From: Paenibacillus dendritiformis
GTDB taxonomy: Bacteria; Bacillota; Bacilli; Paenibacillales; Paenibacillaceae
Assembly: GCF_021654795.1 (NCBI RefSeq)
Contig: NZ_AP025344.1
Coordinates: 5,766,501 to 5,830,500 of the forward strand
Length of the DNA: 64,000 bases
Direction of reading: 5' to 3'
Shown: positions 1 to 64,000 of the stretch, one piece after another
Layout of the letters: each line of letters starts with the position of its first letter
How positions within the stretch are numbered: position 1 is the stretch's first letter
Program-made: the position numbers and the translations under genes
The notes under the pieces: generated by a model
Seen by the model: only the letters and a program-made list of their open reading frames with translations
Told to the model about the DNA's origin: nothing
Databases searched by the model: none

Positions 1-1280
1 ACTTGAGGCGCCGATCCACCTGATATGGATTGAACATGTACCCAGTCATCCCCGGAGATAGATGGCGAAAGATGCACGTCCATGCTGCCGATTAGTTCAA
101 CCACCAGCCACATCTTATACCAGCGTTGCTTCATGGCCGCTGACACGCCAGTAAACGGCTTCGTCGTTACCGACCATGGAATAGCATTGCCGTGATCCGT
201 CGTGTCTCCCAGACGCAATACACGGCCCTCTGCATCGCCAATATAAAGCTGATTCTGCATCGTGACAAAATGTGTTGCCGGGATCCCGCGCCAGATGCTC
301 CATGCCTGGACGCCCGGGCGCGGATCGAATACAAGCAGTTGATCAGGCGGCAGCAGGAAATACAGCTTTGTGCCATCTGAGCCGGCCACGCTTTCAGGTG
401 TGATGTCGGAAATGAGTTTACCAATCACGTCCGAGAACGTCTTATTTGGCAGCACGCCGCCGCCGTATTCGTAAATGCCGGTCCGGTGCATGAACCTCAT
501 GAATCCCTCTTGCGTCACAGCGGACTTGTTGTTGATGAGGCCCATGTCTTCCGTAATCAAGCGCGTGTTGAAATCGGATGGTAGCCCGCCGTACAATTCA
601 TGAAGGCTATTCGGCATTCCAATCGTAAGCTTCGTTAGGCTGCCGGTTAGCATATTGATGTCTTCGCCGCGGCTGCTTTCCATGTCTTTCACATAACTGT
701 CATCCTCAAGTCCTTCGAACTTCTGCCACTCAGTGGGACGGTCAAGCGCACATGCATGTAGCTCCTTCCCTACAGCGCACCAGAGGCGATTCTGGTACGT
801 TGTGATGTAATTTCCCTTGTCCGGGGCTCCACTCAAATTCTGGACCGTTTTTCCGTCATAGCGCTTGATAGGATCGACGCCATTACTTGCTATCAAATTG
901 ATATCATCCAAGTTACCCTGGAAACTCGTAAAGGACCAATCAGCCGATGTATTTAACCCGCTGGCGAGTTTGTCCCAACTAGTACTATTAAACCTCCATC
1001 GCCACCAAGTCCCATCATTATGAATTGCATGTAACTCCTTATCCTTCCACACACCTATGCCCAGAACCTTGGTGCCCATGTCTCCGATCCTAGAATAACC
1101 AGGCCTTGTCACGATGGCCGGGTAATCATCCGTTGTCATATTTACCGTGTCGGTAAAAAAGCTATCTTCTAGTGTCAGGGGATCGAAGGTGCTAACTCCG
1201 CGAAACTCTCGTATGGAAATGGGTTGCATGATGCCCGGCAGCGGCTGGTAATTCGGTGTTGAATACTGAACCGGCTTCAT
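1..1280 (-). CDS. Phage tail hub / packaged-DNA stabilisation-like protein (partial, runs off the left edge)
   Basis: Translation from the ATG at 1280 stays open for about 426 codons to the window edge, starting MKPVQYSTPNYQPLPG. The sequence carries repeated short beta-blade-like segments such as GVWKDKELHAIHNDGTW, YQNRLWCAVGKELHA and MQNQLYIGDAEGRVLRLG, which suggests a beta-propeller-like fold. P22 gp10, the hub that plugs the portal, has a comparable size and lies in a similar place after the adaptor. The start overlaps the previous stop in an ATGA, indicating translational coupling. The function is inferred from position and repeats; the C-terminus is missing. Confidence 0.7.
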   Translation of the reverse strand, partial: MKPVQYSTPNYQPLPGIMQPISIREFRGVSTFDPLTLEDSFFTDTVNMTTDDYPAIVTRPGYSRIGDMGTKVLGIGVWKDKELHAIHNDGTWWRWRFNSTSWDKLASGLNTSADWSFTSFQGNLDDINLIASNGVDPIKRYDGKTVQNLSGAPDKGNYITTYQNRLWCAVGKELHACALDRPTEWQKFEGLEDDSYVKDMESSRGEDINMLTGSLTKLTIGMPNSLHELYGGLPSDFNTRLITEDMGLINNKSAVTQEGFMRFMHRTGIYEYGGGVLPNKTFSDVIGKLISDITPESVAGSDGTKLYFLLPPDQLLVFDPRPGVQAWSIWRGIPATHFVTMQNQLYIGDAEGRVLRLGDTTDHGNAIPWSVTTKPFTGVSAAMKQRWYKMWLVVELIGSMDVHLSPSISGDDWVHVQSISGGSAPQ

Positions 1281-1837
1281 ATAGATTCACCCACTTGATA
1301 GTTCTGGGCTGCTACGTTCCATGCAGCCTTGTACTGGGCCTCATAGTTAGCCGCCTTTACGCTGTCATCCTGCGTATTAGCTATGAATGCGCATAGCCCC
1401 GGAATGAACGTCCAGTGATATTCTTCTGGGGTGTCCGGTGCGGCTGCAAGGGTAGCGCTGCTGAAGGTTGTGGTAGCTATACGACGATACCGTACAATCC
1501 CCTGCATGTCCGATTGGTACGGTGCAGGAGTGAGTACAAGCGTATGTGTCTCGTCGTCGATCATATAGCTATTCTGCAGCGGCGCCACATCCTCTGTTTG
1601 AATGCTCCGGTATTGGATCATGCCCACCATGCACATATCCGTATTCTTCATGCGGACATCGGCAGGCAGTGAGTATACGTTCTGTCCGGCCACCGAATCA
1701 AACCATGCCATTTTTGGTATTTTCACAACGTTGAAAAAGTCATGATTCAGCGCATTAAGCCATATCACCTTGTCCGCGGTAGGCACCTCATTCGGCACTA
1801 AGATATCAGCTTCGGTAATGATTTCGCGGAGGTTCAA
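1277..1837 (-). CDS. Phage adaptor-like (head completion) protein, second copy
   Basis: A 186-residue protein beginning MNLREIITEADILVPNEVP. It has the look of short phage adaptor/connector proteins: a helical N-terminus (EIITEADILV, ADKVIWLNAL), then a beta-rich middle with a YSLPADVR segment, and a C-terminal helical part containing YEAQYKAAWNVAAQNYQ. A second protein of similar plan lies at 4455-5057. In P22-type phages gp4 adaptors form the ring between portal and hub, which suits the position just before the hub-like gene. Its stop overlaps that gene by four bases. No diagnostic catalytic motif is present, so the call rests on size, layout and neighbours. Confidence 0.6.
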   Translation of the reverse strand: MNLREIITEADILVPNEVPTADKVIWLNALNHDFFNVVKIPKMAWFDSVAGQNVYSLPADVRMKNTDMCMVGMIQYRSIQTEDVAPLQNSYMIDDETHTLVLTPAPYQSDMQGIVRYRRIATTTFSSATLAAAPDTPEEYHWTFIPGLCAFIANTQDDSVKAANYEAQYKAAWNVAAQNYQVGESI

Positions 1838-1849
1838 ACTACCACCTAC

Positions 1850-1885
1850 CTATATAAAAATTGCGCCTTACCATAGGGCAGGCGC
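1850..1885 (-). terminator. Intrinsic terminator after the XkdX-like gene
   Basis: On the minus strand GCGCCT and AGGCGC pair across an 11-base loop and are followed by AATTTTTA. It starts just past the stop of the small XkdX-like gene and lies inside the late structural run, so it probably lowers rather than ends transcription of the adaptor and hub genes. Confidence 0.6.
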
Positions 1886-2020
1886 TTATTGCTTCGTTTC
1901 TATGATTTCTTGAAACTCTTCTTCTGATATATACCGCGGTACGTAGGATTGCAGCTTCTTCTCATCCGCGAATCCCTTGCGCCAGCAATCCACCAAAAAC
2001 GCATAGAATGGACTCTTCAT
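1886..2020 (-). CDS. XkdX family small phage protein
   Basis: A 44-residue protein starting MKSPFYAFLVDCWRKGFAD and ending in a short acidic helix (EEEFQEIIETK). The pattern of aromatic start, W-R/K-x-G-F, and a short Y-I-x-x-E-E-(F/Y) motif is that of the XkdX family, which lies after the tail-fibre gene in PBSX-type elements. Its ATG overlaps the preceding stop by one base (TAATG), so it is coupled to the upstream gene. The molecular role of XkdX proteins is not known. A terminator follows directly. Confidence 0.75.
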   Translation of the reverse strand: MKSPFYAFLVDCWRKGFADEKKLQSYVPRYISEEEFQEIIETKQ

Positions 2021-2358
2021 TAAGCATTACCTCCTGTATCCATAATGCCCATGAGGGCGAGTTGCATTGCGTCTATCTGCTTTCGAAGCTCTGCATTCTC
2101 TTCCTGGAGCTTCTCAATCGGCCCCGGCTCGTACCGCTTGTTACGATCTTCCTCATAGACTGCCTCATATTCTTCGGTTGTAATGAGCGTAATATCTTTG
2201 TGCTCTGGGATGTCATCCTGTTCCGTGATGACGTAAAAATCTCTTGTACCAGCGAGGTACACCTGAGTCCCGGGAAGGAATTTATGGATGTCTAGCCCCT
2301 TGTAATCGTAGTCACCGCCGTTAACCCCCACAACATTAGTAATCTTTAACCCTATCAT
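2020..2358 (-). CDS. Phage protein between fibre and XkdX (position of XkdW)
   Basis: About 112 residues from the start MIGLKITNVVGVNGGDYDYKG. That ATG is chosen because a GGGAGG ribosome site lies 7 bases upstream of it; the earlier ATGs overlap or precede that site. The N-terminal two thirds look beta-rich, and residues about 80 to 105 form a predicted coiled coil (IEKLQEENAELRKQIDAMQ). PBSX-type phages have XkdW here, and such proteins often end in a coiled coil, but sequence similarity to XkdW is not evident to me. It may assist fibre assembly, which is inference from position. Confidence 0.6.
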   Translation of the reverse strand: MIGLKITNVVGVNGGDYDYKGLDIHKFLPGTQVYLAGTRDFYVITEQDDIPEHKDITLITTEEYEAVYEEDRNKRYEPGPIEKLQEENAELRKQIDAMQLALMGIMDTGGNA

Positions 2359-2413
2359 ATTCATTCCTCCCATCATCGGTATGCATGAGCGGCCAAGAAG
2401 TCCATTGCCCGCC

Positions 2414-4450
2414 CTACCGTAACTTCCACACCCCCATGACTGCGCTGAAGGATGTTCCGTTACGCGTTATTATGGCCAGTTTATTGTAGCCGTCATCTGT
2501 ATAAACTGCCACAAATGCCTTTGTCTTGCTGAGCCAAGCTCCTGTACCCAGGATACTGTCTACTTTGCCACTCGCCAATTGGAAGAGTTTTGTGCCCGTA
2601 TCAGATAGTATAGAGATAGGGTCACGACCATTTATGATAAATATATTTGCCCCATCTCTGCACACATCAATTGCGTAAGCAGCATCTGCATTTGTTACCT
2701 TATTTTTTGATATCCTTGTACCATCGAGGTTATAGACATAAAGATAGTAATCAGTAGATCCGCCGTATGTGGCAAATATCGCCACATTCTCGCCAACAGC
2801 GCCTTGCTTGTCTTGCAAATTCATGGAGTTCTCTCCTGCATCGGCTGCTAACGGCGTATCTCTCACGACAGTTCCCTGTTGATTAACTTCCCGCAGTACC
2901 ATATTAGGTGCTGTTACTATCCCGGTTTGTACGACAAAGAGGAAATTGTCATTGCTGTTGATAAACCCTTTACCGTTGTTATTGCCTGCTTGACGGTTAT
3001 ACTTCGATAGGAATGCTTCAGAGATGTCCAGCCCGCCTGCGGCTTGCCGGATGCCTCTAATTTTGTTGGCCAGTACCGCCCAGCTATCACTTGTGGACGC
3101 AGATCCTCCCAAGGAGTTGATGGCGTCCACCGTCTGTTGCTTGGCATCAACTCCAGATTGCTTTGCCGCTAGAGCTTCGTCGTAGGCTTTTTTGACGGCG
3201 TTTGCTGTGGCAGCCAACGTTGATGATGTACTGTTGAGAGCATCCGAAAGTTGAACAACGCCCTTGGCTCCAGTCGAGGCAGATGGTAAACGAGCGGCCA
3301 CAATTGTTCCAGAAATGATATCAGAGGCATCATGCGTGTGTATCAAAGGTGCAGCATATGCCTTTGCATTGGTCTCGGCAGCGTCACAATCTACTTTTCG
3401 AGCGATGTGCTCATCCTCTGTAGGGGCCCCAACCTTTGCTTGTCCCGCACTATCTCGTCTAATGATCCTATTGGCGGTCGCCTCTTCAGTTGCGCCGTGG
3501 ACAAGCGTGGCGTTCTTGTGCGAAGTCAGTGACCCATCTAGTTCCCCTATTCCATTTACATGTTCTGGCGACATCAAGCCGCCCGTTGTTGAAGTCGCAT
3601 ATGGGATCACGTCCGTTCCGCCTGGGAGGTGTGTTTCTGCGTGCGGCCCGGGCGTTGCGTTTCCTGTGGCTGTAACTTTAACCTCACTCGTGCTAGGGTC
3701 CGTTGTTATTGTAATCCCTGTGCCGCCAGCAATCCGTAGGGCGTCAGTCTTTGTCTTAGCGGTTACATCCCCCTGACCGGTTACCTTGACGGCTGAGAAA
3801 GCGTTCTGATTGACCTCCGCCCCTGCTTGTATGCCATTCAGTTTGTCGTGGTCATCCTTTGTGACGTGTATGTTGGCATCCGCTTTGTGTGCGTCAAGAT
3901 CATCCTGGACGGTATCGACCTCTGATTTTCGGGCAACGTCGGTTTTTGCTGATGGAGTTGCTGCTTTAAACCTTCCCGATGCGTCACGCTGCACGAGTGT
4001 TCCCGGGGTTGCGGACGCCGTGCTCTCGTCAAGTTTGGCCTTATCGCTGGCGGGCATCAACCCCTTGGTTGTTGCTGTCGCCTCATCTGTGCTCGCCTTA
4101 GCGTTCCAAGCTGCTTTTTCTGTGTCAGACACAAACCGATTATTTGCATCCTGCGCGATGATGGAAGGCGGATGCGTTGCCGGATGGACATAATGATTAG
4201 CCCTTTCCTCTATTCCATCCAACTTAGCCTTATCGAGCCCTGTCATAAATCCGGCCAGTCCATTAGGTACAGCATTGGCATGAGCCGCGCCACCAGTTCC
4301 GATATGCGCATTCAGTTTCTCGTCTGAGTACGCCTTGGCGTTTGCCTCTGCCTTGTCTGCCTTTGCCTGTGCCCCTAATGGTGTTTCCCATTGGGACTCA
4401 ACCTGACCGGCAATGTCTTCGCTTGTATTGCGCCATGGGTAACGGCTCAT
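2414..4450 (-). CDS. Phage fibre protein (head or tail fibre)
   Basis: 678 residues from the ATG at 4450, preceded by AAAGGTGG; an upstream ATG at 4513 would overlap the adaptor gene and is not used. The first 450 residues are built of low-complexity fibre repeats: alanine- and aspartate-rich segments, repeated KLDGI/KLNGI-type units (AKLDGIEERANHYVHP, DKLNGIQAGAEVNQN), TTKGLMPASDKAKLD and collagen-like or H-x-H(D) turns such as HTHDASDI. Such units form long trimeric shafts. The last 200 residues (from about GGLDISEAF) are a distinct globular part that reads as a receptor-binding or propeller-like tip. Gene order puts it between the adaptor and XkdX-like genes. Confidence 0.85.
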   Translation of the reverse strand: MSRYPWRNTSEDIAGQVESQWETPLGAQAKADKAEANAKAYSDEKLNAHIGTGGAAHANAVPNGLAGFMTGLDKAKLDGIEERANHYVHPATHPPSIIAQDANNRFVSDTEKAAWNAKASTDEATATTKGLMPASDKAKLDESTASATPGTLVQRDASGRFKAATPSAKTDVARKSEVDTVQDDLDAHKADANIHVTKDDHDKLNGIQAGAEVNQNAFSAVKVTGQGDVTAKTKTDALRIAGGTGITITTDPSTSEVKVTATGNATPGPHAETHLPGGTDVIPYATSTTGGLMSPEHVNGIGELDGSLTSHKNATLVHGATEEATANRIIRRDSAGQAKVGAPTEDEHIARKVDCDAAETNAKAYAAPLIHTHDASDIISGTIVAARLPSASTGAKGVVQLSDALNSTSSTLAATANAVKKAYDEALAAKQSGVDAKQQTVDAINSLGGSASTSDSWAVLANKIRGIRQAAGGLDISEAFLSKYNRQAGNNNGKGFINSNDNFLFVVQTGIVTAPNMVLREVNQQGTVVRDTPLAADAGENSMNLQDKQGAVGENVAIFATYGGSTDYYLYVYNLDGTRISKNKVTNADAAYAIDVCRDGANIFIINGRDPISILSDTGTKLFQLASGKVDSILGTGAWLSKTKAFVAVYTDDGYNKLAIITRNGTSFSAVMGVWKLR

Positions 4451-4454
4451 GACA

Positions 4455-5057
4455 TTACCACCTTTCTTTGACGGCGTAGCGTTCCCATCCGCTATTCGCC
4501 GTTTGATAATCATTCAATAGTTGCTGATACTTCATTTCGTGCTCATCGTTGCCACTAATCTCTCGTAGTACCCCATAGACAAGGACCATATCATAATCAG
4601 GATCAAACCCTGTTGGCTTATCCATATCGCCCAACGTCAATTCTTGTAGGACTGGTACGTGAAAGATTTTCAAACCGGTCGCAGCATCTTGGGTTGGCTC
4701 TGGTACGAGGCCGATCATGCCCGCGGTAAAGTAATAATACGGCGTGTGAGGCGAGAGCTCGTTGAACTGTCTGAGCGGTATTCTGCGCCACTCTCCACTA
4801 CCACCATAGGCCGTATCCAAGATATCCACGTCCACCACATTTCCGGGCGGGCATGGCGGGATGTACTTGGCCTGGCCTTTATGCAGGTCGATTGCAGTAC
4901 ATACCACATCCGCCTGCTGCTGCGCGGACCCGTACAGACGGATCAGCCGGTCCCGAACCTGTGTTACCTTTCGAACGATTGAGCGCGGGGAAAGATAGTT
5001 ATTTGGTGCCTTTTCCTGTATTTCCTCCACGACCTCTTTTAACAGCACCCGAATCAC
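4455..5057 (-). CDS. Phage adaptor-like (head-tail connector) protein
   Basis: 200 residues beginning at a GTG (MIRVLLKEVVEEIQEKAPN) after an AAGGAAGG site. The N-terminal helices (residues 1 to 45) are followed by a beta-rich central part with WRRIPLRQFNEL and YYYFTAGMIGLVPEP, then C-terminal helices (MVLVYGVLREISG, MKYQQLLNDYQTA). This plan, with a G-L-x-P-x-P element, is usual in short-tailed phage adaptors that bind the portal exit. It follows the coat gene, as gp4 does in P22. The start overlaps the 3' end of the small upstream gene by about 60 bases. Confidence in a structural role is good, in the exact role moderate. Confidence 0.65.
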   Translation of the reverse strand: MIRVLLKEVVEEIQEKAPNNYLSPRSIVRKVTQVRDRLIRLYGSAQQQADVVCTAIDLHKGQAKYIPPCPPGNVVDVDILDTAYGGSGEWRRIPLRQFNELSPHTPYYYFTAGMIGLVPEPTQDAATGLKIFHVPVLQELTLGDMDKPTGFDPDYDMVLVYGVLREISGNDEHEMKYQQLLNDYQTANSGWERYAVKERW

Positions 5058-5160
5058 CTTCCTTTTCGCCTACGCGCTGCAGTAGATCGGCAAGCAATTC
5101 ATTTGTCTGTCGTTGCGCTTCTACGAGCGCGTTTAAGGCGTCAAGTTCATCACGATACAT
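4999..5160 (-). CDS. Small coiled-coil phage protein
   Basis: 53 residues starting MYRDELDALNALVEAQRQTN. The ATG at 5160 is preferred because GGAGGG lies nine bases upstream; a start 21 bases earlier precedes that site. Residues 2 to 34 form one amphipathic helix likely to pair as a coiled coil, and the tail is glycine-, lysine- and arginine-rich (AVKRGRGGNTGKGTK). It lies between coat and adaptor genes. No family is recognised. Confidence 0.55.
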   Translation of the reverse strand: MYRDELDALNALVEAQRQTNELLADLLQRVGEKEGDSGAVKRGRGGNTGKGTK

Positions 5161-5183
5161 GATATATATCCCTCCATACAAGA

Positions 5184-5204
5184 AAATAAGGGAGCCGGAG
5201 CCCC
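5184..5204 (-). terminator. Possible terminator after the capsid gene
   Basis: On the minus strand a GGGGG/CTCCC stem is followed by TTATTTTCTT, directly after the coat protein stop. The stem is short, with one G-T pair, so this is a weak call; partial terminators after coat genes are common in phages. Confidence 0.35.
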
Positions 5205-5205
5205 C

Positions 5206-6165
5206 CTATTCTACCTTGTGGCCGTAGATGAACGAATAGTTCGTATATCCATACGCCCAACGGCCGATAGCTTTATATTTGGCTACTTCTGTATCGAAAT
5301 CGGTCATTGTGCCGTTTTCAACTTTCCGTCTCCATTGCCAGATGTTGAACCGTTTCATTCGGGCGGAATCTACTGCGAACCAGTTTTTGCGGTACTTCGG
5401 CGAAATGAACGGATTGACAATAACTTTGATGTTGCCCATGTACATGTTCGAATCGAAGTTATTGCTGCCCGGCTCATATTTTGGCAGGTCGGCGTCAGGC
5501 AGCCCAGCGATCTTGAATGCTGCCCGGGCATTGTACGGAGCGACAATCAGCGTGTCAGGAATGACAGCCAGCGGATTGCCGCGATCGTCTTTCCATTCCT
5601 GCATAGCAACGGCCGTTTCATCCCACGAATCAATTGTAAGCGGCTTGTTCCCAAGGTTGGACTGTACATCGGTGTCGTTCGTCGGGCTATATGGATGATC
5701 GGCAGCACACAACGGCTTTCCATCTGGACCCAAATAGTTATCCATCCGGCCGCGCCAGTTAGGCCCTGTGCCGACAAATGCATTATTCAGGAACTCAACA
5801 CCCTGCAACTGCTGCGTCTTGTATACAGCATCCGCCAAGGAAGCAATTCTACGCTTAATCTCAGTCAATTTAAGGTCATCGACAAAATCCTTTTCAATGA
5901 TTCGTCCGTCTGAGAACTTCCGGTTTTTGATGACCTTCTGCCACAACTCATCTACATCTTCGTAATAGACCTGATTGTTCGAATAGCTCCATTCTTCCAT
6001 CAGGCCCTCTGCGCCGATGCCTTCGTAACTCTCCATATCTTTGTTCGATGTCGTAACGTTGTACAGCATCGGAATATAGTCTTTCTTGTCTTTCTGCTCC
6101 AATGAGTACAGTTCCTTAAAGATTGGTTCCAGTACTCGCGGATCCCAACGAAGTTTAGTTTGCAT
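5206..6165 (-). CDS. Phage major capsid protein (HK97-fold, gpT-like)
   Basis: 319 residues with a good start (AAGGGGG ten bases before the ATG). An N-terminal helical part (residues 1 to 110) leads to the segment PLCAADHPYSPTND, then a spine-like helix (TAVAMQEWKDDRGNPLAVIPDTLIVAP) followed by NARAAFKIAG and a beta-rich end. The H-P-x-S and D-D-R-G-x-P-(L/I)-x-V-x-P-x-T-L-(I/L)-V signature is typical of coat proteins of the Mu gpT-like group of the HK97 fold. Position after scaffold and decoration genes agrees. It would form the icosahedral shell. The exact family name would need a profile search. Confidence 0.85.
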   Translation of the reverse strand: MQTKLRWDPRVLEPIFKELYSLEQKDKKDYIPMLYNVTTSNKDMESYEGIGAEGLMEEWSYSNNQVYYEDVDELWQKVIKNRKFSDGRIIEKDFVDDLKLTEIKRRIASLADAVYKTQQLQGVEFLNNAFVGTGPNWRGRMDNYLGPDGKPLCAADHPYSPTNDTDVQSNLGNKPLTIDSWDETAVAMQEWKDDRGNPLAVIPDTLIVAPYNARAAFKIAGLPDADLPKYEPGSNNFDSNMYMGNIKVIVNPFISPKYRKNWFAVDSARMKRFNIWQWRRKVENGTMTDFDTEVAKYKAIGRWAYGYTNYSFIYGHKVE

Positions 6166-6179
6166 GTGTCAATTCCCCC

Positions 6180-6599
6180 TTATGAAAATTGCCGCTTCTT
6201 AACTTTCACGCGGCACGTCTTGTTATTGTCGTTTACCGTAAGTACTGCTAGTGGGCCATCGGCTACAACGGCAGCATCAGCAGCTAGACCATCGGCAGCC
6301 ACGGCTACCGCATCGGCCCCGGACACAAACCCGGCATCTGGCGTACCTACGAATGGTGCATCGTACCAATCTCCTTCGCGAGCAAGGATGATCTCACATG
6401 GGCTATCCTTTCCTGCTGCGATGTTTGATGTCAGAAAGCCGGCAATTGCATCGGTTGGCCCAGCCTTTGTAGCTCGCCCGTTTACGACCTTCACGGCCTC
6501 CCCCGCATATCCAGCTTCATTGTCGGTCATTATAATCGATGTCACCCTCGTTGGGTCCTTGCCGTAATCGTTGTACACATACTTAAATCCTTGTGGCAT
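6180..6599 (-). CDS. Phage head decoration / stabilisation protein
   Basis: 139 residues starting MPQGFKYVYNDYGKDPTRV after an AGGAGG site. The sequence is alanine-, glycine- and valine-rich with beta-strand alternation (GYAGEAVKVVNGRATKAGPTD, VAVAADGLAADAAVVADG), as in small beta-barrel proteins that cap coat capsomers. It sits between scaffold and coat genes, where decoration or head-stabilisation proteins usually lie. No catalytic residues are seen. Other possibilities are a minor head protein; the call rests on position and composition. Confidence 0.6.
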   Translation of the reverse strand: MPQGFKYVYNDYGKDPTRVTSIIMTDNEAGYAGEAVKVVNGRATKAGPTDAIAGFLTSNIAAGKDSPCEIILAREGDWYDAPFVGTPDAGFVSGADAVAVAADGLAADAAVVADGPLAVLTVNDNNKTCRVKVKKRQFS

Positions 6600-6610
6600 G
6601 TCTGTTCCTC

Positions 6611-7585
6611 CTATTCAAAGTTCTTTGCATACTTTTGCGCTTTCTTTGGATCAATGCCAAACAACGCAAATCCTGCCATCAGTTCCTCCGGCGCTTGCGG
6701 TTCCAGTTTCGCGCCCGAATCTTTCAACACGTCAGCGCGCTTATTTAGCCGCTGTTGTTTCAGCGTGGCCTGCTCTGCGCGCCTGCGCTCGTCGGCAATA
6801 ATGTTATCCCGGTACACCAATTCATAGGCGTCAATCGGGTCATAGCCACGGCGAATGCGGCTCTCCAACTCCGGCGTCATCCAGGCCGCGCTTCCGTCTT
6901 CATTCGTCTGCTCGAGCAATTGCGGATACTTCCGAAATAGAGCTTCCCAAGATTCCGTCTGGCGCCGACTCTCTTCTTCTTGCTTTCGCAGCTCACTTGC
7001 TAGCTTGTCCTTCTCCAGTACCTCGCGCGCCTGCTGTAACGCCGGATGGTTTTCGAGGTACTGATCAACCAACTCCGGGTCAAGGCCGGCATTTTCCGCA
7101 TCCTCGCGAATCTGCTGCTTGAGCGTGTCGAACTGTTCTTGTTGACGCTGGATCGCCTGTTGCTCGATACGGTCAAGGTTCGCAACCAAATCCGCGTGGT
7201 CTTTGAATCCCTGCTGCTTTGCAATCCGGTCTAGCGCCTGCTCGTACTGTTTTGCCCGCCCCTCAATCTTGTCGTAATTGAGTCCTTTGCGGGCGTATTC
7301 TGGGATCTTCTCTTCATCGATAAACACTTCTTCCTTGTTGTGCTTGACGGTGATCCCCTTGCGTTCTTGCCGCTCTACAGGTTCATCATCTGTGGGGGGA
7401 TGCTCGTCCTGTGGCTCGCCTTCTCGCTCTTGCTCTTGTACTTCTTCCGATTCCTCCGCCGGATAGTCCAGTCCGAACGCAGCGTATGCATCCATCATGG
7501 ACTGCCGATCGTCTGCCTCTGGGTGGGCTGACACTTGCTCTGTGACTTCTTCGCTATGGGTGGCGTTTCCGTCTACATCTAACAT
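6611..7585 (-). CDS. Phage scaffolding protein
   Basis: 324 residues, highly charged and almost wholly helical. The first 90 residues are acidic and disordered (EESEEVQEQEREGEPQDEHP), residues about 130 to 240 form long glutamine- and glutamate-rich coiled coils (RIEQQAIQRQQEQFDTLKQQ), and the last 40 residues are basic-helical with KKAQKYAKNFE. P22 gp8 (303 residues) has the same composition and lies between portal and coat genes. It would guide coat assembly and then leave the procapsid. No protease motif is seen, so it is not an obvious protease-scaffold fusion. Confidence 0.8.
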   Translation of the reverse strand: MLDVDGNATHSEEVTEQVSAHPEADDRQSMMDAYAAFGLDYPAEESEEVQEQEREGEPQDEHPPTDDEPVERQERKGITVKHNKEEVFIDEEKIPEYARKGLNYDKIEGRAKQYEQALDRIAKQQGFKDHADLVANLDRIEQQAIQRQQEQFDTLKQQIREDAENAGLDPELVDQYLENHPALQQAREVLEKDKLASELRKQEEESRRQTESWEALFRKYPQLLEQTNEDGSAAWMTPELESRIRRGYDPIDAYELVYRDNIIADERRRAEQATLKQQRLNKRADVLKDSGAKLEPQAPEELMAGFALFGIDPKKAQKYAKNFE

Positions 7586-7621
7586 GTTCTTTCCTCCAAT
7601 CTCCTATGGGTGGGAGCTGAT

Positions 7622-7655
7622 ATAAAAAGGGCTACCACTGCACTGTGATAGCCCT
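7622..7655 (-). terminator. Intrinsic terminator between portal and scaffold genes
   Basis: Minus-strand AGGGCTA and TAGCCCT pair, with a further CAC/GTG inside, and TTTTTATA follows. It lies two bases past the portal stop and about 40 bases before the scaffold gene. It may set the ratio of portal to scaffold and coat, or an unseen promoter may restart transcription. Confidence 0.65.
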
Positions 7656-7656
7656 G

Positions 7657-9762
7657 CTAAGGCAACATAGGGACATTGCCCTGCTGCGCTATATTCATTT
7701 GATTGGACATGTCATGCATAAGCTTGATTGCTTCCATGTCCATCTTTTGCTGCTGAATAGATTGATTGAATTGTTTGTCTGCCTGTTCTTGCTGTACACG
7801 CTGATCGGTCATCTGAGCCAACGCTTGTTGCAATGCTGCGTTCTCCTGTTCAAGCTGCTGCGCCTGCTGCTGGGCCTGTACAAACTGCTGCTGTAGTCCT
7901 GCCTCCTGCTCTATTCTCCGCTGGATGACATCCATAGGTTCCATGCGGCCCGTTTGAATGACAAAGCGGACTGCCTCCGCATCAATCATCGGGAGGCCAG
8001 TAATAGGGTCCTTGGCATTTAACAAATTGAATGCTAACTGCAGCCAGTACTCGCGATCCTGTGGCTTGTCTACCCCGATATGCACGTTGATGTCAAACTC
8101 GGGTACAAATTCTTCCTGTACCGGACGTACATCCGGCATCATCTCGCCCGTTTCCGGGTCTGGTATTTGCTCACCAACTTCATATTGAGATTCAACCCGG
8201 CTTATAATTGAATCCCTACTTATAGACACATTTCGACCTGTAACGCGCGCGATTCTTTCATTGGTATAAAACTGGGCTATTAGCTCCACATACTGGGTAA
8301 ACACATCAACAAGCGCCTCGCTTATCAGGTCAGACACGGTGTTGAGGCGCGTCCCCGCAGCAGCCATAAGAGCCTTTGCCTGCTCCCCCGATGTTACCCT
8401 GGAATCAGCTTGACCATTAGAGCTATCAAACTGTCCCGGTATCTTTTGTAACATCTCGTCGTAATAGTTAAGCATGTTAAATACCGTGCTCGGGACGTTT
8501 ACTCCCTGCAGTTCTTTGACCCCATTCAAGGAGCCTGTACGCACGGGTAACATCGCACCTTCCATGCTCCTTTGTTCCTGCCACACTCTCGGCTTCGCGA
8601 TGGCCCCTTCTTCGTACATGATTGCGCTGTTTCCTTGTTTGGCCATTGTGGCAATTGCTATTTCAGCGTATTTGTTCTTAAAGATCTGCGGCTTAATCAT
8701 GTCACGCATGAAGCCCTTGCCCCACAGGTTGCCTTCCTCAGGATATAAGGTACGTGCTGTGAAAGGGTACTGCCCGTGATCGTATACATACGCCTTGTGT
8801 TCCAGATACACGCCCGATGTGCTGATATATATACAATGCACGCCCTCCATACTGCCGGATGCCTTCGCAAACATCTCGGACGGGTCAATGCCTTGCGAAA
8901 GCTTCTCTTCGGCCAACTCCCGGAATAGTTCCTTGTCTTCCTTGGATACCAACTTAGGCAATCCTCTGTACCAGTATTCAATCAGGCCCGATGTCTTCTC
9001 GCTTACGGCCGTACTCATGGATGACTCGCCACCCGTTGCATCGTACGTATCCGTGCTGAAAATCTCGACATCCGCTGACACGTTATCAGGCAGCACCTTT
9101 GTGCCTTGCTTCGGCCATCGTCTCTTGAAGTATTCCAATGGTCGCCGCGTGTGGATGATGATCGCCGACATGTCCTGTAAGTGGATAAAGTCCGTCACAC
9201 GCGGATCGGGAAAGAAACTGCCCAAATCAACCGGAAGAATATCATTGCGCCCCTGCCAGCGATGCATACCGCGGCCGCCCTCTACGGTTGGATCAAATAT
9301 CGTCTTGTATATGAGCGGTCCATGTATGACGCAACGCCGGACCGCCCTTGTATGTTTGTGCCTGAATTTAATCTGGCGCAACTCATACGGCATAAAGTCG
9401 TTCAGGTCCCGCGCCTTTTCCTCGTCTGCCGGCTCCATCGCCGTATAGTCCGGGTATGGCATCCATCCCGTCAGTTTGCCTACGATGGATTCAATTTGAC
9501 TGAATGCCACATTCTCCACCGCATCCGGTCGTAGTTTGGATACAGCCTCACTACGAAGCCCGCGCCAATGGTCCCCCATGTAGAAACGCTGCTCTTGCTG
9601 CCAGATGCTTTCCATCGGCTGCCGCGCAGCTTTAAAAACCTGATAATCCTGATATACGGTATCCCATAGTTCCTGCTGTTCGAGCGTGTTCGGGTTTGTG
9701 TTGTCCTGCTTTTCGCTGGACGCATCGGAAAATATACCTTTAAACTTATCCAGTATCTTCAC
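7657..9762 (-). CDS. Phage portal protein, P22-like size
   Basis: 701 residues from a GTG that overlaps the upstream stop (GTGA). A wing/stem body (YQVFKAARQPMESIWQQEQRFYMGDHWRG, and RRCVIHGPLIYKTIFDPTVEG) fills residues 30 to about 560, and the last 80 residues are glutamine-rich coiled coil (QQQFVQAQQQAQQLEQENAAL), like the long barrel of P22 gp1 (725 residues). Most tailed-phage portals are 400 to 500 residues, so the length itself points to the P22 type. It forms the 12-fold ring through which DNA enters and leaves. Terminase genes lie upstream, as expected. Confidence 0.85.
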   Translation of the reverse strand: MKILDKFKGIFSDASSEKQDNTNPNTLEQQELWDTVYQDYQVFKAARQPMESIWQQEQRFYMGDHWRGLRSEAVSKLRPDAVENVAFSQIESIVGKLTGWMPYPDYTAMEPADEEKARDLNDFMPYELRQIKFRHKHTRAVRRCVIHGPLIYKTIFDPTVEGGRGMHRWQGRNDILPVDLGSFFPDPRVTDFIHLQDMSAIIIHTRRPLEYFKRRWPKQGTKVLPDNVSADVEIFSTDTYDATGGESSMSTAVSEKTSGLIEYWYRGLPKLVSKEDKELFRELAEEKLSQGIDPSEMFAKASGSMEGVHCIYISTSGVYLEHKAYVYDHGQYPFTARTLYPEEGNLWGKGFMRDMIKPQIFKNKYAEIAIATMAKQGNSAIMYEEGAIAKPRVWQEQRSMEGAMLPVRTGSLNGVKELQGVNVPSTVFNMLNYYDEMLQKIPGQFDSSNGQADSRVTSGEQAKALMAAAGTRLNTVSDLISEALVDVFTQYVELIAQFYTNERIARVTGRNVSISRDSIISRVESQYEVGEQIPDPETGEMMPDVRPVQEEFVPEFDINVHIGVDKPQDREYWLQLAFNLLNAKDPITGLPMIDAEAVRFVIQTGRMEPMDVIQRRIEQEAGLQQQFVQAQQQAQQLEQENAALQQALAQMTDQRVQQEQADKQFNQSIQQQKMDMEAIKLMHDMSNQMNIAQQGNVPMLP

Positions 9763-9992
9763 ATCTTGTCACCGTCCGGTATTGTGCCATCATCAAACCA
9801 ACTGATCGGCTTACGTACGTGGATATCTTCGATTGGTTCATATCGCGCCATTTTTATAGCTGCGTAATCTGCAAAGTCCTTAGCCATCAGCCTGTCATTC
9901 AAATCGCGTATAATCTTATCCTGGGCCTCAATACGTAAACACAAAAAGATGATGACCAGAACGATCACCGCTATAAGTGCATATTCCATCAT
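9759..9992 (-). CDS. Small single-pass membrane protein of the packaging region
   Basis: 77 residues beginning MMEYALIAVIVLVIIFLCLR, a clear membrane segment over residues 3 to 20, then a charged cytoplasmic-looking helix (EAQDKIIRDLNDRLMAKDF) and a short tail. It lies between terL and portal, with the stop overlapping the portal start. I do not recognise the family. Small membrane proteins in this place might be secreted or membrane-associated accessory factors; no function is claimed. Confidence 0.6.
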   Translation of the reverse strand: MMEYALIAVIVLVIIFLCLRIEAQDKIIRDLNDRLMAKDFADYAAIKMARYEPIEDIHVRKPISWFDDGTIPDGDKM

Positions 9993-10001
9993 GTCACCGT
10001 C

Positions 10002-10340
10002 CTAACCAAGATAAGCGCCCAACTGTTTCAGGTTCTCGTACTGCTCCATCGTAATGCACTTGCCAAGTTCCCCAAAGAACAGCCTTGTTCTCATTCGATA
10101 CAAACCGTCGCATTCGCCTTCAGGATCAAGAACTTCCCTTAGGTGTGGCATAGCTCTCACGTATACGATCATCCCGTCATGTTCTTGAATTGCCTTTTGG
10201 ATCTCCTGAAAATGCTCGTCTACAATTCCGGCGCCGCCTTCAGACCGGATAATCACTTCATCTACACAGCCAACGTCTTGACACGATACTGTAGCCTTCC
10301 TGAACTGGCTTAAATAGTCTTCCAATTGACTTAACTTCAT
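10002..10340 (-). CDS. Hypothetical phage protein
   Basis: 112 residues starting MKLSQLEDYLSQFRKATVSC, with AAGGGGG nine bases before the ATG. It looks like a small mixed alpha-beta protein with four cysteines (SCQDVGC, GEC, GKC). It lies between the large terminase and the small membrane protein and is probably in the same operon. No family recognised. Confidence 0.6.
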   Translation of the reverse strand: MKLSQLEDYLSQFRKATVSCQDVGCVDEVIIRSEGGAGIVDEHFQEIQKAIQEHDGMIVYVRAMPHLREVLDPEGECDGLYRMRTRLFFGELGKCITMEQYENLKQLGAYLG

Positions 10341-10352
10341 TGTTATCCCCCT

Positions 10353-11810
10353 TTACCAAAATCCTTGTATGGTTGGTGTATCATCGTCGTCATCGTCATC
10401 GAAGTCAGAACGTCTCCCGGGCAATGCCTCCGGCGTCGCTGACCATGCGGATTCGCCATTCCCGGGCGTCGGCTGACTCATAACCCAATACCTTAACGCA
10501 TCCGGTATATGGTCGAGACTGTGTGCCGCCACGTCCTCTACCTGCTTTTCATCGTGCATCATGGCCGGAATGGCCTCTATAGCCTTGATGCAGGTGGAGA
10601 ATATCTTCAGGCGCGCCGTCTTGTATCGCTCCCCTGTCACATGGTCAATGCGTTCTTCAACGTGCAACCATTCCCTCAGTCTTTTCCATCCGTTGACACG
10701 CTCTTTTTTGGCCTGTATAAGCGGCACACCTTTGGTCGCGAATATCTCCGCTGGCGTGATGTTCTCCGTTTTGGCCTTATTCCAAAAGCTTGTATCAGCT
10801 ACGTTGTACTCAAATCGCTCTGACACTGGCGTATTTAGATGTACGCGCTCTACCTGTTCGCTTGTCAGCAGCTTTGTTTGTGCCAATTCTCTATACAGAT
10901 ACCCCGTGCCATCTGGAGCCAAGGCAATCCACAAACACACGAATGGGTCAGTATACCCTTCATCAAGTGCCCGGTACCTTTTCCAGTCCCGAGGTATTTC
11001 GAACGGCTCTACGACGTGCACGGCGCGGCTGAACTCACTGAAATATTGCCCGGCGAACACGTCCCAATCCCCCTCAAGGAGCTGCTTGCGTTCCACGTCC
11101 GGCAACGCCAATAGGCGGGCCAAATAGCCCGGATCTGACTGGACCAGGGCTTGATTGTCATGTACATTCGCGGGGATGAATATCCTGCTGCGTATAATAG
11201 GTTCCCCGGCCTGCGGTGTACCTTCGGGCCAATACAGCGCATTTCCATCGTCGTCCGTCTCTGGAATGTGATAGACCGTCTCAGCTGGGCCAATGGATAC
11301 GAATCGCTTCTTCACCCATGTGTGGCCCACGCCTCCCGGGTTGGTCGTACTCTTGACGCTGCGGGGATATGGCTTACTACCGCGCAGCCGGGAAAGCATG
11401 TACTTGTACCATTTTTCTTCAAACTGGGTCAGCTCTTCCCAGCGGATAACGTCGTATTCTGCACCTTGATAGTTCATATAGTTGGCGTCATTGTCCCAGT
11501 AAGCCAACTCTATGACGCTACCATTTATAAATGACCACTCATGTTTGGACGCATTGTATTTGCATAACTCTTTGGGGTAGACCTGCAGTGTACGTGCTAT
11601 AATGGACCGCTGCAAGTCCGGGTAAGTACGCCGGAATATAATCTGCCGGCTGCCGGGATACTGGACAGCGTATTTCAGTGCGTCCCATATGGTCGCTTCC
11701 GACTTCCCACCTCCAGCGGCTCCGCCGTACAGTATCTCATCTGCTACCGTCTGATGGTACACCTGCTGCCGAGGCTGTGGTTTGTATGGAATGACAATTT
11801 TATTACTCAT
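10353..11810 (-). CDS. terL: Phage terminase large subunit (TerL)
   Basis: 485 residues. The ATPase domain shows Walker A GGAAGGGKS (residues 29-37), an arginine-rich IIFRRTYPDL strand (57-66), a Walker B-like YDVIRWEEL (119-127) with its catalytic glutamate, and the coupling motif STTNPGG (154-160). The nuclease domain has the acidic residues expected of an RNase H fold: Asp283 in RALDEGYTDPF, Asp339 in YNVADTSFW, and Asp433/Asp437 in DHIPDALRY. It packages DNA into the procapsid through the portal. The start overlaps the terS stop by eight bases. The C-terminus has an Asp run (DDDDDD). Confidence 0.97.
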   Translation of the reverse strand: MSNKIVIPYKPQPRQQVYHQTVADEILYGGAAGGGKSEATIWDALKYAVQYPGSRQIIFRRTYPDLQRSIIARTLQVYPKELCKYNASKHEWSFINGSVIELAYWDNDANYMNYQGAEYDVIRWEELTQFEEKWYKYMLSRLRGSKPYPRSVKSTTNPGGVGHTWVKKRFVSIGPAETVYHIPETDDDGNALYWPEGTPQAGEPIIRSRIFIPANVHDNQALVQSDPGYLARLLALPDVERKQLLEGDWDVFAGQYFSEFSRAVHVVEPFEIPRDWKRYRALDEGYTDPFVCLWIALAPDGTGYLYRELAQTKLLTSEQVERVHLNTPVSERFEYNVADTSFWNKAKTENITPAEIFATKGVPLIQAKKERVNGWKRLREWLHVEERIDHVTGERYKTARLKIFSTCIKAIEAIPAMMHDEKQVEDVAAHSLDHIPDALRYWVMSQPTPGNGESAWSATPEALPGRRSDFDDDDDDDTPTIQGFW

Positions 11811-12378
11811 CCTTACTCATCCCCGCATCAAAAATTACTTGCAACGGTCCGCCATCCTGTCCAGCCAGTTCCACCTTATCCTTGAACATCCCCAAATGGC
11901 GCCCGATCTTCTCTAACGCCGACACCTTATCATGCAGCTTTAAAGATATGCCGTATTTGGTTTCACAAATCTCCGCCACTGCATCCATTTTTACGCGATC
12001 AATGCCGTCTGTATCAAATAGTTCTACGCTTTGTACCATATCGAAGATAGGCACTATCGTTTCATTGCCTTCAGCATCCGTAACCGTATTGCGTTCAACC
12101 ACTCTTTCAGACGTACTAACCCTCAGGTAGTCAGTTATATTAGCAAAGCCTATCTTAGCCAATTCCTGCAACACCCTGTCTGCTGTAATCTCCGTCCGCT
12201 TTGCTCGTGCGTCCATAGCCTCCTGTATAGCCTTCTGAATGTCTGGTTTTGTTAGGTTCTCTTGTCCTATCTTCCGCGCCGTTTTTGCGCTGTATCCTGC
12301 CCTGATTGCCGCTTGTGTGGCATTGAGGTCTATCAGGTACTCCTGGACAAATGCCTTCTGTTTGGCCGTCAATGCCAT
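11803..12378 (-). CDS. terS: Phage terminase small subunit (Terminase_2 type)
   Basis: 191 residues from the ATG of MALTAKQKAFVQEYL; an ATG three codons earlier sits inside the AAAGGAG site and is rejected. The N-terminal segment LTAKQKAFVQEYLIDLNATQ followed by AAIRAGYSAKTARKIGQ is the DNA-binding signature of this family. The middle (KRTEITADRVLQELAKIGFANI) is the usual oligomerisation helix. It recognises the packaging site and hands DNA to TerL, with which it overlaps. A terminator for the upstream gene lies only 22 bases before the start, so the late promoter is probably further upstream or overlaps it. Confidence 0.93.
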   Translation of the reverse strand: MALTAKQKAFVQEYLIDLNATQAAIRAGYSAKTARKIGQENLTKPDIQKAIQEAMDARAKRTEITADRVLQELAKIGFANITDYLRVSTSERVVERNTVTDAEGNETIVPIFDMVQSVELFDTDGIDRVKMDAVAEICETKYGISLKLHDKVSALEKIGRHLGMFKDKVELAGQDGGPLQVIFDAGMSKDE

Positions 12379-12398
12379 GTGTATCATCTCCTTTCAGA

Positions 12399-12428
12399 AA
12401 TAAAAAAGCACCCTCTCAGGTGCTTAAT
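12399..12428 (-). terminator. Intrinsic terminator upstream of terS
   Basis: Minus-strand AGCACC-TGAGAG-GGTGCT is followed by TTTTTTATTT. It lies just past the 133-residue gene and 22 bases before terS. Unless it is read through under a late antitermination mechanism, terS would need its own promoter. Confidence 0.8.
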
Positions 12429-12440
12429 TCATTGCTATGT

Positions 12441-12842
12441 TCAGCCGCTTACTTTCCCTTGCTGGAACAAGTCGTATTTGCTTATGAAGTCTGTCCAGTA
12501 CGACTCATCACCAACGACTGATTGGTCATGCATCCAGATACGTCTTGAGTCACTTTCAACCTTAGTTACGTTTCCGAGATTTACTATTATTTCATCTGAC
12601 ACCGCAACGAATCTAGGATCATTCCTTACGTACATCATTGTCATTTCTTCATCTGGAATTAGTTGAAACAATCCCATGCTGGTTACAGCCATTAGAGCGC
12701 CGTCCACATTGATTAGATCCTCTATAATCTTGCCTGCAATCTCGCAAGGCTCCCCATCTTTAGAAATGGCCAACGTGTACTCCTTATTTGTTACATGGTC
12801 TTTATAGCGTGCCATTAGCTCTTGCTCTGTCATCCCCGGCAT
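12441..12842 (-). CDS. Hypothetical phage protein
   Basis: 133 residues starting MPGMTEQELMARYKDHVTNK, with GGGGTGA before the ATG. The layout is mixed alpha-beta with many short strands (YTLAISKDGEPCEIAGKI, ALMAVTSMGLFQLIPDEE, RFVAVSDEIIVNLGNVTK), resembling small regulatory or Sm-like folds, though no family is recognised. It is the only gene between the structured non-coding stretch and terS and ends in a strong terminator, so it may be the first product of the late transcript. Confidence 0.6.
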   Translation of the reverse strand: MPGMTEQELMARYKDHVTNKEYTLAISKDGEPCEIAGKIIEDLINVDGALMAVTSMGLFQLIPDEEMTMMYVRNDPRFVAVSDEIIVNLGNVTKVESDSRRIWMHDQSVVGDESYWTDFISKYDLFQQGKVSG

Positions 12843-12916
12843 GATCTCACCCCTGATTACTAGATAGTATCAGTATAACCAAGAATGAAAGAGTTAGCCC
12901 TTAGATTTTGGTATGT

Positions 12917-13035
12917 CCCGCTCCATCAAGCAACCACCAGAGCGGGTACGTACCGACCAGGATTGCCCAATCCTTCCACAACCGTCAGATTGACGGATTA
13001 GGTTATCCCTGCCTTGCCCTACATAATATGTAGGG
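12917..13035 (-). ncRNA. Hairpin-rich non-coding stretch ahead of the late genes
   Basis: Between ArpU-like and the 133-residue gene is a 380-base stretch with no convincing gene. On either strand it holds, in order: CCCGCTC/GAGCGGG (12917-23 with 12940-46), the palindrome GGTACGTACC (12945-54), GGATTGCCCAATCC (12960-73), CCGTCAGATTGACGG (12982-96) and the perfect palindrome CCCTACATAATATGTAGGG (13017-35). Five inverted repeats in 120 bases suggest a structured RNA read with the minus-strand genes, a packaging site, or regulator binding sites. The rest of the stretch (13036-13223) shows nothing I can name. Confidence 0.35.
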
Positions 13036-13223
13036 CTTTCTGGTTGCCGCTGATTATGGGCTCAGCCGGCCGGCCTTGGCATACCGCATACTATGAGTAC
13101 ACGGCCCGGCGGACTCCGAGAACAAAGCTCCACTCGTCGGCGGCCTTGTTTTACCTCGCGCACGTCCGCATGGGCAGCGCCTTGACGCTACTGCCATAAT
13201 ACAATCATAAACTGGTTTTTCGT

Positions 13224-13706
13224 TCACGGCGTACTTTTTTCGTGCTTTTTTTTGCACTTTTTTTGTCTGAATTTTATCAGCCCCAAGCCGTGCCCCAATT
13301 TGATAAGTGCCCGCCTGCGAATGTCTCGATACGTGTTAGGACTTATTGGCGGGTTGAAATGAAAGTTATATACCTGATAATCCTTGACGTAATCTTTCAT
13401 GTACCGTTCTTGAATAATCAACTTTTCCTCTGGCTGCAGCTTCTCTACTTCCTGCTCTATTCGTCGGCAGTATTTATACATTTCGATCATATACGCATTG
13501 CTTATTGCTGCCTTTGCTGTTGGATCACTTGTCGCGTTTGTGTTGCCGTGAAAGCGCGGCTCATAGGATGTCGTTATGGCCGGTTCCGTTTCTTCTAGAT
13601 TGCAATGCTTCCTTACTCGATAGAGTTTGAACGCCCCAATGACTGCGGACAGGGTTGCATCCTCATCTATTTCCGGGATAATGTCAAACGATAACTGTTC
13701 TCCCAT
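13224..13706 (-). CDS. ArpU-family late transcription regulator
   Basis: 160 residues from the ATG of MGEQLSFDIIPEIDEDATL, preceded by GGGAGGGG. The body is helical and charged; residues about 85 to 145 contain IEQEVEKLQPEEKLIIQERYMKD and a sigma-region-4-like helix-turn-helix, ISPNTYRDIRRRALIKLG, as in ArpU-type proteins that act late in phage development. The C-terminus is strongly basic. Its place just before the non-coding stretch and the terminase genes suits an activator of the late operon. The lysine run near the end gives a long A tract in the gene. Confidence 0.75.
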   Translation of the reverse strand: MGEQLSFDIIPEIDEDATLSAVIGAFKLYRVRKHCNLEETEPAITTSYEPRFHGNTNATSDPTAKAAISNAYMIEMYKYCRRIEQEVEKLQPEEKLIIQERYMKDYVKDYQVYNFHFNPPISPNTYRDIRRRALIKLGHGLGLIKFRQKKCKKKHEKSTP

Positions 13707-13896
13707 TGTCTTTCCCCTCCCGCTCCTGTCTCTCTGCCGCAATTTGCATAAGCGCATTGAATGTCTGCCGCTTGATATCTTCAAGAACTTCTAACGTCTG
13801 ATGTGGCGTTAATCCTTCATCCTCTACCATTCCGCACAAGCCAGCAACGATTAGTTGATGATTCAGTCTGTCGGGATTAAATTTTTCCTTACTCAC
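13684..13896 (-). CDS. Hypothetical small phage protein
   Basis: 70 residues from a GTG that overlaps the previous stop, with AGGAGGG upstream. The sequence (MSKEKFNPDRLNHQLIVAGL) is helical throughout, with a glutamine- and glutamate-rich end. It overlaps the start of the ArpU-like gene by about 20 bases, so the two are coupled. No family recognised. Confidence 0.55.
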   Translation of the reverse strand: MSKEKFNPDRLNHQLIVAGLCGMVEDEGLTPHQTLEVLEDIKRQTFNALMQIAAERQEREGKDNGRTVIV

Positions 13897-14246
13897 CCTT
13901 TATGCCCTCCTGTCATAGCTGCCGCCAGACAACAAGTCCTTGTGACGGCCTCCGCTGCCGTCTTCCCTGTCATTCTCCAATTGCAGCCTATAGGGTAGTC
14001 TATGGAGCAGTCCCATTCTTCGAAATAGCCAATATTGACTTCTGCCCCTTTTGATATCATGGTTTCCAGTAGGAACATTGCTGCTGCTATATTGTTCGAA
14101 TAGCTATTCGGGTAAGTGGATAGTTCACCAATTTTCACCCAACCTTTCATCCCTGGATCGGGCTTGGCCCCGAAGACAAGTTCTTCCGCTAAGGTATCCA
14201 ATTCTGTTCCAGACATGGCTTCGATCTGCTCTTCTGTGTATTTCAT
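13893..14246 (-). CDS. Phage ABA-sandwich domain protein
   Basis: 117 residues starting MKYTEEQIEAMSGTELDTLA. The pattern of N-terminal helix, a short beta hairpin, the NNIAAAMFLLETM helix, then strands and the closing helix TAAEAVTRTCCLAAA fits the small alpha-beta-alpha phage family (Phage_ABA_S-like) found in early regions of many Gram-positive phages. Its role is unknown. Start and stop overlap both neighbours (ATGA type), so it belongs to a tightly packed operon. Confidence 0.65.
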   Translation of the reverse strand: MKYTEEQIEAMSGTELDTLAEELVFGAKPDPGMKGWVKIGELSTYPNSYSNNIAAAMFLLETMISKGAEVNIGYFEEWDCSIDYPIGCNWRMTGKTAAEAVTRTCCLAAAMTGGHKG

Positions 14247-14377
14247 GACTCCCCTTCTCCTTCCTCGTCGTCAATGTCACTTTCGAGTGTCCGGCACACC
14301 GGGCAGAACCGGGACCCGCAGCAAGGGCAATCTTCCCAAAATTCGTTGCACTCCGGGCATTGCAATCGATCCTTCAT
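14243..14377 (-). CDS. Tiny cysteine-rich zinc-binding-like protein
   Basis: 44 residues: MKDRLQCPECNEFWEDCPCC and then GSRFCPVCRTLESD with an acidic tail. Six of the seven cysteines fall in CPEC, CPCC and CPVC pairs, a compact zinc-knuckle layout. GGAGGG lies upstream of the ATG and the stop overlaps the next start. It is one of several small cysteine-rich proteins in this run. Function unknown. Confidence 0.7.
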   Translation of the reverse strand: MKDRLQCPECNEFWEDCPCCGSRFCPVCRTLESDIDDEEGEGES

Positions 14378-14388
14378 CTGTTTCCCTC

Positions 14389-14505
14389 CTAACCCCATAA
14401 TAGGTATCCCATCAAAATGCCTAGTCCAACGCCAATAGATTCAACAAAAATTAAGATGATCATTATGATTGCAAATGCTTGCTTATCAGAGATTAAAACT
14501 CCCAT
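14389..14505 (-). CDS. Tiny membrane protein
   Basis: 38 residues: MGVLISDKQAFAIIMIILIF and then VESIGVGLGILMGYLLWG. Almost the whole chain is hydrophobic, forming one or two membrane helices with a GxGxGxxxG-like packing face. A GGGAGGG site lies upstream, with somewhat long spacing. It sits between two cysteine-rich genes. Function unknown. Confidence 0.5.
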   Translation of the reverse strand: MGVLISDKQAFAIIMIILIFVESIGVGLGILMGYLLWG

Positions 14506-14534
14506 AATGGCTCTGTTTCCCTCCCTAGAATTGA

Positions 14535-14768
14535 TTAGTTGATTTTAACGCCCATGATGTATCCACCGTTGTTCTCTATCGCTTCCTGGCGAGTCCGTTC
14601 TCGCTGCTCTCGTAACCAATCTAACCACTGTGGATTATCAATCAATCTGCCTCCGCACTTAAAACAAACTGCAAATGTAATCCCCGGCATTTTGATCAAC
14701 TTGGTTTTATTGCTGATAAATCCACACTGTGTGCATTTATTTTTCTTCGGCACTACTTCCCTAGCCAT
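14535..14768 (-). CDS. Small zinc-ribbon phage protein
   Basis: 77 residues starting MAREVVPKKNKCTQCGFISN. Cysteine pairs CTQC and CFKC, about 20 residues apart, make one zinc ribbon, followed by a charged helix (WLDWLREQRERTRQEAIEN). GGAGGG precedes the ATG. Such proteins may bind nucleic acid, but no partner is apparent. Confidence 0.7.
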   Translation of the reverse strand: MAREVVPKKNKCTQCGFISNKTKLIKMPGITFAVCFKCGGRLIDNPQWLDWLREQRERTRQEAIENNGGYIMGVKIN

Positions 14769-14893
14769 TGGCTTCCCTCCGTTCTTTTGACTCCAGAATA
14801 TTTTTGGAATAATTCATGTCGTTTTTGACAAGGAGGGCGAAATATAACCCTCCCTGCCACTGCCCATAAAATTGTGGTGAGTAATTTATTCAT
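14753..14893 (-). CDS. Possible small phage protein
   Basis: 46 residues from an ATG overlapping the upstream stop (ATGAATAA): MNKLLTTILWAVAGRVIFRP and a basic tail. The N-terminus could be a membrane helix. It also overlaps the next gene by 16 bases. The overlaps fit the packing of this operon, but the protein has no recognisable features and may not be made. Confidence 0.35.
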   Translation of the reverse strand: MNKLLTTILWAVAGRVIFRPPCQKRHELFQKYSGVKRTEGSQWLGK

Positions 14894-15107
14894 TCGCCAG
14901 ACGATCAGCAATATAGAAGTTCCCCCATTGATCCCGCTCCGGGAGCAGCGTTTTGAAATCCTCATACTGTCCCGTAGCAAGCCGTACAGCTAACTTTTCA
15001 CCACACTTGCGACATTTGATCTCTATCTCGCCCCCACGGATATAATCATTTCCTTTATCTCGGCAATTCGGATTTTTGCACCAGTACCGGCAGCGGTAAT
15101 GAGGCAC
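14886..15107 (-). CDS. Small zinc-ribbon phage protein
   Basis: 73 residues from a GTG (MPHYRCRYWCKNPNCRDKG), with AAAAGGA upstream. Cysteines at CRYWC, NPNC and CRKCG make a zinc-ribbon-like set, followed by EKLAVRLATGQYEDF and a short C-terminal strand. It resembles small zinc-binding proteins of phage early regions. Function unknown. Confidence 0.65.
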   Translation of the reverse strand: MPHYRCRYWCKNPNCRDKGNDYIRGGEIEIKCRKCGEKLAVRLATGQYEDFKTLLPERDQWGNFYIADRLANE

Positions 15108-15116
15108 GCCATCCTT

Positions 15117-15509
15117 TTATTTAATTCCGGTCTTCCACCATTCCGGTTCGTCTACTGGAGCCGCTACAGCTTCGCCAATCGGGACATTAAGCGTCCGTTC
15201 AGAATGAAGCAGCGGCGGCTTGACGATTTCTTTTACGTTCTCGGCCGGCTCTTGTGGTTCGCTCCCTGGAGTCGGTGCCGTCCTCGGCTTCGCTTCTGCC
15301 TTTTGCAGCAGAACATCAGGTTCCCGTCGGACCGCTTTCGCTTTTGTTGTTGTTGGCTCCGATCCCCCGGTCGCTCGCCCTGGTACTAGGCTGCTGAAAA
15401 TTCGCATGAACCCGCGAATCAGGGCTGACTTGTGCTCATGGCTCGCGTCCTCCATTTCAATCTGTCCGCTGGCTGCTCCGTTTTGAACATTTACTTTTAT
15501 CCGACTCAT
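15117..15509 (-). CDS. Hypothetical phage protein with disordered middle
   Basis: 130 residues starting MSRIKVNVQNGAASGQIEME, chosen because AAAGGTGGGG lies just upstream. A short N-terminal beta part and helix (SALIRGFMRIFSSLV) lead to a proline-, alanine- and glutamate-rich linker (residues 60 to 105) and a short conserved-looking end (LNVPIGEAVAAPVDEPEWW). No family recognised. Confidence 0.55.
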   Translation of the reverse strand: MSRIKVNVQNGAASGQIEMEDASHEHKSALIRGFMRIFSSLVPGRATGGSEPTTTKAKAVRREPDVLLQKAEAKPRTAPTPGSEPQEPAENVKEIVKPPLLHSERTLNVPIGEAVAAPVDEPEWWKTGIK

Positions 15510-15565
15510 TGAATACCCCACCTTTTCACGAATATATGTTCGGTTCAACACGTGTGCGCATGCGC

Positions 15566-15585
15566 GCTCTACGGCCTCGTAGAGC
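15566..15585 (-). repeat. Perfect hairpin between helicase and next gene
   Basis: GCTCTACG-GCCT-CGTAGAGC is an eight-base perfect stem with a four-base loop in a 170-base gap with no convincing gene. No T tract follows on the minus strand, so it is more likely an RNA-processing or stability element than a terminator. Confidence 0.4.
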
Positions 15586-15679
15586 CTCTTTGATGTCTGG
15601 ATGATAATTTATACTAGACTGAATTTTAAATCGCTAGGATACCCGCTTCCGTTCGTCTCTTGCCCTATTCAAAGAACAA

Positions 15680-16996
15680 TTAGCCCGCACCCTGTCCCAT
15701 AGTGCCCAAATCAACGAATTTGCTATAATTCTTGAGATAAAGCATTTCGAACATCCCGGTTCCCGTATTCCTGCCCTTGGCGACATTGATTTCGACAATG
15801 TTCTTTTTCTCGGTTTCCGCATCGTAATAGTCATCCCGGTATAGAAACATAATCTGATCTGCATCAAACTCGATCTGTCCGGATTCCCGAAGGTCGGACA
15901 TCATTGGCCGCTTATCCTGCCGCTGCTCAACGTTTCGGCTCAGCGAGCTAATGACGACAATGGGACAATCATTTTCGCGGGCAATCTGTTTTAACTGGCC
16001 GCTTATATACCCGACTTCTTCCGTCTTGTTGGCGAATCGCTTCCCGCCCTTAATCAATTGCAGATAGTCGATGTATATAATGATTCGACCGTGTTTCTTC
16101 TTGAAGGCCTGTACCTTTGCCCTGATATCTTGGATTGTCGCGCCTGGAGAGTCATCAATGTAAATCGGCAAAGTTGCGATCATGTCCCGTGACATTGTGT
16201 ATTTGCTCCAGTCGTAATCTTCAAGGAATCCCGTTCGTAATTTCATACCGTCGATATTCCCCTCTGCTGCAAGCACACGCTCCGATACAGGTAAGTCGGG
16301 CATTTCCAAGCTGATTATGCCAACCGCGTCCACCGTGCCCGATTTTGCAGCCTCCCTCGCATCGTTCAGCATAAACGCTGTTTTCCCGACCGATGGACGA
16401 GCCGCTATTATAATCAGGTCTTGGTTCTGGTACCCTCCTGTTAACTTATCAAGCACGGAACTGGCCGTTTTTACGCCCGTCAGCCCCTTTTTACTCTGCC
16501 GCTCAATCAGCATGTCTTCATGGTCCGTTAATATCTCCCCAATAGGCCGGAACGTCTTTTCAGGGGCGATTTCCTTCAGGAGAACAGATGCGCTCTCCTG
16601 AATCGTCGCTATTAACTGTTCGGCGTTCTCGGCTGCCTCACTCTCGTTTAGCAACTCCCGTAGAGTCTTAACAGCAGTCCGCCGAAGGCTGGCTTCCCTA
16701 ACTCGCTCGATGTAAAAATCAAATGTCCGAAGCGAAGGTACTGCCGCCCCTAACTTCATGAGATACGAGACGCCGCCAACGTCTGTAATCCGTTCTCCAA
16801 GATGCTGTACGATTGACATAGGTTCGATCGGCCATTCATTCTCCTGCATCTCAAGCATTGCCTCGTATAAGACTTGATGGCCGGCGCTATAGAAATCTTC
16901 GACCTTCAGCTTACACTCACTCAGCAGCTCCGCTTTTTTCAGGATGCTTCCTAACACAAATTGTTCAGCTTCATGGTTCACGATCCCGTTATTCAT
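15680..16996 (-). CDS. Replicative DNA helicase, DnaB family
   Basis: 438 residues. The N-terminal DnaB domain (residues 5 to 110) begins VNHEAEQFVLGSILKKAELL. The RecA-like core has Walker A ARPSVGKT (199-206), motif EMPDLPVSER, Walker B IYIDYLQL (307-314) and the VVISSLSR and DLRESGQIE motifs near 350-380. It would unwind the fork for phage replication. Its start overlaps the stop of the loader-like gene in an ATGA, so the two are made together. Length matches phage DnaB proteins (about 440). Confidence 0.95.
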   Translation of the reverse strand: MNNGIVNHEAEQFVLGSILKKAELLSECKLKVEDFYSAGHQVLYEAMLEMQENEWPIEPMSIVQHLGERITDVGGVSYLMKLGAAVPSLRTFDFYIERVREASLRRTAVKTLRELLNESEAAENAEQLIATIQESASVLLKEIAPEKTFRPIGEILTDHEDMLIERQSKKGLTGVKTASSVLDKLTGGYQNQDLIIIAARPSVGKTAFMLNDAREAAKSGTVDAVGIISLEMPDLPVSERVLAAEGNIDGMKLRTGFLEDYDWSKYTMSRDMIATLPIYIDDSPGATIQDIRAKVQAFKKKHGRIIIYIDYLQLIKGGKRFANKTEEVGYISGQLKQIARENDCPIVVISSLSRNVEQRQDKRPMMSDLRESGQIEFDADQIMFLYRDDYYDAETEKKNIVEINVAKGRNTGTGMFEMLYLKNYSKFVDLGTMGQGAG

Positions 16997-17295
16997 TCAT
17001 GCTGCCTCCCTGCCGGTAATGATGCTTGATTCCCCCATTGAGTCATTAGCGCCACCCGCTCCGCCGTCTCCCGTTTCTTCCTTTCGGCATCGGATTTACA
17101 ACCCTGGACAATCTCCGCAATAGTGGGCGCATACTTGCTTGTCTGTATGTGTTTATTCAGGGCTTGAACCGCATCTTTGAAATCAACGCTTCGTAACATG
17201 ATCGTCCATAGCTCTACATACTCATCCGTCAACTCCACCATCGGGTAAGCCGTAGAAATCAGTGATAGGAGTCTTATCGTTTGTTCTTCGGTCAT
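16993..17295 (-). CDS. Helicase loader, SPP1 G39P-like
   Basis: 100 residues starting MTEEQTIRLLSLISTAYPMV after a GGAGGTG site. The segment W-x-x-M-L-R-x-V-D-F-x-x-A-x-x-A-L-x-x-H-(I)-x-x-x-K-(Y)-A-P-T-I-A-E-I is the signature of the G39P N-terminal domain, which binds and loads the phage helicase. It overlaps the end of the initiator-like gene by 74 bases and the helicase start by four. Together the three make a replication cassette of the SPP1 kind. Confidence 0.8.
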   Translation of the reverse strand: MTEEQTIRLLSLISTAYPMVELTDEYVELWTIMLRSVDFKDAVQALNKHIQTSKYAPTIAEIVQGCKSDAERKKRETAERVALMTQWGNQASLPAGRQHE

Positions 17296-18196
17296 TTTGC
17301 ACCTCCGCCATTTTGCGTTGTAAAAGTTCCTTGTTCGCCCCCACCCTGCTTACTGCTGGTTTGGTCTTAACTTGCATCTTCATCGCTAATTCCGTGTATT
17401 TTGCCCTGAGCTTTTTAGGGCTCAAGATATTGGGGGACCAAAACGTATCTGCAGTACACCAGTCAATGACCGCATGCAACTCCTTCGGATCACGTTTATC
17501 CAGTTCCATGATTTTACGAAACTCATCGGCCCAATTTTGAAAGTTCGGTTCTTTGACCAAATGGGCAACTTTGTTTGCTTCGGCATGCTCCATGATTTTG
17601 TCATGAAAATACCGTGCCATCTTCATGTAGCGATCATCCTCGTCATACCGTTGACGAGTAAGGTTTTTAATTACTTTACTTTCCTTTACTTTACTTTGTG
17701 GTGTTTCCGTATCACTTGATTCGCATTTACTTGGGTTAATGTATACATTTACTTCTTTTCCGTCAGAATTAACCACTTTTATAGGCCTATTGACCTGGGT
17801 CTGTGCTACCACTGGATCTATCAGCAAATACCCCTCTATAAACGTGATGAATTTACGTCTTTTTGCAGCTTCCAGATAGCGCTTTTGGAAGCCTGCAGAG
17901 GTTAGAATTTGATGGGATTCTAACAACCCTTTATGAAAGAATCCCCATTCAGCACATTCATTAACGACACCACTAACTATATTAATGTCAACATTAATCC
18001 CAAAAGAGAATGCATATTGTTCTCGAACACCCCATAAATAGTAGTATCCGTTCTTATAAATCTCGGACATTAACCGAACGATAATTCCTAGCCCTTCCAT
18101 TCCAAATTTACCGAGCGGCACAGTCAATTTGTCATCTTGATAGAAGTCTACATCGAGCGGAAAGTAATCAAGCCCTTCCTTTGTTGGCCGCGCCAT
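17222..18196 (-). CDS. Phage replication initiation protein (DUF4373 / Lin1244-like)
   Basis: 324 residues starting MARPTKEGLDYFPLDVDFYQ. The N-terminal 100 residues (DKLTVPLGKFGMEGLGIIVRL, GYYYLWGVREQYAFS) are a winged-helix-like domain of the DUF4373 type found in phage initiators. A linker of polar residues (150 to 195) precedes a C-terminal helical domain with FRKIMELDKRDPKELHAVID and FWSPNILSPKKLRAKYTEL, as in DnaD/replication proteins. It would bind the origin and recruit the loader and helicase encoded next. No origin repeats were identified with confidence. Confidence 0.75.
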   Translation of the reverse strand: MARPTKEGLDYFPLDVDFYQDDKLTVPLGKFGMEGLGIIVRLMSEIYKNGYYYLWGVREQYAFSFGINVDINIVSGVVNECAEWGFFHKGLLESHQILTSAGFQKRYLEAAKRRKFITFIEGYLLIDPVVAQTQVNRPIKVVNSDGKEVNVYINPSKCESSDTETPQSKVKESKVIKNLTRQRYDEDDRYMKMARYFHDKIMEHAEANKVAHLVKEPNFQNWADEFRKIMELDKRDPKELHAVIDWCTADTFWSPNILSPKKLRAKYTELAMKMQVKTKPAVSRVGANKELLQRKMAEVQNDRRTNDKTPITDFYGLPDGGVDG

Positions 18197-18210
18197 GTCC
18201 TGCCACCTGC

Positions 18211-18741
18211 CTATTTCGAATTAATTAATGCAAGCAATTTATCAATAAATGTTTGCTCTTGGTCTATTAATGTGTGCTCAAACTTCATAAACCTATAGAT
18301 AGTTGTTCCTGTAACTTCTTTGTCGTCAGTGTCTATGTCCTCCATTTCCTGCATGAAGGCGCATAATTCATTTGACCGATCCTCTAATTTGCTCCATCTA
18401 TTTTGTAAAACCTTGCGTAATTGCTCTTCCTTCAAGTTGCCCCCCCCTCCTCCAAAGGCAGCGTCAAATAAACGCTCCATTGCGCTCTCGTCCTTATCCA
18501 GAATGCGGTACATGATCTGGGCATAGAAGTCATAACGTTCCTCTTTATCAACGCCTTTGGCCTGTAGGGCGGCACACAAGGCATGTATAAGAGCCTGGCG
18601 ATCGCCTTTCAGTGAATACGCTCGCCAATTGAATCCAAGGTGATGATACTTGCCTTGGAACTCTGCTGTATCCCGCTTCGGATATGGGGCCATGAAGTAG
18701 AGAAGCTCGAATGTATCCGCTCGCTCCAGCTGCGCTGTCAT
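18211..18741 (-). CDS. Hypothetical phage protein
   Basis: 176 residues starting MTAQLERADTFELLYFMAPY, with GGGGGAG upstream. It is helical, with a glycine run (AAFGGGGGNLKEEQ) in the middle and an acidic segment (DIDTDDKEVTG) near 140. It lies just upstream of the replication cassette. No family recognised. Confidence 0.6.
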   Translation of the reverse strand: MTAQLERADTFELLYFMAPYPKRDTAEFQGKYHHLGFNWRAYSLKGDRQALIHALCAALQAKGVDKEERYDFYAQIMYRILDKDESAMERLFDAAFGGGGGNLKEEQLRKVLQNRWSKLEDRSNELCAFMQEMEDIDTDDKEVTGTTIYRFMKFEHTLIDQEQTFIDKLLALINSK

Positions 18742-19097
18742 TTCGAAGCTCCCCCTTCAACGGCAGTCGAGAGAAGCGCTGCTTCCTGAGATTTCATGAT
18801 TTGCCTTAGGTGGAAATATCCTTTCACGAAGCCTTTTACGAATACCAATTCATGCTCCAAGCCGGCTAAATCGTTCAGCTTATCCTCCAAATCGAACAGT
18901 TGCATTTTAAGGTCTTGGTCCGCAGATTTCATAAGGTTGTCAAAAGCTTGATATGCTTCATCTTTTGCTTGCACCACATGCGGCGATTTTAACGGATCAG
19001 CCTCTTGCGTTTTTTTATCTTCCATGAACCTTTTCAATGCAATTTCCCTTACCAACATTTCAGTTTCAAAATCGACATTTGCCGAATTATTCCCCAT
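18738..19097 (-). CDS. Hypothetical phage protein
   Basis: 119 residues from the ATG of MGNNSANVDFETEMLVREIA, chosen because GGGAG lies about 10 bases upstream; an earlier start at 19253 would run through the inverted repeat at 19123-19167. The chain is mainly helical and charged (FDLEDKLNDLAGLEHELVFV). Its stop overlaps the next start. It could be a coiled-coil partner of the neighbouring protein; no family recognised. Confidence 0.55.
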   Translation of the reverse strand: MGNNSANVDFETEMLVREIALKRFMEDKKTQEADPLKSPHVVQAKDEAYQAFDNLMKSADQDLKMQLFDLEDKLNDLAGLEHELVFVKGFVKGYFHLRQIMKSQEAALLSTAVEGGASK

Positions 19098-19122
19098 TAT
19101 CGACACTCTCCCGTATGGGTTC

Positions 19123-19167
19123 CCCTTGCGCAACATGAAATGATTATGTATAATGTTGCGCAAAGGG
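19123..19167. promoter_or_regulatory. Inverted repeat TTGCGCAACAT, operator-like
   Basis: TTGCGCAACAT (19126-36) and its complement ATGTTGCGCAA (19153-63) are separated by 16 A+T-rich bases; CCC/GGG extends the stem with one bulge. Each arm contains the palindrome TTGCGCAA. It lies between an HTH gene and the next gene, so it may be that regulator's operator. Confidence 0.45.
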
Positions 19168-19191
19168 ATACCTTGAATTTGTGTTTTCGCC

Positions 19192-19428
19192 TTAACGTCC
19201 GGCCAAAGACATGTTAAGGTGATTTTTATTTTCCACGCTTGGTGTAACGCCAAAGTACAGATGATTAACAGATAACCGATAAAGTCCGCTGAACACTACC
19301 ATTAACTGATGTGGCATTCTCCGGCTGTCTTCCTCGTACCTCTTGATCCGCTTTACAGACACGCCCGTTCTTTCCGATACCTCTTCATATGACATACACA
19401 TATTTTCTCGTGCATCCCGCAGCGTAAG
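19192..19428 (-). CDS. Helix-turn-helix (Xre/Cro-like) protein with no standard start
   Basis: The frame reads LRDARENMCMSYEEVSERTG and then VSVKRIKRYEEDSRRMP, a Cro/CI-type helix-turn-helix, followed by HQLMVVFSGLYRLSVNHLYFG. Similarity to the family begins before the first ATG (19401). The only plausible upstream start is a CTG at about 19428, which has AGAGAGG ten bases before it. Further upstream in the same frame is a TAG at 19453-19455 that ends a 34-residue reading frame. The gene may use CTG, start at the internal ATG with a clipped domain, or be the 3' part of a longer gene broken by an amber codon. Confidence 0.5.
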   Translation of the reverse strand, partial: LTLRDARENMCMSYEEVSERTGVSVKRIKRYEEDSRRMPHQLMVVFSGLYRLSVNHLYFGVTPSVENKNHLNMSLAGR

Positions 19429-19452
19429 CTTGCCTCTCTGCGCTTTATTAAC

Positions 19453-19557
19453 CTATTGACTTACTTCGTCCTCCAGCTCTGCAATATCCCTGTCTATCGT
19501 CTCTGGAGAAGTCCCAAGCGCCTCCATGTCCTTTATGATCTCATCAATGGTCCGCAT
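19453..19557 (-). CDS. Small acidic phage protein, in frame with the HTH downstream
   Basis: 34 residues: MRTIDEIIKDMEALGTSPET and IDRDIAELEDEVSQ. A GGGGAGGAAG site precedes the ATG at 19557. It is one amphipathic helix pair, and its TAG stop lies in the same frame as the HTH gene that follows 24 bases later. It is either an independent small protein or the N-terminus of an amber-interrupted gene. Confidence 0.45.
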   Translation of the reverse strand: MRTIDEIIKDMEALGTSPETIDRDIAELEDEVSQ

Positions 19558-19604
19558 CGTTTTCTTCCTCCCCCTATCGTTTAAAGAGATTCGTTAATGT
19601 CTCG

Positions 19605-20021
19605 TCATTCCATCTCTTCTGGCCGACTAAGGGTAAAGTAAATATTCCCGTCATTGTCTCTATTGTCGCAAAATTTATCAAATTCCCATCCGTCATGCAT
19701 GAGATCTGCCAACGTTTTAAATCTTTCCGCGACATTCTGGCGTATATCAATAGCAAAATTCATGTACTCTTCTTCCGGGCAGATATGATTACGAAAGTCC
19801 TTGTTTGCCTCTCCCAGAACATCAGCAAGATGCAACAGGTTTTCAGCTCTTTCTTTAAAGTCGGCAGAGTTGATTGTCTCACCATTTTTCGAAGCAATTA
19901 TTGCCTGTTCGGCAGCTTTTTCGCTTTCTTTTCTGATCCCTTCAGTTGCATCCAACAAATCCTCAAAGCATAGTCCTCTTACAAGTTCAATCAACGCGCG
20001 TTCTTGTTTAGTCAATTCCAT
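19605..20021 (-). CDS. Hypothetical phage protein
   Basis: 138 residues starting MELTKQERALIELVRGLCFE, with AAAAGGAG well placed before the ATG. It is a helical, acidic protein ending in a short beta part (CDNRDNDGNIYFTLSRPEE). It lies in the early operon downstream of the antirepressors. No family recognised. Confidence 0.6.
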   Translation of the reverse strand: MELTKQERALIELVRGLCFEDLLDATEGIRKESEKAAEQAIIASKNGETINSADFKERAENLLHLADVLGEANKDFRNHICPEEEYMNFAIDIRQNVAERFKTLADLMHDGWEFDKFCDNRDNDGNIYFTLSRPEEME

Positions 20022-20037
20022 GGTTTCATTTCTCCTT

Positions 20038-20145
20038 TTATTGCGCAGCTACTTGCTGCTTATTTTTTCGAATGTTCCGAACGATAATTGCATGCTGCAT
20101 TGGGCTACGGTTGAACCAAAGGCGGGCCAACTCATGTAAAGTCAT
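20038..20145 (-). CDS. Small basic phage protein
   Basis: 35 residues: MTLHELARLWFNRSPMQHAI and IVRNIRKNKQQVAAQ. The ATG overlaps the upstream stop (ATGA), and its end leads into the ribosome site of the next gene, so it is likely translated by coupling. Function unknown. Confidence 0.5.
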   Translation of the reverse strand: MTLHELARLWFNRSPMQHAIIVRNIRKNKQQVAAQ

Positions 20146-20684
20146 GACTGCTCACCGTCAATATAACCTACTGTCAACACCTGCTCGCCGCCGCCCAAGA
20201 CTTTTACGTTCTTAACGACTCTACCTTCCTCGATCAGTTGTTTCATGTAGTCTAGTTCTTCATAAAAATTCGGTGATAATACGTTCAACTCGATTACTTT
20301 ATCTTCAAATTCTCCACATGTATCATCGTAATTCTTCGCTAGATCAATGCCTTCTTGAGGCAATCCTGTACTGTCGAACCACGCAGCATAATTGTCACTC
20401 ATGATAGCGATTAGGATCTGACAGTCCGTGACTTTTTTTGCGAACGAGTGTGAAGCAAGGTCAAATGAAAATTCACATCCGTCAAGATGAATCACTACCG
20501 TATCCCCTTCATTCTCACCTTGAATGTACTCTGTAGTTACATTTGCTTGTGCAATTCCGATAAAAGGCTGGCTGTGGTTGTCCAAATTCAATTCCAGACT
20601 GCATTTTGCATTGTACTTCTTCATCACCTCAAACAAGTGCATAATTTCTCCGGCATTTGATTCTTCCAATTGGATATTTGACAT
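20142..20684 (-). CDS. Hypothetical phage protein
   Basis: 180 residues from the ATG of MSNIQLEESNAGEIMHLFEV, which has AAAGGGG seven bases upstream; the longer frame from 20795 overlaps the antirepressor gene and is not used. It looks like an alpha-beta protein with alternating strands (AKCSLELNLDNHSQPFIGIA, DTVVIHLDGCEFSFDLA). No family recognised. Confidence 0.6.
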   Translation of the reverse strand: MSNIQLEESNAGEIMHLFEVMKKYNAKCSLELNLDNHSQPFIGIAQANVTTEYIQGENEGDTVVIHLDGCEFSFDLASHSFAKKVTDCQILIAIMSDNYAAWFDSTGLPQEGIDLAKNYDDTCGEFEDKVIELNVLSPNFYEELDYMKQLIEEGRVVKNVKVLGGGEQVLTVGYIDGEQS

Positions 20685-20721
20685 GTGAAAACCCCTTTTC
20701 CATTTATTTATAGGATGGTAA

Positions 20722-21552
20722 TCAAAACAATGTTTGCCCATTTGTTTCCTCAATTTTTCGCAAAAGATTATTTGAAGGAGTCCACAAAGGAACATATTTT
20801 AATCCTCGTTCAAAGTCCTTTAGGTAGGTGTTGCTATAGGAGTTTACTTTGAAGTACTCCTTATAATCGTTCCATAGAGCCGTATACACTTCGCTTCTCA
20901 GACTTCTATCACGGTATGCGTTTGACTTCTTGCCGCCTATGATGTTTACGACTCTAGCGTTTCCAGCCTTCTTTAACTCTTGTTGTTTCGCATAATCAAT
21001 GGTGGTCTTGTTCTCCAAATTATCAACGCGAGCATCTAGCTTTTGAATCTTTACATCTTGAATAAAAATGGCTTGCAGCTCAGGGCTTAGATTCTCCGGT
21101 CTAAATACATCCGGCAAGAAGGCTTCAGCAAGCACATCCTTAGCACGTAGTTGGTATTCGATTAAACGCCGTGCAACTTCTGGTTGTCGTTCCTGTATGT
21201 TAGGAGTGATTGAAATCTTAGCAAGCCATAAAGGAAGGAAATCAAGTTCAATGACTAATACTTCCTGTAATCCGCCATTGGTAGGGAGCGTCATATTTGA
21301 CGCGCCTTGATTCAGCACGACATCAGATTGTATTTTTTTGACTTGAGTATCGGAATGATTCTTATCAAACCCGATTCCACGACAGACCCATTTAACCCCT
21401 ATATATACCTTTCCATCATTTGCTCTAACTCCCAAAATCTCAGCCCCGTGAAACGGAACCATCTTTTGTTCTACCGGGTAGATACTGCTTGCTTCTTTCT
21501 CCTGCTTGTCCATCCAGTTGTTCATGGACTCATTGAATTGATCCTTGTTCAA
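20722..21552 (-). CDS. Phage antirepressor, P22_AR_N plus ORF6C domains
   Basis: 276 residues. Residues about 25 to 130 (VPFHGAEILGVRANDGKVYI, GVKWVCRGIGFDKNHSDTQ, VIELDFLPLWLAKISITPNI) match the P22 antirepressor N-terminal domain. The C-terminal 110 residues (LDARVDNLENKTTIDYAKQQ, then a YRDRSLRSEVYTALWNDYKEY stretch) fit ORF6C. Such proteins inactivate or bypass the repressor and favour the lytic cycle. The start overlaps the preceding stop in an ATGA. With Rha and the short BRO-like protein it is one of three antirepressor-type genes here. Confidence 0.88.
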   Translation of the reverse strand: MNKDQFNESMNNWMDKQEKEASSIYPVEQKMVPFHGAEILGVRANDGKVYIGVKWVCRGIGFDKNHSDTQVKKIQSDVVLNQGASNMTLPTNGGLQEVLVIELDFLPLWLAKISITPNIQERQPEVARRLIEYQLRAKDVLAEAFLPDVFRPENLSPELQAIFIQDVKIQKLDARVDNLENKTTIDYAKQQELKKAGNARVVNIIGGKKSNAYRDRSLRSEVYTALWNDYKEYFKVNSYSNTYLKDFERGLKYVPLWTPSNNLLRKIEETNGQTLF

Positions 21553-21770
21553 TTTGCTCTCCCCTTTCTACGGTATAACTCTTTCGCAACTTCCTGCGAA
21601 AAGCCTAAGCTTTGCAAATGAGATTTAACTGTATTCCATCGTACATACTCAGTGCCTTTTGAGTTATCTGTGAACCCCAGCCCACGAGCCACATCTTCTA
21701 AGTTCAATTTGGCAGTGCCGTTTTCATCAATATATCCTCTTACACCAAGCACAGTAATTATTTTGTTCAT
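21549..21770 (-). CDS. Short BRO/antirepressor-type protein, C-terminus missing
   Basis: 73 residues from the ATG of MNKIITVLGVRGYIDENGTA, with AAAGGAGAG upstream. The segment LNLEDVARGLGFTDNSKGTE and VRWNTVKSHLQSLGFSQEVA matches the N-terminal domain of phage antirepressors that normally continue with a P-E-N-(V/I)-F-Y-R-L core. Here the match ends and the chain stops after 12 unrelated residues. It is probably a truncated relic or a short dominant-negative form. The stop overlaps the next antirepressor. Confidence 0.7.
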   Translation of the reverse strand: MNKIITVLGVRGYIDENGTAKLNLEDVARGLGFTDNSKGTEYVRWNTVKSHLQSLGFSQEVAKELYRRKGRAN

Positions 21771-21933
21771 GTCCTCTCTCCTTTCCGTGGTATCCTCAAA
21801 GTTGATGACACTGAAGATGATGGTCTGCCCAAGTTTGGACACACCCCGTTCATACCCACTTGTGGGCACGGTAATTTACCGCCCCCTTGCCATTACCGCT
21901 ATCCGTCAGAAGGATAGCAGTTCTGTGTTCAAC

Positions 21934-22182
21934 TCAATTTTGAGACGCCGCCTCATTTTTCGATCTCATGTATCTTTGAGGTGGTACAAAATGAGAGACC
22001 CCTCCAGCTCTTCGCTTTTCGGCCTTTATCTGCTTGAGAATGCATGAAACCCTATTGCATACCAAAGCGGGGCCGACTTCCCATGCATCCTGACCGAAAA
22101 CAATAGCTCTACCGCACGCCGGGCAAAAGTCGATTATTTCTTTTACGACAGGCGTATCCTGTACATCTGGCAACTGCATCAT
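21934..22182 (-). CDS. Small zinc-ribbon protein, copy A
   Basis: 82 residues starting MMQLPDVQDTPVVKEIIDFC. CPAC and a later VCNRVSC make a zinc-ribbon-like set, followed by a basic helix (ILKQIKAEKRRAGG). A near-identical copy lies at 23396-23647, with only three differences in the first 79 residues. GGAGGAC precedes the ATG. Function unknown; the basic region could bind nucleic acid. Confidence 0.75.
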   Translation of the reverse strand: MMQLPDVQDTPVVKEIIDFCPACGRAIVFGQDAWEVGPALVCNRVSCILKQIKAEKRRAGGVSHFVPPQRYMRSKNEAASQN

Positions 22183-22261
22183 TTCTATAGTCCTCCTATA
22201 TCAAATTAATTTAGTCATTAGCTTCCCGGGGTGTCGGTTGAGGCTACACCCTTTCTACTAG

Positions 22262-22585
22262 TCACCCAACGCCAGCCCGCATAGGCTTGCCATTAAGCTC
22301 CTGAAAATGCTTGTCCAAGAATGCCCTCATTCCTGCAGCCCTGAACATCCAGCGGCCGTTGTCGCAACCGTTCGAGATTAACTTCATCTCTGCCTTGAAT
22401 CGCGGGTTAAGCAGAATGTTATCAATCAGCCAATCCCGCTTACGGCATGTTTCGGCTTCAAGCCGCTTCAAATCCCACCAGGTGCCTGCGCCAGTTTCTT
22501 CAACCAAGCGCTTGACCTCTTCTTTAGCAAGTCGCTGAACAAATTCTTGGTCTACGATTACTTTGAATAAAGGGGACGAGTTCAA
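22262..22585 (-). CDS. DUF771-family phage protein, copy A
   Basis: 107 residues from a TTG start (LNSSPLFKVIVDQEFVQRLA), preferred because copy B plainly starts with TTG at the same place and AAGGAGG lies upstream. The motif T-W-W-D-L-K-R-L-E, then R-x-W-L-(I)-D-N-I-L-L-N-P-R-F, is the DUF771 signature. The family is common next to repressor genes in Gram-positive phages; its function is unknown, perhaps DNA binding. Confidence 0.8.
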   Translation of the reverse strand: MNSSPLFKVIVDQEFVQRLAKEEVKRLVEETGAGTWWDLKRLEAETCRKRDWLIDNILLNPRFKAEMKLISNGCDNGRWMFRAAGMRAFLDKHFQELNGKPMRAGVG

Positions 22586-22601
22586 ATAGCCCACCTCCTT
22601 G

Positions 22602-23306
22602 CTACGCGATCCGCTTCAGTCTCGAACGTTCAAAATACTGAGTCAGCGTCCGCTTCCTATCATCGAACTCTAGCCCGGCCACCAACAATCCAATGTCCAC
22701 ACGCTGCAGCATTTCTACAGCCTGGATCTGTTCAGTTTTCAGGTAAGGTCGAATTGACTGGCCCTTAGCTATTCCGTTGGCTTCTCGGAATTTCTTAGCG
22801 CTGACCCCAAGCACGATCCGATTAATCATGTCGCTTTCGTTGCTGAAATGGTAATGCATTGGCACTTCCTTTGAATCCATAATCGCTTGTGTAAATGCCG
22901 GGTGTTCGAGTCTGGCGTTATTAAGAGATTGAATAAATTGCTCCATAGCTTCGAAGCGGTTTAACAGGCCGATTTTAACGACAGTAGCCTTTTCACCAGT
23001 AAAGCCCATGACAATAAGCATAGATCCCTTTCTTGTCATTAAAACTTCCCTATTTCGCTTTCCTGAAGCATCCTTATACTTGCCCTCAAAAAAATTCTCT
23101 GAGTAAAATTGTTCTATTGTCTGTCCAGCAAGCAAAATCATCAGTTCTTTACTCAGTCCAATTTTGGATTGAGCTATTTCATCGATAGAACGAAGGACGT
23201 GGCTGTGTTGCCTGTCAAACTCATTAGCTACTTGACGGCTGCTGTATAGCGCTTTTCCATTCATCTCATACAACATGCATTCCGTATTAAGGATAAGTTT
23301 GCTCAT
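22602..23306 (-). CDS. Rha family phage regulatory protein
   Basis: 234 residues. Residues 8 to 110 (LYEMNGKALYSSRQVANEFD, RQHSHVLRSIDEIAQSK, NREVLMTRKGSMLIVMGFTG) match the Rha N-terminal domain, which is related to antirepressor folds and interferes with lambdoid growth in some hosts. The C-terminal 100 residues are a separate helical domain (FSNESDMINRIVLGVSAKKF). It lies between the two copies of the DUF771 cassette, so it may have arrived or been bounded by their duplication. Confidence 0.85.
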   Translation of the reverse strand: MSKLILNTECMLYEMNGKALYSSRQVANEFDRQHSHVLRSIDEIAQSKIGLSKELMILLAGQTIEQFYSENFFEGKYKDASGKRNREVLMTRKGSMLIVMGFTGEKATVVKIGLLNRFEAMEQFIQSLNNARLEHPAFTQAIMDSKEVPMHYHFSNESDMINRIVLGVSAKKFREANGIAKGQSIRPYLKTEQIQAVEMLQRVDIGLLVAGLEFDDRKRTLTQYFERSRLKRIA

Positions 23307-23395
23307 ATCTTCTCTCCCTTCGGTTTAGTCTGCGGTCGATTAGATCGACAGCGAATTGCTCGCACTGAGTTTTCAGGTTCTTGGGTTAGTTAAAA

Positions 23396-23647
23396 TCATT
23401 TTGAGTTCAACGCCGCCTCATTTTTCGATCTCATGTATCTTTGAGGCGGTACAAAATGAGAAACCCCTCCAGCTCTTCGCTTTTCGGCCTTTATCTGCTT
23501 GAGAATGCATGAAACCCTAGAGCATACCAGCGCCGGGCCGATCTCCCATGCTTCCTGACCGAAAACAATAGCTCTACCGCACGCCGGGCAAAAGTCGATT
23601 ATTTCTTTTACGACAGGCGTATCCTGTACATCTGGCAACTGCATCAT
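23396..23647 (-). CDS. Small zinc-ribbon protein, copy B
   Basis: 83 residues, almost the same as the copy at 21934-22182 (for example GQEAWEIGPALVCSRVSC against GQDAWEVGPALVCNRVSC) but with a different last few residues (AALNSK). The GGGAGGAC ribosome site is also conserved. It follows DUF771 copy B with a short gap. Function unknown. Confidence 0.75.
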   Translation of the reverse strand: MMQLPDVQDTPVVKEIIDFCPACGRAIVFGQEAWEIGPALVCSRVSCILKQIKAEKRRAGGVSHFVPPQRYMRSKNEAALNSK

Positions 23648-23680
23648 TTCTATAGTCCTCCCATCGATTGTTTTAGGCGC

Positions 23681-23998
23681 TCACCCAGCCCGCATAGGCT
23701 TGCCGTTAAGCTCCTGAAAATGCTTGTCCAAGAATGCCCTCATTCCTGCAGCCCTGAACATCCAGCGGCCGTTGTCGCAGCCATTCGAGATTAACTTCAT
23801 CTCTTCCTTGAATCGCGGGTTAAGCATAATGTTCTCGATCAACCAATCCCGCTTACGGCATGTCTCTGCTTCGAGCCTCTTCAAATCCCACCAGGTGCCC
23901 GCACCAGTTTCTTCAACCAAGCGTTTGACCTCTTCTCTGGCAAGACGTTGGACATATGCATGGTCTACAATGACCTTGAATGCTGGCGATCGCTCCAA
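23681..23998 (-). CDS. DUF771-family phage protein, copy B
   Basis: 105 residues from a TTG start (MERSPAFKVIVDHAYVQRLA) with AAGGAGGGG well placed. The DUF771 signature W-W-D-L-K-R-L-E and W-L-I-E-N-I-M-L-N-P-R-F is intact. It is the first gene after the Cro-like gene, about 80 bases from the O4 operator, so it is probably repressor-controlled. Function unknown. Confidence 0.8.
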   Translation of the reverse strand: MERSPAFKVIVDHAYVQRLAREEVKRLVEETGAGTWWDLKRLEAETCRKRDWLIENIMLNPRFKEEMKLISNGCDNGRWMFRAAGMRAFLDKHFQELNGKPMRAG

Positions 23999-24066
23999 AT
24001 TGATCCCCTCCTTATCGTGAAATTTTTACAAAATATGATGAATAAAAGAAAAGGATATTGCAAATA

Positions 24067-24082
24067 ATCACTATATGTGATT
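24067..24082. promoter_or_regulatory. Repressor operator O4
   Basis: ATCACTATATGTGATT matches the 16-base operator seen three times in the repressor/Cro intergenic region (half-sites TCAC and GTGA, six bases between). It overlaps the end of the Cro-like gene and precedes DUF771 copy B, so it may control a second early promoter. Confidence 0.65.
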
Positions 24083-24273
24083 TAATGGGTATAGAAAAGT
24101 TCTTCTACACTTTGCTTATAGAAGCTGGATACCTTTATCTTGGTTGCGTCGCTTCCTTTGCGCTTCTGTGTTTCTAGCATAGCGAGCATCCCGTGGGAAA
24201 TGCCTATCCTTTTTGCAGCTTCTGAAATAGTGAGTCCGGCTTTCTTTCTAGCGCTAACTAATGCTTCATTCAT
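24082..24273 (-). CDS. Cro-like helix-turn-helix protein
   Basis: 63 residues: MNEALVSARKKAGLTISEAA and KRIGISHGMLAMLETQKRKG form a complete helix-turn-helix of the Cro/CI type, with a short tail. AAGGAGGAG precedes the ATG. It is the first gene of the leftward early operon, driven by the promoter at 24318-24346, opposite the repressor. By position it acts as the lytic-side switch protein. Confidence 0.85.
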   Translation of the reverse strand: MNEALVSARKKAGLTISEAAKRIGISHGMLAMLETQKRKGSDATKIKVSSFYKQSVEELFYTH

Positions 24274-24293
24274 TGAAAAACTCCTCCTTTCTC

Positions 24294-24309
24294 TTCACTA
24301 TTGGTGATT
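24294..24309. promoter_or_regulatory. Repressor operator O1
   Basis: TTCACTATTGGTGATT, one of four related 16-base sites, lies just downstream of the early promoter's start region and 31 bases from O2. Confidence 0.7.
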
Positions 24310-24317
24310 GTAGTGTA

Positions 24318-24346
24318 ATCATACTTCACCATTTGTGATTAGTCAA
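24318..24346 (-). promoter_or_regulatory. Early lytic promoter (sigma-A type)
   Basis: TTGACT, 17 bases, TATGAT, reading leftward into the Cro-like gene. Operator O2 fills the spacer, so bound repressor would block RNA polymerase directly. Confidence 0.8.
24325..24340. promoter_or_regulatory. Repressor operator O2
   Basis: TTCACCATTTGTGATT lies between the -35 and -10 boxes of the leftward early promoter, 31 bases from O1 and 30 from O3 (three helical turns each). Confidence 0.75.
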
Positions 24347-24354
24347 TATGTTTT

Positions 24355-24370
24355 TTTACTGTTTGTGATT
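24355..24370. promoter_or_regulatory. Repressor operator O3
   Basis: TTTACTGTTTGTGATT lies upstream of the early -35 box and 28 bases before the repressor start, in the place expected for autoregulation. Confidence 0.65.
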
Positions 24371-24397
24371 TTATTAATTTTGGAAGGTGAATTTACT

Positions 24398-24763
24398 GTG
24401 AATACGAATTTAGGGGCTAGAATAGCCGAGTTAAGGAGAAGTCGAAATCTTACCCAATTTAAGCTCGCTGAATCGCTTAACGTTTCAACGAGCATGGTTG
24501 CAATGTGGGAAACAGGGCGCAGAGATCCCAGCACAGAAATGATCTCGATTCTAGCCAATTTTTTTAATGTATCTAGCGACTACTTGTTAGGTCTTACGGA
24601 TGATCCCACAAATGAAGTTAAGACAGAAACCCCCCAAAGCATAAGTGCTTGGCTAAGATCAACTGGTACGGATTTAACTGAAGATGAAAAAGAAGTTCTT
24701 GCGGAGGATATGGAAGAATATTTCAAAATGAGAAAAGCTCGCATACTTAAAAAGAGACAATAA
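24398..24763 (+). CDS. Prophage repressor, Xre/ImmR type
   Basis: 121 residues from a GTG at 24398, chosen because GGAAGG lies ten bases upstream and the helix-turn-helix (LGARIAELRRSRNLTQFKLA, ESLNVSTSMVAMWETGRRDP) starts at once; earlier ATGs would add a hydrophobic stretch read from the operator region. After the DNA-binding domain comes LANFFNVSSDYLLGLTDD and a short helical tail. There is no LexA-type self-cleavage domain, so relief probably depends on the ImmA-like peptidase encoded next, as in ICEBs1. Three operators flank its start. Confidence 0.9.
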   Translation: MNTNLGARIAELRRSRNLTQFKLAESLNVSTSMVAMWETGRRDPSTEMISILANFFNVSSDYLLGLTDDPTNEVKTETPQSISAWLRSTGTDLTEDEKEVLAEDMEEYFKMRKARILKKRQ

Positions 24764-24780
24764 TGGGAGTGGGTAATCTG

Positions 24781-25461
24781 ATGAATATTCTTGAAAATGA
24801 TGTACTTGGTCATCCAATAAGTGTTGCAAGAAAATTGTTCAAAAAACTGTATCTTAATAATAACTACAATATATTAGATTTTAGAGCAGATATTGCACTA
24901 GCCTTACTAGTCGAAGAAAACAACATTCATTTGGACGCATTTCCATTCAGAAAAGAATCATTTTGCGGCATGCTAGTCATTGATGAATATGAAACAACAA
25001 TAACATACAATTCTAATCATTCATCCGAAAAGCAAAATTTCACAATTGCGCATGAACTAGGACATTATTATCTACACAGGAATAAGCAATCTCAATTTGT
25101 AGATCAAGCCAAGGACATGCTTGATAATAGTATTTTGATATTCGAGCGCCAGGCAAACGCTTTTGCAGCCGAATTAGTACTGCCTGACGATGTAATCAGC
25201 CTTATGCTTAGCTATCGATATAACTTTTATAGGATCGCAAAATCAACAAAAATTTCATACGAATGCCTATACTGGAGACTAGTCAATTATTTGACTAACA
25301 AATTAAATTTGCTTAGAGAACAAAGTATCGCATTCGTTGAAGATTATAAGAAAGAATCAATCAGGAAAGAACCAGAAAATGCAGCTATTTTCAGAGTTGC
25401 CTTTAACTTTGGGTACACGGAAACTGTACACAAAGAACTATTACGACTAACAGGCATGTAG
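24781..25461 (+). CDS. ImmA/IrrE-type metallopeptidase
   Basis: 226 residues from the ATG of MNILENDVLGHPISVARKLF, with GGGAGTGG upstream; an ATG overlapping the repressor stop lies before that site. The zinc motif HELGH is at 91-95, and the third-ligand segment ERQANAFAAELVLP at about 122-135. ImmA proteins cleave ImmR-type repressors after DNA damage or quorum signals. It follows the repressor by 17 bases, so they form one operon. The C-terminal 90 residues are helical and not recognised. Confidence 0.9.
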   Translation: MNILENDVLGHPISVARKLFKKLYLNNNYNILDFRADIALALLVEENNIHLDAFPFRKESFCGMLVIDEYETTITYNSNHSSEKQNFTIAHELGHYYLHRNKQSQFVDQAKDMLDNSILIFERQANAFAAELVLPDDVISLMLSYRYNFYRIAKSTKISYECLYWRLVNYLTNKLNLLREQSIAFVEDYKKESIRKEPENAAIFRVAFNFGYTETVHKELLRLTGM

Positions 25462-25539
25462 AGAGTAATACAATAAATCAGCCGAACCTTGCAAATAACA
25501 TTCATCATTTGTAGGGCTGATTTAACATATCCAAATTAC

Positions 25540-25553
25540 CGAACGTTTGTTCG
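25540..25553. promoter_or_regulatory. LexA-type SOS box before the integrase
   Basis: CGAACGTTTGTTCG has both CGAAC/GTTCG half-sites with a four-base gap, as in Gram-positive LexA (DinR) boxes; one inner base departs from the usual consensus. It ends 21 bases before the integrase start codon, overlapping the region where its promoter must lie. Confidence 0.65.
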
Positions 25554-25574
25554 AATAAAAAAGGAGGTACCGAA

Positions 25575-26762
25575 ATGGCAAGTTTCCAGAAGTACAAAAC
25601 CAAAGACGGTTACAAGTGGATGTACAAGTATTATGGAGCAATTGATCCCCTAACCGGCAAGAAGAAACCGTCAACCAAAAGGGGGTTTAATTCAAAAAAG
25701 GAGGCCCAACTGGACGCCGCCATAGTGGAGCTACAGGTAGCCAACGGAACATTTGTTAGCGAAAAGGATACTACATTCTCCGAATTCGCCCCCAAGTGGC
25801 TAAAAATTTATAGCAGCACCAAGAATGTTAAAGTCTCCACAGTTCAATCAAGAGAAGTATGCATTCGAAGATTACTGAAGTCTTTTCAACACATTATGTT
25901 AAAAGATGTTACCAAGGAAATGTATCAGAACTACTTAATATCTTTGAAAGAGAGTGGTTATTCAAAAGAGACGATCACAAGCACCCACGCCACTGCCAAG
26001 ATGCTTTTCGGAAAGGCCCACGAATTAGATATAATCAAAGCTAATCCAACTGAAGGGGCAACAATCCCGGCTTTTACTAAAACTGTAGAGGAACTTGAAA
26101 AGGAAGAGGAGCTCCCGAAGTATTTTGAGAAGAACGAATTGGTCCAGTTTCTACAGATAGCCAAAGAGCATGGGATGGACAAAGATTATGCTGTTTTCCT
26201 AACCCTGGCTTATACGGGCATGCGCGTGGGGGAATTATGTGCCTTAAAGTGGAAAGACGTCAATTTCGAGGAGAAGAGTATAAGCATAACAAAGACTTAC
26301 TGGAACAAGACAAACAACACTGTTAAATATACCTTGAATACCCCGAAAACAACCACCTCAAAGAGAGTGATACTAGTAAACGACATGGTTGTTGAGGAAT
26401 TGAAAAAATTAAAGGCCCTTCAAAATAAAGTGAAGATGCAATACCGAAAGGAATACTACGACGGAGACTTCATCTTTGCAAAACTAACTAAGTTCTATGG
26501 GTACCCTGAAAAGCAGAAAGTTATTGATATGCGTTTGAAAAGATTACTCAAAATATCCGGCTTTAGTGACTCCCTTACCCCGCATTCCCTAAGACATACA
26601 CATACGTCACTTCTTGCCGAGGCTGGAGTAGGACTGACTGAAATCATGGAAAGACTTGGCCAAAAGGACGAGAAGATCACCCGAACTGTTTACCTACATG
26701 TCACCAAGCAATTAAAAAAGGATGCGGTCGATAAGTTTGATAAACTCATCAACAGCATCTAA
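25575..26762 (+). CDS. int: Phage site-specific tyrosine integrase
   Basis: 395 residues with AAAGGAGG before the ATG. Residues 1 to 60 (YKTKDGYKWMYKYYGAIDPL) are the AP2-like arm-binding domain, 65 to 165 the SAM-like core-binding domain, and 180 to 390 the catalytic domain. Visible catalytic residues are Arg217 in TGMRVGE, His337 and Arg340 in HSLRHTHTS, and the nucleophile Tyr373 in TVYLHV; the usual histidine of the LGH motif is Gln363 here (LGQKD). It recombines attP with a site in comFA. It is followed at once by the attachment junction. Confidence 0.97.
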   Translation: MASFQKYKTKDGYKWMYKYYGAIDPLTGKKKPSTKRGFNSKKEAQLDAAIVELQVANGTFVSEKDTTFSEFAPKWLKIYSSTKNVKVSTVQSREVCIRRLLKSFQHIMLKDVTKEMYQNYLISLKESGYSKETITSTHATAKMLFGKAHELDIIKANPTEGATIPAFTKTVEELEKEEELPKYFEKNELVQFLQIAKEHGMDKDYAVFLTLAYTGMRVGELCALKWKDVNFEEKSISITKTYWNKTNNTVKYTLNTPKTTTSKRVILVNDMVVEELKKLKALQNKVKMQYRKEYYDGDFIFAKLTKFYGYPEKQKVIDMRLKRLLKISGFSDSLTPHSLRHTHTSLLAEAGVGLTEIMERLGQKDEKITRTVYLHVTKQLKKDAVDKFDKLINSI

Positions 26763-26763
26763 G

Positions 26764-26782
26764 TATGGTCAAAATATGGTCA
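26764..26782. repeat. Tandem TATGGTCA, candidate integrase arm sites
   Basis: TATGGTCA occurs at 26764-71 and 26775-82, eleven bases apart (one helical turn), just after the integrase stop. Arm-type integrase or excisionase sites are commonly short direct repeats next to att. CCTTG/CAAGG at 26807-22 may flank the core. Confidence 0.4.
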
Positions 26783-26811
26783 CAGTATATAAATACGCCT
26801 TATAACCCTTG

Positions 26812-27960
26812 TTATATCAAGGTTTGTCTGGTTAGAGGTAAGACCATCTCCGTCTTCCCCGCCCCGGTCACGGCCCAGAGCAGAAAGGAACCCGTCACGG
26901 GTTGTCCCGAACCATGAGAACGTCCGACATCTATCTCCCGCCGCACCGACGCGATATACCGCAGGGCATCCGTACTGGCAGCCTCCTGGGCCGGGGCCAG
27001 CCCCCACTTCGGGAGACGCGGTCCGAGATCTTCTTCTCGGGCCGCTGTCCCGGACGCTGCCGCCGGAGGGCGGAGGGAAGATCCTGCTACGAGCAGCGAG
27101 CAGGAGCGAATGCGTCCCAGGTTCAGACAGTGCGTGCACGTCCGGCATTCCATGCTGCCGCAGGAAGAGCAGGCCGATACCGTCATATCCTCCGTGCTGC
27201 CGCATCGGTTGCACCGGTACACCGCGGCAGAAGCTGTTCGCCAGCGGGACATCGCCTTGCTTGCCCAGCGCTTTCCCTCTTCCTCCACCGGCATAATGCC
27301 GGCACGAACCTCCAGCCAGCCATGGAGGCAGCCCAGTTGAACGAATGTATGCCTGAGCGGAATCCATTCGTGCCAGCCCTTTTCTTCCATCAGGGAGACA
27401 AGCTCTTCGTCCGAGACGAGCCTGCCCTGCAGCGCTTCAGCCAGCCGCCATGCGTCCGCTTGCAGCGAAGCGCGCGGCGCGCCCCCCGCTTCAGGCAGTC
27501 GATCAAGTGCGGGCGCCCGCCGGGTGACTCTCTCTTCGATCCGGTACACTGCCGCGCTTTCCGCCACCCGATACGCCTCCTGCCGACATTCCTTGACCGC
27601 CTGCGCGTTCGGTTCTGTACCCGGCGCTTCCAAGATCATCACCGTGAACCACTCCTCTTCCCCATGGCGATCGGAATCGGTGAACAGATACAATAATTCA
27701 CGATAGCTATGCAGCGCATCGCGGTAATATTTCGTCCACCCCCGCTTCCCCCACTGATCCATCTCCTCGCACTCGGCGAAGTCCTCCAGCATCGCCAACC
27801 CGATAAATATCGGCAGAGCAGGCTGGAGCACGACCAGCTTCATTCCTCTTCGCTTCCCTCCGTCCTCCGACAGCCAGTAACCTGCATCTACGCGCCAGTC
27901 CAACGTCATCCCCGTATGCCATCCGGTCTCCGTTCTTACGGCGTAAACTCTTACTTGCAC
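26812..27960 (-). pseudogene. comFA: comFA 5' part, cut by the prophage
   Basis: From a GTG start (AAGGAAGGAG upstream) 382 codons read as the N-terminus of the competence DNA-translocation ATPase ComFA. Residues 250-278 hold the ComFA zinc finger (Cys250, 253, 264, 267, 272, 275, 278), and the helicase part starts with Walker A in AVTGAGKTEM (363-372). Seven or eight residues later the family match is lost and a stop appears in phage DNA. Helicase motifs Ia to VI are absent, so this product cannot drive uptake of transforming DNA. The 3' part is predicted beyond the other prophage end. The zinc finger may still fold. Confidence 0.9.
26823..26850. other. Prophage-comFA junction (att region)
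   Basis: The comFA match ends around the codons for MVLPL, at about 26830-26845, so the crossover core lies here. The exact core cannot be set without the sequence at the other prophage end. Confidence 0.6.
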
Positions 27961-28043
27961 CCGTTCCCTCTCCTTCCTTAATTCCTCGGCGCCTGTATGT
28001 ACGGTTGAAGCGCAGTCTCATCCCGTCCAGTACCAACATACAA

Positions 28044-28086
28044 CAAAAAAGCACACCCCACCCGTTGTCACGGGATGGCATGTGCT
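28044..28086 (-). terminator. Intrinsic terminator after the YhgE-like gene
   Basis: Minus-strand AGCACA pairs with TGTGCT, with a second inner pairing of CCCGT with ACGGG, followed by TTTTTTGTTG. It lies about 80 bases past the stop of the large membrane protein gene and before comFA. Confidence 0.75.
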
Positions 28087-28167
28087 TCATGCTCAACGCC
28101 TAAATTCAATGATTTACCTAGATTGTATACGATACAGCGGCAAATGACAACCCTAATTTGGAAATAC

Positions 28168-31100
28168 TTACAGCAGCTTGCTCTTCTTTGCCTTTTGCAA
28201 AAATTTATCGCTCGATTTATTAATCGTCTTTTTCAAGCCGACTCCCAGCACGAACGCAATCCCGATATAAATAAGCAGGATTAACATATGCTTCGTGACG
28301 ACCGGCCACAGAATGCCCCCGACCGCTTCCCTCATAATCGTGATGGCGTGAGTGAACGGCAAAAACGGGTGCAGCTTCTGGAAGAAGGCCGGTGTCATCT
28401 GAATCGGAAAGGTTCCGCCGGAGCTTGCCAACTGGAATACGAGCAGTATGATGGATAATGCTTTCCCGACATTCCCGAAGACGGACACAAGCGTATATAC
28501 GATCGTGACGAATATGATACTGATGTATATCCCAAACAGGACGAACCAGAATTTATGAAGTACATAGGTTTTCAAAAGAAACATATCACCCAGCGTTACA
28601 ATCGTCGCCTGCCCGATGCCTAACGTGACAAACGTGAGCAGCCGGCCGAAATAAGCTTCATAGCTTTTGTACTCATGCTTATTCTCAATATCGACAATCA
28701 GCATCGAAATCAGGAGCAGTCCGCCGACCCACAACGCCAACGTCGTGAAGAACGGCGACATCGCCGAACCATAATTCGGAATCGGGAACAGGTCATGCTC
28801 CTTCAGCAGCACGGGCTCCGCGAAGAAATCACTTTCTTGCTCCGCATCCCCGGTCAGCAGCTTGATGACTTCATCCAAATCGCCCGTTTCTTCAAAAGAA
28901 CGAATTTTGGCGGCAATATCCCTGACCTTTCTGCTAAGCTCAGGGAACTCTCCGTTCACTTTGTCTAATTCCGTCTCGCCCAAGCGAACCTTGTCCTTCA
29001 CCTCGGCCAAGGCCGATTCGATTTTCGGAATCGCGGCGAACAGTTCGTTTTCGATTTTCCGGACGAACTCCAGGCCTTGCCGCGATTTTTCCATCGAACG
29101 GCGGAAACCTGGGACCACATCCTTATCAATCGTCTCAACCGCATTATCGAGGGAGGCAGCCGCATCCTTCGTGACCGAGCTAATCTGATTCAGCGTATCC
29201 TTCGTCGGCTTGTTCGCCTCGCCGGCAAATTCGCTGGCTCGAACTAACGCCTTCGAGATATCTTCCATTCGGCTCTCTACATTCCGCAGCTTCGCAATCA
29301 CATCCTCAATCGCGCCGTCATCCACGGACCTTTTCATGTTTTCCGCGACATCGATGAGTTTGCTGATCGCATTTTGGCCATCCTTCGTGCGCGCTGCCGC
29401 ATTTCGAAGCCGATCTTCTACTTTATTAAAATCTTTGGCCAATAATTTATCCGTCAACTTCACGACGGAAGTAGCGGCATCCTGCAATTTGCCCGATTTG
29501 TCGCGCGCCTCGTTAATGAGCTTCTCGATCGTGCCGCGGTTTGACTTAAAGCCGGGAGCGATGACATTGTCATAGCTGTCAGCCAGTTGGCCCGCCATAA
29601 CCTCGGCCTTGTCCAGGAAGTTTCCAATCAGACGGCGCACAAGCTCTGACACATTGTTGTTTTCAAGCTCCGTATTGATTTTATCCAGCAGCTCTTGCAG
29701 GCTCCCCGCGTTCGTTTTCATGTTTTTCAACATGTCTATGAGCCATTGATAATCCGTACCCGTTAATTTCGAGAGCTCTTCTGCCTTCTCAATCAGCTTA
29801 TCGAGCGATCCCAGGCTATTTTCAAGTTGGCTGGCCGCTTCGGATAAAGAGCCCGCTATCTCCTTCCATTTCTCGGCAAGGGCGCTGCCATCTGCTTGCG
29901 CAAGCTGGTCCTTCGCCTTTTTGATCAGGTCTTGCACGCGGGTTAATTGCTCCCGGTATCGCTTGCCGGCCTGCTCCATATCATCCAGTGCCTTTGTCAG
30001 CGCAGGGACGATGCGATTATCCAGATCCGTCCGGAACTGGCCAATCAGATCATTAATTTTGAGTGCCGTTCGTTGAATTTCCTTCAGCTTGTCCACGGCA
30101 AGCTCTTTATTGTCGGCAACGATGCGGCGAGCTCTTTCCAATTGGTTATTTAATTCTTCCAATTTATTTTTCATATCATACAGCGAGGAGACAATGTCAT
30201 TCATGACCCCGCCAGCGGTTAGAGAATGATTGACGCCCTCGATTCTCGTAATCAGCTTCTGCAATGACCATATCCCTGAATTCAGTTCATCGCTTTTTTT
30301 GCTCAGTTCCTGTTCCACGACACGGAGATCAAGGTTCGAATTAATTGCATCGGTCATCGCCGACATTTCCGTCATCGTGTTTTGCAAAGCCTGCAAATCC
30401 TTTTTGACGACCGGAATGGTCTTCTCAAAGGTTTCGTCTCCCTTATCCAGGAACCGTTCCACATCGGAATCAACAGCCTCTTTTTTCTCTTTTTCGAAAT
30501 CCTTGATTAAAGAAATCGCCGTTTCCGCTTTTTTGATAATGTCGTTCGCTTTTATTAAATCGACTTGGCCTTTCCGAATCATGCTTTCAATTTCCGGAAT
30601 ATTCTCTTCCAATTTGAAAAGATTGTCCTTCATTTTCAAAATCGAAGGCTTGTTCCCTTGCAGTTCCACGCCAATCTCATTGAAAATTTCAAAGATGGCG
30701 CCGTTGGCCTCTTTCACGAAATTGCTCCGGATCGTTGACGTTACCCCCGTCGCCCCGGCCGATGTCACCTTCGGCGCAATTGCGTTCACCTTCTGATTAA
30801 TAAAATAATCTAGTTCGGCCTTCTCAGGGTGACTTGAAATGACAGAGGTTAACCTCTCGGAGAAGTCTTCCGGAATGACGATGGCCGCATAATAGTCTCC
30901 GTGGTTGACGCCTTCCATCGCATCCTCTTTATCCACGAACCGCCATCCTAATTTATCGTTCTCCTTTAACGACTCGATGACCTTCTCGCCCACGTTGATG
31001 CTTTTATCCTGGACCTCGGAACCCTTATCCAGATTGACAACGGCCACGGAGACATCCTTCGTATTGGCGTACGGATCCCAGGACGGAAGAATATTGAACC

Positions 31101-31206
31101 AGGCATATAAAGAAGGGAGAATAACTACCGCCAAAATAACAATAATTGCAGCCGGATTTTTAATAATGTTGCGAAGGTCTGTTATGTAAATTTTCAATAT
31201 ATTCAT
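28168..31206 (-). CDS. yhgE: YhgE/Pip family membrane protein
   Basis: 1012 residues. An N-terminal membrane helix (IIVILAVVILPSLYAWFNIL, about 20-40) leads to the extracellular YhgE domain (DVSVAVVNLDKGSEVQDKS, YYAAIVIPEDFSERLTS), then about 600 residues of charged coiled-coil heptads, and a C-terminal bundle of about five membrane helices of the ABC-2 type (FFTTLALWVGGLLLISMLIV onward). The lactococcal relative Pip is required for phage c2 infection, and relatives occur near type VII secretion systems; the cellular role is otherwise not settled. A promoter lies at 31315-31343 and a terminator follows. It stands alone between comFA and the region upstream of degSU. Confidence 0.9.
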   Translation of the reverse strand: MNILKIYITDLRNIIKNPAAIIVILAVVILPSLYAWFNILPSWDPYANTKDVSVAVVNLDKGSEVQDKSINVGEKVIESLKENDKLGWRFVDKEDAMEGVNHGDYYAAIVIPEDFSERLTSVISSHPEKAELDYFINQKVNAIAPKVTSAGATGVTSTIRSNFVKEANGAIFEIFNEIGVELQGNKPSILKMKDNLFKLEENIPEIESMIRKGQVDLIKANDIIKKAETAISLIKDFEKEKKEAVDSDVERFLDKGDETFEKTIPVVKKDLQALQNTMTEMSAMTDAINSNLDLRVVEQELSKKSDELNSGIWSLQKLITRIEGVNHSLTAGGVMNDIVSSLYDMKNKLEELNNQLERARRIVADNKELAVDKLKEIQRTALKINDLIGQFRTDLDNRIVPALTKALDDMEQAGKRYREQLTRVQDLIKKAKDQLAQADGSALAEKWKEIAGSLSEAASQLENSLGSLDKLIEKAEELSKLTGTDYQWLIDMLKNMKTNAGSLQELLDKINTELENNNVSELVRRLIGNFLDKAEVMAGQLADSYDNVIAPGFKSNRGTIEKLINEARDKSGKLQDAATSVVKLTDKLLAKDFNKVEDRLRNAAARTKDGQNAISKLIDVAENMKRSVDDGAIEDVIAKLRNVESRMEDISKALVRASEFAGEANKPTKDTLNQISSVTKDAAASLDNAVETIDKDVVPGFRRSMEKSRQGLEFVRKIENELFAAIPKIESALAEVKDKVRLGETELDKVNGEFPELSRKVRDIAAKIRSFEETGDLDEVIKLLTGDAEQESDFFAEPVLLKEHDLFPIPNYGSAMSPFFTTLALWVGGLLLISMLIVDIENKHEYKSYEAYFGRLLTFVTLGIGQATIVTLGDMFLLKTYVLHKFWFVLFGIYISIIFVTIVYTLVSVFGNVGKALSIILLVFQLASSGGTFPIQMTPAFFQKLHPFLPFTHAITIMREAVGGILWPVVTKHMLILLIYIGIAFVLGVGLKKTINKSSDKFLQKAKKSKLL

Positions 31207-31314
31207 TGTTCACCATACCCTGTCTTAAGCTGTTAATGTAATAAATCATTTGCCGAATAAATCTTTCCCCAGAACCCCAGAACTAATTTGGATATTTAGT
31301 CAGATGTTCTAGCT

Positions 31315-31343
31315 ATTATACTTGTTCTAGTAGCAAACTGCAA
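31315..31343 (-). promoter_or_regulatory. Promoter for the YhgE-like gene
   Basis: TTGCAG, 17 bases, TATAAT, about 110 bases before the start codon. The -10 box is perfect; the -35 box keeps only TTG. Confidence 0.6.
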
Positions 31344-31404
31344 GGAACCCCTTCTAAAATATGTATTTTTCTATCCAAATATCACTCGTATCCCTCTCAT
31401 AAAA

Positions 31405-31462
31405 CAAAAAAAGATGCCTCCCATGTAAGCAAGCCTGCGGCAACAGGCTCACAGAAGCATCC
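31405..31462 (-). terminator. Two-part terminator hairpin
   Basis: Minus-strand GATGC...GCATC encloses a second hairpin AGCCTG-TTGCCG-CAGGCT and is followed by TTTTTTTGTTTT. It ends transcription coming from the small membrane protein gene. Confidence 0.65.
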
Positions 31463-31744
31463 TCCAACAATACGGCTCGATTATATCGATTGCAAAAGCA
31501 ACGCAACACGGAATGAGTCCCTGCTTGTCAGTATATCTTGGAGAGGCGATAGGGCGTACCTTAAAATGCACCTACTAGTATACTACAAAACATATCCATT
31601 TTATAGTAATCAAAACTATGAAGATGAATGAAACATTGCCCGGATCGGGTTCACACGAAGCAAAATGAAATCAACGCAAAACCTTGCCCCTGTCCGGGCT
31701 TTATTCTTTCGGATTGTGCCGAACCTTTGCCGCACAGAACCTGT

Positions 31745-32182
31745 TCAGATAGCGCTTCCAGACATAAAAGGAACCTTGCGCAGATCCTCCGCCCGATTCA
31801 AACGGACAACGACAAAAGCTTCGGCGGGCTGTGTCGACTCCAGGTCATCCAGGACCCGATCCACTTCCGCCGGCGTTATGACCACCGCATTCCAGCTTAT
31901 TCGCGCTCCCCGGACCGCACGCTCGGCGATTGCCAGCGTTGCATCCGTCGATCCGCAGTCCAGCAGTGTCATATGCAGTTGCCGCCCTCGTAACCAAGTA
32001 TAGAAACCAAAGGCCCGTACCATCCATTCAATGTGGCGTTCATCATTCTCGCTTACGATGACAACATGCATCCATGGCGCAGGACGAGAGCCCCGCACCA
32101 GCTTCTGCCACCCATGCGCGAGATGAACGGCCGCCACCGCTATCCCATAGCATCCGATAATCCAACATAGCATCGCGATCAT
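31745..32182 (-). CDS. Small membrane protein with glycosyltransferase-like motif
   Basis: 145 residues from the ATG of MIAMLCWIIGCYGIAVAAVH, with GGGAGGTGG seven bases before it; the longer frame from 32491 runs into degU and its terminator. Residues 3 to 25 form a membrane helix. The rest (MHVVIVSENDERHIEWMVRA, LLDCGSTDATLAIAERAVRG) resembles the N-terminal part of GT-A glycosyltransferases, where D-x-(G)-S-T-D-x-T binds the sugar nucleotide, but the acceptor half is absent. I infer a regulatory or degenerate relative; no function is claimed. It follows degU after a strong terminator. Confidence 0.6.
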   Translation of the reverse strand: MIAMLCWIIGCYGIAVAAVHLAHGWQKLVRGSRPAPWMHVVIVSENDERHIEWMVRAFGFYTWLRGRQLHMTLLDCGSTDATLAIAERAVRGARISWNAVVITPAEVDRVLDDLESTQPAEAFVVVRLNRAEDLRKVPFMSGSAI

Positions 32183-32261
32183 GCGGCCACCTCCCTTTGT
32201 AACACTGTATGCCGAAGGAGATGGCAGGGTGACGGACGAGAATCGCGAATCTGCCCCAACA

Positions 32262-32340
32262 TGAAAAAAGGACGCACTTCCAGCGCCCGGCAAGCCTTCT
32301 CGGCTTCGGTGCCGAGAAGCTTCGACTTGGAAATGCGTCC
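32262..32340 (-). terminator. degU terminator
   Basis: GGACGCA...TGCGTCC and TTCCA...TGGAA form the outer stem, with an inner stem of CTTCTCGGC and GCCGAGAAG, then TTTTTT. It begins 20 bases past the degU stop. Confidence 0.85.
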
Positions 32341-32360
32341 TCTGTAATGACCACCAACGA

Positions 32361-33083
32361 TTACAACGTGACCCAACCGTTTTTAATGGAGTTAATGACC
32401 GCTTGCGTCCGATCGTCAACCTCCATTTTTTGCAGAATGCTGCTGACATGGTTCTTGACGGTCTTCTCGCTGATGAACAAGTATTCTCCAATCATCTTGT
32501 TGCTCTTGCCTTCCGCCATCAGGCGGAGCACTTCGGCCTCACGGCGAGTAAGCGGGTTATCTTCCGCCGCCACGAAGCGCACGCCCGAATCATGGGAGGA
32601 TTGATTGCTCACGACGCCATGCCCGTCCAGAATCGTCATTCGGCGCAGCTGTTGAATCAGCTTGCCCGTCACCTTCGGATGAATGAATGCATAGCCGCTT
32701 ACGACCGATCGGATCGCGTTGATCAGCGACTCGGCCTCCATATCCTTGAGCAGATAGCCGGATGCGCCCTTGCGCAGCGTCTCGAATACATAGCTCTCGT
32801 CGTCATGAATGGATAGAATGATGACTTTGACATCCGGGAAAATATCGCGAAGACGCTCGGTGGCGACGACGCCGTTCTCTACCGGCATATTGATGTCCAT
32901 CAGGACGACGTCCGGCACTTCCTTGTTGCAGAATTCCACAACCTGAATCCCGTCGCCGCATTCCCCGATGACTTCCAGATCGTCCTCCATGTTCAAAATC
33001 CGTTTCAAACCTTCGCGAAAAAGCTGATGATCGTCAGCAAGGAGTACTTTGATGCTAGGCTTTTCCTGTGTTCGATGCTCCAT
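32361..33083 (-). CDS. degU: Response regulator DegU
   Basis: 240 residues from the ATG of [20 protein letters not shown], with GAGAGGAG seven bases upstream. The receiver domain has the acidic pair DD at 17-18, the phosphoacceptor Asp63 in VVLMDINMP and a lysine in YLLKD. The C-terminal LuxR/NarL helix-turn-helix is [20 protein letters not shown] onward. DegU controls exoenzymes, motility, biofilm and competence in Bacillus. It follows degS by four bases, and a strong terminator ends the operon. A longer linker (about 130 to 175) than in B. subtilis is visible. Confidence 0.97.
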
Positions 33084-33087
33084 AGAT

Positions 33088-34248
33088 TTACTCCTCTCTC
33101 TTCTCCACATTTGTCGGAATTTGTATCACGATTCGCGTGCCGCGGTTCTCGGCGGAATAGATCTCCATGTGGCCTTCGAGCAGTTCGACACGCTCCTTCA
33201 TCCCAAGCAGACCGAAATGCATATGTTCCTTCGATTTGACCTCCAAGGAATCCAGCTTGAAGCCGAATCCGTTATCCCGAACGACAACCCGCACCTCCTC
33301 CGGCTCATAGGTCAGTTCACAGGTCACGTTCGTCGGATGCCCATGCTTGGCCGCATTGGTGAACGCCTCCTGTACCAGCCTGTATATGGCCGCCTCCATC
33401 GCCGACTTCAACCGGCGCTCATGCCCCCGAATCTCGAAGGAGGTCCGAATCCGGTTCTTCTCCTCATAATCATGAATGAACTTGCGCAATGTCGGCACCA
33501 GCCCCAAATCATCGAGGGCCATCGGCCGCAAATTGTATATAATCTTCCGAATTTCCTCCAGACCGAATCGCACTTGCGATCGTAAATCTACTATTTCGTG
33601 CTTCACCGACTGAAAATCCTGCTTCGATATCATTCTTTCTACAATTTCCGTCCTCAGCACTAGATTGGCTAATGACTGAGCCGGACCGTCATGAATCTCC
33701 CGGGCGATCCGCTTGCGCTCCTCTTCCTGGGCCAGAATAATCTTCAGGCCAAGAAGCTGGCGATTCTTCGCCGATTCGAGAATGCGGGTCACTTGACCCA
33801 GATCTCCGGACAGATACTCCAGCGCCACGCTCATCTGGGAACCAATCGTCTCCGCACGTTCAATCGATCCCTCCACGGCGCGCAGCCGCTTCTGCAGATC
33901 GTCCCTGCGGGTCTTCAGGTAGCCTTCCTTCTCACGGTATATCATCAGTTCCAGCTGCAACTGCGTTGCTTTCTCATAAGCTAGCTTAATATCCTCTTCC
34001 GTGTAGCGGACAAAGTCTCGGCTTACCTCGGTCAAACGCAAACGAGCCAGACGATATTTCCGTTCCAGCTCGTCCACTTTATCGCAAATTTCCGCCGTCT
34101 GATTCAACACTTCCTGAAGCTCGTGGCTCATCGTGACGGCTTCATTCCGGGAGGAATCCAATATTTCAAATATTTGATATTTGCTTTCTTCCATGACTTT
34201 AATGGCGTTTTTTATCACGCGATCAATGTTTCCGACCTGATTGTCCAC
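33088..34248 (-). CDS. degS: Sensor histidine kinase DegS
   Basis: 386 residues from a GTG. The first 170 residues are a cytoplasmic coiled-coil sensor without membrane helices, as in B. subtilis DegS. The phosphoacceptor is His186 in RIAREIHDGPAQSLANLVLR (HisKA_3), followed by the HATPase domain with EAFTNAAKHG (N box), RDNGFGF and GLLGMKERVELL. It phosphorylates DegU. AAGGAGACGGAG precedes the start. The nearest upstream gene on the same strand is the phosphodiester-glycosidase-like gene, 61 bases away. Confidence 0.97.
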   Translation of the reverse strand: MDNQVGNIDRVIKNAIKVMEESKYQIFEILDSSRNEAVTMSHELQEVLNQTAEICDKVDELERKYRLARLRLTEVSRDFVRYTEEDIKLAYEKATQLQLELMIYREKEGYLKTRRDDLQKRLRAVEGSIERAETIGSQMSVALEYLSGDLGQVTRILESAKNRQLLGLKIILAQEEERKRIAREIHDGPAQSLANLVLRTEIVERMISKQDFQSVKHEIVDLRSQVRFGLEEIRKIIYNLRPMALDDLGLVPTLRKFIHDYEEKNRIRTSFEIRGHERRLKSAMEAAIYRLVQEAFTNAAKHGHPTNVTCELTYEPEEVRVVVRDNGFGFKLDSLEVKSKEHMHFGLLGMKERVELLEGHMEIYSAENRGTRIVIQIPTNVEKREE

Positions 34249-34274
34249 TAACGCTCCGTCTCCTTGACTTTAGA

Positions 34275-34295
34275 GGATGAATTGGATATTCATCC
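34275..34295. repeat. Inverted repeat upstream of degS
   Basis: GGATGAA-TTGGATA-TTCATCC, seven perfect base pairs, lies between the glycosidase-like gene and degS, 27 bases before degS. No T tract follows, so it may be an operator or mRNA element. Confidence 0.35.
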
Positions 34296-34309
34296 TTTAT
34301 CATACCATA

Positions 34310-37015
34310 TTAACGGATAGTAATGGACTTCGTTTTTTTATCCCATTTTACAGATAGGCCTAATTGTTCCGACACCAATCGCAGAGGGACTAAAGTACGA
34401 CCTTGCCGGACGATCGGAGCGACATCGGACTTACTTTTTTTCCCGTTCTGGGTAAACGTCTTCTCCCCCACGATCATATCGATCATCGAATTGCCGCGCA
34501 GCGCGGTCACCCGGCTCGTCTTCCCATCCCAGTCGGTATCTCCGCCGAATGCGTCAATAATCGTGCGCACCGGCACGTAAGTGACGTTATTCAAGACCAG
34601 CGGAGCGACATCGAGCTGCTGCTTCTCCCCGTTCAGTTGGGCTGTCTTGCTGCCTACCGTCAATTCCATTGTCGGGCGGCTCAATACCGCGTCCGTTCCG
34701 GCCGGAAGCTTGACGATTAGATTATCGATCGCAACCGTGCCCTGCGGCACCCGTTCATCTTGATCCTCTTTTGGATTATATAAATAAATGCGCTTCAGCT
34801 TCGCTTCGGATGATAGATTCAGAGCGGCCAAATCGGTCTCTACCGTCTTCCAGCCCTCCCAGTTCACCGACTCCACAATGCCGATATAGTGCGCCTTGGA
34901 GCCGTCGTGAATCTCCATACGCAAATTGTTGAAGCTGTTATCTCCATAGACGTCCAGCTTCATTCCGCTCGTTCCGCCCGGCAAGGCAACCCCGCTGCCG
35001 CCGTTCAATTCGGCATAAGCGAACTTGTCGCCGGTTCCGGACGTCATGTCATAGGTCAGCTTGAGCACCTTATCATTAGCGGAGCGGCCGCCGAACCCGC
35101 CTTCCACCGTCACCTTGCCCGTTGTCGCGTTCTTCGGCAGGCCCGAGAACGCGACCGGATAGTTGACCGCATTGAAGTCTTCGAGCTTCTTCTCCGCTCC
35201 CGGAGTAAGCGGAATCATCGCCCGCATGCCATCATAGCTCGCAATCGCGTACCCGATCTTTCCGCCCTCTGGCACGGAATCGACCTGAAGGACGCCATCG
35301 GCGACCGTACCCTTGAATCCGCGCAGCTCCCATTGCACGGAGCTGGTTGGCAGCGTGGCGGTACTGCCATCCTGCAGCGTCACCTTGACCGGCAGCGCAG
35401 CCTTCGTGCCGGCAACCAACGGGGCCGAAGAAGCGCCTATGCGAATTTCGTCGATCTGATCCGCCCCGATGACCTGTACCTTCTCTGTCGTCTTCGCCCC
35501 TCCTGACGTCGCCGTGACCTCCGCGGTTCCGGCCTTCATCGCCGTGAAGGCGGAGCCGTTCCATTTCAGCTTGTCATTGCTGGAGCTCCACTTGATGTCA
35601 GCGGTTGAGGCATCAACCGGATTGTAATACTGGTCATAAGCCTTCAAGCTAAAGGTTGCTTGCTGGCCGATGAACAGGGTCTTGTCTCCGGCCAGGGTCA
35701 TGCCCTTGACTTCTCCCTTCGGAGCGGTCGTATACACGCCGATTCCGTTGACGACCGAACGAATATTATTGCCGCCTTCCTTCGTCTCGAAGGTCAGCTT
35801 CGTCTCCGTCTCGCCCAGCGGACGGTTGGCCATCGTCGTCGAGCCGCCCCCGTCCAGGTTGACCGCACGCCAGATGCCGGCCTCTGCCAAAGCCTGCTGG
35901 AATTCCTTCAATGTCAATCCCGAGCTGACGCTATTCGATTGAGCCGTAACGAGATAGGCATAGCGCCCGTCCTTCGAATAGCCGACTGCCGTTCTCGCCG
36001 TTGCCGACCCGCCGCTGATTCCGCCCGTATCGCGGGTGAAGCTGACGGTCTTGCCATTGTCGACGAGCAACGTATGGCCGCTTATCATCATCTGGAAGGA
36101 GGAAGGATCGACCGACTGGCCATTGCTCCGCGCGATGAGATGATAGTTCGCCTCCACGCTTGCCCCGACCTGCAGATTGCTCCGCATGAACTGCGCCGCC
36201 GTTCCGTGTCCGCGCAAAATGTAGCCATCCTCCGGAACCTCGATCGGCAGCGGGCCCGATTCCGATATTTGTTCCACCACGCCGTTCCGGACCAGCGCCT
36301 CGGTCGGAGTCGTCGAGCTGTCATTCGGACGGACCGTTCCCTTCCAAGCGCTCGTATAAATATACAACGCGTTGATATGGCTGTGCTGGCCGCCCGGCTC
36401 TTTATTGTATTTCATCTTGTTAATGCCCGCGAGCGGGAACGTCTGGCCATCCGGCAGGTGCACGCTGCCTTCGAACCGGTATTGATCGATGGTCGGCGTG
36501 CCGTCCTGCTTGACCGCGAAGGCATACATGCCCTGCAACTCCGCAGGGCTCGTGATCAGGACCCCGTCATCAATCGAGGCGCCCATCGGCACGCGATCCG
36601 AGCTCATCATCCAGTAGTCTCCGTTTACGCCCGCCACTGCCCCGGTTTCCTTTGTCATTCGCGTTACCGTCTGGCCAACCGCCGTCTGGCCGTTCTGGCC
36701 GGTCATGACATCGAGCTTGATGTACGGATTTTTCAGATCCGCCTCAATAATATTGAGAATGGTCGTATACGTCTTGCTATTGCGAACCGTCTTATATTGA
36801 TAGGTGACGAGCTTCGCTCCCGAGGTGATAATCTCCTCGTTCAACTTCTTGAGCGATTGAACGGATCCGCTCGCTTCAACGACCGCCGGAGTTCCCCAAC
36901 CCCAGCCTGCTGCCGGCTGCATCAACAGCGCTCCCGACAACACCAATACAACGGCTACCCGGACACCCGCGTGCCGCTTCGGCATCCGCCCATCGGATGC
37001 TTCGATTCTCTTCAT
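34310..37015 (-). CDS. Secreted phosphodiester glycosidase (NAGPA) with stalk domains
   Basis: 901 residues from the ATG of MKRIEASDGRMPKRHAGVRV, after GGGAGAG; an upstream ATG lies before that site. A signal peptide covers about residues 15 to 45. The NAGPA domain spans about 60 to 400, with AGVNGDYWMMSSDRVPMGAS and the catalytic-site NLDGGGSTTM. A BIG2-like domain (VKGMTLAGDKTLFIGQQATF) follows, then a beta-sandwich part and, over the last 120 residues, two copper-amine-oxidase-N stalk repeats (YVPVRTIIDAFGGDTDWDGK, LVPLRLVSEQLGLSVKWDKK). It probably trims phosphodiester-linked sugars of wall polymers and attaches non-covalently to the wall. Confidence 0.88.
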   Translation of the reverse strand: MKRIEASDGRMPKRHAGVRVAVVLVLSGALLMQPAAGWGWGTPAVVEASGSVQSLKKLNEEIITSGAKLVTYQYKTVRNSKTYTTILNIIEADLKNPYIKLDVMTGQNGQTAVGQTVTRMTKETGAVAGVNGDYWMMSSDRVPMGASIDDGVLITSPAELQGMYAFAVKQDGTPTIDQYRFEGSVHLPDGQTFPLAGINKMKYNKEPGGQHSHINALYIYTSAWKGTVRPNDSSTTPTEALVRNGVVEQISESGPLPIEVPEDGYILRGHGTAAQFMRSNLQVGASVEANYHLIARSNGQSVDPSSFQMMISGHTLLVDNGKTVSFTRDTGGISGGSATARTAVGYSKDGRYAYLVTAQSNSVSSGLTLKEFQQALAEAGIWRAVNLDGGGSTTMANRPLGETETKLTFETKEGGNNIRSVVNGIGVYTTAPKGEVKGMTLAGDKTLFIGQQATFSLKAYDQYYNPVDASTADIKWSSSNDKLKWNGSAFTAMKAGTAEVTATSGGAKTTEKVQVIGADQIDEIRIGASSAPLVAGTKAALPVKVTLQDGSTATLPTSSVQWELRGFKGTVADGVLQVDSVPEGGKIGYAIASYDGMRAMIPLTPGAEKKLEDFNAVNYPVAFSGLPKNATTGKVTVEGGFGGRSANDKVLKLTYDMTSGTGDKFAYAELNGGSGVALPGGTSGMKLDVYGDNSFNNLRMEIHDGSKAHYIGIVESVNWEGWKTVETDLAALNLSSEAKLKRIYLYNPKEDQDERVPQGTVAIDNLIVKLPAGTDAVLSRPTMELTVGSKTAQLNGEKQQLDVAPLVLNNVTYVPVRTIIDAFGGDTDWDGKTSRVTALRGNSMIDMIVGEKTFTQNGKKSKSDVAPIVRQGRTLVPLRLVSEQLGLSVKWDKKTKSITIR

Positions 37016-37165
37016 GTTTCTACTCTCCCATTTCCTTGCTAGTATGTAATTTGACAACTGTGAAGACATTAAACCTATAAACTCTATTACATATAGACGA
37101 CTCTATTCTACTAAAAGTTGCGTTTCTGTAACCAAATATCCTATATTTCCCGGGACATATAACGA

Positions 37166-37209
37166 CAAAAAGCCCCATCCTCTGTTTCCGACAAAGGATG
37201 GGGCTTTGT
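37166..37209 (-). terminator. Terminator after the 1316-residue SLH gene
   Basis: AAAGCCCCATCCT pairs perfectly with AGGATGGGGCTTT and is followed by TTGTCG; it lies just past the stop. Confidence 0.85.
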
Positions 37210-37217
37210 AAAATAGA

Positions 37218-40200
37218 TTAGAAGTTGATCGTAATATGATCGATCGACAGCAACAACCGGCGCAGCAGGATCGCCGCTTGGGCTCTCGTTGCCGAGCCTT
37301 TCGGATCGAATTTGTCCCGCTTCACGCCTTGAATCAGGCCTGATTGCACGGCTTGAGCCACAGTAGGAGCCCCAAGTCTCGTAATGTGCTTGCTGTCTTT
37401 GAATACGCTCAGCACCGTCGTTGTCGTCCGCGGCAGACTATGTCCGGCCGCCTCCGACGCCCGTACCATCATCTGCGTCAATTGCTCCCGGGTGATGCTG
37501 TCGTTCGGCTTGAAGGTGCCGTCCGGGAACCCGCTGATAATGCCAGCCTTAATCGCTGCGCCGATATAGGCGCCGTTGATCGTGGAATTGCTCACATCCG
37601 GGAAGCGCTTGGCCGCTTCCGCATTCGGTTCCAGTCCGAGAGCCCGCGAGATGGCAACAGCGAATTCCTCCCGCGTAATCGGCTTGTTCGGCTCGAACTT
37701 CGTGCTGCTGCGTCCTTCCATAATCATTTTGGCAGACATGGCCGTCATATCATTGTTAGCCCAATGGCTCGTCACATCGATATAGACTTTGTTGCCGATT
37801 GTCAACGCGGCAATCACGCTCTTCTTCACCTTGGTTACGCCAACCGTGACCGTACCGGAGCGGTACAGCTTCGTCGGAAGATAGGCCAGTTGGCTGTTGC
37901 TCGTCTGATACTCGACAATCGCGGTCCGATTCGCCGTAACCGTATCGGTCGTTCTTATTTTAATGACGGCTTCCATATTCAACTCGGTCAATCCGCTGAC
38001 CTGGCTGCCGGAATAGCCATATAACGTAAACTGATGCGCTTGCACCAACGCGGTCGCCTGTACCCGGCTCAACGCATTCACGATGTTGGTCTGCTGCGAT
38101 TGGGCGGGCTCAATCTCGATCAGCAAGTAAGAGTTCGAGATCGAGCCTTTCAAGCTCTGCACGATCTGAATAATCGTATCGCGGCTAATCGTGATGCCAT
38201 ACAGCGTGTTCCCATACTTGATGGCGAACAGCACCGGGTCCTTCGCGATATAGGCGGAATCGAACGCGCTCAACGGAATGGACACCCGTGCCGCTGTCTC
38301 TCCCGATGGCACTTCATACATCAGCTGCTTATCCGCGCCGCCCGAGGTGGCCACGAACTGAAAGGCGGTCTTCAGCTTGTTCGCGTCCAACGTATAGCGG
38401 TTGACCACTTGCCCGCTGGTGGCGCGGTCGGAGGACTTCTGCGCCGCATCATCCACGAGCACGTACATGGAGTCGATAAAGGAGGTATCTTTCGCCAGCT
38501 TGACGAAATTGGCCCCTGCCAAGTCCTCCAGGCTTACCGTCACGTTCATATTGCTGAACGTCTTAATCTCCACGCCCGATGTCGATCGGATGGCTCTCGT
38601 ACCGCCTCCGTTATAACTTACGGTCAACTCGTCCGCCTTCGCTGGCGGATTTAACAGCTCGATGGTTACCTTCGTGCCGCTGACATTCACCTGTCTGACC
38701 GACACCAATTGACTGCCGGCACGGACATAGAATGGTCCGTTAGAGGAGAACTGCATGCTCTCCAGCGTTTTGTTGAACGTCAATACGATCGAAGGCGAGG
38801 TCCAATTCGCCGATTGCACGATCGGCGTGTCGCTGTCCGTCGTATTGCCGACAGAGATAAGGTTCAGGTTCACGGCGAAATTTCCGTTCAGATCTTTTAG
38901 CTGCGGATAGCCCCGGACATAGGACACCGTCACGATGTCAGTCTTGAGTACGGCCGATTGCAGCGTAAGAAACACCTTGTTCTCTTTAATTTCGACCTTT
39001 GTTACATACCGTGCCTTCTCATTCACTAGGACCGAGAAATGGCTCACCAACGGGATAGAGTTTATATCAAGCGCCTTATTATAGGTCAGCGTCAACCGAT
39101 TCCCCGTAACGCCTGTCTCCGTTAGCTGAGGAGGCTGCTTATCATGCGTATTGCGCACGAAGACGCCCTCAAAGGCTGAAATTCTTCCTCCACGCGTATC
39201 CTCCAGCGGGTAACTGCCTGGCGTGTAGCTAACCTTCACCACTTCACCATCCGAGGCATACCGATTCAGCGTAAGGTAGATGTACGACCCGCTATTTGTA
39301 ATTTTATCGATACCGACAGCAGATCCATTGAACGTAACGGTGAACTGGCTGTACGCGTTTGTGGATACGCTCTTTAACGACTCATTCAAGATGATGACTA
39401 ATTTATCATTCGTAACAAAGCTCTCTCTTACATTCGTGAGAGAGGAAGTGACTTTATTTTCTACATTACGGGCGCTGAAGGCGGCAGCCGAATTGCCCAA
39501 TACATCTCGAACAAGCTTGAACTTCCCGGCATAACTAATACGGACATCCTGCCCCACGGAGACGCCGCTCTCCAGAGAAACATATACATAATTGCCTGAC
39601 GTATACGCATTGTCTACCCGGCGTTGCTGATTGTTTACCGTGACCGTAAATTCATTCGCTGGGGGATTCGCGGTCGAGTCCAGTGCTTTATTGTACCGAA
39701 TTTGTATGATCGAGCTATTATACATTTTGATGTCTTCAACCGCCGGCGGATTGCGATCCGTTGCTCCAGTCGAAAATGTCCATGCATTAGAGAGACCCTG
39801 GAATTCATTACCCGATCGATCCTTTACGGCCCCGCGTGCAATATTTACGGTATAGACTGTATTATCCTGCAATCTGCCGTTATTGCCTTTCAGAAGAATC
39901 CAAAGCTCTTTTTCATTATTGATTCGGACATCAATCGATTCCTTTATCGAACTGCCCTGCCGAATCAGTTCTACTCCGGAACCGGTATATATAATCGGTT
40001 TATTGAATGTAGCGATAATTACATTTGATACCGACACCCCAGCTGTATTCCGCGATGGGTAAAAAGTGGTAATTGTTGGAGCCGACGTGTCAATGGGAAC
40101 CGTCTGAAAGCTCCAAGAATCGGCTTTTGTTGTAAAATAACCGTCGGCATTGCGGAAGGCTCCCGCCGGTATTTCAATCGTATATGTTTGATTCTGTTCC

Positions 40201-41168
40201 AATGACAGTGCGTTGGATTGAAGCATAGTTGTGCCGCCGCCTGTTAAAGAAGTAACCAAAATTTTATGTTTAATCTTCCCATCGGACGATTTAATCAAAA
40301 TTTCGCCGCTTCCTTGGTAGGCTGGCTTATCAAACGTGAGCTCCAGCCGCATCGTTTGGGCTGCTCCCGGGCCCGGGGCCGGGACTCTTTTCACGATCGA
40401 AGGCGGAGTTGTATCTGTTCCGCGCGCCGTCTCAAAATACCACTTCGCCGCATCTGAAATTCCCTCAACCGGAGTTCCATCCAATTCGATGAAAGCTCCT
40501 TCAGGCATTCTAATATAATAGGCGGTTCCTGCATCCAGCTTATACTTGATTGTATAGGCCGCTACTGTCCCATTTGCTCTCAATTCAAAGTCGGAAGCTC
40601 GAATTTCGGCAACAATTTTACCAGTACTTAATGAAATGATCTCGATCAATCCAGAGCCCGCTTTGACCGGCTGCTTAAAGGTAATTTCAAGACTCGGGGT
40701 GACACTAACCTCCTTCCCTTGCGGAGAATAGGATTCCACTTGCGGTTCAGACTTGACCGTAAATGACCAGGACTGCGTCTCATTAAATTTGTTAGTCGAC
40801 TGTGTATAGAACATAAGGCGATCAATGGTAACATCATAAGTCGCCCCCCGCTCCAGAGGCGGCATACCGGACAGCGTAAAGGTCTGGTTATCAGCCGTGG
40901 TCACAAGGCCGCTGCTATCCTTGCCGTCCTGCGAAAACTTCCACGGTGTTCCTCCGCCCCGTTTCGTGACGGTAACAAATCCATTGACCATCACCATCGG
41001 TTGTGTGAACGAAAATTGGATAGGCGAGTTAAGCGGGACTACAGCCTGCCCTGTCGCTGTAATGCTTGGATCTGTGACAGCTTCCGCGCGCACGATCCCA
41101 GGTCCCCATCCTATCGCTCCACTTATCAGTATCACGATGGCAAGTAAGGCCGAGAGCCATCTCTTCAT
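37218..41168 (-). CDS. SLH-domain surface protein with Ig-like repeats
   Basis: 1316 residues with AAAGGAG before the ATG. A signal peptide (MKRWLSALLAIVILISGAIG) is followed by four Big_5-type Ig-like domains (about 40 to 480), each with a W-x-F-x-T end such as SWSFTVKSE, WYFETARG, SWSFQTVP, AWTFSTGA. Next come four or so repeats of the SwmB-type domain, with L-x-Y-(N)-K-x-L and V-x-V-S-Y motifs (about 480 to 860). Three SLH domains close the chain (about 1130 to 1316: HWANNDMTAMSAKMIMEG, AAIKAGIISGFPDGTFKP, VAQAVQSGLIQG). SLH domains bind pyruvylated wall polysaccharide, for which csaB lies at 55 kb. Confidence 0.93.
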   Translation of the reverse strand: MKRWLSALLAIVILISGAIGWGPGIVRAEAVTDPSITATGQAVVPLNSPIQFSFTQPMVMVNGFVTVTKRGGGTPWKFSQDGKDSSGLVTTADNQTFTLSGMPPLERGATYDVTIDRLMFYTQSTNKFNETQSWSFTVKSEPQVESYSPQGKEVSVTPSLEITFKQPVKAGSGLIEIISLSTGKIVAEIRASDFELRANGTVAAYTIKYKLDAGTAYYIRMPEGAFIELDGTPVEGISDAAKWYFETARGTDTTPPSIVKRVPAPGPGAAQTMRLELTFDKPAYQGSGEILIKSSDGKIKHKILVTSLTGGGTTMLQSNALSLEQNQTYTIEIPAGAFRNADGYFTTKADSWSFQTVPIDTSAPTITTFYPSRNTAGVSVSNVIIATFNKPIIYTGSGVELIRQGSSIKESIDVRINNEKELWILLKGNNGRLQDNTVYTVNIARGAVKDRSGNEFQGLSNAWTFSTGATDRNPPAVEDIKMYNSSIIQIRYNKALDSTANPPANEFTVTVNNQQRRVDNAYTSGNYVYVSLESGVSVGQDVRISYAGKFKLVRDVLGNSAAAFSARNVENKVTSSLTNVRESFVTNDKLVIILNESLKSVSTNAYSQFTVTFNGSAVGIDKITNSGSYIYLTLNRYASDGEVVKVSYTPGSYPLEDTRGGRISAFEGVFVRNTHDKQPPQLTETGVTGNRLTLTYNKALDINSIPLVSHFSVLVNEKARYVTKVEIKENKVFLTLQSAVLKTDIVTVSYVRGYPQLKDLNGNFAVNLNLISVGNTTDSDTPIVQSANWTSPSIVLTFNKTLESMQFSSNGPFYVRAGSQLVSVRQVNVSGTKVTIELLNPPAKADELTVSYNGGGTRAIRSTSGVEIKTFSNMNVTVSLEDLAGANFVKLAKDTSFIDSMYVLVDDAAQKSSDRATSGQVVNRYTLDANKLKTAFQFVATSGGADKQLMYEVPSGETAARVSIPLSAFDSAYIAKDPVLFAIKYGNTLYGITISRDTIIQIVQSLKGSISNSYLLIEIEPAQSQQTNIVNALSRVQATALVQAHQFTLYGYSGSQVSGLTELNMEAVIKIRTTDTVTANRTAIVEYQTSNSQLAYLPTKLYRSGTVTVGVTKVKKSVIAALTIGNKVYIDVTSHWANNDMTAMSAKMIMEGRSSTKFEPNKPITREEFAVAISRALGLEPNAEAAKRFPDVSNSTINGAYIGAAIKAGIISGFPDGTFKPNDSITREQLTQMMVRASEAAGHSLPRTTTTVLSVFKDSKHITRLGAPTVAQAVQSGLIQGVKRDKFDPKGSATRAQAAILLRRLLLSIDHITINF

Positions 41169-41263
41169 TGCTGTTTGCTCCTTTCCTTCCGAAAGACAGT
41201 TGTACTTTATTTGTCGGACAGAAAGGGTAATTTTTTTAGAATAGAGGGTAAGTTATCTCCGAA

Positions 41264-41302
41264 AACAAAAAACCTTCTTCCGCCCTATATAGCAGAAGAA
41301 GG
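41264..41302 (-). terminator. metK terminator
   Basis: CCTTCTTC...GAAGAAGG with a GC pair inside is followed by TTTTTTG. It begins 13 bases past the metK stop. Confidence 0.85.
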
Positions 41303-41314
41303 TATTTATATCCA

Positions 41315-42517
41315 TTATGCCCCGGCTTGCTCGCGGAGCGCATCGGCTTTGTCGGTGCGTTCCCACGGAAGATCGACATCCGTACGTCCGAAGTGGCCGT
41401 ATGCAGCCGTTTGCTTATAAATCGGACGGCGCAGGTCCAGCATATTGATAATACCGGCTGGACGCAAATCGAAGTTATTTTTAATAAGTTCAACGAGCTT
41501 TTCTTCACTTACTTTGCCCGTTCCGTACGTATCTACGCTAATCGATACCGGATTCGCTACGCCGATGGCATACGCGAGCTGGATTTCGCACTTATCAGCC
41601 AGACCCGCCGCTACGATGTTTTTAGCCACATAGCGGGCCGCATACGCCGCAGAACGGTCTACCTTGGTTGGATCCTTGCCAGAAAATGCGCCGCCGCCAT
41701 GGCGCGCATAGCCGCCGTACGTATCGACGATGATTTTGCGTCCGGTCAATCCGGCATCGCCTTGAGGGCCGCCAATAACAAAGCGTCCGGTTGGATTGAT
41801 AAAGTATTTCGTTTTCTCGTCCAGCCATTCTGCCGGCACGACAGGCGCGATAACGTGTTCACGAATATCTTTCTGGATTTGTTCCAGCGTCGCTTCTTCC
41901 GCATGCTGCGTCGATACGACGATTGTGTCTACACGCACTGGTTTGCCATCCATATATTCAATCGTAACTTGCGTTTTACCGTCCGGACGAAGGTAAGGCA
42001 GCGTACCATCTTTGCGCACCTCGGACAGACGGCGTGCAATCCGGTGAGACAGCGCAATCGGCAGCGGCATCAATTCGGGCGTCTCATTCGAAGCGAAGCC
42101 GAACATCAAGCCTTGGTCTCCCGCTCCGATATTCGCCGTCTCTTGCTGCATTTCGCTTTCGTTACGAGTTTCAATCGCTGCATTCACCCCTTGGGCGATA
42201 TCAGGGGACTGCTCATTGAGCGAGGTCAAAACGGCACACGTACTATAATCGAAGCCATACTTGGCACGTGTATAACCGATTTCCTTAATGGTATTCCGCA
42301 CAATGGATGGAATATCCACATAATCCGCCTTGGTGCTGATTTCACCGATTACAAGTACCAATCCCGTAGCAACGGATACTTCACATGCAACCCGAGCATT
42401 CGGATCGTTTGCCAAAAAGGCGTCCAACACCGCATCGGAAATCTGGTCGCATATTTTATCCGGGTGTCCTTCGGTTACGGACTCGGATGTGAACAGATGG
42501 CGTCCTTTCAATGACAT
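41315..42517 (-). CDS. metK: S-adenosylmethionine synthetase MetK
   Basis: 400 residues starting [20 protein letters not shown], with AGGAGG before the ATG. Signature segments are [15 protein letters not shown] (ATP/Mg site), [12 protein letters not shown] and [20 protein letters not shown]. It makes SAM from methionine and ATP. Length matches the family (about 400). The gene has its own sigma-A promoter at 42625-42653 and a leader containing a terminator hairpin. It interrupts a run of surface-protein genes, with which it has no obvious functional link. Confidence 0.98.
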
Positions 42518-42568
42518 AGGACTCGACCTCCTAACCCTTAATATGGCTCCCTTGTGAGCAGCCTAAAC

Positions 42569-42601
42569 AAAAAACGAACCTTTTCCTTCATGGAAAAGGT
42601 T
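42569..42601 (-). terminator. Leader terminator or attenuator before metK
   Basis: AACCTTTTCC-ATGA-GGAAAAGGTT (approximately) is followed by CGTTTTTTG on the minus strand. It lies between the metK promoter and the gene, so metK transcripts must pass it. It also terminates anything coming from the spore protein gene. No S-box or T-box elements fit in the short leader. Confidence 0.7.
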
Positions 42602-42624
42602 GTTATACCAGCCTTCGAAAAATC

Positions 42625-42653
42625 ATAATACTTGATTTGTCGGGTCCTGTCAA
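42625..42653 (-). promoter_or_regulatory. metK promoter (sigma-A)
   Basis: TTGACA, 17 bases, TATTAT, reading toward metK; 25 bases past the stop of the spore protein gene. The -35 box is perfect and the -10 has five of six consensus bases. Confidence 0.8.
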
Positions 42654-42677
42654 TGAATGAACAAAAAGTTCTTCTGC

Positions 42678-42941
42678 CTATTTTTGCCGCAACGCATGGG
42701 TCACGAGACGCTTCGTAATCTCGCCGCCAACGGAGCCTGCATCACGTGAGGTTAGATGCCCCCAGTCATCGCGATGGGCCGCAGGTTGGGCGGGCAGGCT
42801 GCCCAGTTCAGATGCAAATTCCGTATCCATCCCCAAGTAAGCCCCTTGATGAGCCACAGGCAGTCCGAATTCGGCAGCAATTTCATATTTCATTTGATAA
42901 AGTGCATTTTTACTGTCAGGAACCAGCTTTTTTCTCGCCAC
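42678..42941 (-). CDS. Alpha/beta-type small acid-soluble spore protein
   Basis: 87 residues from a GTG with AGGAGG upstream. It contains both family signatures: KYEIAAEFGLP, which includes the germination-protease region, and GSVGGEITKRLV near the C-terminus. These proteins coat and protect DNA in the spore. The middle (SELGSLPAQPAAHRDDWGHL) is longer and more polar than in B. subtilis SspA, which is about 69 residues. A forespore promoter was not clearly seen. Confidence 0.93.
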   Translation of the reverse strand: MARKKLVPDSKNALYQMKYEIAAEFGLPVAHQGAYLGMDTEFASELGSLPAQPAAHRDDWGHLTSRDAGSVGGEITKRLVTHALRQK

Positions 42942-43057
42942 GGAATGATTCCTCCTTCAGGTATCGTTATACCTATTATGCTCATCAGGAGCCGAGCAAC
43001 CCGCAGGAAATCTTGCCCGACTTGCCAGCTCATGCTAAAAATTATTTATGGCAACCT

Positions 43058-43085
43058 AAAAAAATCCCCTCAGTAAGAGGGGATT
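43058..43085 (-). terminator. Terminator after the 846-residue secreted protein gene
   Basis: ATCCCCTC-TTACT-GAGGGGAT followed by TTTTTT, 11 bases past the stop. Confidence 0.9.
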
Positions 43086-43096
43086 GCGGGAATAAA

Positions 43097-45637
43097 TTAC
43101 TCACGGAAATTTTTTATATTATATCTGCTGCTGTAGCTGGCCAGTTTAATTCTTTCGCCTTGGAAGAAATCGTATAGAGAAACTTGAAACGCTCCGTTTT
43201 CAACCTGTTCGAAGAATGCATCCGTTAATGATGTGGAGAACGATTTGTTTTTTCCTTCATGCAGATCTTTATTGAATTCGAGAGTCGTTTCAGCTTTCCG
43301 TCCACTCGTATCGGTAATCTCAAGCACAAGTTTATGCCCATATTCACCCATATTATATTGCTCTTCACGAGTCAAGTCATACGTGAACTCAACCGACAAG
43401 TTTGGCGATTTATTCGCCGTGGCATAGAAATTTGAAATCGTTAAGGTGTACGGGAACATATCAAGTTTGTTAAAGTCTTTCTTGAAGGAAGGCTGCTGCA
43501 TATCCAAATTCATCGCTACGGCATTTACGTAACCGTCGGACTCTCCTTTTGGAGGTGTCAACTTGTTTTCGGTAATCCCTTCCCCGATAACTAGCTGCAT
43601 CTCTTTTGCGTCAATGGAATTCGGCATTTTCGCCCACACCGTAACAATATTTCGTCCATCTGGACTTGTTGGTCCCTCAACTTGCGTAATGTTCGCTTTA
43701 TAATAACGCCCGTCTTTTGTACGGTAATAACCGACCAATTGTGACAGTGTCGTTTGACGCTCCTCCAGACTCTTCATGACCAAATCCGTGTATACAACCT
43801 GCTCCACATTGCCTTTATAAACTTTGCTATTGCGCGCCATAATATCGGCTTTTCGGCCTTGCGTCATCAAATTATGATAGGTGCCATATTCTACAACAGG
43901 CAGTTCAGCCAGGCTTCCAATATTCGTGAACTGGATCAATTGAGCGGCATCGGTTTCCCCGATTTTTTCCAATAGGGCGATCTGAATTTGCGTGAAATCC
44001 AAATAGCTAGGAATTTTTGTGACGACATAGACATCAACTTCTTCTTTTGGCCCGATGATTAGGGTACCGTTGGAACTGACCACCTGTGTTTTGCCGCTGA
44101 TGTCTGCGGAATCCAATTTAAAGACACCTTCTAGCGCCGGCAATTGGATCGTCTTGAATTCTTTATTGCGAATCTTCATTTTAGCGGATACAATATCCCC
44201 GTCTGTCCAAGGAAGTCTTTGCAAGGAATCAATGGATACGCCCAACGTTCCTTTGGAATGCTGAACATTATATTCTGTTCCGATTTTATTTTGCATCGTT
44301 TGCAATTCTGGAAGCGCATAGATTCCTTCCGGATATTTGAACTCGACGTTTTTTTGCTCCGGATCGGATGGTCGGTTCATATGGAGCTTCAGCTCTTCTG
44401 TACCAATTTCTGTAGAAACGACAGCCGTCAACGTGATAGGCCGTTTTTCCATTGGCTTCAGTACCATATTTTCCATTGATTTGGTTACAATCGGTACAGA
44501 AAATCCTTTTGGACCTCTCATCTCAAACTCATATTTTGGTACCGTCACTTCTCGATTCGATAAATTTTCGAACATAAAGGTAACCGAGACATCATTTTTG
44601 TCATAGCTTTGGTTCGTCCAAGCTGACGCTATCTTCGTCCTAACCTTAGACTCACCGATTGTAATCACTTTCTCATCATGCGCTTTTACACTGGAACTAT
44701 TTGTTGTCGATTTCGGGAGGACGAAGGTGCCAACAGGAAGCGTTATCTTGGCTGTCTCATCTTCCTCCAGAACTTGCATCTCGAGCTTATCCACTTTAAC
44801 TTTATTTGGAATCATGGTCATAAAGTTCAACGTTTTTTTCTCACCAGGTTGAAGCTTATATTCTTTGCTAGAATTATCCGGAACGAGCGGATAGCTGTTT
44901 CCGTTCGCTGTTTTTACTACATACTTATATGCTGGATTTTCAAGCATCTTGAAGCCGGCATTCTCCACATTCACAGCTACATTAACGTAATGATAGTCAT
45001 CGGATGGAAAGATATTGACTCGGCTTACACTTGTTTTGATCGGAATGTCATTCATCCGAATTGATTTATCTTTCCCTGTTTGCGTTGCCGTTACATAGTT
45101 TGCCGGGATTTGAAACGAACCTAATTTCTTTTCAAAGTTGGGTTGGCTAAAATCCCACTTAATAACATCAAATATCAAGTCATTCGCGGTAAGATGCTTT
45201 GCAACCTTGGCATAATAAGTCAGGGTAAGTGAAGATTGGGCAGGAATTGTCTTTTTCCCTTGATCTTTCGTAGTCAGATTCGTTGGGTACACCGTGTTGC
45301 TTTTTGTACGAACTTTGGTCCAATAGTCGATTAATGGAATGCTTCTGGCCTCATTATTCGTATACGTAATCGTGTACGTCAAAATATTGGCATCCTCTTG
45401 CTTGTACAAATTGACGTCAGTTAACTTCACCGAGCTTTTGGCTGTGACTTTTACCGGGCTTAACTTATCGAGCGTATAGACAGCTGCCGCTTTTTTATTT
45501 GCCGTTGCCTTCGATTGTTGTGATTTATTCGTTGCTGTCTTGGCAGCAGCAGCATGAGTGTCGGGAGCAATAACGGAAAACGTACCGAGAGCAAGGGATA
45601 ACGATAATAAAGCCGCTATCGTTCTGTTCTTATTCAA
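43097..45637 (-). CDS. Large secreted protein without SLH domains
   Basis: 846 residues from a TTG with AGGAGG nine bases upstream (MNKNRTIAALLSLSLALGTF, a signal peptide ending near THAAAAKT). After an alanine-, lysine- and threonine-rich linker come repeated beta-sandwich modules of about 130 to 150 residues, each with a phrase like L-x-Y-x-x-K/V-x-x-x-L-(x)-F-D-V and N-x-G-x-K-x-L-(E)-N; examples are ILTYTITYTNNEARSIPLID, VAVNVENAGFKMLENPAYKY, VTFMFENLSNREVTVPKYEF. No membrane anchor, SLH or LPXTG motif is visible. It probably stays in the envelope through protein contacts. Confidence 0.8.
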   Translation of the reverse strand: MNKNRTIAALLSLSLALGTFSVIAPDTHAAAAKTATNKSQQSKATANKKAAAVYTLDKLSPVKVTAKSSVKLTDVNLYKQEDANILTYTITYTNNEARSIPLIDYWTKVRTKSNTVYPTNLTTKDQGKKTIPAQSSLTLTYYAKVAKHLTANDLIFDVIKWDFSQPNFEKKLGSFQIPANYVTATQTGKDKSIRMNDIPIKTSVSRVNIFPSDDYHYVNVAVNVENAGFKMLENPAYKYVVKTANGNSYPLVPDNSSKEYKLQPGEKKTLNFMTMIPNKVKVDKLEMQVLEEDETAKITLPVGTFVLPKSTTNSSSVKAHDEKVITIGESKVRTKIASAWTNQSYDKNDVSVTFMFENLSNREVTVPKYEFEMRGPKGFSVPIVTKSMENMVLKPMEKRPITLTAVVSTEIGTEELKLHMNRPSDPEQKNVEFKYPEGIYALPELQTMQNKIGTEYNVQHSKGTLGVSIDSLQRLPWTDGDIVSAKMKIRNKEFKTIQLPALEGVFKLDSADISGKTQVVSSNGTLIIGPKEEVDVYVVTKIPSYLDFTQIQIALLEKIGETDAAQLIQFTNIGSLAELPVVEYGTYHNLMTQGRKADIMARNSKVYKGNVEQVVYTDLVMKSLEERQTTLSQLVGYYRTKDGRYYKANITQVEGPTSPDGRNIVTVWAKMPNSIDAKEMQLVIGEGITENKLTPPKGESDGYVNAVAMNLDMQQPSFKKDFNKLDMFPYTLTISNFYATANKSPNLSVEFTYDLTREEQYNMGEYGHKLVLEITDTSGRKAETTLEFNKDLHEGKNKSFSTSLTDAFFEQVENGAFQVSLYDFFQGERIKLASYSSRYNIKNFRE

Positions 45638-45767
45638 TCTGCTTCCTCCTATGTATCCAAAATAATCTTATACCTAGTATAACGCATTTATTGAGGAGAA
45701 AGTTGCGATTTTTTAAGGGAATAGCGGGTTACAGTGTTGTAAGGAAGTGTTTTTAAGAGTTTAAATT

Positions 45768-45810
45768 CACGTAAAAAGAAAGCCCCGGAATGGGGCTTTC
45801 TTTTTACGTG
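45768..45810 (-). terminator. 19-base-pair terminator after the main S-layer gene
   Basis: A perfect 19-base stem (CACGTAAAAAGAAAGCCCC and its complement) with a five-base loop lies six bases from the stop. The stem includes its own A and T tracts, so it works in both directions and should also stabilise the abundant mRNA. Confidence 0.9.
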
Positions 45811-45815
45811 CTAGT

Positions 45816-48773
45816 TTAGTTCAGGTAACCGTATTTTTCAAATCCTTTTACGTTACGGTTATCTCTGTCATGCAACACTGGAATGTCTCCAGCATCTTTG
45901 AGTTTGACGGTGAATTGAGTTCCCTTTTCAACTTTTTGTTCACCGATTGTAAAGTTGACGTAGACTTCTGTGGTTGCAAATTTTTCTTCGCTCAATTCGT
46001 TACCCTTGGAATCAGTGACTCCCAGAACCGTAGCTGCATGAGTACCCTTATCATTTTTAAAGGTAATTGTAAAGTACTCATCTTTCATAAGACGTTGAAT
46101 GTCAGCATATACTTTGGAGTCCAGAGACAGAACAGCTGAATATGTGTCATCTGTAGCGCTAAATGGGCTTTTTATTACACTGACAGTTCTTACTTCTGGC
46201 TTAATTTCACTTGTAATGTTAATGGTATCCTTAAAAATCGAGTTTCCGAAAGGATCTTGAGTACGATCATTTACAATTACAAGTTTAGCCCCGTGCATAT
46301 CTACTGGCAATCTTTTATCCTCGAACTTCAGGGTAAGAGTTACACCATTCATTGTGGCAGAAGTAGGGTAAAACTTCATGTTATCTACCTGAACTTCGAA
46401 GTCACTTACATAAATGGTGTTGCTCAGTTTGCCAGTCATCTTGACTTTGATCTCTTCGCGGTCAACAACTTCTGCTGTACCTGGGACGAACTTAACTTGA
46501 GCTTCGCCAAGATTTTTTGCCTCTAAAGTATAAGAATTGTTTTGTTTGAACCATTCGCCGTCCGTATCTTTTACATAGCTAACTGTTACAGAAGCTTGTT
46601 TTGGTTTCCCGTCAATGAAACCAAAAGTCCCACGCTTCGCTTCAATACGAACTGTGTCTGGTTGAGTTAGAACTGGAGTCTCAAAATCATCTCCCAAGAT
46701 CTTGCCATCATACATATACTTCGCCTTGACTGTAGCGTCGCCTTCTCCATCCGTCTTCACTGCTTTAGGGAATTGGACATAGAGATATTCTGCGTTAGAT
46801 TCTTGAGTTGCCCAAACACGAAGGCCTGTAAAGTTTTGTTCTGCTTTGATAACCTTAGAGTATGGAAGCATTGTGTTGGTCACAAATGCAGTGTCTCTAA
46901 CGTTTTTGACTTCAAACGTATAATCGCCTTCATCCAAAGCCTCGATCAAATCGATAGTAACTTTTTTCTTATCCTTCTCATCCAGAGTTGGTGTTCTGGA
47001 TGGGTTGCCGTCAGCATTAAGACCAGGATGCTTGAACAACTTGCCATCTTTGTTTTTCAACACATAGTTTTCACGGTTAGTCGCAGTGTTTGCGTCCACT
47101 TCTTTGCTGAACGTGACAACAATTTTGTGTTCATTGTTTTTCACTTCAACTTTTTCAACTTCTGGACGTTCTGCATCCAAGGAAGGATTAACTTTAACGT
47201 CACGGTTAGCTTTATTATCGCTATAATCCGTTACACCTTCAATGTAAACTGTGTTTTCACCAAGATACAAAGCTTTTTCTTTAGTGAATTTTACAGTTAC
47301 TACATTGTCCTTGATATCTACAACGCCAGTGTTACTGGAATTGCCATGATAAACTTTGCCGACCGATTTAACCGTTTCGTTAAATTCGATTTCAAGTTCC
47401 ATTGGATCTTTGGCTTTTGCAGATACTACTTCTGGAGCAGTTGTATCTTCAGAAATAGTGAATGTCGAATCGACTGGAGCAATTTTCAGACCTGAGAAAT
47501 CTTCAACATTGCTAACCGACAATGTATGCTCGCCTACCGACAAATTAGCTTCCACAATAGCTACGTTTGGATAAGAGTAAGTCACACGTGCGCTTACTGC
47601 TTTTCCGTCAACTTTGTAGTTGCTGGAAGTGTAAATATTTGTTTTCTTAACTGGCTCAGAGAATACAACTTTAAATGCTTTTGTACCCAAGCCTACAACT
47701 TCTTTAACTTCAGGTGTTTTCACGTCGGTTGGCGTGAATTTAATTTTTTGATCGAAAGTTTTGGACTTATCTTCGTTTTGAACGCCCTTAACTTTCAATT
47801 CAATTTCTTTTTGGTTCTTCATTGTAGAAGAGTCTTCTTCCGCAAGAAGAATCGTTACGGATTTTTTGTCTTCAGACAATTTTACGCTTTCGATGTTTTT
47901 AGCATCTTTAACTTCGTAGTTTTGTTTCTTCTCAGCGGACTTAGGATCTACAGTGCCGTCGAAAGTAACAACTACTTCTTTCAGGTTTTCAGCTGTAACG
48001 GACTCGATTTTTTGAGCCGAAGTTACAACATAAGTAACCTTCGTAGTGTACTCTTTGCCTTTGTATTCGAACTTGATTTCTCTTTCTTCATTGGCTTTGA
48101 GTTCTTCTTTCAGTTCGACTTTAACTACTTCCTTGTCGGACATAGTTACTTCAACGTTTTTCGCGTCGATAACTTTTGCGGACTCAACTTTAGGTCCTTT
48201 AGCAGCTTCGTCAGCAGCGTAAACCGCTTCTACGAGTTGACCGCGAGTTGCGTTCGCTTTAGGATTTGCATCCTTGGAGAACAGGCCTGCGTCAACTGCA
48301 GCTTGGAAGTATTTCTTAGCCCAGTCGGAAGCGCTGTTTTCTGCGTTTTCTGGGATATCGTATTTATATCCAAGAACGAGAACTTTAGCTGCTTCTTGAA
48401 CCGTGATGTTGTCGTTCGTACCGAACAGTTGCTTGGAAGCGTTGATACCTTGCATCAAGCCTTCTGCAGTAACTGCTTCGATGTACTTAGCAGCCCAGTG
48501 CTTAGGACCGTAGTTTTTGTCCTTGTAAGAGTAGACGCCTTCTACTTCTTTCAAGCCGAGAGCTTTAACAACTACTCTCGCGAACTCAGCGCGAGTCGTG
48601 TTTTGCTCCAGTTTTGCATCGTCAGTTCCTGGGAATCCGGCAAATATGCCAGCTTCTTTCAACGCATTGAATTTTTCTTGTGTCGTCTTAGCTGCTTCGG
48701 CACCGAAAGCTACGTTAGCGAACATGGAGAACGCCATAGCTACGGAAAGCAGCAGCGCCAATCTTTTCTTCAT
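45816..48773 (-). CDS. Main S-layer protein, N-terminal SLH domains
   Basis: 985 residues from the ATG of MKKRLALLLSVAMAFSMFAN, after GGAGGAG; longer frames have no ribosome site. The signal peptide ends near AFGAEA. Three SLH domains follow (about 28-75, 80-137 and 145-190: FNALKEAGIFAGFPG, YIEAVTAEGLMQGI, YFQAAVDAGLFS). The remaining 790 residues are acidic, lysine- and threonine-rich repeats with V-x-A-K-x-(L/V)-x-(V/I)-x-F-(D/S) motifs, typical of self-assembling lattices. Base use is more A+T-rich than in neighbouring genes, as in highly expressed genes. A long leader and two promoters precede it. Confidence 0.9.
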   Translation of the reverse strand: MKKRLALLLSVAMAFSMFANVAFGAEAAKTTQEKFNALKEAGIFAGFPGTDDAKLEQNTTRAEFARVVVKALGLKEVEGVYSYKDKNYGPKHWAAKYIEAVTAEGLMQGINASKQLFGTNDNITVQEAAKVLVLGYKYDIPENAENSASDWAKKYFQAAVDAGLFSKDANPKANATRGQLVEAVYAADEAAKGPKVESAKVIDAKNVEVTMSDKEVVKVELKEELKANEEREIKFEYKGKEYTTKVTYVVTSAQKIESVTAENLKEVVVTFDGTVDPKSAEKKQNYEVKDAKNIESVKLSEDKKSVTILLAEEDSSTMKNQKEIELKVKGVQNEDKSKTFDQKIKFTPTDVKTPEVKEVVGLGTKAFKVVFSEPVKKTNIYTSSNYKVDGKAVSARVTYSYPNVAIVEANLSVGEHTLSVSNVEDFSGLKIAPVDSTFTISEDTTAPEVVSAKAKDPMELEIEFNETVKSVGKVYHGNSSNTGVVDIKDNVVTVKFTKEKALYLGENTVYIEGVTDYSDNKANRDVKVNPSLDAERPEVEKVEVKNNEHKIVVTFSKEVDANTATNRENYVLKNKDGKLFKHPGLNADGNPSRTPTLDEKDKKKVTIDLIEALDEGDYTFEVKNVRDTAFVTNTMLPYSKVIKAEQNFTGLRVWATQESNAEYLYVQFPKAVKTDGEGDATVKAKYMYDGKILGDDFETPVLTQPDTVRIEAKRGTFGFIDGKPKQASVTVSYVKDTDGEWFKQNNSYTLEAKNLGEAQVKFVPGTAEVVDREEIKVKMTGKLSNTIYVSDFEVQVDNMKFYPTSATMNGVTLTLKFEDKRLPVDMHGAKLVIVNDRTQDPFGNSIFKDTINITSEIKPEVRTVSVIKSPFSATDDTYSAVLSLDSKVYADIQRLMKDEYFTITFKNDKGTHAATVLGVTDSKGNELSEEKFATTEVYVNFTIGEQKVEKGTQFTVKLKDAGDIPVLHDRDNRNVKGFEKYGYLN

Positions 48774-48978
48774 AACCTTTTTGTCTCCTCCTCTAAATTG
48801 CTTCGTTTGTTGAGAATCTTGCTTAGAAGATTGATAGCTCATTTCCCTCATTCGCCGATTCACCCCCTTCCCAGAGTAAGAGCGAATTGTATTCAAAAAA
48901 TAAGTCTGCAACATGGGACATGCCACAGAAACTAGTAAACAAATGAGAATAAATAGAAATGCTCATACTACTCTAGAC

Positions 48979-49007
48979 ATTATACAATGACAAACGACTA
49001 GCGTAAA
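48979..49007 (-). promoter_or_regulatory. Proximal S-layer promoter
   Basis: TTTACG, 17 bases, TATAAT (perfect -10), giving a leader of about 200 bases. Confidence 0.65.
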
Positions 49008-49260
49008 GCATATTTTTGAGAAATACAGGGAATACTAATGAATTTATCCCTTTGTTTTTCAACTTCATGTATATAAACGCGCGTTGCTCGAAAAAGTTGC
49101 GGCTTCTAAAAAAAATTCTCAAGCTTTTTCGAACGCTTCATGAAGTCTTCAAAAACACTGCTTGCCCGCCATGCATAGAGCATGGCTCTGCCCCACAATC
49201 CGCCGAGTACCTATATGTACGAAGTTATGTAAGCAAGAACCATTCGTTGTCACAAATGAC

Positions 49261-49289
49261 AGTATAGCGCGATTCATACCTTTCGTCAC
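49261..49289 (-). promoter_or_regulatory. Distal S-layer promoter
   Basis: GTGACG, 17 bases, TATACT. A start here gives a leader of about 480 bases. A 14-base palindrome overlaps the -10 box and may bind a regulator. Confidence 0.5.
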
Positions 49290-49375
49290 GGGCTAATGTT
49301 TACCAACGAGTGTAAGTTCACCCATGAAGAACAATTTTGCGCAGCCCCTCACAGAACTGGGGACAATTGCAGATG

Positions 49376-49407
49376 AAGAAGAGCCGAAGCGCAGTTCGGC
49401 TCTTCTC
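49376..49407 (-). terminator. Terminator after the 1211-residue SLH gene
   Basis: GAAGAGCCGAA-CTGCGC-TTCGGCTCTTC is a perfect 11-base stem about 40 bases past the stop; the following tract (TTCATCT) is poor in T. Confidence 0.65.
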
Positions 49408-49446
49408 TTCATTACCCGTTGCGGGAACGGGCAAAACATTGCCTGC

Positions 49447-52400
49447 TTATTTCACCTTGCCCAAAATGCGTTCGCCCATGACCGCCGCGTCGGCTCTCGT
49501 CAGGTTCGACTTCGGATCGAAGCGGTACGTCGGCTTCTTCTGGCCTTCCTGCGTCTGGTTCGGAATGCCGTTGATGATGCCGGCCTTCGTAACCGCGAGA
49601 ATAGGGCTTATGCTGTAATGATCGATGATATTCGCATCGGTGAATGTCTTCTGCAATTTGGCAAGATCCTTATCCGGATCGCCAATCTTCAAGTTCAAGG
49701 CCCGTGAAATCATCACAGCGGCTTCTTGGCGCGTCAGCTCGCCGTTCGGCATGAACAGTCGCGGAGCCAAGCCGCGGACAATCCCTTTGCGGGCAGCCGT
49801 CTCAATGTAGCGGTAATCCCACAGCAGGTCCGGAACCTCATAGTTGACCACATCATCGAAGGTCAAGTTGTCCGGATCGTAATCCAGCGGAATATTCAGC
49901 ATCTTCACGAGCATCGTCGCCATTTCGCCGCGCGTAATATTGTCATATACCCCGAACTCATTGAGGTTCTTCGCCTTCATGAAGCCGCGGGACATCATCA
50001 GCTCCAGGCTCTTGCGGGCATATTTATGCGAAATAATATCGTCATAGCTGTAGCGGACCGCGAAGACTCCATAATAACCGAAGCCGTCAAAAGGCGCCGT
50101 GATGGTTTTTTTCTTCGTATCCAGCTTGCCGCCGAGATTCTCCCATGACTTGTTCGTGTTGTTCCACCGCCATACGCCGACATTGCGGGCATGCTCGTTC
50201 ACAATATTCGGATCATATTTAATCGTAATCGTGCCCCGTTGGGTCGGCTCCAGCCACATCCGGTCGCCGCGTTCGTAGAACTTCTTCGCTTCATCATAAG
50301 GATGCGACGGGCTGACGAGCTTATAATCCTGATTCAGAACGCTGTCTTCCGAGCTAAAATATCCTGCGTCGATCCAATAAAGACTGGAACCGAGTCCGAA
50401 ATGCGCCTTCGGCATCAGCACGCTGCGCGCAAATTCATCCGGATCGATCCGCCGGAGCTGACCGTCGAGGAATTCATCGCTTCCGCCGGTTACCGGCTTG
50501 CGCACGCCAACCTGGTTCTCGCGCGTAATTGTCCGCCCGTCATCCGGATCGGCGATGCCGAACAGCAGGTTTTGTTTGTCGAACAGTTGGATTTCCTTCG
50601 GCGTCTGGCCCGGACGCGGGTTCATGTCGCGCAGCATCGTGCCTTTCGGCAGCTGCACGAGCAGATTGCCTCCGAAGGCGGACAGCTTGCCGTTCTTGCC
50701 AATCGTCGTCTTGTACTGAGCACCCGGCAGCGCGGCATCCGCATAGTTGACCTCGAAGGTGCCGTTAATCTTCTGCTTGCCCTGCATAACCGTAAATTTA
50801 ATTTTATTTTTACCCTTTTTGAGCGTGATCTCGCCCCGGAAAATATCCTGCTCGCCCTTGACCAGCTCCTGCTTGCCGATAAGCACTTTATCCGCGCCTT
50901 CCGCACGAATACTTACCATTAAGAAGTTCTGGTTGACGACACTCTCGTCCGGCAGCTTCGGAGAGAGAATCTCGAACGTATTCTGTTCGCGCGTAATCTC
51001 CAGCGTCTGACGGGCTGTCGTAACCCCTTTACGCACTTCAACGGTCACGTTCTTCTTGCCGGATGTCGGGAACTCCAGGCTGTGCAGCAAGAACAAGTGG
51101 GACCCTGTCGTCGTATTCTGTTCCTTGAACAGAATCGCCGGATTCGTATTCGGGCTGCCGTTAATGAGTTCTTTCTCGTCCAACGTCGTAATCAGCTTGC
51201 CATCGATATACACGTTCATCGAGGTCGCGTTCTGGATTTCTATCCATACGTCAGCCGAACGCTCCTTCGTGACATACTCATAATCTTTAATCAGCTTAAA
51301 TTTCTGCTCCGTATCTTCCTTGTTCGGATTGGTCGGATCCTGCGCCGCCGGCACCGGATACATTTTCACAATCGCCGGAACGTCCTTCGAGAAGAAGAAT
51401 ACGGTAATCGTATAGCTGATCGGCACCCCGTTCGCTACCCCGTCGAACGTGATCTTGTTGGGACCTGGAACCAGTTGGCTATTCAGACTATGAGTGAATG
51501 TCCCATCAGTACTATTCGGACGAGTAAGCTTTTCTTTTTTTCCATTGAAGGTAATAGTGAGTTTGTCCAACTCATCGTTGTTATTCAAATTAAAGTTGAT
51601 CAGCTGCCCTTGAATGTCAGGCAGGCCATCTGCCAAATCGAAGGTTTTTCCGTCATGCACGTTCGTCAACTTGATATAAGGACCAGGCGAGTAGCTTACT
51701 TTAATCTCGTAAGTCTCCCCGCCGACCTCGATTTTCAGCGTTTGATCCCCGGCAGGCATCGCGTCGATCCGGATCACCGGTTCGCCGTTGACGGTTGTCA
51801 AGCTCGGATTGCTTTGGAACTCGGTGCTCCCCACTTGCTTGCCGTTTTGCCAATCGGTGATCGAAACCGGCTGACCCGTAAAATTATTTACATCCAGCTT
51901 CAGATAAAGCGGCAGCTCGAACACCGTGCTGTTCTGCGCAAACGTCGCTTCCGCGCCGAATGACACCGTGCTTCCGCTCTCCTGCGGATTGAACAGCTGC
52001 TTCACGCCCAGGATCTCGGCCGCGTTCGCATCTCTTACCGTGAAGTGATTATAGAAGACATTCGTTTTACCGTCATAGGCGACCTTTAAGTTCAATTTAT
52101 ACTTCCCGGTTGAAGATGGAGAAGCTGTACCCGTCGTCTCATACTCATAAATGATATAAGTCGAGCCCTCTTCCTTCTTCGTCACGTTCGTGATGCCGGT
52201 CTCATTGAAAATCTCGGTGCCGTCGCTCTCCTTCGTGATGACCACTTCTACGGTAGGCGGCGCAGGCGTGTTGTTCTGCTGCGACTTCGGCACGATGAAC
52301 TTCCCTTTGACCGTGCCGCTCACCGGAGCGGACACATAGTGGTTCGCCGTCGCGTCAATCGCGCTGGCCCCGATGAAGGTGTCATAGCCGGTAAGAACGC

Positions 52401-53082
52401 CATTGAACGAGATAACATGACGCGTAATCGTATAGGTCAGGTTGCCGTTCGTGGCTACGATGACGAGCTCGTTCAAGCCGGGCTGAAGCGCAATCCCGGA
52501 GGATACGAACATGCCCGCGCCGCCGTTGAACATTTGACGCCCGTTCACGGTGACCGTCGACGCGTTCGGCGCCTTGAGTGACAGGGACGCGGTATCGCCT
52601 CTCACAATCAGCGGAACGCCGGATTCGAGAATTCTGCCGTCCGACAGCTTGATATCCGAGATAGCCGGCGCATTGCTGAACTCAACATAGGCGCTCGCCT
52701 CTACGGTGTTACCGTTCGGACCCAGACCGGTGACCGTTACAATGTTCAAGCCGGTTTTCAGCGGAACCGCACGAAAAATAAATGAGTTGCCGGTAATAAT
52801 CGGCTTTACATCGGTCCCGTATGTGGTATGCTCAATCTTCCCGTTTACTTCCAAATCAACCCGGTAGCCAATCGAACTCGAGGACACCCCGTTGAAGGTT
52901 CCTTTCACTTCAATCGTTTCGGTATTGACCTGGGTCGGATGTTCTTTCACTGTACTCAAATTGTCAAAGTGAAAATATCTGGCACCATCTTGATCCGCCG
53001 CCTTGACGATATCCAGCGGAATCGACATGGATATCAGCGCAATGACAAGCAGCATGTACAATGGTTTAAGCCAAGCGCGCAT
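49447..53082 (-). CDS. SLH-domain surface protein, C-terminal SLH
   Basis: 1211 residues from the ATG of MRAWLKPLYMLLVIALISMS, with GGAGG upstream. After the signal peptide come several Ig/bacterial-immunoglobulin-type beta modules (V-(E)-V-x-G-T-(F)-N-G-V, LQPGLNELVIVATNGNLTYT, LVPGPNKITFDGVANG), then a domain with QLPKGTMLRDMNPRPGQ and ending near VWRWNNTNKSWENLGGKLDT, then three SLH domains (about 1010 to 1211: SLELMMSRGFMKAKNLN, IETAARKGIVRGLAPRLFMP, LAVTKAGIINGIPNQ). It probably sits on the same wall polymer as the S-layer protein. It lies next to the wall-polymer genes. Confidence 0.92.
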   Translation of the reverse strand: MRAWLKPLYMLLVIALISMSIPLDIVKAADQDGARYFHFDNLSTVKEHPTQVNTETIEVKGTFNGVSSSSIGYRVDLEVNGKIEHTTYGTDVKPIITGNSFIFRAVPLKTGLNIVTVTGLGPNGNTVEASAYVEFSNAPAISDIKLSDGRILESGVPLIVRGDTASLSLKAPNASTVTVNGRQMFNGGAGMFVSSGIALQPGLNELVIVATNGNLTYTITRHVISFNGVLTGYDTFIGASAIDATANHYVSAPVSGTVKGKFIVPKSQQNNTPAPPTVEVVITKESDGTEIFNETGITNVTKKEEGSTYIIYEYETTGTASPSSTGKYKLNLKVAYDGKTNVFYNHFTVRDANAAEILGVKQLFNPQESGSTVSFGAEATFAQNSTVFELPLYLKLDVNNFTGQPVSITDWQNGKQVGSTEFQSNPSLTTVNGEPVIRIDAMPAGDQTLKIEVGGETYEIKVSYSPGPYIKLTNVHDGKTFDLADGLPDIQGQLINFNLNNNDELDKLTITFNGKKEKLTRPNSTDGTFTHSLNSQLVPGPNKITFDGVANGVPISYTITVFFFSKDVPAIVKMYPVPAAQDPTNPNKEDTEQKFKLIKDYEYVTKERSADVWIEIQNATSMNVYIDGKLITTLDEKELINGSPNTNPAILFKEQNTTTGSHLFLLHSLEFPTSGKKNVTVEVRKGVTTARQTLEITREQNTFEILSPKLPDESVVNQNFLMVSIRAEGADKVLIGKQELVKGEQDIFRGEITLKKGKNKIKFTVMQGKQKINGTFEVNYADAALPGAQYKTTIGKNGKLSAFGGNLLVQLPKGTMLRDMNPRPGQTPKEIQLFDKQNLLFGIADPDDGRTITRENQVGVRKPVTGGSDEFLDGQLRRIDPDEFARSVLMPKAHFGLGSSLYWIDAGYFSSEDSVLNQDYKLVSPSHPYDEAKKFYERGDRMWLEPTQRGTITIKYDPNIVNEHARNVGVWRWNNTNKSWENLGGKLDTKKKTITAPFDGFGYYGVFAVRYSYDDIISHKYARKSLELMMSRGFMKAKNLNEFGVYDNITRGEMATMLVKMLNIPLDYDPDNLTFDDVVNYEVPDLLWDYRYIETAARKGIVRGLAPRLFMPNGELTRQEAAVMISRALNLKIGDPDKDLAKLQKTFTDANIIDHYSISPILAVTKAGIINGIPNQTQEGQKKPTYRFDPKSNLTRADAAVMGERILGKVK

Positions 53083-53229
53083 TGTATCGCCTCCATATGA
53101 CTGTATTGATTCCAAACGCTACATACCCCTTTTTATCGGCTCGGCATCGCATATTTTTTAGACAATGTCCAAAATCAAGATAAATTCTTGACGCGAATAC
53201 AGTCCCAAAGCCATCTTCAAAATAGGAAC

Positions 53230-53262
53230 AAAAAAAGCCTGCTCCGCAACAGGAGCAAGCTT
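53230..53262 (-). terminator. Terminator after the tagO-like gene
   Basis: AAGCTTGCTCC and GGAGCAGGCTT pair with one mismatch, loop TGTTGC, followed by TTTTTTTG. It lies about 20 bases past the stop. Confidence 0.85.
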
Positions 53263-53279
53263 GGTTTGACAACATGCAC

Positions 53280-54407
53280 TTATTTTGACCGCGAATCCGC
53301 ATTCGCCTTCACGCGCATGCGATGAAGCATATTCAACAGCGGCCGCTTCGTCTTGCTGACGATGCCGATGACCTCGGCGCCGAGCTGAAGCGAGACAATC
53401 AGAATGCAGATGACGACAAACGTCACCCAGTTCGCATCATGCGAGGCCGCCACGGACTGAATAATGGCCAATACGCCGAAGAAGGTGGCAATCGCATAGA
53501 TGATGAGCACCGTCTTGCGATGACTGAAGCCGAGCTCGCGCAAGCAATGGTGCAAATGCCCCTTGTCTGGCGCAAAAATCGGCTTCTTCTGCACCGCTCT
53601 GCGCACAATCGCGAAGAACGTATCCGACAAAGGAACGCCGATAATCAAGAGCGGCGTAATGAACGAGACGATGGCAATCTGCTTAAAGCCCAGCAAGGAC
53701 AATACCGCCAGGCTGAACCCAAGGAACAGCGATCCGGTATCCCCCATAAAGATTTTGGCCGGGTGAAAGTTAAAAAACAAAAACCCGATAATGCTGCCCA
53801 GCAGCACGGCGCACAACAGAATCACCATTGGATTGCCCATAAAGACCGCCATGGCGAGAATGGTGGCAATGGAAATAGCGGATACGCCAGCCGCCAATCC
53901 GTCAAGCCCGTCAATCAGGTTAATGGCATTCGTCACGCCCACAATCCAGAAGATCGTGAGCGGAATCGCAATCCAGGATTCGATATTCAAATATTGATCG
54001 CCGAACGGCACATTAACGAAATCGACTGTCAGATCAAAGCCGAACACGACGACGCAGGCCGCGATAATCTGGCCGACCAGCTTCACCTTGGCCGACAATT
54101 CAAACCGGTCATCCAGCGCCCCCGTCAGCACGATAATGGCCCCTCCGGAGAGCAATGCCCATATCAGGCTGGAATCACGGCGACCGAACAATATATCAGG
54201 AACAAATAATGCCAATAAACATAACGTGATAACAAAAGCGGCAAAAATCCCTAGGCCGCCCATGCGCGGCATAATGCGGGTGTGCACTTTGCGTGCATTG
54301 GGCACGTCGACTGCACCGACTTTTATCGCGAACTTCTTGACTAGCGGCGTCAAACCGGTGGCCAGCAGCAAAGCGACCAGTCCACCAACAATATATACGG
54401 TTATCAT
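53280..54407 (-). CDS. tagO: Undecaprenyl-phosphate GlcNAc-1-phosphate transferase (TagO/WecA type)
   Basis: 375 residues and about ten membrane helices, starting MITVYIVGGLVALLLATGLT; a TTG four codons upstream abuts the GGGGG site and is less likely. Family motifs: LTGALDDRFE, NAINLIDGLDGLAAG, FMGDTGSLFLG and the cytoplasmic DKGHLHHCLRELG histidine motif of the WecA/TagO branch, absent from MraY. It starts the lipid-linked wall polysaccharide by moving GlcNAc-1-P to the lipid carrier. The tagA-like and csaB genes lie just upstream, consistent with one pathway. Confidence 0.88.
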   Translation of the reverse strand: MITVYIVGGLVALLLATGLTPLVKKFAIKVGAVDVPNARKVHTRIMPRMGGLGIFAAFVITLCLLALFVPDILFGRRDSSLIWALLSGGAIIVLTGALDDRFELSAKVKLVGQIIAACVVVFGFDLTVDFVNVPFGDQYLNIESWIAIPLTIFWIVGVTNAINLIDGLDGLAAGVSAISIATILAMAVFMGNPMVILLCAVLLGSIIGFLFFNFHPAKIFMGDTGSLFLGFSLAVLSLLGFKQIAIVSFITPLLIIGVPLSDTFFAIVRRAVQKKPIFAPDKGHLHHCLRELGFSHRKTVLIIYAIATFFGVLAIIQSVAASHDANWVTFVVICILIVSLQLGAEVIGIVSKTKRPLLNMLHRMRVKANADSRSK

Positions 54408-54521
54408 CGGTTGTTCCAACCCCCATTTATGGTACCGGATCGAATTATACTCCGTTCATAAGGGAAACACCAACAGCAGATTATGGAGCATTCTTACGAA
54501 ATCATAAGCATAGGCTCCATT

Positions 54522-55292
54522 TCATTGCACTTTTGTCACCTTATCTTTATCGCGCATTACTTTCCAGGCGAACTTCGGCAAGGCCAGCATCCGGCCGAAG
54601 CGCTTCGGCTCCCGAAGCAGGCGGTACAGCCATTCCAGACGCAGCCGCTGCATCCATGCCGGGGCACGCTTGCTTCTGCCGGAGATGACATCGAAGCTTC
54701 CCCCGACTCCCATCATCAACGGAACCTGCAGCTCATGACGATGCTTCGCAATCCAGGGCTCCTGCGTATCGAGGCCACGGGCGACGAACAGGATATCCGG
54801 AGCGGCCTCGCGAATGGACTGAACGACCGCCTCATCCTCCGCTTCCCCGAAGAAGCCGTCACGCACGCCGACGATATCGACCAGCGGATATTGCTGGCGC
54901 AAACGCTCCGCCGCGGCCCCAACCACGTCGGGCGCCGACCCGAGAAGAAATACCTTCCAGCGGCGAACCTCGCCCGCCTTCATCAGCTCATGCAGCAAGT
55001 CGAAGCCGGTTACCCGCTCCGCAACCGGATCGCCTACATAGTTCGCGGCCCATACGATGCCTGTCCCATCCGGAATGATGAGATCAGCCTGCTGCATGAC
55101 ACTCATGAACTTAGGATTCTCCAACGCCTCCATTACCATGATCGGATTGGCTGTAATCAGTTGGATCGAATGCCCGCTTTCTATTACCTTCTCCAGACAG
55201 GCCACGGTATCCTGCATATTCAGCTTGGAAAAATGAATTCCATATATGGACACGGTAGGTATTTTCGCCAGACTTTCCTGTTGCCCCATCAT
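54522..55292 (-). CDS. tagA: WecB/TagA/CpsF family glycosyltransferase
   Basis: 256 residues. Motifs of the family are LITANPIMVMEAL, IIPDGTGIVWAA, ERVTGFDLLHEL, GVGGSFDVISGRSKRAP and LEWLYRLLREPKRFGRM. TagA adds ManNAc to the lipid-linked GlcNAc made by TagO, completing the linkage unit. The start is one of two adjacent ATGs; csaB ends 12 bases upstream. The C-terminal basic helix likely tethers the protein to the membrane. In S-layer-bearing bacilli the same step can serve secondary wall polysaccharide. Confidence 0.9.
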   Translation of the reverse strand: MMGQQESLAKIPTVSIYGIHFSKLNMQDTVACLEKVIESGHSIQLITANPIMVMEALENPKFMSVMQQADLIIPDGTGIVWAANYVGDPVAERVTGFDLLHELMKAGEVRRWKVFLLGSAPDVVGAAAERLRQQYPLVDIVGVRDGFFGEAEDEAVVQSIREAAPDILFVARGLDTQEPWIAKHRHELQVPLMMGVGGSFDVISGRSKRAPAWMQRLRLEWLYRLLREPKRFGRMLALPKFAWKVMRDKDKVTKVQ

Positions 55293-55304
55293 GCATCACC
55301 CACT

Positions 55305-56513
55305 TTATTTCTTCTCGAGCAGCCTGCGGACGATATTCTGCGCTGGAGTCATCGCTTCACGCTTCAACGATTCAATCGCGCTCCGATGGGACTCCCGCCA
55401 GCTGTCGGCTCCATCCAGCAGCTCCGCCAGTTCGCCAGCCGCAGCCGCGCTGTCGAGGCTGTCCGTCGAACCGGCCGCCCTCATGCCTAGCCGGTGCAAG
55501 AACTGGTCTATCTTCGGATCATAGGATATGCCGGCCATCGGAACGTCCTGGGAAGCGGCATAGATAAGCGAGTGCAGGCGCATGCCGACGAGCGCGCGGC
55601 AGCGGCTGACCTCGTACAGCATCGCTTGCGGGTGCTCCTGAGCCGGGCACAGGCTCATCACCGAGCCGCCGCCCGCTGCCTGCTCCCCCTGGGCTGAATC
55701 CTCGCTTCCATTCCAGGCCGGAACCTCTTCCCGCAGCAGGTCCATGACATACTGCGAAGCTTCCGTATCGGCCTCCCCGTGGAAAGGCAACAGGCGCAGA
55801 TGCACAGGCCGCTGGCGGGCGGCCTGCTTCAGGAGGTCCGCAATCGCCCGCATATCCGAGCGATCGTCCTTCCAGAAGCGAAGGGACACGCCGACAATCG
55901 GACGGCCGGCCGTATCGAAGCCCTTCCCATCCCCCTCCGCGTGCGGGCCGTTCTCCTTCCTCGGTCCCCGGCCTTCGGGAAGCTTCAGCCCCATGACCGG
56001 ATCGGGAACGATATCGATGCGTTCCCGGCTCACGCCCATGCGGGCCAGCAGATCCGCCGACTCCGCATCGCGGACGGACAGATAGGCCGACTTATTGAAC
56101 ACGCGGCGGATATAAGGGTAGAAGGCCTGTCTTCCGACGGGCCCCACCCCTTGCGCGTAAATAAAGGTCGGCTTGCCGAACCACTGGGCCAGCTTCAATA
56201 CCGCCAAATAATACGGTATCGTCTTCCAGCTGGTCGCATCCTGAAGCAGACTGCCGCCGCCGCTGATGAGGCCGTCGCATTCGCGGATCGCGCCGAGCAG
56301 CTCGGCCGGCTTCATTCGATGAGCGGCTTGCACCCCGTACAGCCGGGAGGTTGTCACCGGATCGCCCGACAGCACGATCGGCTGAATCCGGAGGCCTTCC
56401 TCCTGGCCGGCCCGCTCCAGCGCGGTCAGAATCGACAGCAGCACGGCCTCGTCTCCGCTGTTGCCGAATCCGTAATAGCCGGACAGCGCTATGCTTCGAA
56501 CTTCGGCCGCCAT
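55305..56513 (-). CDS. csaB: Polysaccharide pyruvyl transferase CsaB
   Basis: 402 residues starting MAAEVRSIALSGYYGFGNSG (a TTG four codons earlier is possible). Motifs are GYYGFGNSGDEAVL near the N-terminus, GGGSLLQDATSWKTIPYYLA, QGVGPVGRQAFYPYIRRVF, and RLHSLIYAASQDVPMAGISY. CsaB adds pyruvate ketals to the secondary wall polysaccharide, the feature SLH domains recognise. It overlaps the end of the DUF5693 gene and precedes tagA. A long polar insert at about 190 to 205 (RGPRKENGPHAEGDGKG) is unlike B. anthracis CsaB. Confidence 0.93.
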   Translation of the reverse strand: MAAEVRSIALSGYYGFGNSGDEAVLLSILTALERAGQEEGLRIQPIVLSGDPVTTSRLYGVQAAHRMKPAELLGAIRECDGLISGGGSLLQDATSWKTIPYYLAVLKLAQWFGKPTFIYAQGVGPVGRQAFYPYIRRVFNKSAYLSVRDAESADLLARMGVSRERIDIVPDPVMGLKLPEGRGPRKENGPHAEGDGKGFDTAGRPIVGVSLRFWKDDRSDMRAIADLLKQAARQRPVHLRLLPFHGEADTEASQYVMDLLREEVPAWNGSEDSAQGEQAAGGGSVMSLCPAQEHPQAMLYEVSRCRALVGMRLHSLIYAASQDVPMAGISYDPKIDQFLHRLGMRAAGSTDSLDSAAAAGELAELLDGADSWRESHRSAIESLKREAMTPAQNIVRRLLEKK

Positions 56514-58456
56514 GCCTTCCAACACCTTTCAATAATACTCCATATCAACACGAAGATAAGAGCGACCACGATGCCTAGCCCGATACCCAATGCGGTCCGA
56601 ATCAGCGAGATAATGACCGGCGTATGGATATGAGCGAACGTATCCACCATGGACAACTGGCCAATGGATCCGATGATAAACAGATAGACGCCGAAGCGGT
56701 ATCGATAAGCGATGAAGGCGCCCGCAATCAGAAGCGGATGGGCCATCAGGAACTCCTTATTGCGCGGACGGACGCCAATCGTATTTTCCAGCAAAGCCCG
56801 GAAGGTCGCTTCCCCCGGAAGCAGCGTCCCGGCATTGCCCGTGCGGGACAAATAGAACAGCCCCACTGCGCCAACGACGCCCAGAGCAATGACCCACACG
56901 ACCGTAATCGGCATGAACAACCATCGCTTGCCTTCCTTATATACCGATTCCCCGCGATACAGGAATACATAGAGCGCGGTCAAGACAATCGGCACGAAAT
57001 GAAGCAGACTCACGCCGCGGAACTGCTCCAGCACCAGGCTGTACGTAATGTTATTCAACAGCGCAATCACGAACGGAACCGCCATCAGCGACAATACCGT
57101 CGTGCGGAGGAACAAGCCGAGCGCCTTGGCTAACCGGGTTCCCCCCGCCGTCACGGCCGGGCTCATATCGACCCGGCGGACCGCAAGCACCATCGCAATG
57201 GTCGGCGCGCTGATAGCAACGCCCAGGGCGAGCGCCTGCTCCAACAGATTCGGCTTCAGGACGAACAAGCCGGCACTGCCAATCAGGCCGATAAGGAAGG
57301 CCGGCAGCATCACATACGGAACGAAGAACGAAATCATAAGCGCGATCATCGCGACCCCGCCAATGACGACCAGCAGCTTCGCATAGCGCTGCCATGGCGC
57401 ATCGACGACATGGAACGCTTCCGCTTGCCCAAATGTATATCCATTGGCTTCAATCGATGCAAGGGCATGCCCCGGCTCCTTCAAGCTGTGCAGCATGTTG
57501 TCAATCGAATTGACAATTTCCGCTTTGGTGAAGTCCTTTTTCACTCCGATATTGAAATAAATCATCCGAATATTCCGGTCCTTCGCGGCGAGCGACAAGC
57601 GATCACCCAGCACATCCGGCTCATTGAACGCTTCCTGATCGGTAATGGAGTGCAGGCGGATGACATTATAATCCGTCAAATACGCCAGCTTCTTCATTCC
57701 TTTTTGCTCCACTTTCAAGCCTTCAATGGCGGCAATCGCGATATCATATTTTTTCAACAAATCGGCAAAGGCAGTCAGGCTATTCATTTCCAGATCATCA
57801 TTGAAGCCCCTGACCGACTCGCCGTCGAAAATAATGGTCTTCACGCCGATATCGTGGAAGCCCTTCAACTGCGCTTCCACCTGCTCCTGATTGTAGGGAA
57901 GCGCATCGGACAGCCGCGGCACGATGTGGAAGCCTTTGGCGAGCAGCTGCTCGATCGCTATCGGATCCTGCGGCAGCGGCTTCATGGATGCGCTCTCTAC
58001 GGGCGCCTCGATAATCAGGCCATCCCGTCCGCTCCACAAGCGGACATTAATATCGAGCCCGAGGAATGTATTCTCGATCAGCGGAGACAGCCGCTCCGCA
58101 TTCTCCGGACTCGTGAAGAGCACATATGTATAATTTTCATTGAGCGGCGGCGTCTTCTGATCAAGCAGAGCCGCCTCTTGAGAGTTATACAGCAGGATTC
58201 GGTTGACATTGCGAAGCTCGGCCAGCGAGCTCTCGAACATGGCCATCGAGCCGATGCCGGCTTGCTTCAGCCGATCGAGCTGTTCATTCATATACTTCGC
58301 CGGTTGAGGCGCATAAGCGGCCGCCTCCACCAGATTGCGGTAATTCACGACCAATTCCACTTGATTCGACGATTGCTCCGTCTGAACCCGCTGGACAGCA
58401 ACCGGTATGGCCGCTACCAATCCGACGATGACAAGCAGCCAGAGCCACTTTTTCAT
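56489..58456 (-). CDS. DUF5693 family membrane protein
   Basis: 655 residues from the ATG of MKKWLWLLVIVGLVAAIPVA, with AGAGGGAA upstream. One N-terminal membrane helix is followed by about 330 extracellular residues, with a (beta-alpha) look: AGIGSMAMFESSLAELRNVN, GVKTIIFDGESVRGFNDDLE, IRMIYFNIGVKK. The C-terminal 280 residues hold about eight membrane helices. DUF5693 proteins lie beside csaB in many Paenibacillus-like genomes; the role is unknown, plausibly in wall-polymer export or modification. Overlap with csaB shows co-translation. Confidence 0.85.
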   Translation of the reverse strand: MKKWLWLLVIVGLVAAIPVAVQRVQTEQSSNQVELVVNYRNLVEAAAYAPQPAKYMNEQLDRLKQAGIGSMAMFESSLAELRNVNRILLYNSQEAALLDQKTPPLNENYTYVLFTSPENAERLSPLIENTFLGLDINVRLWSGRDGLIIEAPVESASMKPLPQDPIAIEQLLAKGFHIVPRLSDALPYNQEQVEAQLKGFHDIGVKTIIFDGESVRGFNDDLEMNSLTAFADLLKKYDIAIAAIEGLKVEQKGMKKLAYLTDYNVIRLHSITDQEAFNEPDVLGDRLSLAAKDRNIRMIYFNIGVKKDFTKAEIVNSIDNMLHSLKEPGHALASIEANGYTFGQAEAFHVVDAPWQRYAKLLVVIGGVAMIALMISFFVPYVMLPAFLIGLIGSAGLFVLKPNLLEQALALGVAISAPTIAMVLAVRRVDMSPAVTAGGTRLAKALGLFLRTTVLSLMAVPFVIALLNNITYSLVLEQFRGVSLLHFVPIVLTALYVFLYRGESVYKEGKRWLFMPITVVWVIALGVVGAVGLFYLSRTGNAGTLLPGEATFRALLENTIGVRPRNKEFLMAHPLLIAGAFIAYRYRFGVYLFIIGSIGQLSMVDTFAHIHTPVIISLIRTALGIGLGIVVALIFVLIWSIIERCWKAWRPKFEA

Positions 58457-58676
58457 GCGGCGGTTCCCTCTTTCCAACTGTTGAAGCACGAAGTTCCCTC
58501 CTTAATCCAATACCGGCACGGTTGCCCCATGTCGAAAAAGCCCGTCATCTCCCGAGAGCATATGACCTCGTTCGACAGGAACAAGACATAACGATTCGAT
58601 CACGGATCGCTTATCGTATAGAATAACCGAACCATGCCGAATCTTTGCATGACTTATCCCGTTCCGTACCTTTCTT

Positions 58677-59108
58677 TTACGTGCGGTCCGCCAGCGCGAA
58701 CATCAACTCGCCCTCTGCGACAACCTGGTCGCCGACCTTGGCTGCGGCTTGTCCCTTGCCGACGCTTCCTTTGAGACGAGTAATCTCGACCGACAGCGTC
58801 AGCGTATCCCCAGGGACGACCTGCCCGCGGAACCGGAAATGATCGATGCCGGCGAAGAAGGCCAGCTTCCCGCGGTTCTGCTCCAGCTTCAAAATCGCAA
58901 CGGCCCCGACCTGAGCCAACGCTTCCACAATCAAAACGCCAGGCATGACCGGATAACCCGGAAAATGACCGGCGAAATGCGGCTCGTTCATCGTGACATT
59001 TTTGATGCCGACCGCGCGTTTCCCTTCTTCCAGTTCCACAATGCGATCGACCAGAAGAAATGGATATCGGTGAGGGATGATTTCTTGAATTTGTTCAATA
59101 TTCAGCAT
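58677..59108 (-). CDS. fabZ: 3-hydroxyacyl-ACP dehydratase FabZ
   Basis: 143 residues from the ATG of [20 protein letters not shown], with AAAGGAG upstream; upstream in-frame ATGs lack a site. The hot-dog fold motifs are [12 protein letters not shown], the catalytic-histidine loop [18 protein letters not shown] and the helix [10 protein letters not shown] with its glutamate. It dehydrates beta-hydroxyacyl-ACP in fatty-acid elongation. Its place after flhO/flhP and mbl follows the Bacillus order. The 187-base gap before the DUF5693 gene holds nothing recognisable. Confidence 0.97.
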
Positions 59109-59390
59109 GTACGCATGCTCCTTTCGATAAATTCGGGACTCGCATGAATAAAAGCGTTCCTTCCCGTCTACACTAACATCATCCTTCAATGACTGCAGGC
59201 GTGAAGGTTAAGATAGAGAGCTTCCCCAGCGGCGAGGCGCTGTTACGGGAGGCTCTTTGTATTCTCATGGCTGTGAACACGCTCTTATCTTCTGCAGGAC
59301 AGACCGCATATTGCCGGTATCCGGCTTCTCTCTAATGGTTACAGTTTATTCGATGCCTTTTCTGTGTCGCGAGGCATGGGCTCACCGCCG

Positions 59391-59906
59391 TTATGCTTCG
59401 CTCTTTCGGTTCACGCGGACGACGAGCACGAGATACATGAAAGTCGTGACGAAGGAGAACAGGATAACGCCCCATAAGATGGCATGCGCTTGCGGCCATT
59501 GAAAATAGATGAACAATATGGCGATATAATACAATACCGTCGTCAGCTTGCCCATCCAGTTGGCGGGAACCGTCCGCTTGCCCTTAAAATGCATCAACGC
59601 CGCTCCCGCGATCATCCCAGCATCGCGCACCAGCATCGCCAGCGCCGCGGCGATAGACAGATCGCCGGCCCACAGCAATGACAGCATGACCGTCAACATC
59701 ATCAGCTTGTCTGCCAACGGATCAAGCATCATCCCTACCGAAGTCACCATATTATGCTTGCGGGCCAAATACCCGTCCAGGATATCCGTCACGCCCGCCA
59801 ACAGCCAGATTCCGAACGCGGCGAACCGCTCACCGAAGAAGAACAAAGTCAAAAAGACGGGGATAAGAACGAATCGAACCATGGTCAGCGCATTAGGCAA
59901 ATTCAA
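59391..59906 (-). CDS. CDP-alcohol phosphatidyltransferase family protein
   Basis: 171 residues from a TTG preceded by GGGGG. The signature D-G-x(2)-A-R-x(8)-G-x(3)-D-x(3)-D is intact (DILDGYLARKHNMVTSVGMMLDPLADK, written here only in pattern: DG..AR, then G...LDPLAD). Five or six membrane helices are seen. It makes a phospholipid head-group transfer, such as phosphatidylglycerophosphate, from CDP-diacylglycerol. It is shorter than PgsA (about 190) and lies away from the usual pgsA place, so it may be a paralogue. A 200-base gap separates it from fabZ. Confidence 0.88.
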   Translation of the reverse strand: MNLPNALTMVRFVLIPVFLTLFFFGERFAAFGIWLLAGVTDILDGYLARKHNMVTSVGMMLDPLADKLMMLTVMLSLLWAGDLSIAAALAMLVRDAGMIAGAALMHFKGKRTVPANWMGKLTTVLYYIAILFIYFQWPQAHAILWGVILFSFVTTFMYLVLVVRVNRKSEA

Positions 59907-60045
59907 ACGTAAGACCCCCAGTTCCCCCCATATTACAGTTCCTCCAACTCATTATACATGCCTGTTATTAAAATGAAAACCGCACAAGCACAGGCTCAGA
60001 CCGGGCCACATCGGCACCGAGCGCCGGCCGGAAAACAAAACACAG

Positions 60046-60068
60046 AAAAAACCCCGCTCAAGGCGGGG
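60046..60068 (-). terminator. Terminator after the EpuA-like gene
   Basis: CCCCGC-CTTGA-GCGGGG followed by TTTTTT, seven bases past the stop. It should separate the upstream mbl-flh-epuA group from the transferase. Confidence 0.9.
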
Positions 60069-60074
60069 CCAAAA

Positions 60075-60479
60075 TCAGGCAAACACCAGTTGAAACAGGT
60101 GTCTCCATGTATCAAAATTGAGCGCTTCCGCCACTGTGCCCTTACCTACGACGACGTATCCGGTAATCAACCCTGCAATTAGGGTCAAAAGGCAAATCAG
60201 CGGAACGATGACCAGACGGACCAACCATTTGACCGGGCTGCCCGCTTTCTTTTTCGCGGTCCCGTTCGATTGTCCCTCAGTTTTCTCTGTATCCTTATGC
60301 CGCTGCGACTTGCGAACGGTCGTCCGCTCCGCCGCTGCATGCTGCCGAGCCGGTCTCGGCGTGTCCGCAGGTCCCGGAGCCCGCCGAACCGCCTCCTCTC
60401 CCTGTCTGCGCGCAAGGCGCTGCAGCGAGATATCCTGCTGCTCCGGCTCGAAATCCGGCAGCTTCTTCTCGTCACTCAT
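60075..60479 (-). CDS. EpuA-like small membrane protein
   Basis: 134 residues. The first 80 are disordered, charged and arginine-rich (ARRQGEEAVRRAPGPADTPR), and the last 55 contain a membrane helix (WLVRLVIVPLICLLTLIAGL) and the family ending GYVVVGKGTVAEALNFDTWR and HLFQLVFA. Such proteins carry the misleading name RNA polymerase subunit beta in databases; EpuA lies next to murA-type or flagellar genes in several Bacillota. The N-terminal extension is longer than usual. Function unknown. Confidence 0.8.
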   Translation of the reverse strand: MSDEKKLPDFEPEQQDISLQRLARRQGEEAVRRAPGPADTPRPARQHAAAERTTVRKSQRHKDTEKTEGQSNGTAKKKAGSPVKWLVRLVIVPLICLLTLIAGLITGYVVVGKGTVAEALNFDTWRHLFQLVFA

Positions 60480-60497
60480 TGCTATTCACCTGCTTCA

Positions 60498-61328
60498 TTA
60501 CGCACGCAGACTATTGGCCAGCCCCCACATCGCATCGCCCGACATCAATGCCCGCGAAGCCAACTGATAGGCCCGCTGCGCTTGAATCAATTCCGCCATC
60601 TCGTCCACCATCGACACGTTCGATTCTTCCAGCATGCCCTGCATCACATAGACATGAGGCGCATTCGGATCGGAACGATCCCCGGTTAGATTCAAGGTCT
60701 CCACGACCGCGTTCCGGTCCGCTCCCTGAGGCAGCACATACAGATTGTTCTCTGTCTGCACGAGCAGCTCCGGCTTCAGCGGCCGGACCACCTTAAGCTG
60801 TCCGAGCTCCTCGTCCGGCTCGCCTGTCTTCACGGCGAACACCCGGCCAGCCTCATCAATCTTCATCTCATAGCCGGCCGGAATGCGAATCTCCGTATCG
60901 TTCGTGCTCATTACGGGATGACCTTCGGAGGAAGCAAGAATCCGTTCATCCCCATCTCTTATTATATAATGGAAAGAACCTTCGCGCATCCATGCCGTTC
61001 CGGTTGGAGTGCCCACTTCGAACAACGCGTTCCCCTGCAAGGCCACATCGGTGCTGACCCCGGTATGCTGCAGCGAGCCTTGGCTCATGTCGCGGCTCAA
61101 GCCGGTCAGCTTGGAGCCGTATCCGAGCGTATACCCCATCGGAGTGACCCGCCCAGCCTGCCGAAATTCTTCATTATGCCGTTGCACATTCGTCAGCACA
61201 TCGGCGAAGGATGCCGTCTTCCGTTTGTAGCCCTTCGTATTCAAGTTCGCCACATTGTCCGCGATAATGTCCAGCTTCCGCTGCAGACCATTCATCGAGA
61301 CCGCGGCCGCTATCATCGTCTGATTCAT
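60498..61328 (-). CDS. flhP: Flagellar hook-basal body protein FlhP
   Basis: 276 residues starting MNQTMIAAAVSMNGLQRKLD, with GGGAGG before the ATG. It has the rod-protein N-terminus (LDIIADNVANLNTKGYKRKT), the central FlgE/F/G-type beta domain, and the C-terminal rod helix (MVDEMAELIQAQRAYQLASR). It is a FlgG-like distal rod protein. The flhO-flhP pair after mbl follows B. subtilis. Confidence 0.93.
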   Translation of the reverse strand: MNQTMIAAAVSMNGLQRKLDIIADNVANLNTKGYKRKTASFADVLTNVQRHNEEFRQAGRVTPMGYTLGYGSKLTGLSRDMSQGSLQHTGVSTDVALQGNALFEVGTPTGTAWMREGSFHYIIRDGDERILASSEGHPVMSTNDTEIRIPAGYEMKIDEAGRVFAVKTGEPDEELGQLKVVRPLKPELLVQTENNLYVLPQGADRNAVVETLNLTGDRSDPNAPHVYVMQGMLEESNVSMVDEMAELIQAQRAYQLASRALMSGDAMWGLANSLRA

Positions 61329-61349
61329 GTCGTTCCTCCCGCCCTGGCG

Positions 61350-62216
61350 TTAGACCCGGCCTACTTCATTCACCGTCTTGTCCAGCGTTCTGTCATAGAA
61401 CTGCACAACCTTCTGATTCGCTTCATAGGCGCGATATGCCGTCATCATATCCACCATCGATTGTGCCGGATCCACATTGGAACGCTCCAGCACGCCTTGG
61501 CGAATCTCCACGGCATCGCCTGCCGCCACCGGGGCGGCTTGAGCGGCGCCCGGCTGCAGCCGGAAGCGCCCATTGCCGGCCCGAATCAGATCATTCGGAT
61601 TGTCGATACGGCTAATGAGCAGTTCCCCGCCTTCGATCGGCGTACGGGTCCGGGTATCGAACAGCCGGCCTTCTCCGTCCACCTGGATGAACTCCAGCGC
61701 CTGTTCATTCTCCAGCACGATCGGCGCATTATTGCGGTTCAGCACCAATGAGCCATCGGACGTCACCAACTCATTTTGCGCATTCACATGAAAACGGCCG
61801 TCACGGGTGTACATGATCTCATCCCCCGCCTGCACCGTGAAAAAAGCTTCCGGCTGGAATACAGGATTGCCGTTCGCATCCTGGCCCTGGCCCGTCGCAT
61901 CGAAGGTAACGCCTGGCACCTGGATATCCGAGAGCAGCGCGAAATCGCCCGGCTGCCTCGTCTCCAGCAGATCGCCCTGCGTGAACACCAAGCGGCTCTC
62001 TTCGGCGAATACGCCCGTGTTCAGCCGGCCGATCGTCTGGCCTTGGGCCTTATCGCTTCCCATCAAGGTCAGCATCATCTCAGGAAAGGATCGGCTTACT
62101 TCGGTAACCGCCTTGTAACCTGGCGTCTGCAGGTTAGCCACGTTATTCGTCACTGTGTCATGCCGGCGCTGCTGGGTAACCATACCTGACGCAGCCGTGT
62201 ATAATCCTCTAATCAT
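61350..62216 (-). CDS. flhO: Flagellar hook-basal body protein FlhO
   Basis: 288 residues from the ATG of MIRGLYTAASGMVTQQRRHD, after GGGAGGAG; upstream codons precede that site. The N-terminal motif TNNVANLQTPGYKAVTEVSR and the C-terminal SMVDMMTAYRAYEANQKVVQ are the paired rod helices of FlgF/FlgG-type proteins. It forms part of the rod with FlhP, encoded 21 bases downstream. Confidence 0.93.
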   Translation of the reverse strand: MIRGLYTAASGMVTQQRRHDTVTNNVANLQTPGYKAVTEVSRSFPEMMLTLMGSDKAQGQTIGRLNTGVFAEESRLVFTQGDLLETRQPGDFALLSDIQVPGVTFDATGQGQDANGNPVFQPEAFFTVQAGDEIMYTRDGRFHVNAQNELVTSDGSLVLNRNNAPIVLENEQALEFIQVDGEGRLFDTRTRTPIEGGELLISRIDNPNDLIRAGNGRFRLQPGAAQAAPVAAGDAVEIRQGVLERSNVDPAQSMVDMMTAYRAYEANQKVVQFYDRTLDKTVNEVGRV

Positions 62217-62261
62217 GGAAGCTCCTCCCGTAACTGTAGACAATATACCTTGTATATCGGA

Positions 62262-63269
62262 TTATACGAACCGTTTCTTAATGACTTTATCCAAATTATC
62301 GAGCATCATGCCCGTTCCCTTGACGACGCAATGCATCGGATCTTCCGCAATCAGCACCGGAACCTTCAGCTCCTCGGCCAACAGCTCGTCCAATCCGTCC
62401 ATCAGCGCGCCTCCCCCGGTCAGAATGACTCCGCGATCGATAATATCCGCCGACAATTCCGGCGGTGTCCGTTCCAATACCGATTTGGCGGCGGCCACAA
62501 TGGAGGAGATCGGATCCCATAGGGCTTCACGCACTTCGTTCGATGTGATCGTTACCGTATATGGAAGGCCGGATACCATATCGCGGCCCCGGATATCCAT
62601 CTCGCGCTCATGGCCGGATCCCGACGGCCGAACCGTACCGATGTTCACCTTGATATCCTCGGAGGTGCGCTCCCCGATCAGCAGCTTGTACTTCTGCTTG
62701 ATATAGCGCATAATCGCGTCGTCGAACTTGTCCCCCGCAACTTTAATAGAAGAGGCGGTCACGACATCCCCCATGGACAACACGGCCACGTCCGTCGTTC
62801 CGCCACCGATGTCGACGACCATATTGCCGCTCGGCTGGAATATATCCATGCCTGCGCCGATCGCCGCCGCCTTCGGCTCCTCTTCCAAAAAGACTTCCTT
62901 CGCGCCGCTCCGCTCGGCCGCTTCGCGGATCGCTTTCTGCTCGACAGAGGTAATATTCGTCGGGGCGCAAATCAGAATCCGTGGATGCGAGTACCATTTG
63001 CGGCCGCCGACGCGTGAGATGAAATGCTTCAGCATTGTCTCCGTAATTTCAAAATCGGCGATGACGCCGTCCTTTAAGGGACGGATCGGCACAATATTGC
63101 CCGGGGTCCGTCCAACCATTCTTCGCGCTTCTTCCCCAACGGCAAGCACGCGCTTGGCATCGCTCTCAATCGCGACGACGGCCGGCTCGTCGAGCACAAC
63201 CCCCTTCCCCTTGATATGAATGAGAACGTTCGCCGTTCCTAAGTCGATTCCGATATCCTTGCTTAGCAT
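62262..63269 (-). CDS. mbl: Actin-like shape protein Mbl
   Basis: 335 residues from the ATG of MLSKDIGIDLGTANVLIHIK, preceded by GGAGG; eight upstream codons in frame lie over that site. Actin-fold motifs: DIGIDLGTANVL (phosphate 1), VVDIGGGTTDVAVLS (phosphate 2) and VILTGGGALMDGLDELL (adenosine). The place after spoIIID identifies it as Mbl rather than MreB. It guides cell-wall synthesis along the cylinder. A -35/-10 pair TTGAAT-18-TATGGT lies near 63355, a weak promoter call. Confidence 0.95.
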   Translation of the reverse strand: MLSKDIGIDLGTANVLIHIKGKGVVLDEPAVVAIESDAKRVLAVGEEARRMVGRTPGNIVPIRPLKDGVIADFEITETMLKHFISRVGGRKWYSHPRILICAPTNITSVEQKAIREAAERSGAKEVFLEEEPKAAAIGAGMDIFQPSGNMVVDIGGGTTDVAVLSMGDVVTASSIKVAGDKFDDAIMRYIKQKYKLLIGERTSEDIKVNIGTVRPSGSGHEREMDIRGRDMVSGLPYTVTITSNEVREALWDPISSIVAAAKSVLERTPPELSADIIDRGVILTGGGALMDGLDELLAEELKVPVLIAEDPMHCVVKGTGMMLDNLDKVIKKRFV

Positions 63270-63469
63270 AAGTTCAAGAGCCTCCACATTCATTTTTCAA
63301 CTGATTTTCGATGAAATCCGACCGATTCCTGCAAAATATTTACTCATCGTTTACCATATCATACTAACAGCGCTGGATTCAATGAAAGAATGAAGGAGGA
63401 TCCGTCTTATTCGGAACAAAGCCAGGAGGCGATACGATCCGGCGGCGATCCACTTGTTCGGAACGGCCG

Positions 63470-63757
63470 TTACGACTTGCCTGCCGTCATCACTTCACGT
63501 TTTTTTGAGCTCGATTTCTTGTATTTGATCTTGGTCGCTTCCCCTCCCCGCAGATGGCGCACAGATTTATGGTACTCGAGAATGTGCTTCACCTGGTCCG
63601 CCAAATCGGGATTAATTTCGGGCAGCCGTTCGGTCAAATCTTTGTGTACCGTGCTCTTGGATACGCCGAACTCTTTGGCGATAGTGCGAACCGTATGCTT
63701 GGTCTCGACGATGCAGCGGCCGATTTTTATGGTCCGTTCTTTGATGTAATCGTGCAC
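63470..63757 (-). CDS. spoIIID: Sporulation transcription factor SpoIIID
   Basis: 95 residues from a GTG with GGGAGGCGGG upstream. The chain begins MHDYIKERTIKIGRCIVETK and contains the helix-turn-helix VRTIAKEFGVSKSTVHKDLT, then ERLPEINPDLADQVKHILEY and the basic tail. It differs little from B. subtilis SpoIIID (93 residues). It switches mother-cell gene expression between sigma-E and sigma-K phases. A sigma-E-type promoter lies upstream at 63792-63819. Confidence 0.97.
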   Translation of the reverse strand: MHDYIKERTIKIGRCIVETKHTVRTIAKEFGVSKSTVHKDLTERLPEINPDLADQVKHILEYHKSVRHLRGGEATKIKYKKSSSKKREVMTAGKS

Positions 63758-63791
63758 GTTCCCGCCTCCCTCTACTCGGTTTAATTGGTAC

Positions 63792-63819
63792 ATTATATGA
63801 GTGGGCCGCACACTTATGC
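63792..63819 (-). promoter_or_regulatory. Sigma-E-type promoter of spoIIID
   Basis: GCATAA, 14 bases, CATATAAT on the minus strand, close to the sigma-E consensus (ATA-type -35 and CATACAnT-type -10), about 28 to 35 bases before the start codon. Known sigma-E control of spoIIID supports it. Confidence 0.6.
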
Positions 63820-64000
63820 GTTGTTGGACAGCCTGACAAGCCTGGCTTAACCGATAAATTTGACCAGGCGGGGAGGAGGCCCCCGGGATACGGGAGCCGA
63901 ACCTGGACGCTTGTCCTGTCCAAAAATGGCGGTGCGATGCGGAAAACTTCAGTGCCGATAACCGTGCAAGAGCGATCGCGGGAAGGCTGTCCGCCGGAAT

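Follow-up and report, generated by a model that had tools for sequence, protein, structure and literature searches.

Prophage insertion at the Walker A codons of comFA in Paenibacillus dendritiformis, with homologous integrases at the same site in related species

Introduction

Prophages that interrupt competence genes have been published, and comFA is among the genes concerned. In the accessible text of Croucher et al. 2016 (PMC4774983), prophages are reported in comFA of Streptococcus equi, S. suis and the Bacillus cereus group, and a benefit to the phage from interrupting a competence gene is already argued. The integrases of the streptococcal and Bacillus comFA prophages are described there as alike (34.1%), and the Bacillus one is about 44% identical to that of the Listeria comK prophage. 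The title of a reference cited in the same paper states that a nucleotide-site mutant of B. subtilis ComFA loses DNA uptake. Other competence genes are affected as well. Prophage SpST71A splits comGA of Staphylococcus pseudintermedius according to the accessible part of PMC7029219, which also describes the excision switch shown for the Listeria comK prophage. The idea that phages choose competence genes to block their own removal by transformation has so far been represented by scattered examples.

The window analysed here is a stretch of 64,000 bp (G000:C1:5766501-5830500) from the closed, single-contig, 6,547,390-bp genome of Paenibacillus dendritiformis. The original prediction for this DNA was that a prophage splits comFA just after its Walker A motif, and both gene halves and both junctions confirm that it does.

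The interrupted gene

The 5' half of comFA lies on the minus strand, in an open frame from 27960 to 26812 that starts with GTG, encodes 382 aa and ends in AVTGAGKTEMVLPLTRQTLI. Its host part (26854-27960) runs from a zinc-finger-like cysteine cluster to the lysine codon of Walker A, and its last ten codons, which together with the stop (26812-26844) close the truncated protein, are phage DNA. Over 371 residues the frame is 98% identical to the intact protein of a close relative (G014), of which it represents the N-terminal half. In G014 the gene is uninterrupted and forms a 712-aa frame; G011 and G005 likewise have one long frame.

When the C-terminal portion of the G014 protein was used to search the P. 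dendritiformis genome, it recovered the 3' half (match at 5754123-5755085) where this had been expected, beyond the left prophage end. It occupies genome positions 5754123-5755100 on the minus strand, outside the window, lies to the left of the 5' half by 38,259 bp and is 98% identical to the G014 protein. No complete second comFA was found elsewhere in the genome, as the original prediction would have it: the 5' half occurs once and, besides the 3' half, the C-terminal query gave only two weak matches.

The gene is named comFA because of its helicase domains, its cysteine cluster and the order of its neighbours. The full-length G014 relative matches DEAD, ResIII and Helicase_C (Pfam), while the 5' fragment alone has no match to any Pfam or NCBIfam model, and none of the matching family models names the protein ComFA directly. 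The 3' half is followed by genes for a ComF-family protein (TIGR00201, with a score under the model cut-off), YvyF, FlgM and FlgK, the gene order of the B. subtilis comF region. A search for a solved ComFA structure gave 15 matches, none of them ComFA: all are helicases of other kinds, Mfd, RecG and PriA among them. Upstream of comFA, window positions 28168-31206 on the minus strand encode a 1012-aa membrane protein with an apparent resemblance to YhgE/Pip, the phage infection protein of lactococci.

Attachment sites

The competence gene is split at an attachment site, and both halves are present. The attR core, at 26845-26853 on the minus strand, is a 9-bp sequence shared with the attL core at genome positions 5755086-5755094; from core to core the distance is 38,259 bp. 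Read in the sense of comFA, attR is GGGGCGGGGAAG ACGGAGATG GTCTTACC and attL is GAAACAAT ACGGAGATG ATCTTTCC. The nine bases are the codons T-E-M right after the lysine of GAGK, which places the threonine of the Walker A GKT inside the repeat. Within the 124 kb around the locus, this 9-mer occurs only at attL and attR, and a weaker likeness between the two runs on into the phage side (TCTTACC versus TCTTTCC). A short direct repeat had been placed at 26823-26850; such a repeat does exist, but the exact one is the 9-bp core. When the flanks are joined in silico, the halves meet in frame at this repeat, as predicted, to give a single frame of 693 aa, 679 of whose 693 residues are identical to G014. 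The GC content is 47% in the prophage and 52 and 55% in its 4-kb flanks.

That the split is an artefact of assembly is almost certainly wrong. Contig ends do mimic a split in two genomes (G023 and G057), whose cases were rejected as contig breaks and not phage, but the present locus lies on a single closed contig, carries an exact repeat and has the same junction as six other species.

The prophage

The insert, an apparently complete prophage, encodes its own integrase. It fills positions 1-26844 of the window and extends left to genome position 5755086, through holin, amidase and tail-like genes, to the comFA 3' half. Adjoining the comFA junction is a tyrosine integrase with an arm-binding (PF14657), a SAM-like and a catalytic (PF00589) domain (25575-26762, plus strand), and beside it on the same strand are an ImmA-like peptidase (PF06114; 24781-25461) and, by profile match, an HTH repressor-like protein (24398-24763). 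Profile matches on the minus strand identify a Rha/antirepressor-like phage transcriptional regulator (22602-23306), an antirepressor-like protein (20722-21552), a DnaB-like replicative helicase (15680-16996), the small and large terminase subunits (11803-12378 and 10353-11810), a portal protein (7657-9267), a weak major-head-like match in the C-terminal part of its protein (E 2e-12; 5206-6000) and a tail-fibre-like protein (2414-4450). Tail and internal-virion-like proteins, a holin, an amidase and HTH repressors are also matched in PHROGs and Pfam.

The prophage genes were called by a simple script, and among the 38 of 53 that were scanned against profiles no excisionase was recognised. At the left phage end, no promoter able to drive the comFA 3' half was found on that strand. 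The comFA 5'-half region has no match among deposited phages. Two more integrases of the same type, 38-39% identical, lie at G000:C1:5131353 and G000:C1:6526181 and likely mark further prophages or islands.

The exact repeat and the 693-aa joined frame give the locus an anatomy that permits a switch, and a repressor and an ImmA-like peptidase stand beside the integrase. The prophage might, under certain conditions, excise without killing the cell, restore comFA and re-insert, as the accessible part of PMC7029219 describes for Listeria. Such active lysogeny is nonetheless improbable here: precise excision is possible for almost any prophage, ComK was not found in this genome, and both the integrase type and the target differ from those of Listeria.

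Recurrent insertion at the Walker A codons

Prophage insertion at this site (site A) is recurrent in Paenibacillus, occurring in six species besides P. dendritiformis. Within the genus, only 3 of 19 genomes encode an integrase that matches the window's at 93% identity or higher, the same three in which comFA is split; the split relatives are Paenibacillus sp. 2.1 (G007) and P. popilliae ATCC 14706 (G009). In each of the 16 remaining genomes of the genus, comFA forms a single frame of 688-897 aa. Elsewhere in the family, the same codons are split in P. campinasensis (G204) and P. senegalimassiliensis (G102), where the halves lie about 36 kb apart, each on one contig, and in P. xylanilyticus (G188), where they are on two contigs. 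The same attR is found in P. senegalensis JC66 (L114), which comes from another collection than the 394 family genomes.

The same site is used across these species by homologous integrases. A tyrosine integrase homologous to the window's lies beside the comFA 5' half in 7 of 7 cases, with identities to the window's of 97% (G007), 93% (G009), 74% (G204), 51% (G188), 48% (G102) and 48% (P. senegalensis). In all seven, the truncated ComFA frame stops 4 to 11 codons past the core, and where both junctions were read (6 of 6 cases) the same 9 bp recur in attL and attR. The core itself varies with the host's synonymous spelling (ACGGAGATG, ACGGAAATG, ACAGAAATG, ACCGAGATG). Since comFA has little freedom to change these codons, the target offered to the phage is stable across species.

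The phage bodies are much less alike: 4,520 of 38,268 bases align with the prophage of G007, 3,271 with that of G204, 633 with the compared part of that of G102 and none with the compared part of that of G188. Because the phage bodies differ, insertion at site A has been repeated; comFA of the close relative G014 is intact.

A neutral insertion, into a comFA that is dispensable or already unused in the split lineages, would fit with the lack of a detectable ComK and with the phage-free, broken comFA frames of some family genomes. It is very unlikely, as comFA is preserved in one long frame in the 16 other genomes of the genus, and both halves in P. dendritiformis retain 98% identity with the intact G014 protein.

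Survey of the family and a second insertion site

The comFA survey covered best matches in 394 family genomes, of which 5 gave no comFA match. Follow-ups of 15, 36, 80 and 27 genomes, partly overlapping, concentrated on those that gave two matches, scored weakly or had short frames. In G216, G258, G294 and G257, comFA is cut at a contig edge and not split by phage. Overlapping or adjacent pieces with no phage-size insert, read as frame breaks or divergent linkers, were found in G236 and G048 and in G171, G194, G153, G256, G113, G177 and G178; in the latter seven, the two-frame comFA may be a decayed or divergent gene. The accessible part of PMC8370563 reports that P. polymyxa has no comFA orthologue, while ComFA was matched here in 389 of the 394 family genomes.

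In six family genomes (G080, G382, G239, G224, G173 and G238; L063-L072, L087), comFA is split instead at the DEAD-box codons (IIDELDAFPY/H), here termed site B. The insert measures about 37 kb in G080 and about 41 kb in G382. The integrase is readable in three cases, the contigs of G224 and G173 ending before it and G238 offering a single junction. In these three (G080, G382 and G239), a large serine integrase (PF00239, PF07508, PF13408) adjoins the 5' junction, and the G080 integrase shares 55 and 48% identity with those of G382 and G239. Among 20 viral contigs with related integrases, 3 hold a comFA piece that ends at the same place (L257, L260 and L268). L257 and G080 have integrases of 100% identity and may be the same prophage. 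Site B may also represent the Bacillus type of comFA prophage. Taking sites A and B together, comFA is split in at least 12 of the 394 family genomes, a lower bound.

Integrase relatives beside groEL

Relatives of the site-A integrases were found at 73 loci of the named collection, a count that excludes the window. The fetched flank contains groEL in 32, comFA in 6 and neither in 35, the last group including loci truncated at contig ends as well as distant relatives from actinobacteria. Where groEL is near, it is mostly its 3' end that points to the integrase, and a complete GroEL-length frame (542-550 aa) is present in 12 of 19 loci inspected. No tRNA genes were found in 21 loci with integrase relatives. 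Among deposited phages (1,877 records), the nearest integrases are about 50% identical, from P. larvae phages, and none reaches 60%. An integrase of 51-53% identity is additionally found beside groEL in G009 (L050, G009:C328) and G007 (L059, G007:C16), so that comFA-type and groEL-type elements occur together in one genome.

The window prophage is homologous to the groEL-end phages by its integrase, but sits in comFA and not at the groEL 3' end. Its attR has AAACCTTGATATAACAAGGGTT where L118, beside groEL, has AAACCCTTGCTATAACAAGGGTTT, so that a stretch of phage arm is common to both. ATGAT occurs both in the groEL end, GGCATGATGTAA, and in the comFA site, GAGATGATCTTT. From the kinship, the shared arm and ATGAT, we infer a change of target from a gene-sparing to a gene-breaking site, and comFA targeting probably arose by retargeting from the harmless groEL site.

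The integrase tree is rooted at its midpoint and does not fix the direction from groEL to comFA. With all 70 rows in the tree, five changes are required for the comFA label (7 rows), at least four of them forced, with many viral contigs cut at the junction among the other 63 rows. With the 7 comFA and 16 groEL rows alone, two changes suffice and a single comFA clade is not rejected (p-AU 0.265). Several origins of comFA targeting are thus neither demonstrated nor rejected by the tree.

Target availability offers a rival account, in which integrases favour conserved DNA, the Walker A and DEAD-box codons being among the best-conserved parts of the gene, and the loss of transformation is a side effect that brings the phage no benefit. 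Sites A and B both lie in helicase motifs, whose codons are conserved DNA, and comFA is found almost throughout the family (389 of 394 genomes). Yet many genes have equally conserved motifs, and two unrelated integrase types share comFA; the relatives, moreover, use a groEL end and leave GroEL whole in 12 of 19 loci. On balance, this account is rather unlikely.

Consequences for the host

The genome encodes an open 880-aa ComEC frame and PilC/ComGB-like proteins. ComK was not found in it by a search that did find ComK in a B. subtilis control. Because of this, the natural competence of the strain is uncertain, and regulation as in B. subtilis or Listeria is not simply transferable. A ComFA whose Walker A is not joined to the rest is expected not to work. 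For as long as the prophage stays, gene structure predicts a lysogen that has no functional ComFA translocase and transforms poorly or not at all.

The insertion also parts comFC, yvyF, flgM, a flgN-like gene, flgK and flgL (L032:2530-7687, genome 5749030-5754187) from the comFA start. In B. subtilis, read-through from comF into flgM ties competence to motility. By analogy, the separation of the operon could possibly affect motility or flagellar gene expression.

Proposed explanation

The explanation that we regard as probable in its entirety is recurrent integration of temperate phages in comFA, retargeted from groEL and kept by a block of transformation. At this locus a temperate phage of 38.3 kb, equipped with genes for lysogeny, replication, packaging, structure and lysis, is integrated in comFA, its tyrosine integrase presumably having recombined a comFA-like phage core with the codons after the Walker A lysine, as both junctions suggest. 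The 5' half ends ten codons into phage DNA, and the 3' half holds the DEAD box and helicase C domain but has lost Walker A and the start. Precise excision would restore the frame, to judge from the joined flanks. The same codons have been taken by homologous integrases in the six further species, on phages that are mostly unlike one another where compared, and the DEAD box has been taken by another phage group. Since many members of the integrase lineage lie beside the groEL 3' end, targeting of comFA would probably be the product of retargeting. It would probably be kept because the loss of transformation makes a lysogen harder to cure with prophage-free DNA from outside.

A wider reading is that ComFA is under convergent attack in Paenibacillaceae. 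A tyrosine lineage would have moved from the groEL 3' end to Walker A, possibly repeatedly, and unrelated serine integrases would have settled on the DEAD box, both because loss of the motor guards the prophage from replacement by imported prophage-free DNA. This reading is tentative, and its chances seem somewhat short of even.

Comparison with known systems

Parallels had been drawn in the original prediction to the Listeria comK prophage and to pneumococcal prophages, but the closest ones, the prophages in comFA itself (accessible text of PMC4774983), were missed. With those of S. equi, S. suis and the B. cereus group, the present prophage shares a split comFA, an insertion conserved across species and the same proposed benefit, as far as that text goes.

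The Listeria comK prophage (A118 / 10403S type) resembles it in that a competence gene is split and precise excision would restore it, but the target there is comK, which was not found in the window's genome. Its integrase is of the serine type. Unlike the B. cereus-type comFA prophages, with their Listeria-like serine integrase, the window prophage has a tyrosine integrase at the Walker A codons; it is the site-B prophages of G080, G382 and G239 that carry serine integrases. SpST71A likewise occupies a late competence gene, but that gene is comGA.

By integrase, the nearest deposited relatives are Paenibacillus larvae phages such as HB10c2, Rani and Redbud, at about 50% identity, and Geobacillus phage phiOH2 is 49% identical over the whole length. 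The phiOH2 prophage lies beside groES/groEL (accessible part of PMC3744691). The groEL-type phages differ in that 12 of 19 related loci retain a complete GroEL frame, whereas the window prophage breaks comFA.

A tyrosine-integrase prophage at the comFA Walker A site was not found among the papers listed by searches of the open PMC library or in the accessible parts of PMC4774983, PMC7029219 and PMC8370563. As far as searched, the new elements are the tyrosine integrase in comFA, its Walker A site, its presence in seven Paenibacillus species and its groEL kinship, together with the meeting of two unrelated integrase types, each at a motif of its own, in a single gene within one family. Where earlier cases were scattered, Paenibacillaceae combine two unrelated recombinase types, two catalytic motifs of one enzyme and kin at a gene-sparing site, and so offer a matched comparison between a harmful and a harmless target of the same integrase family.
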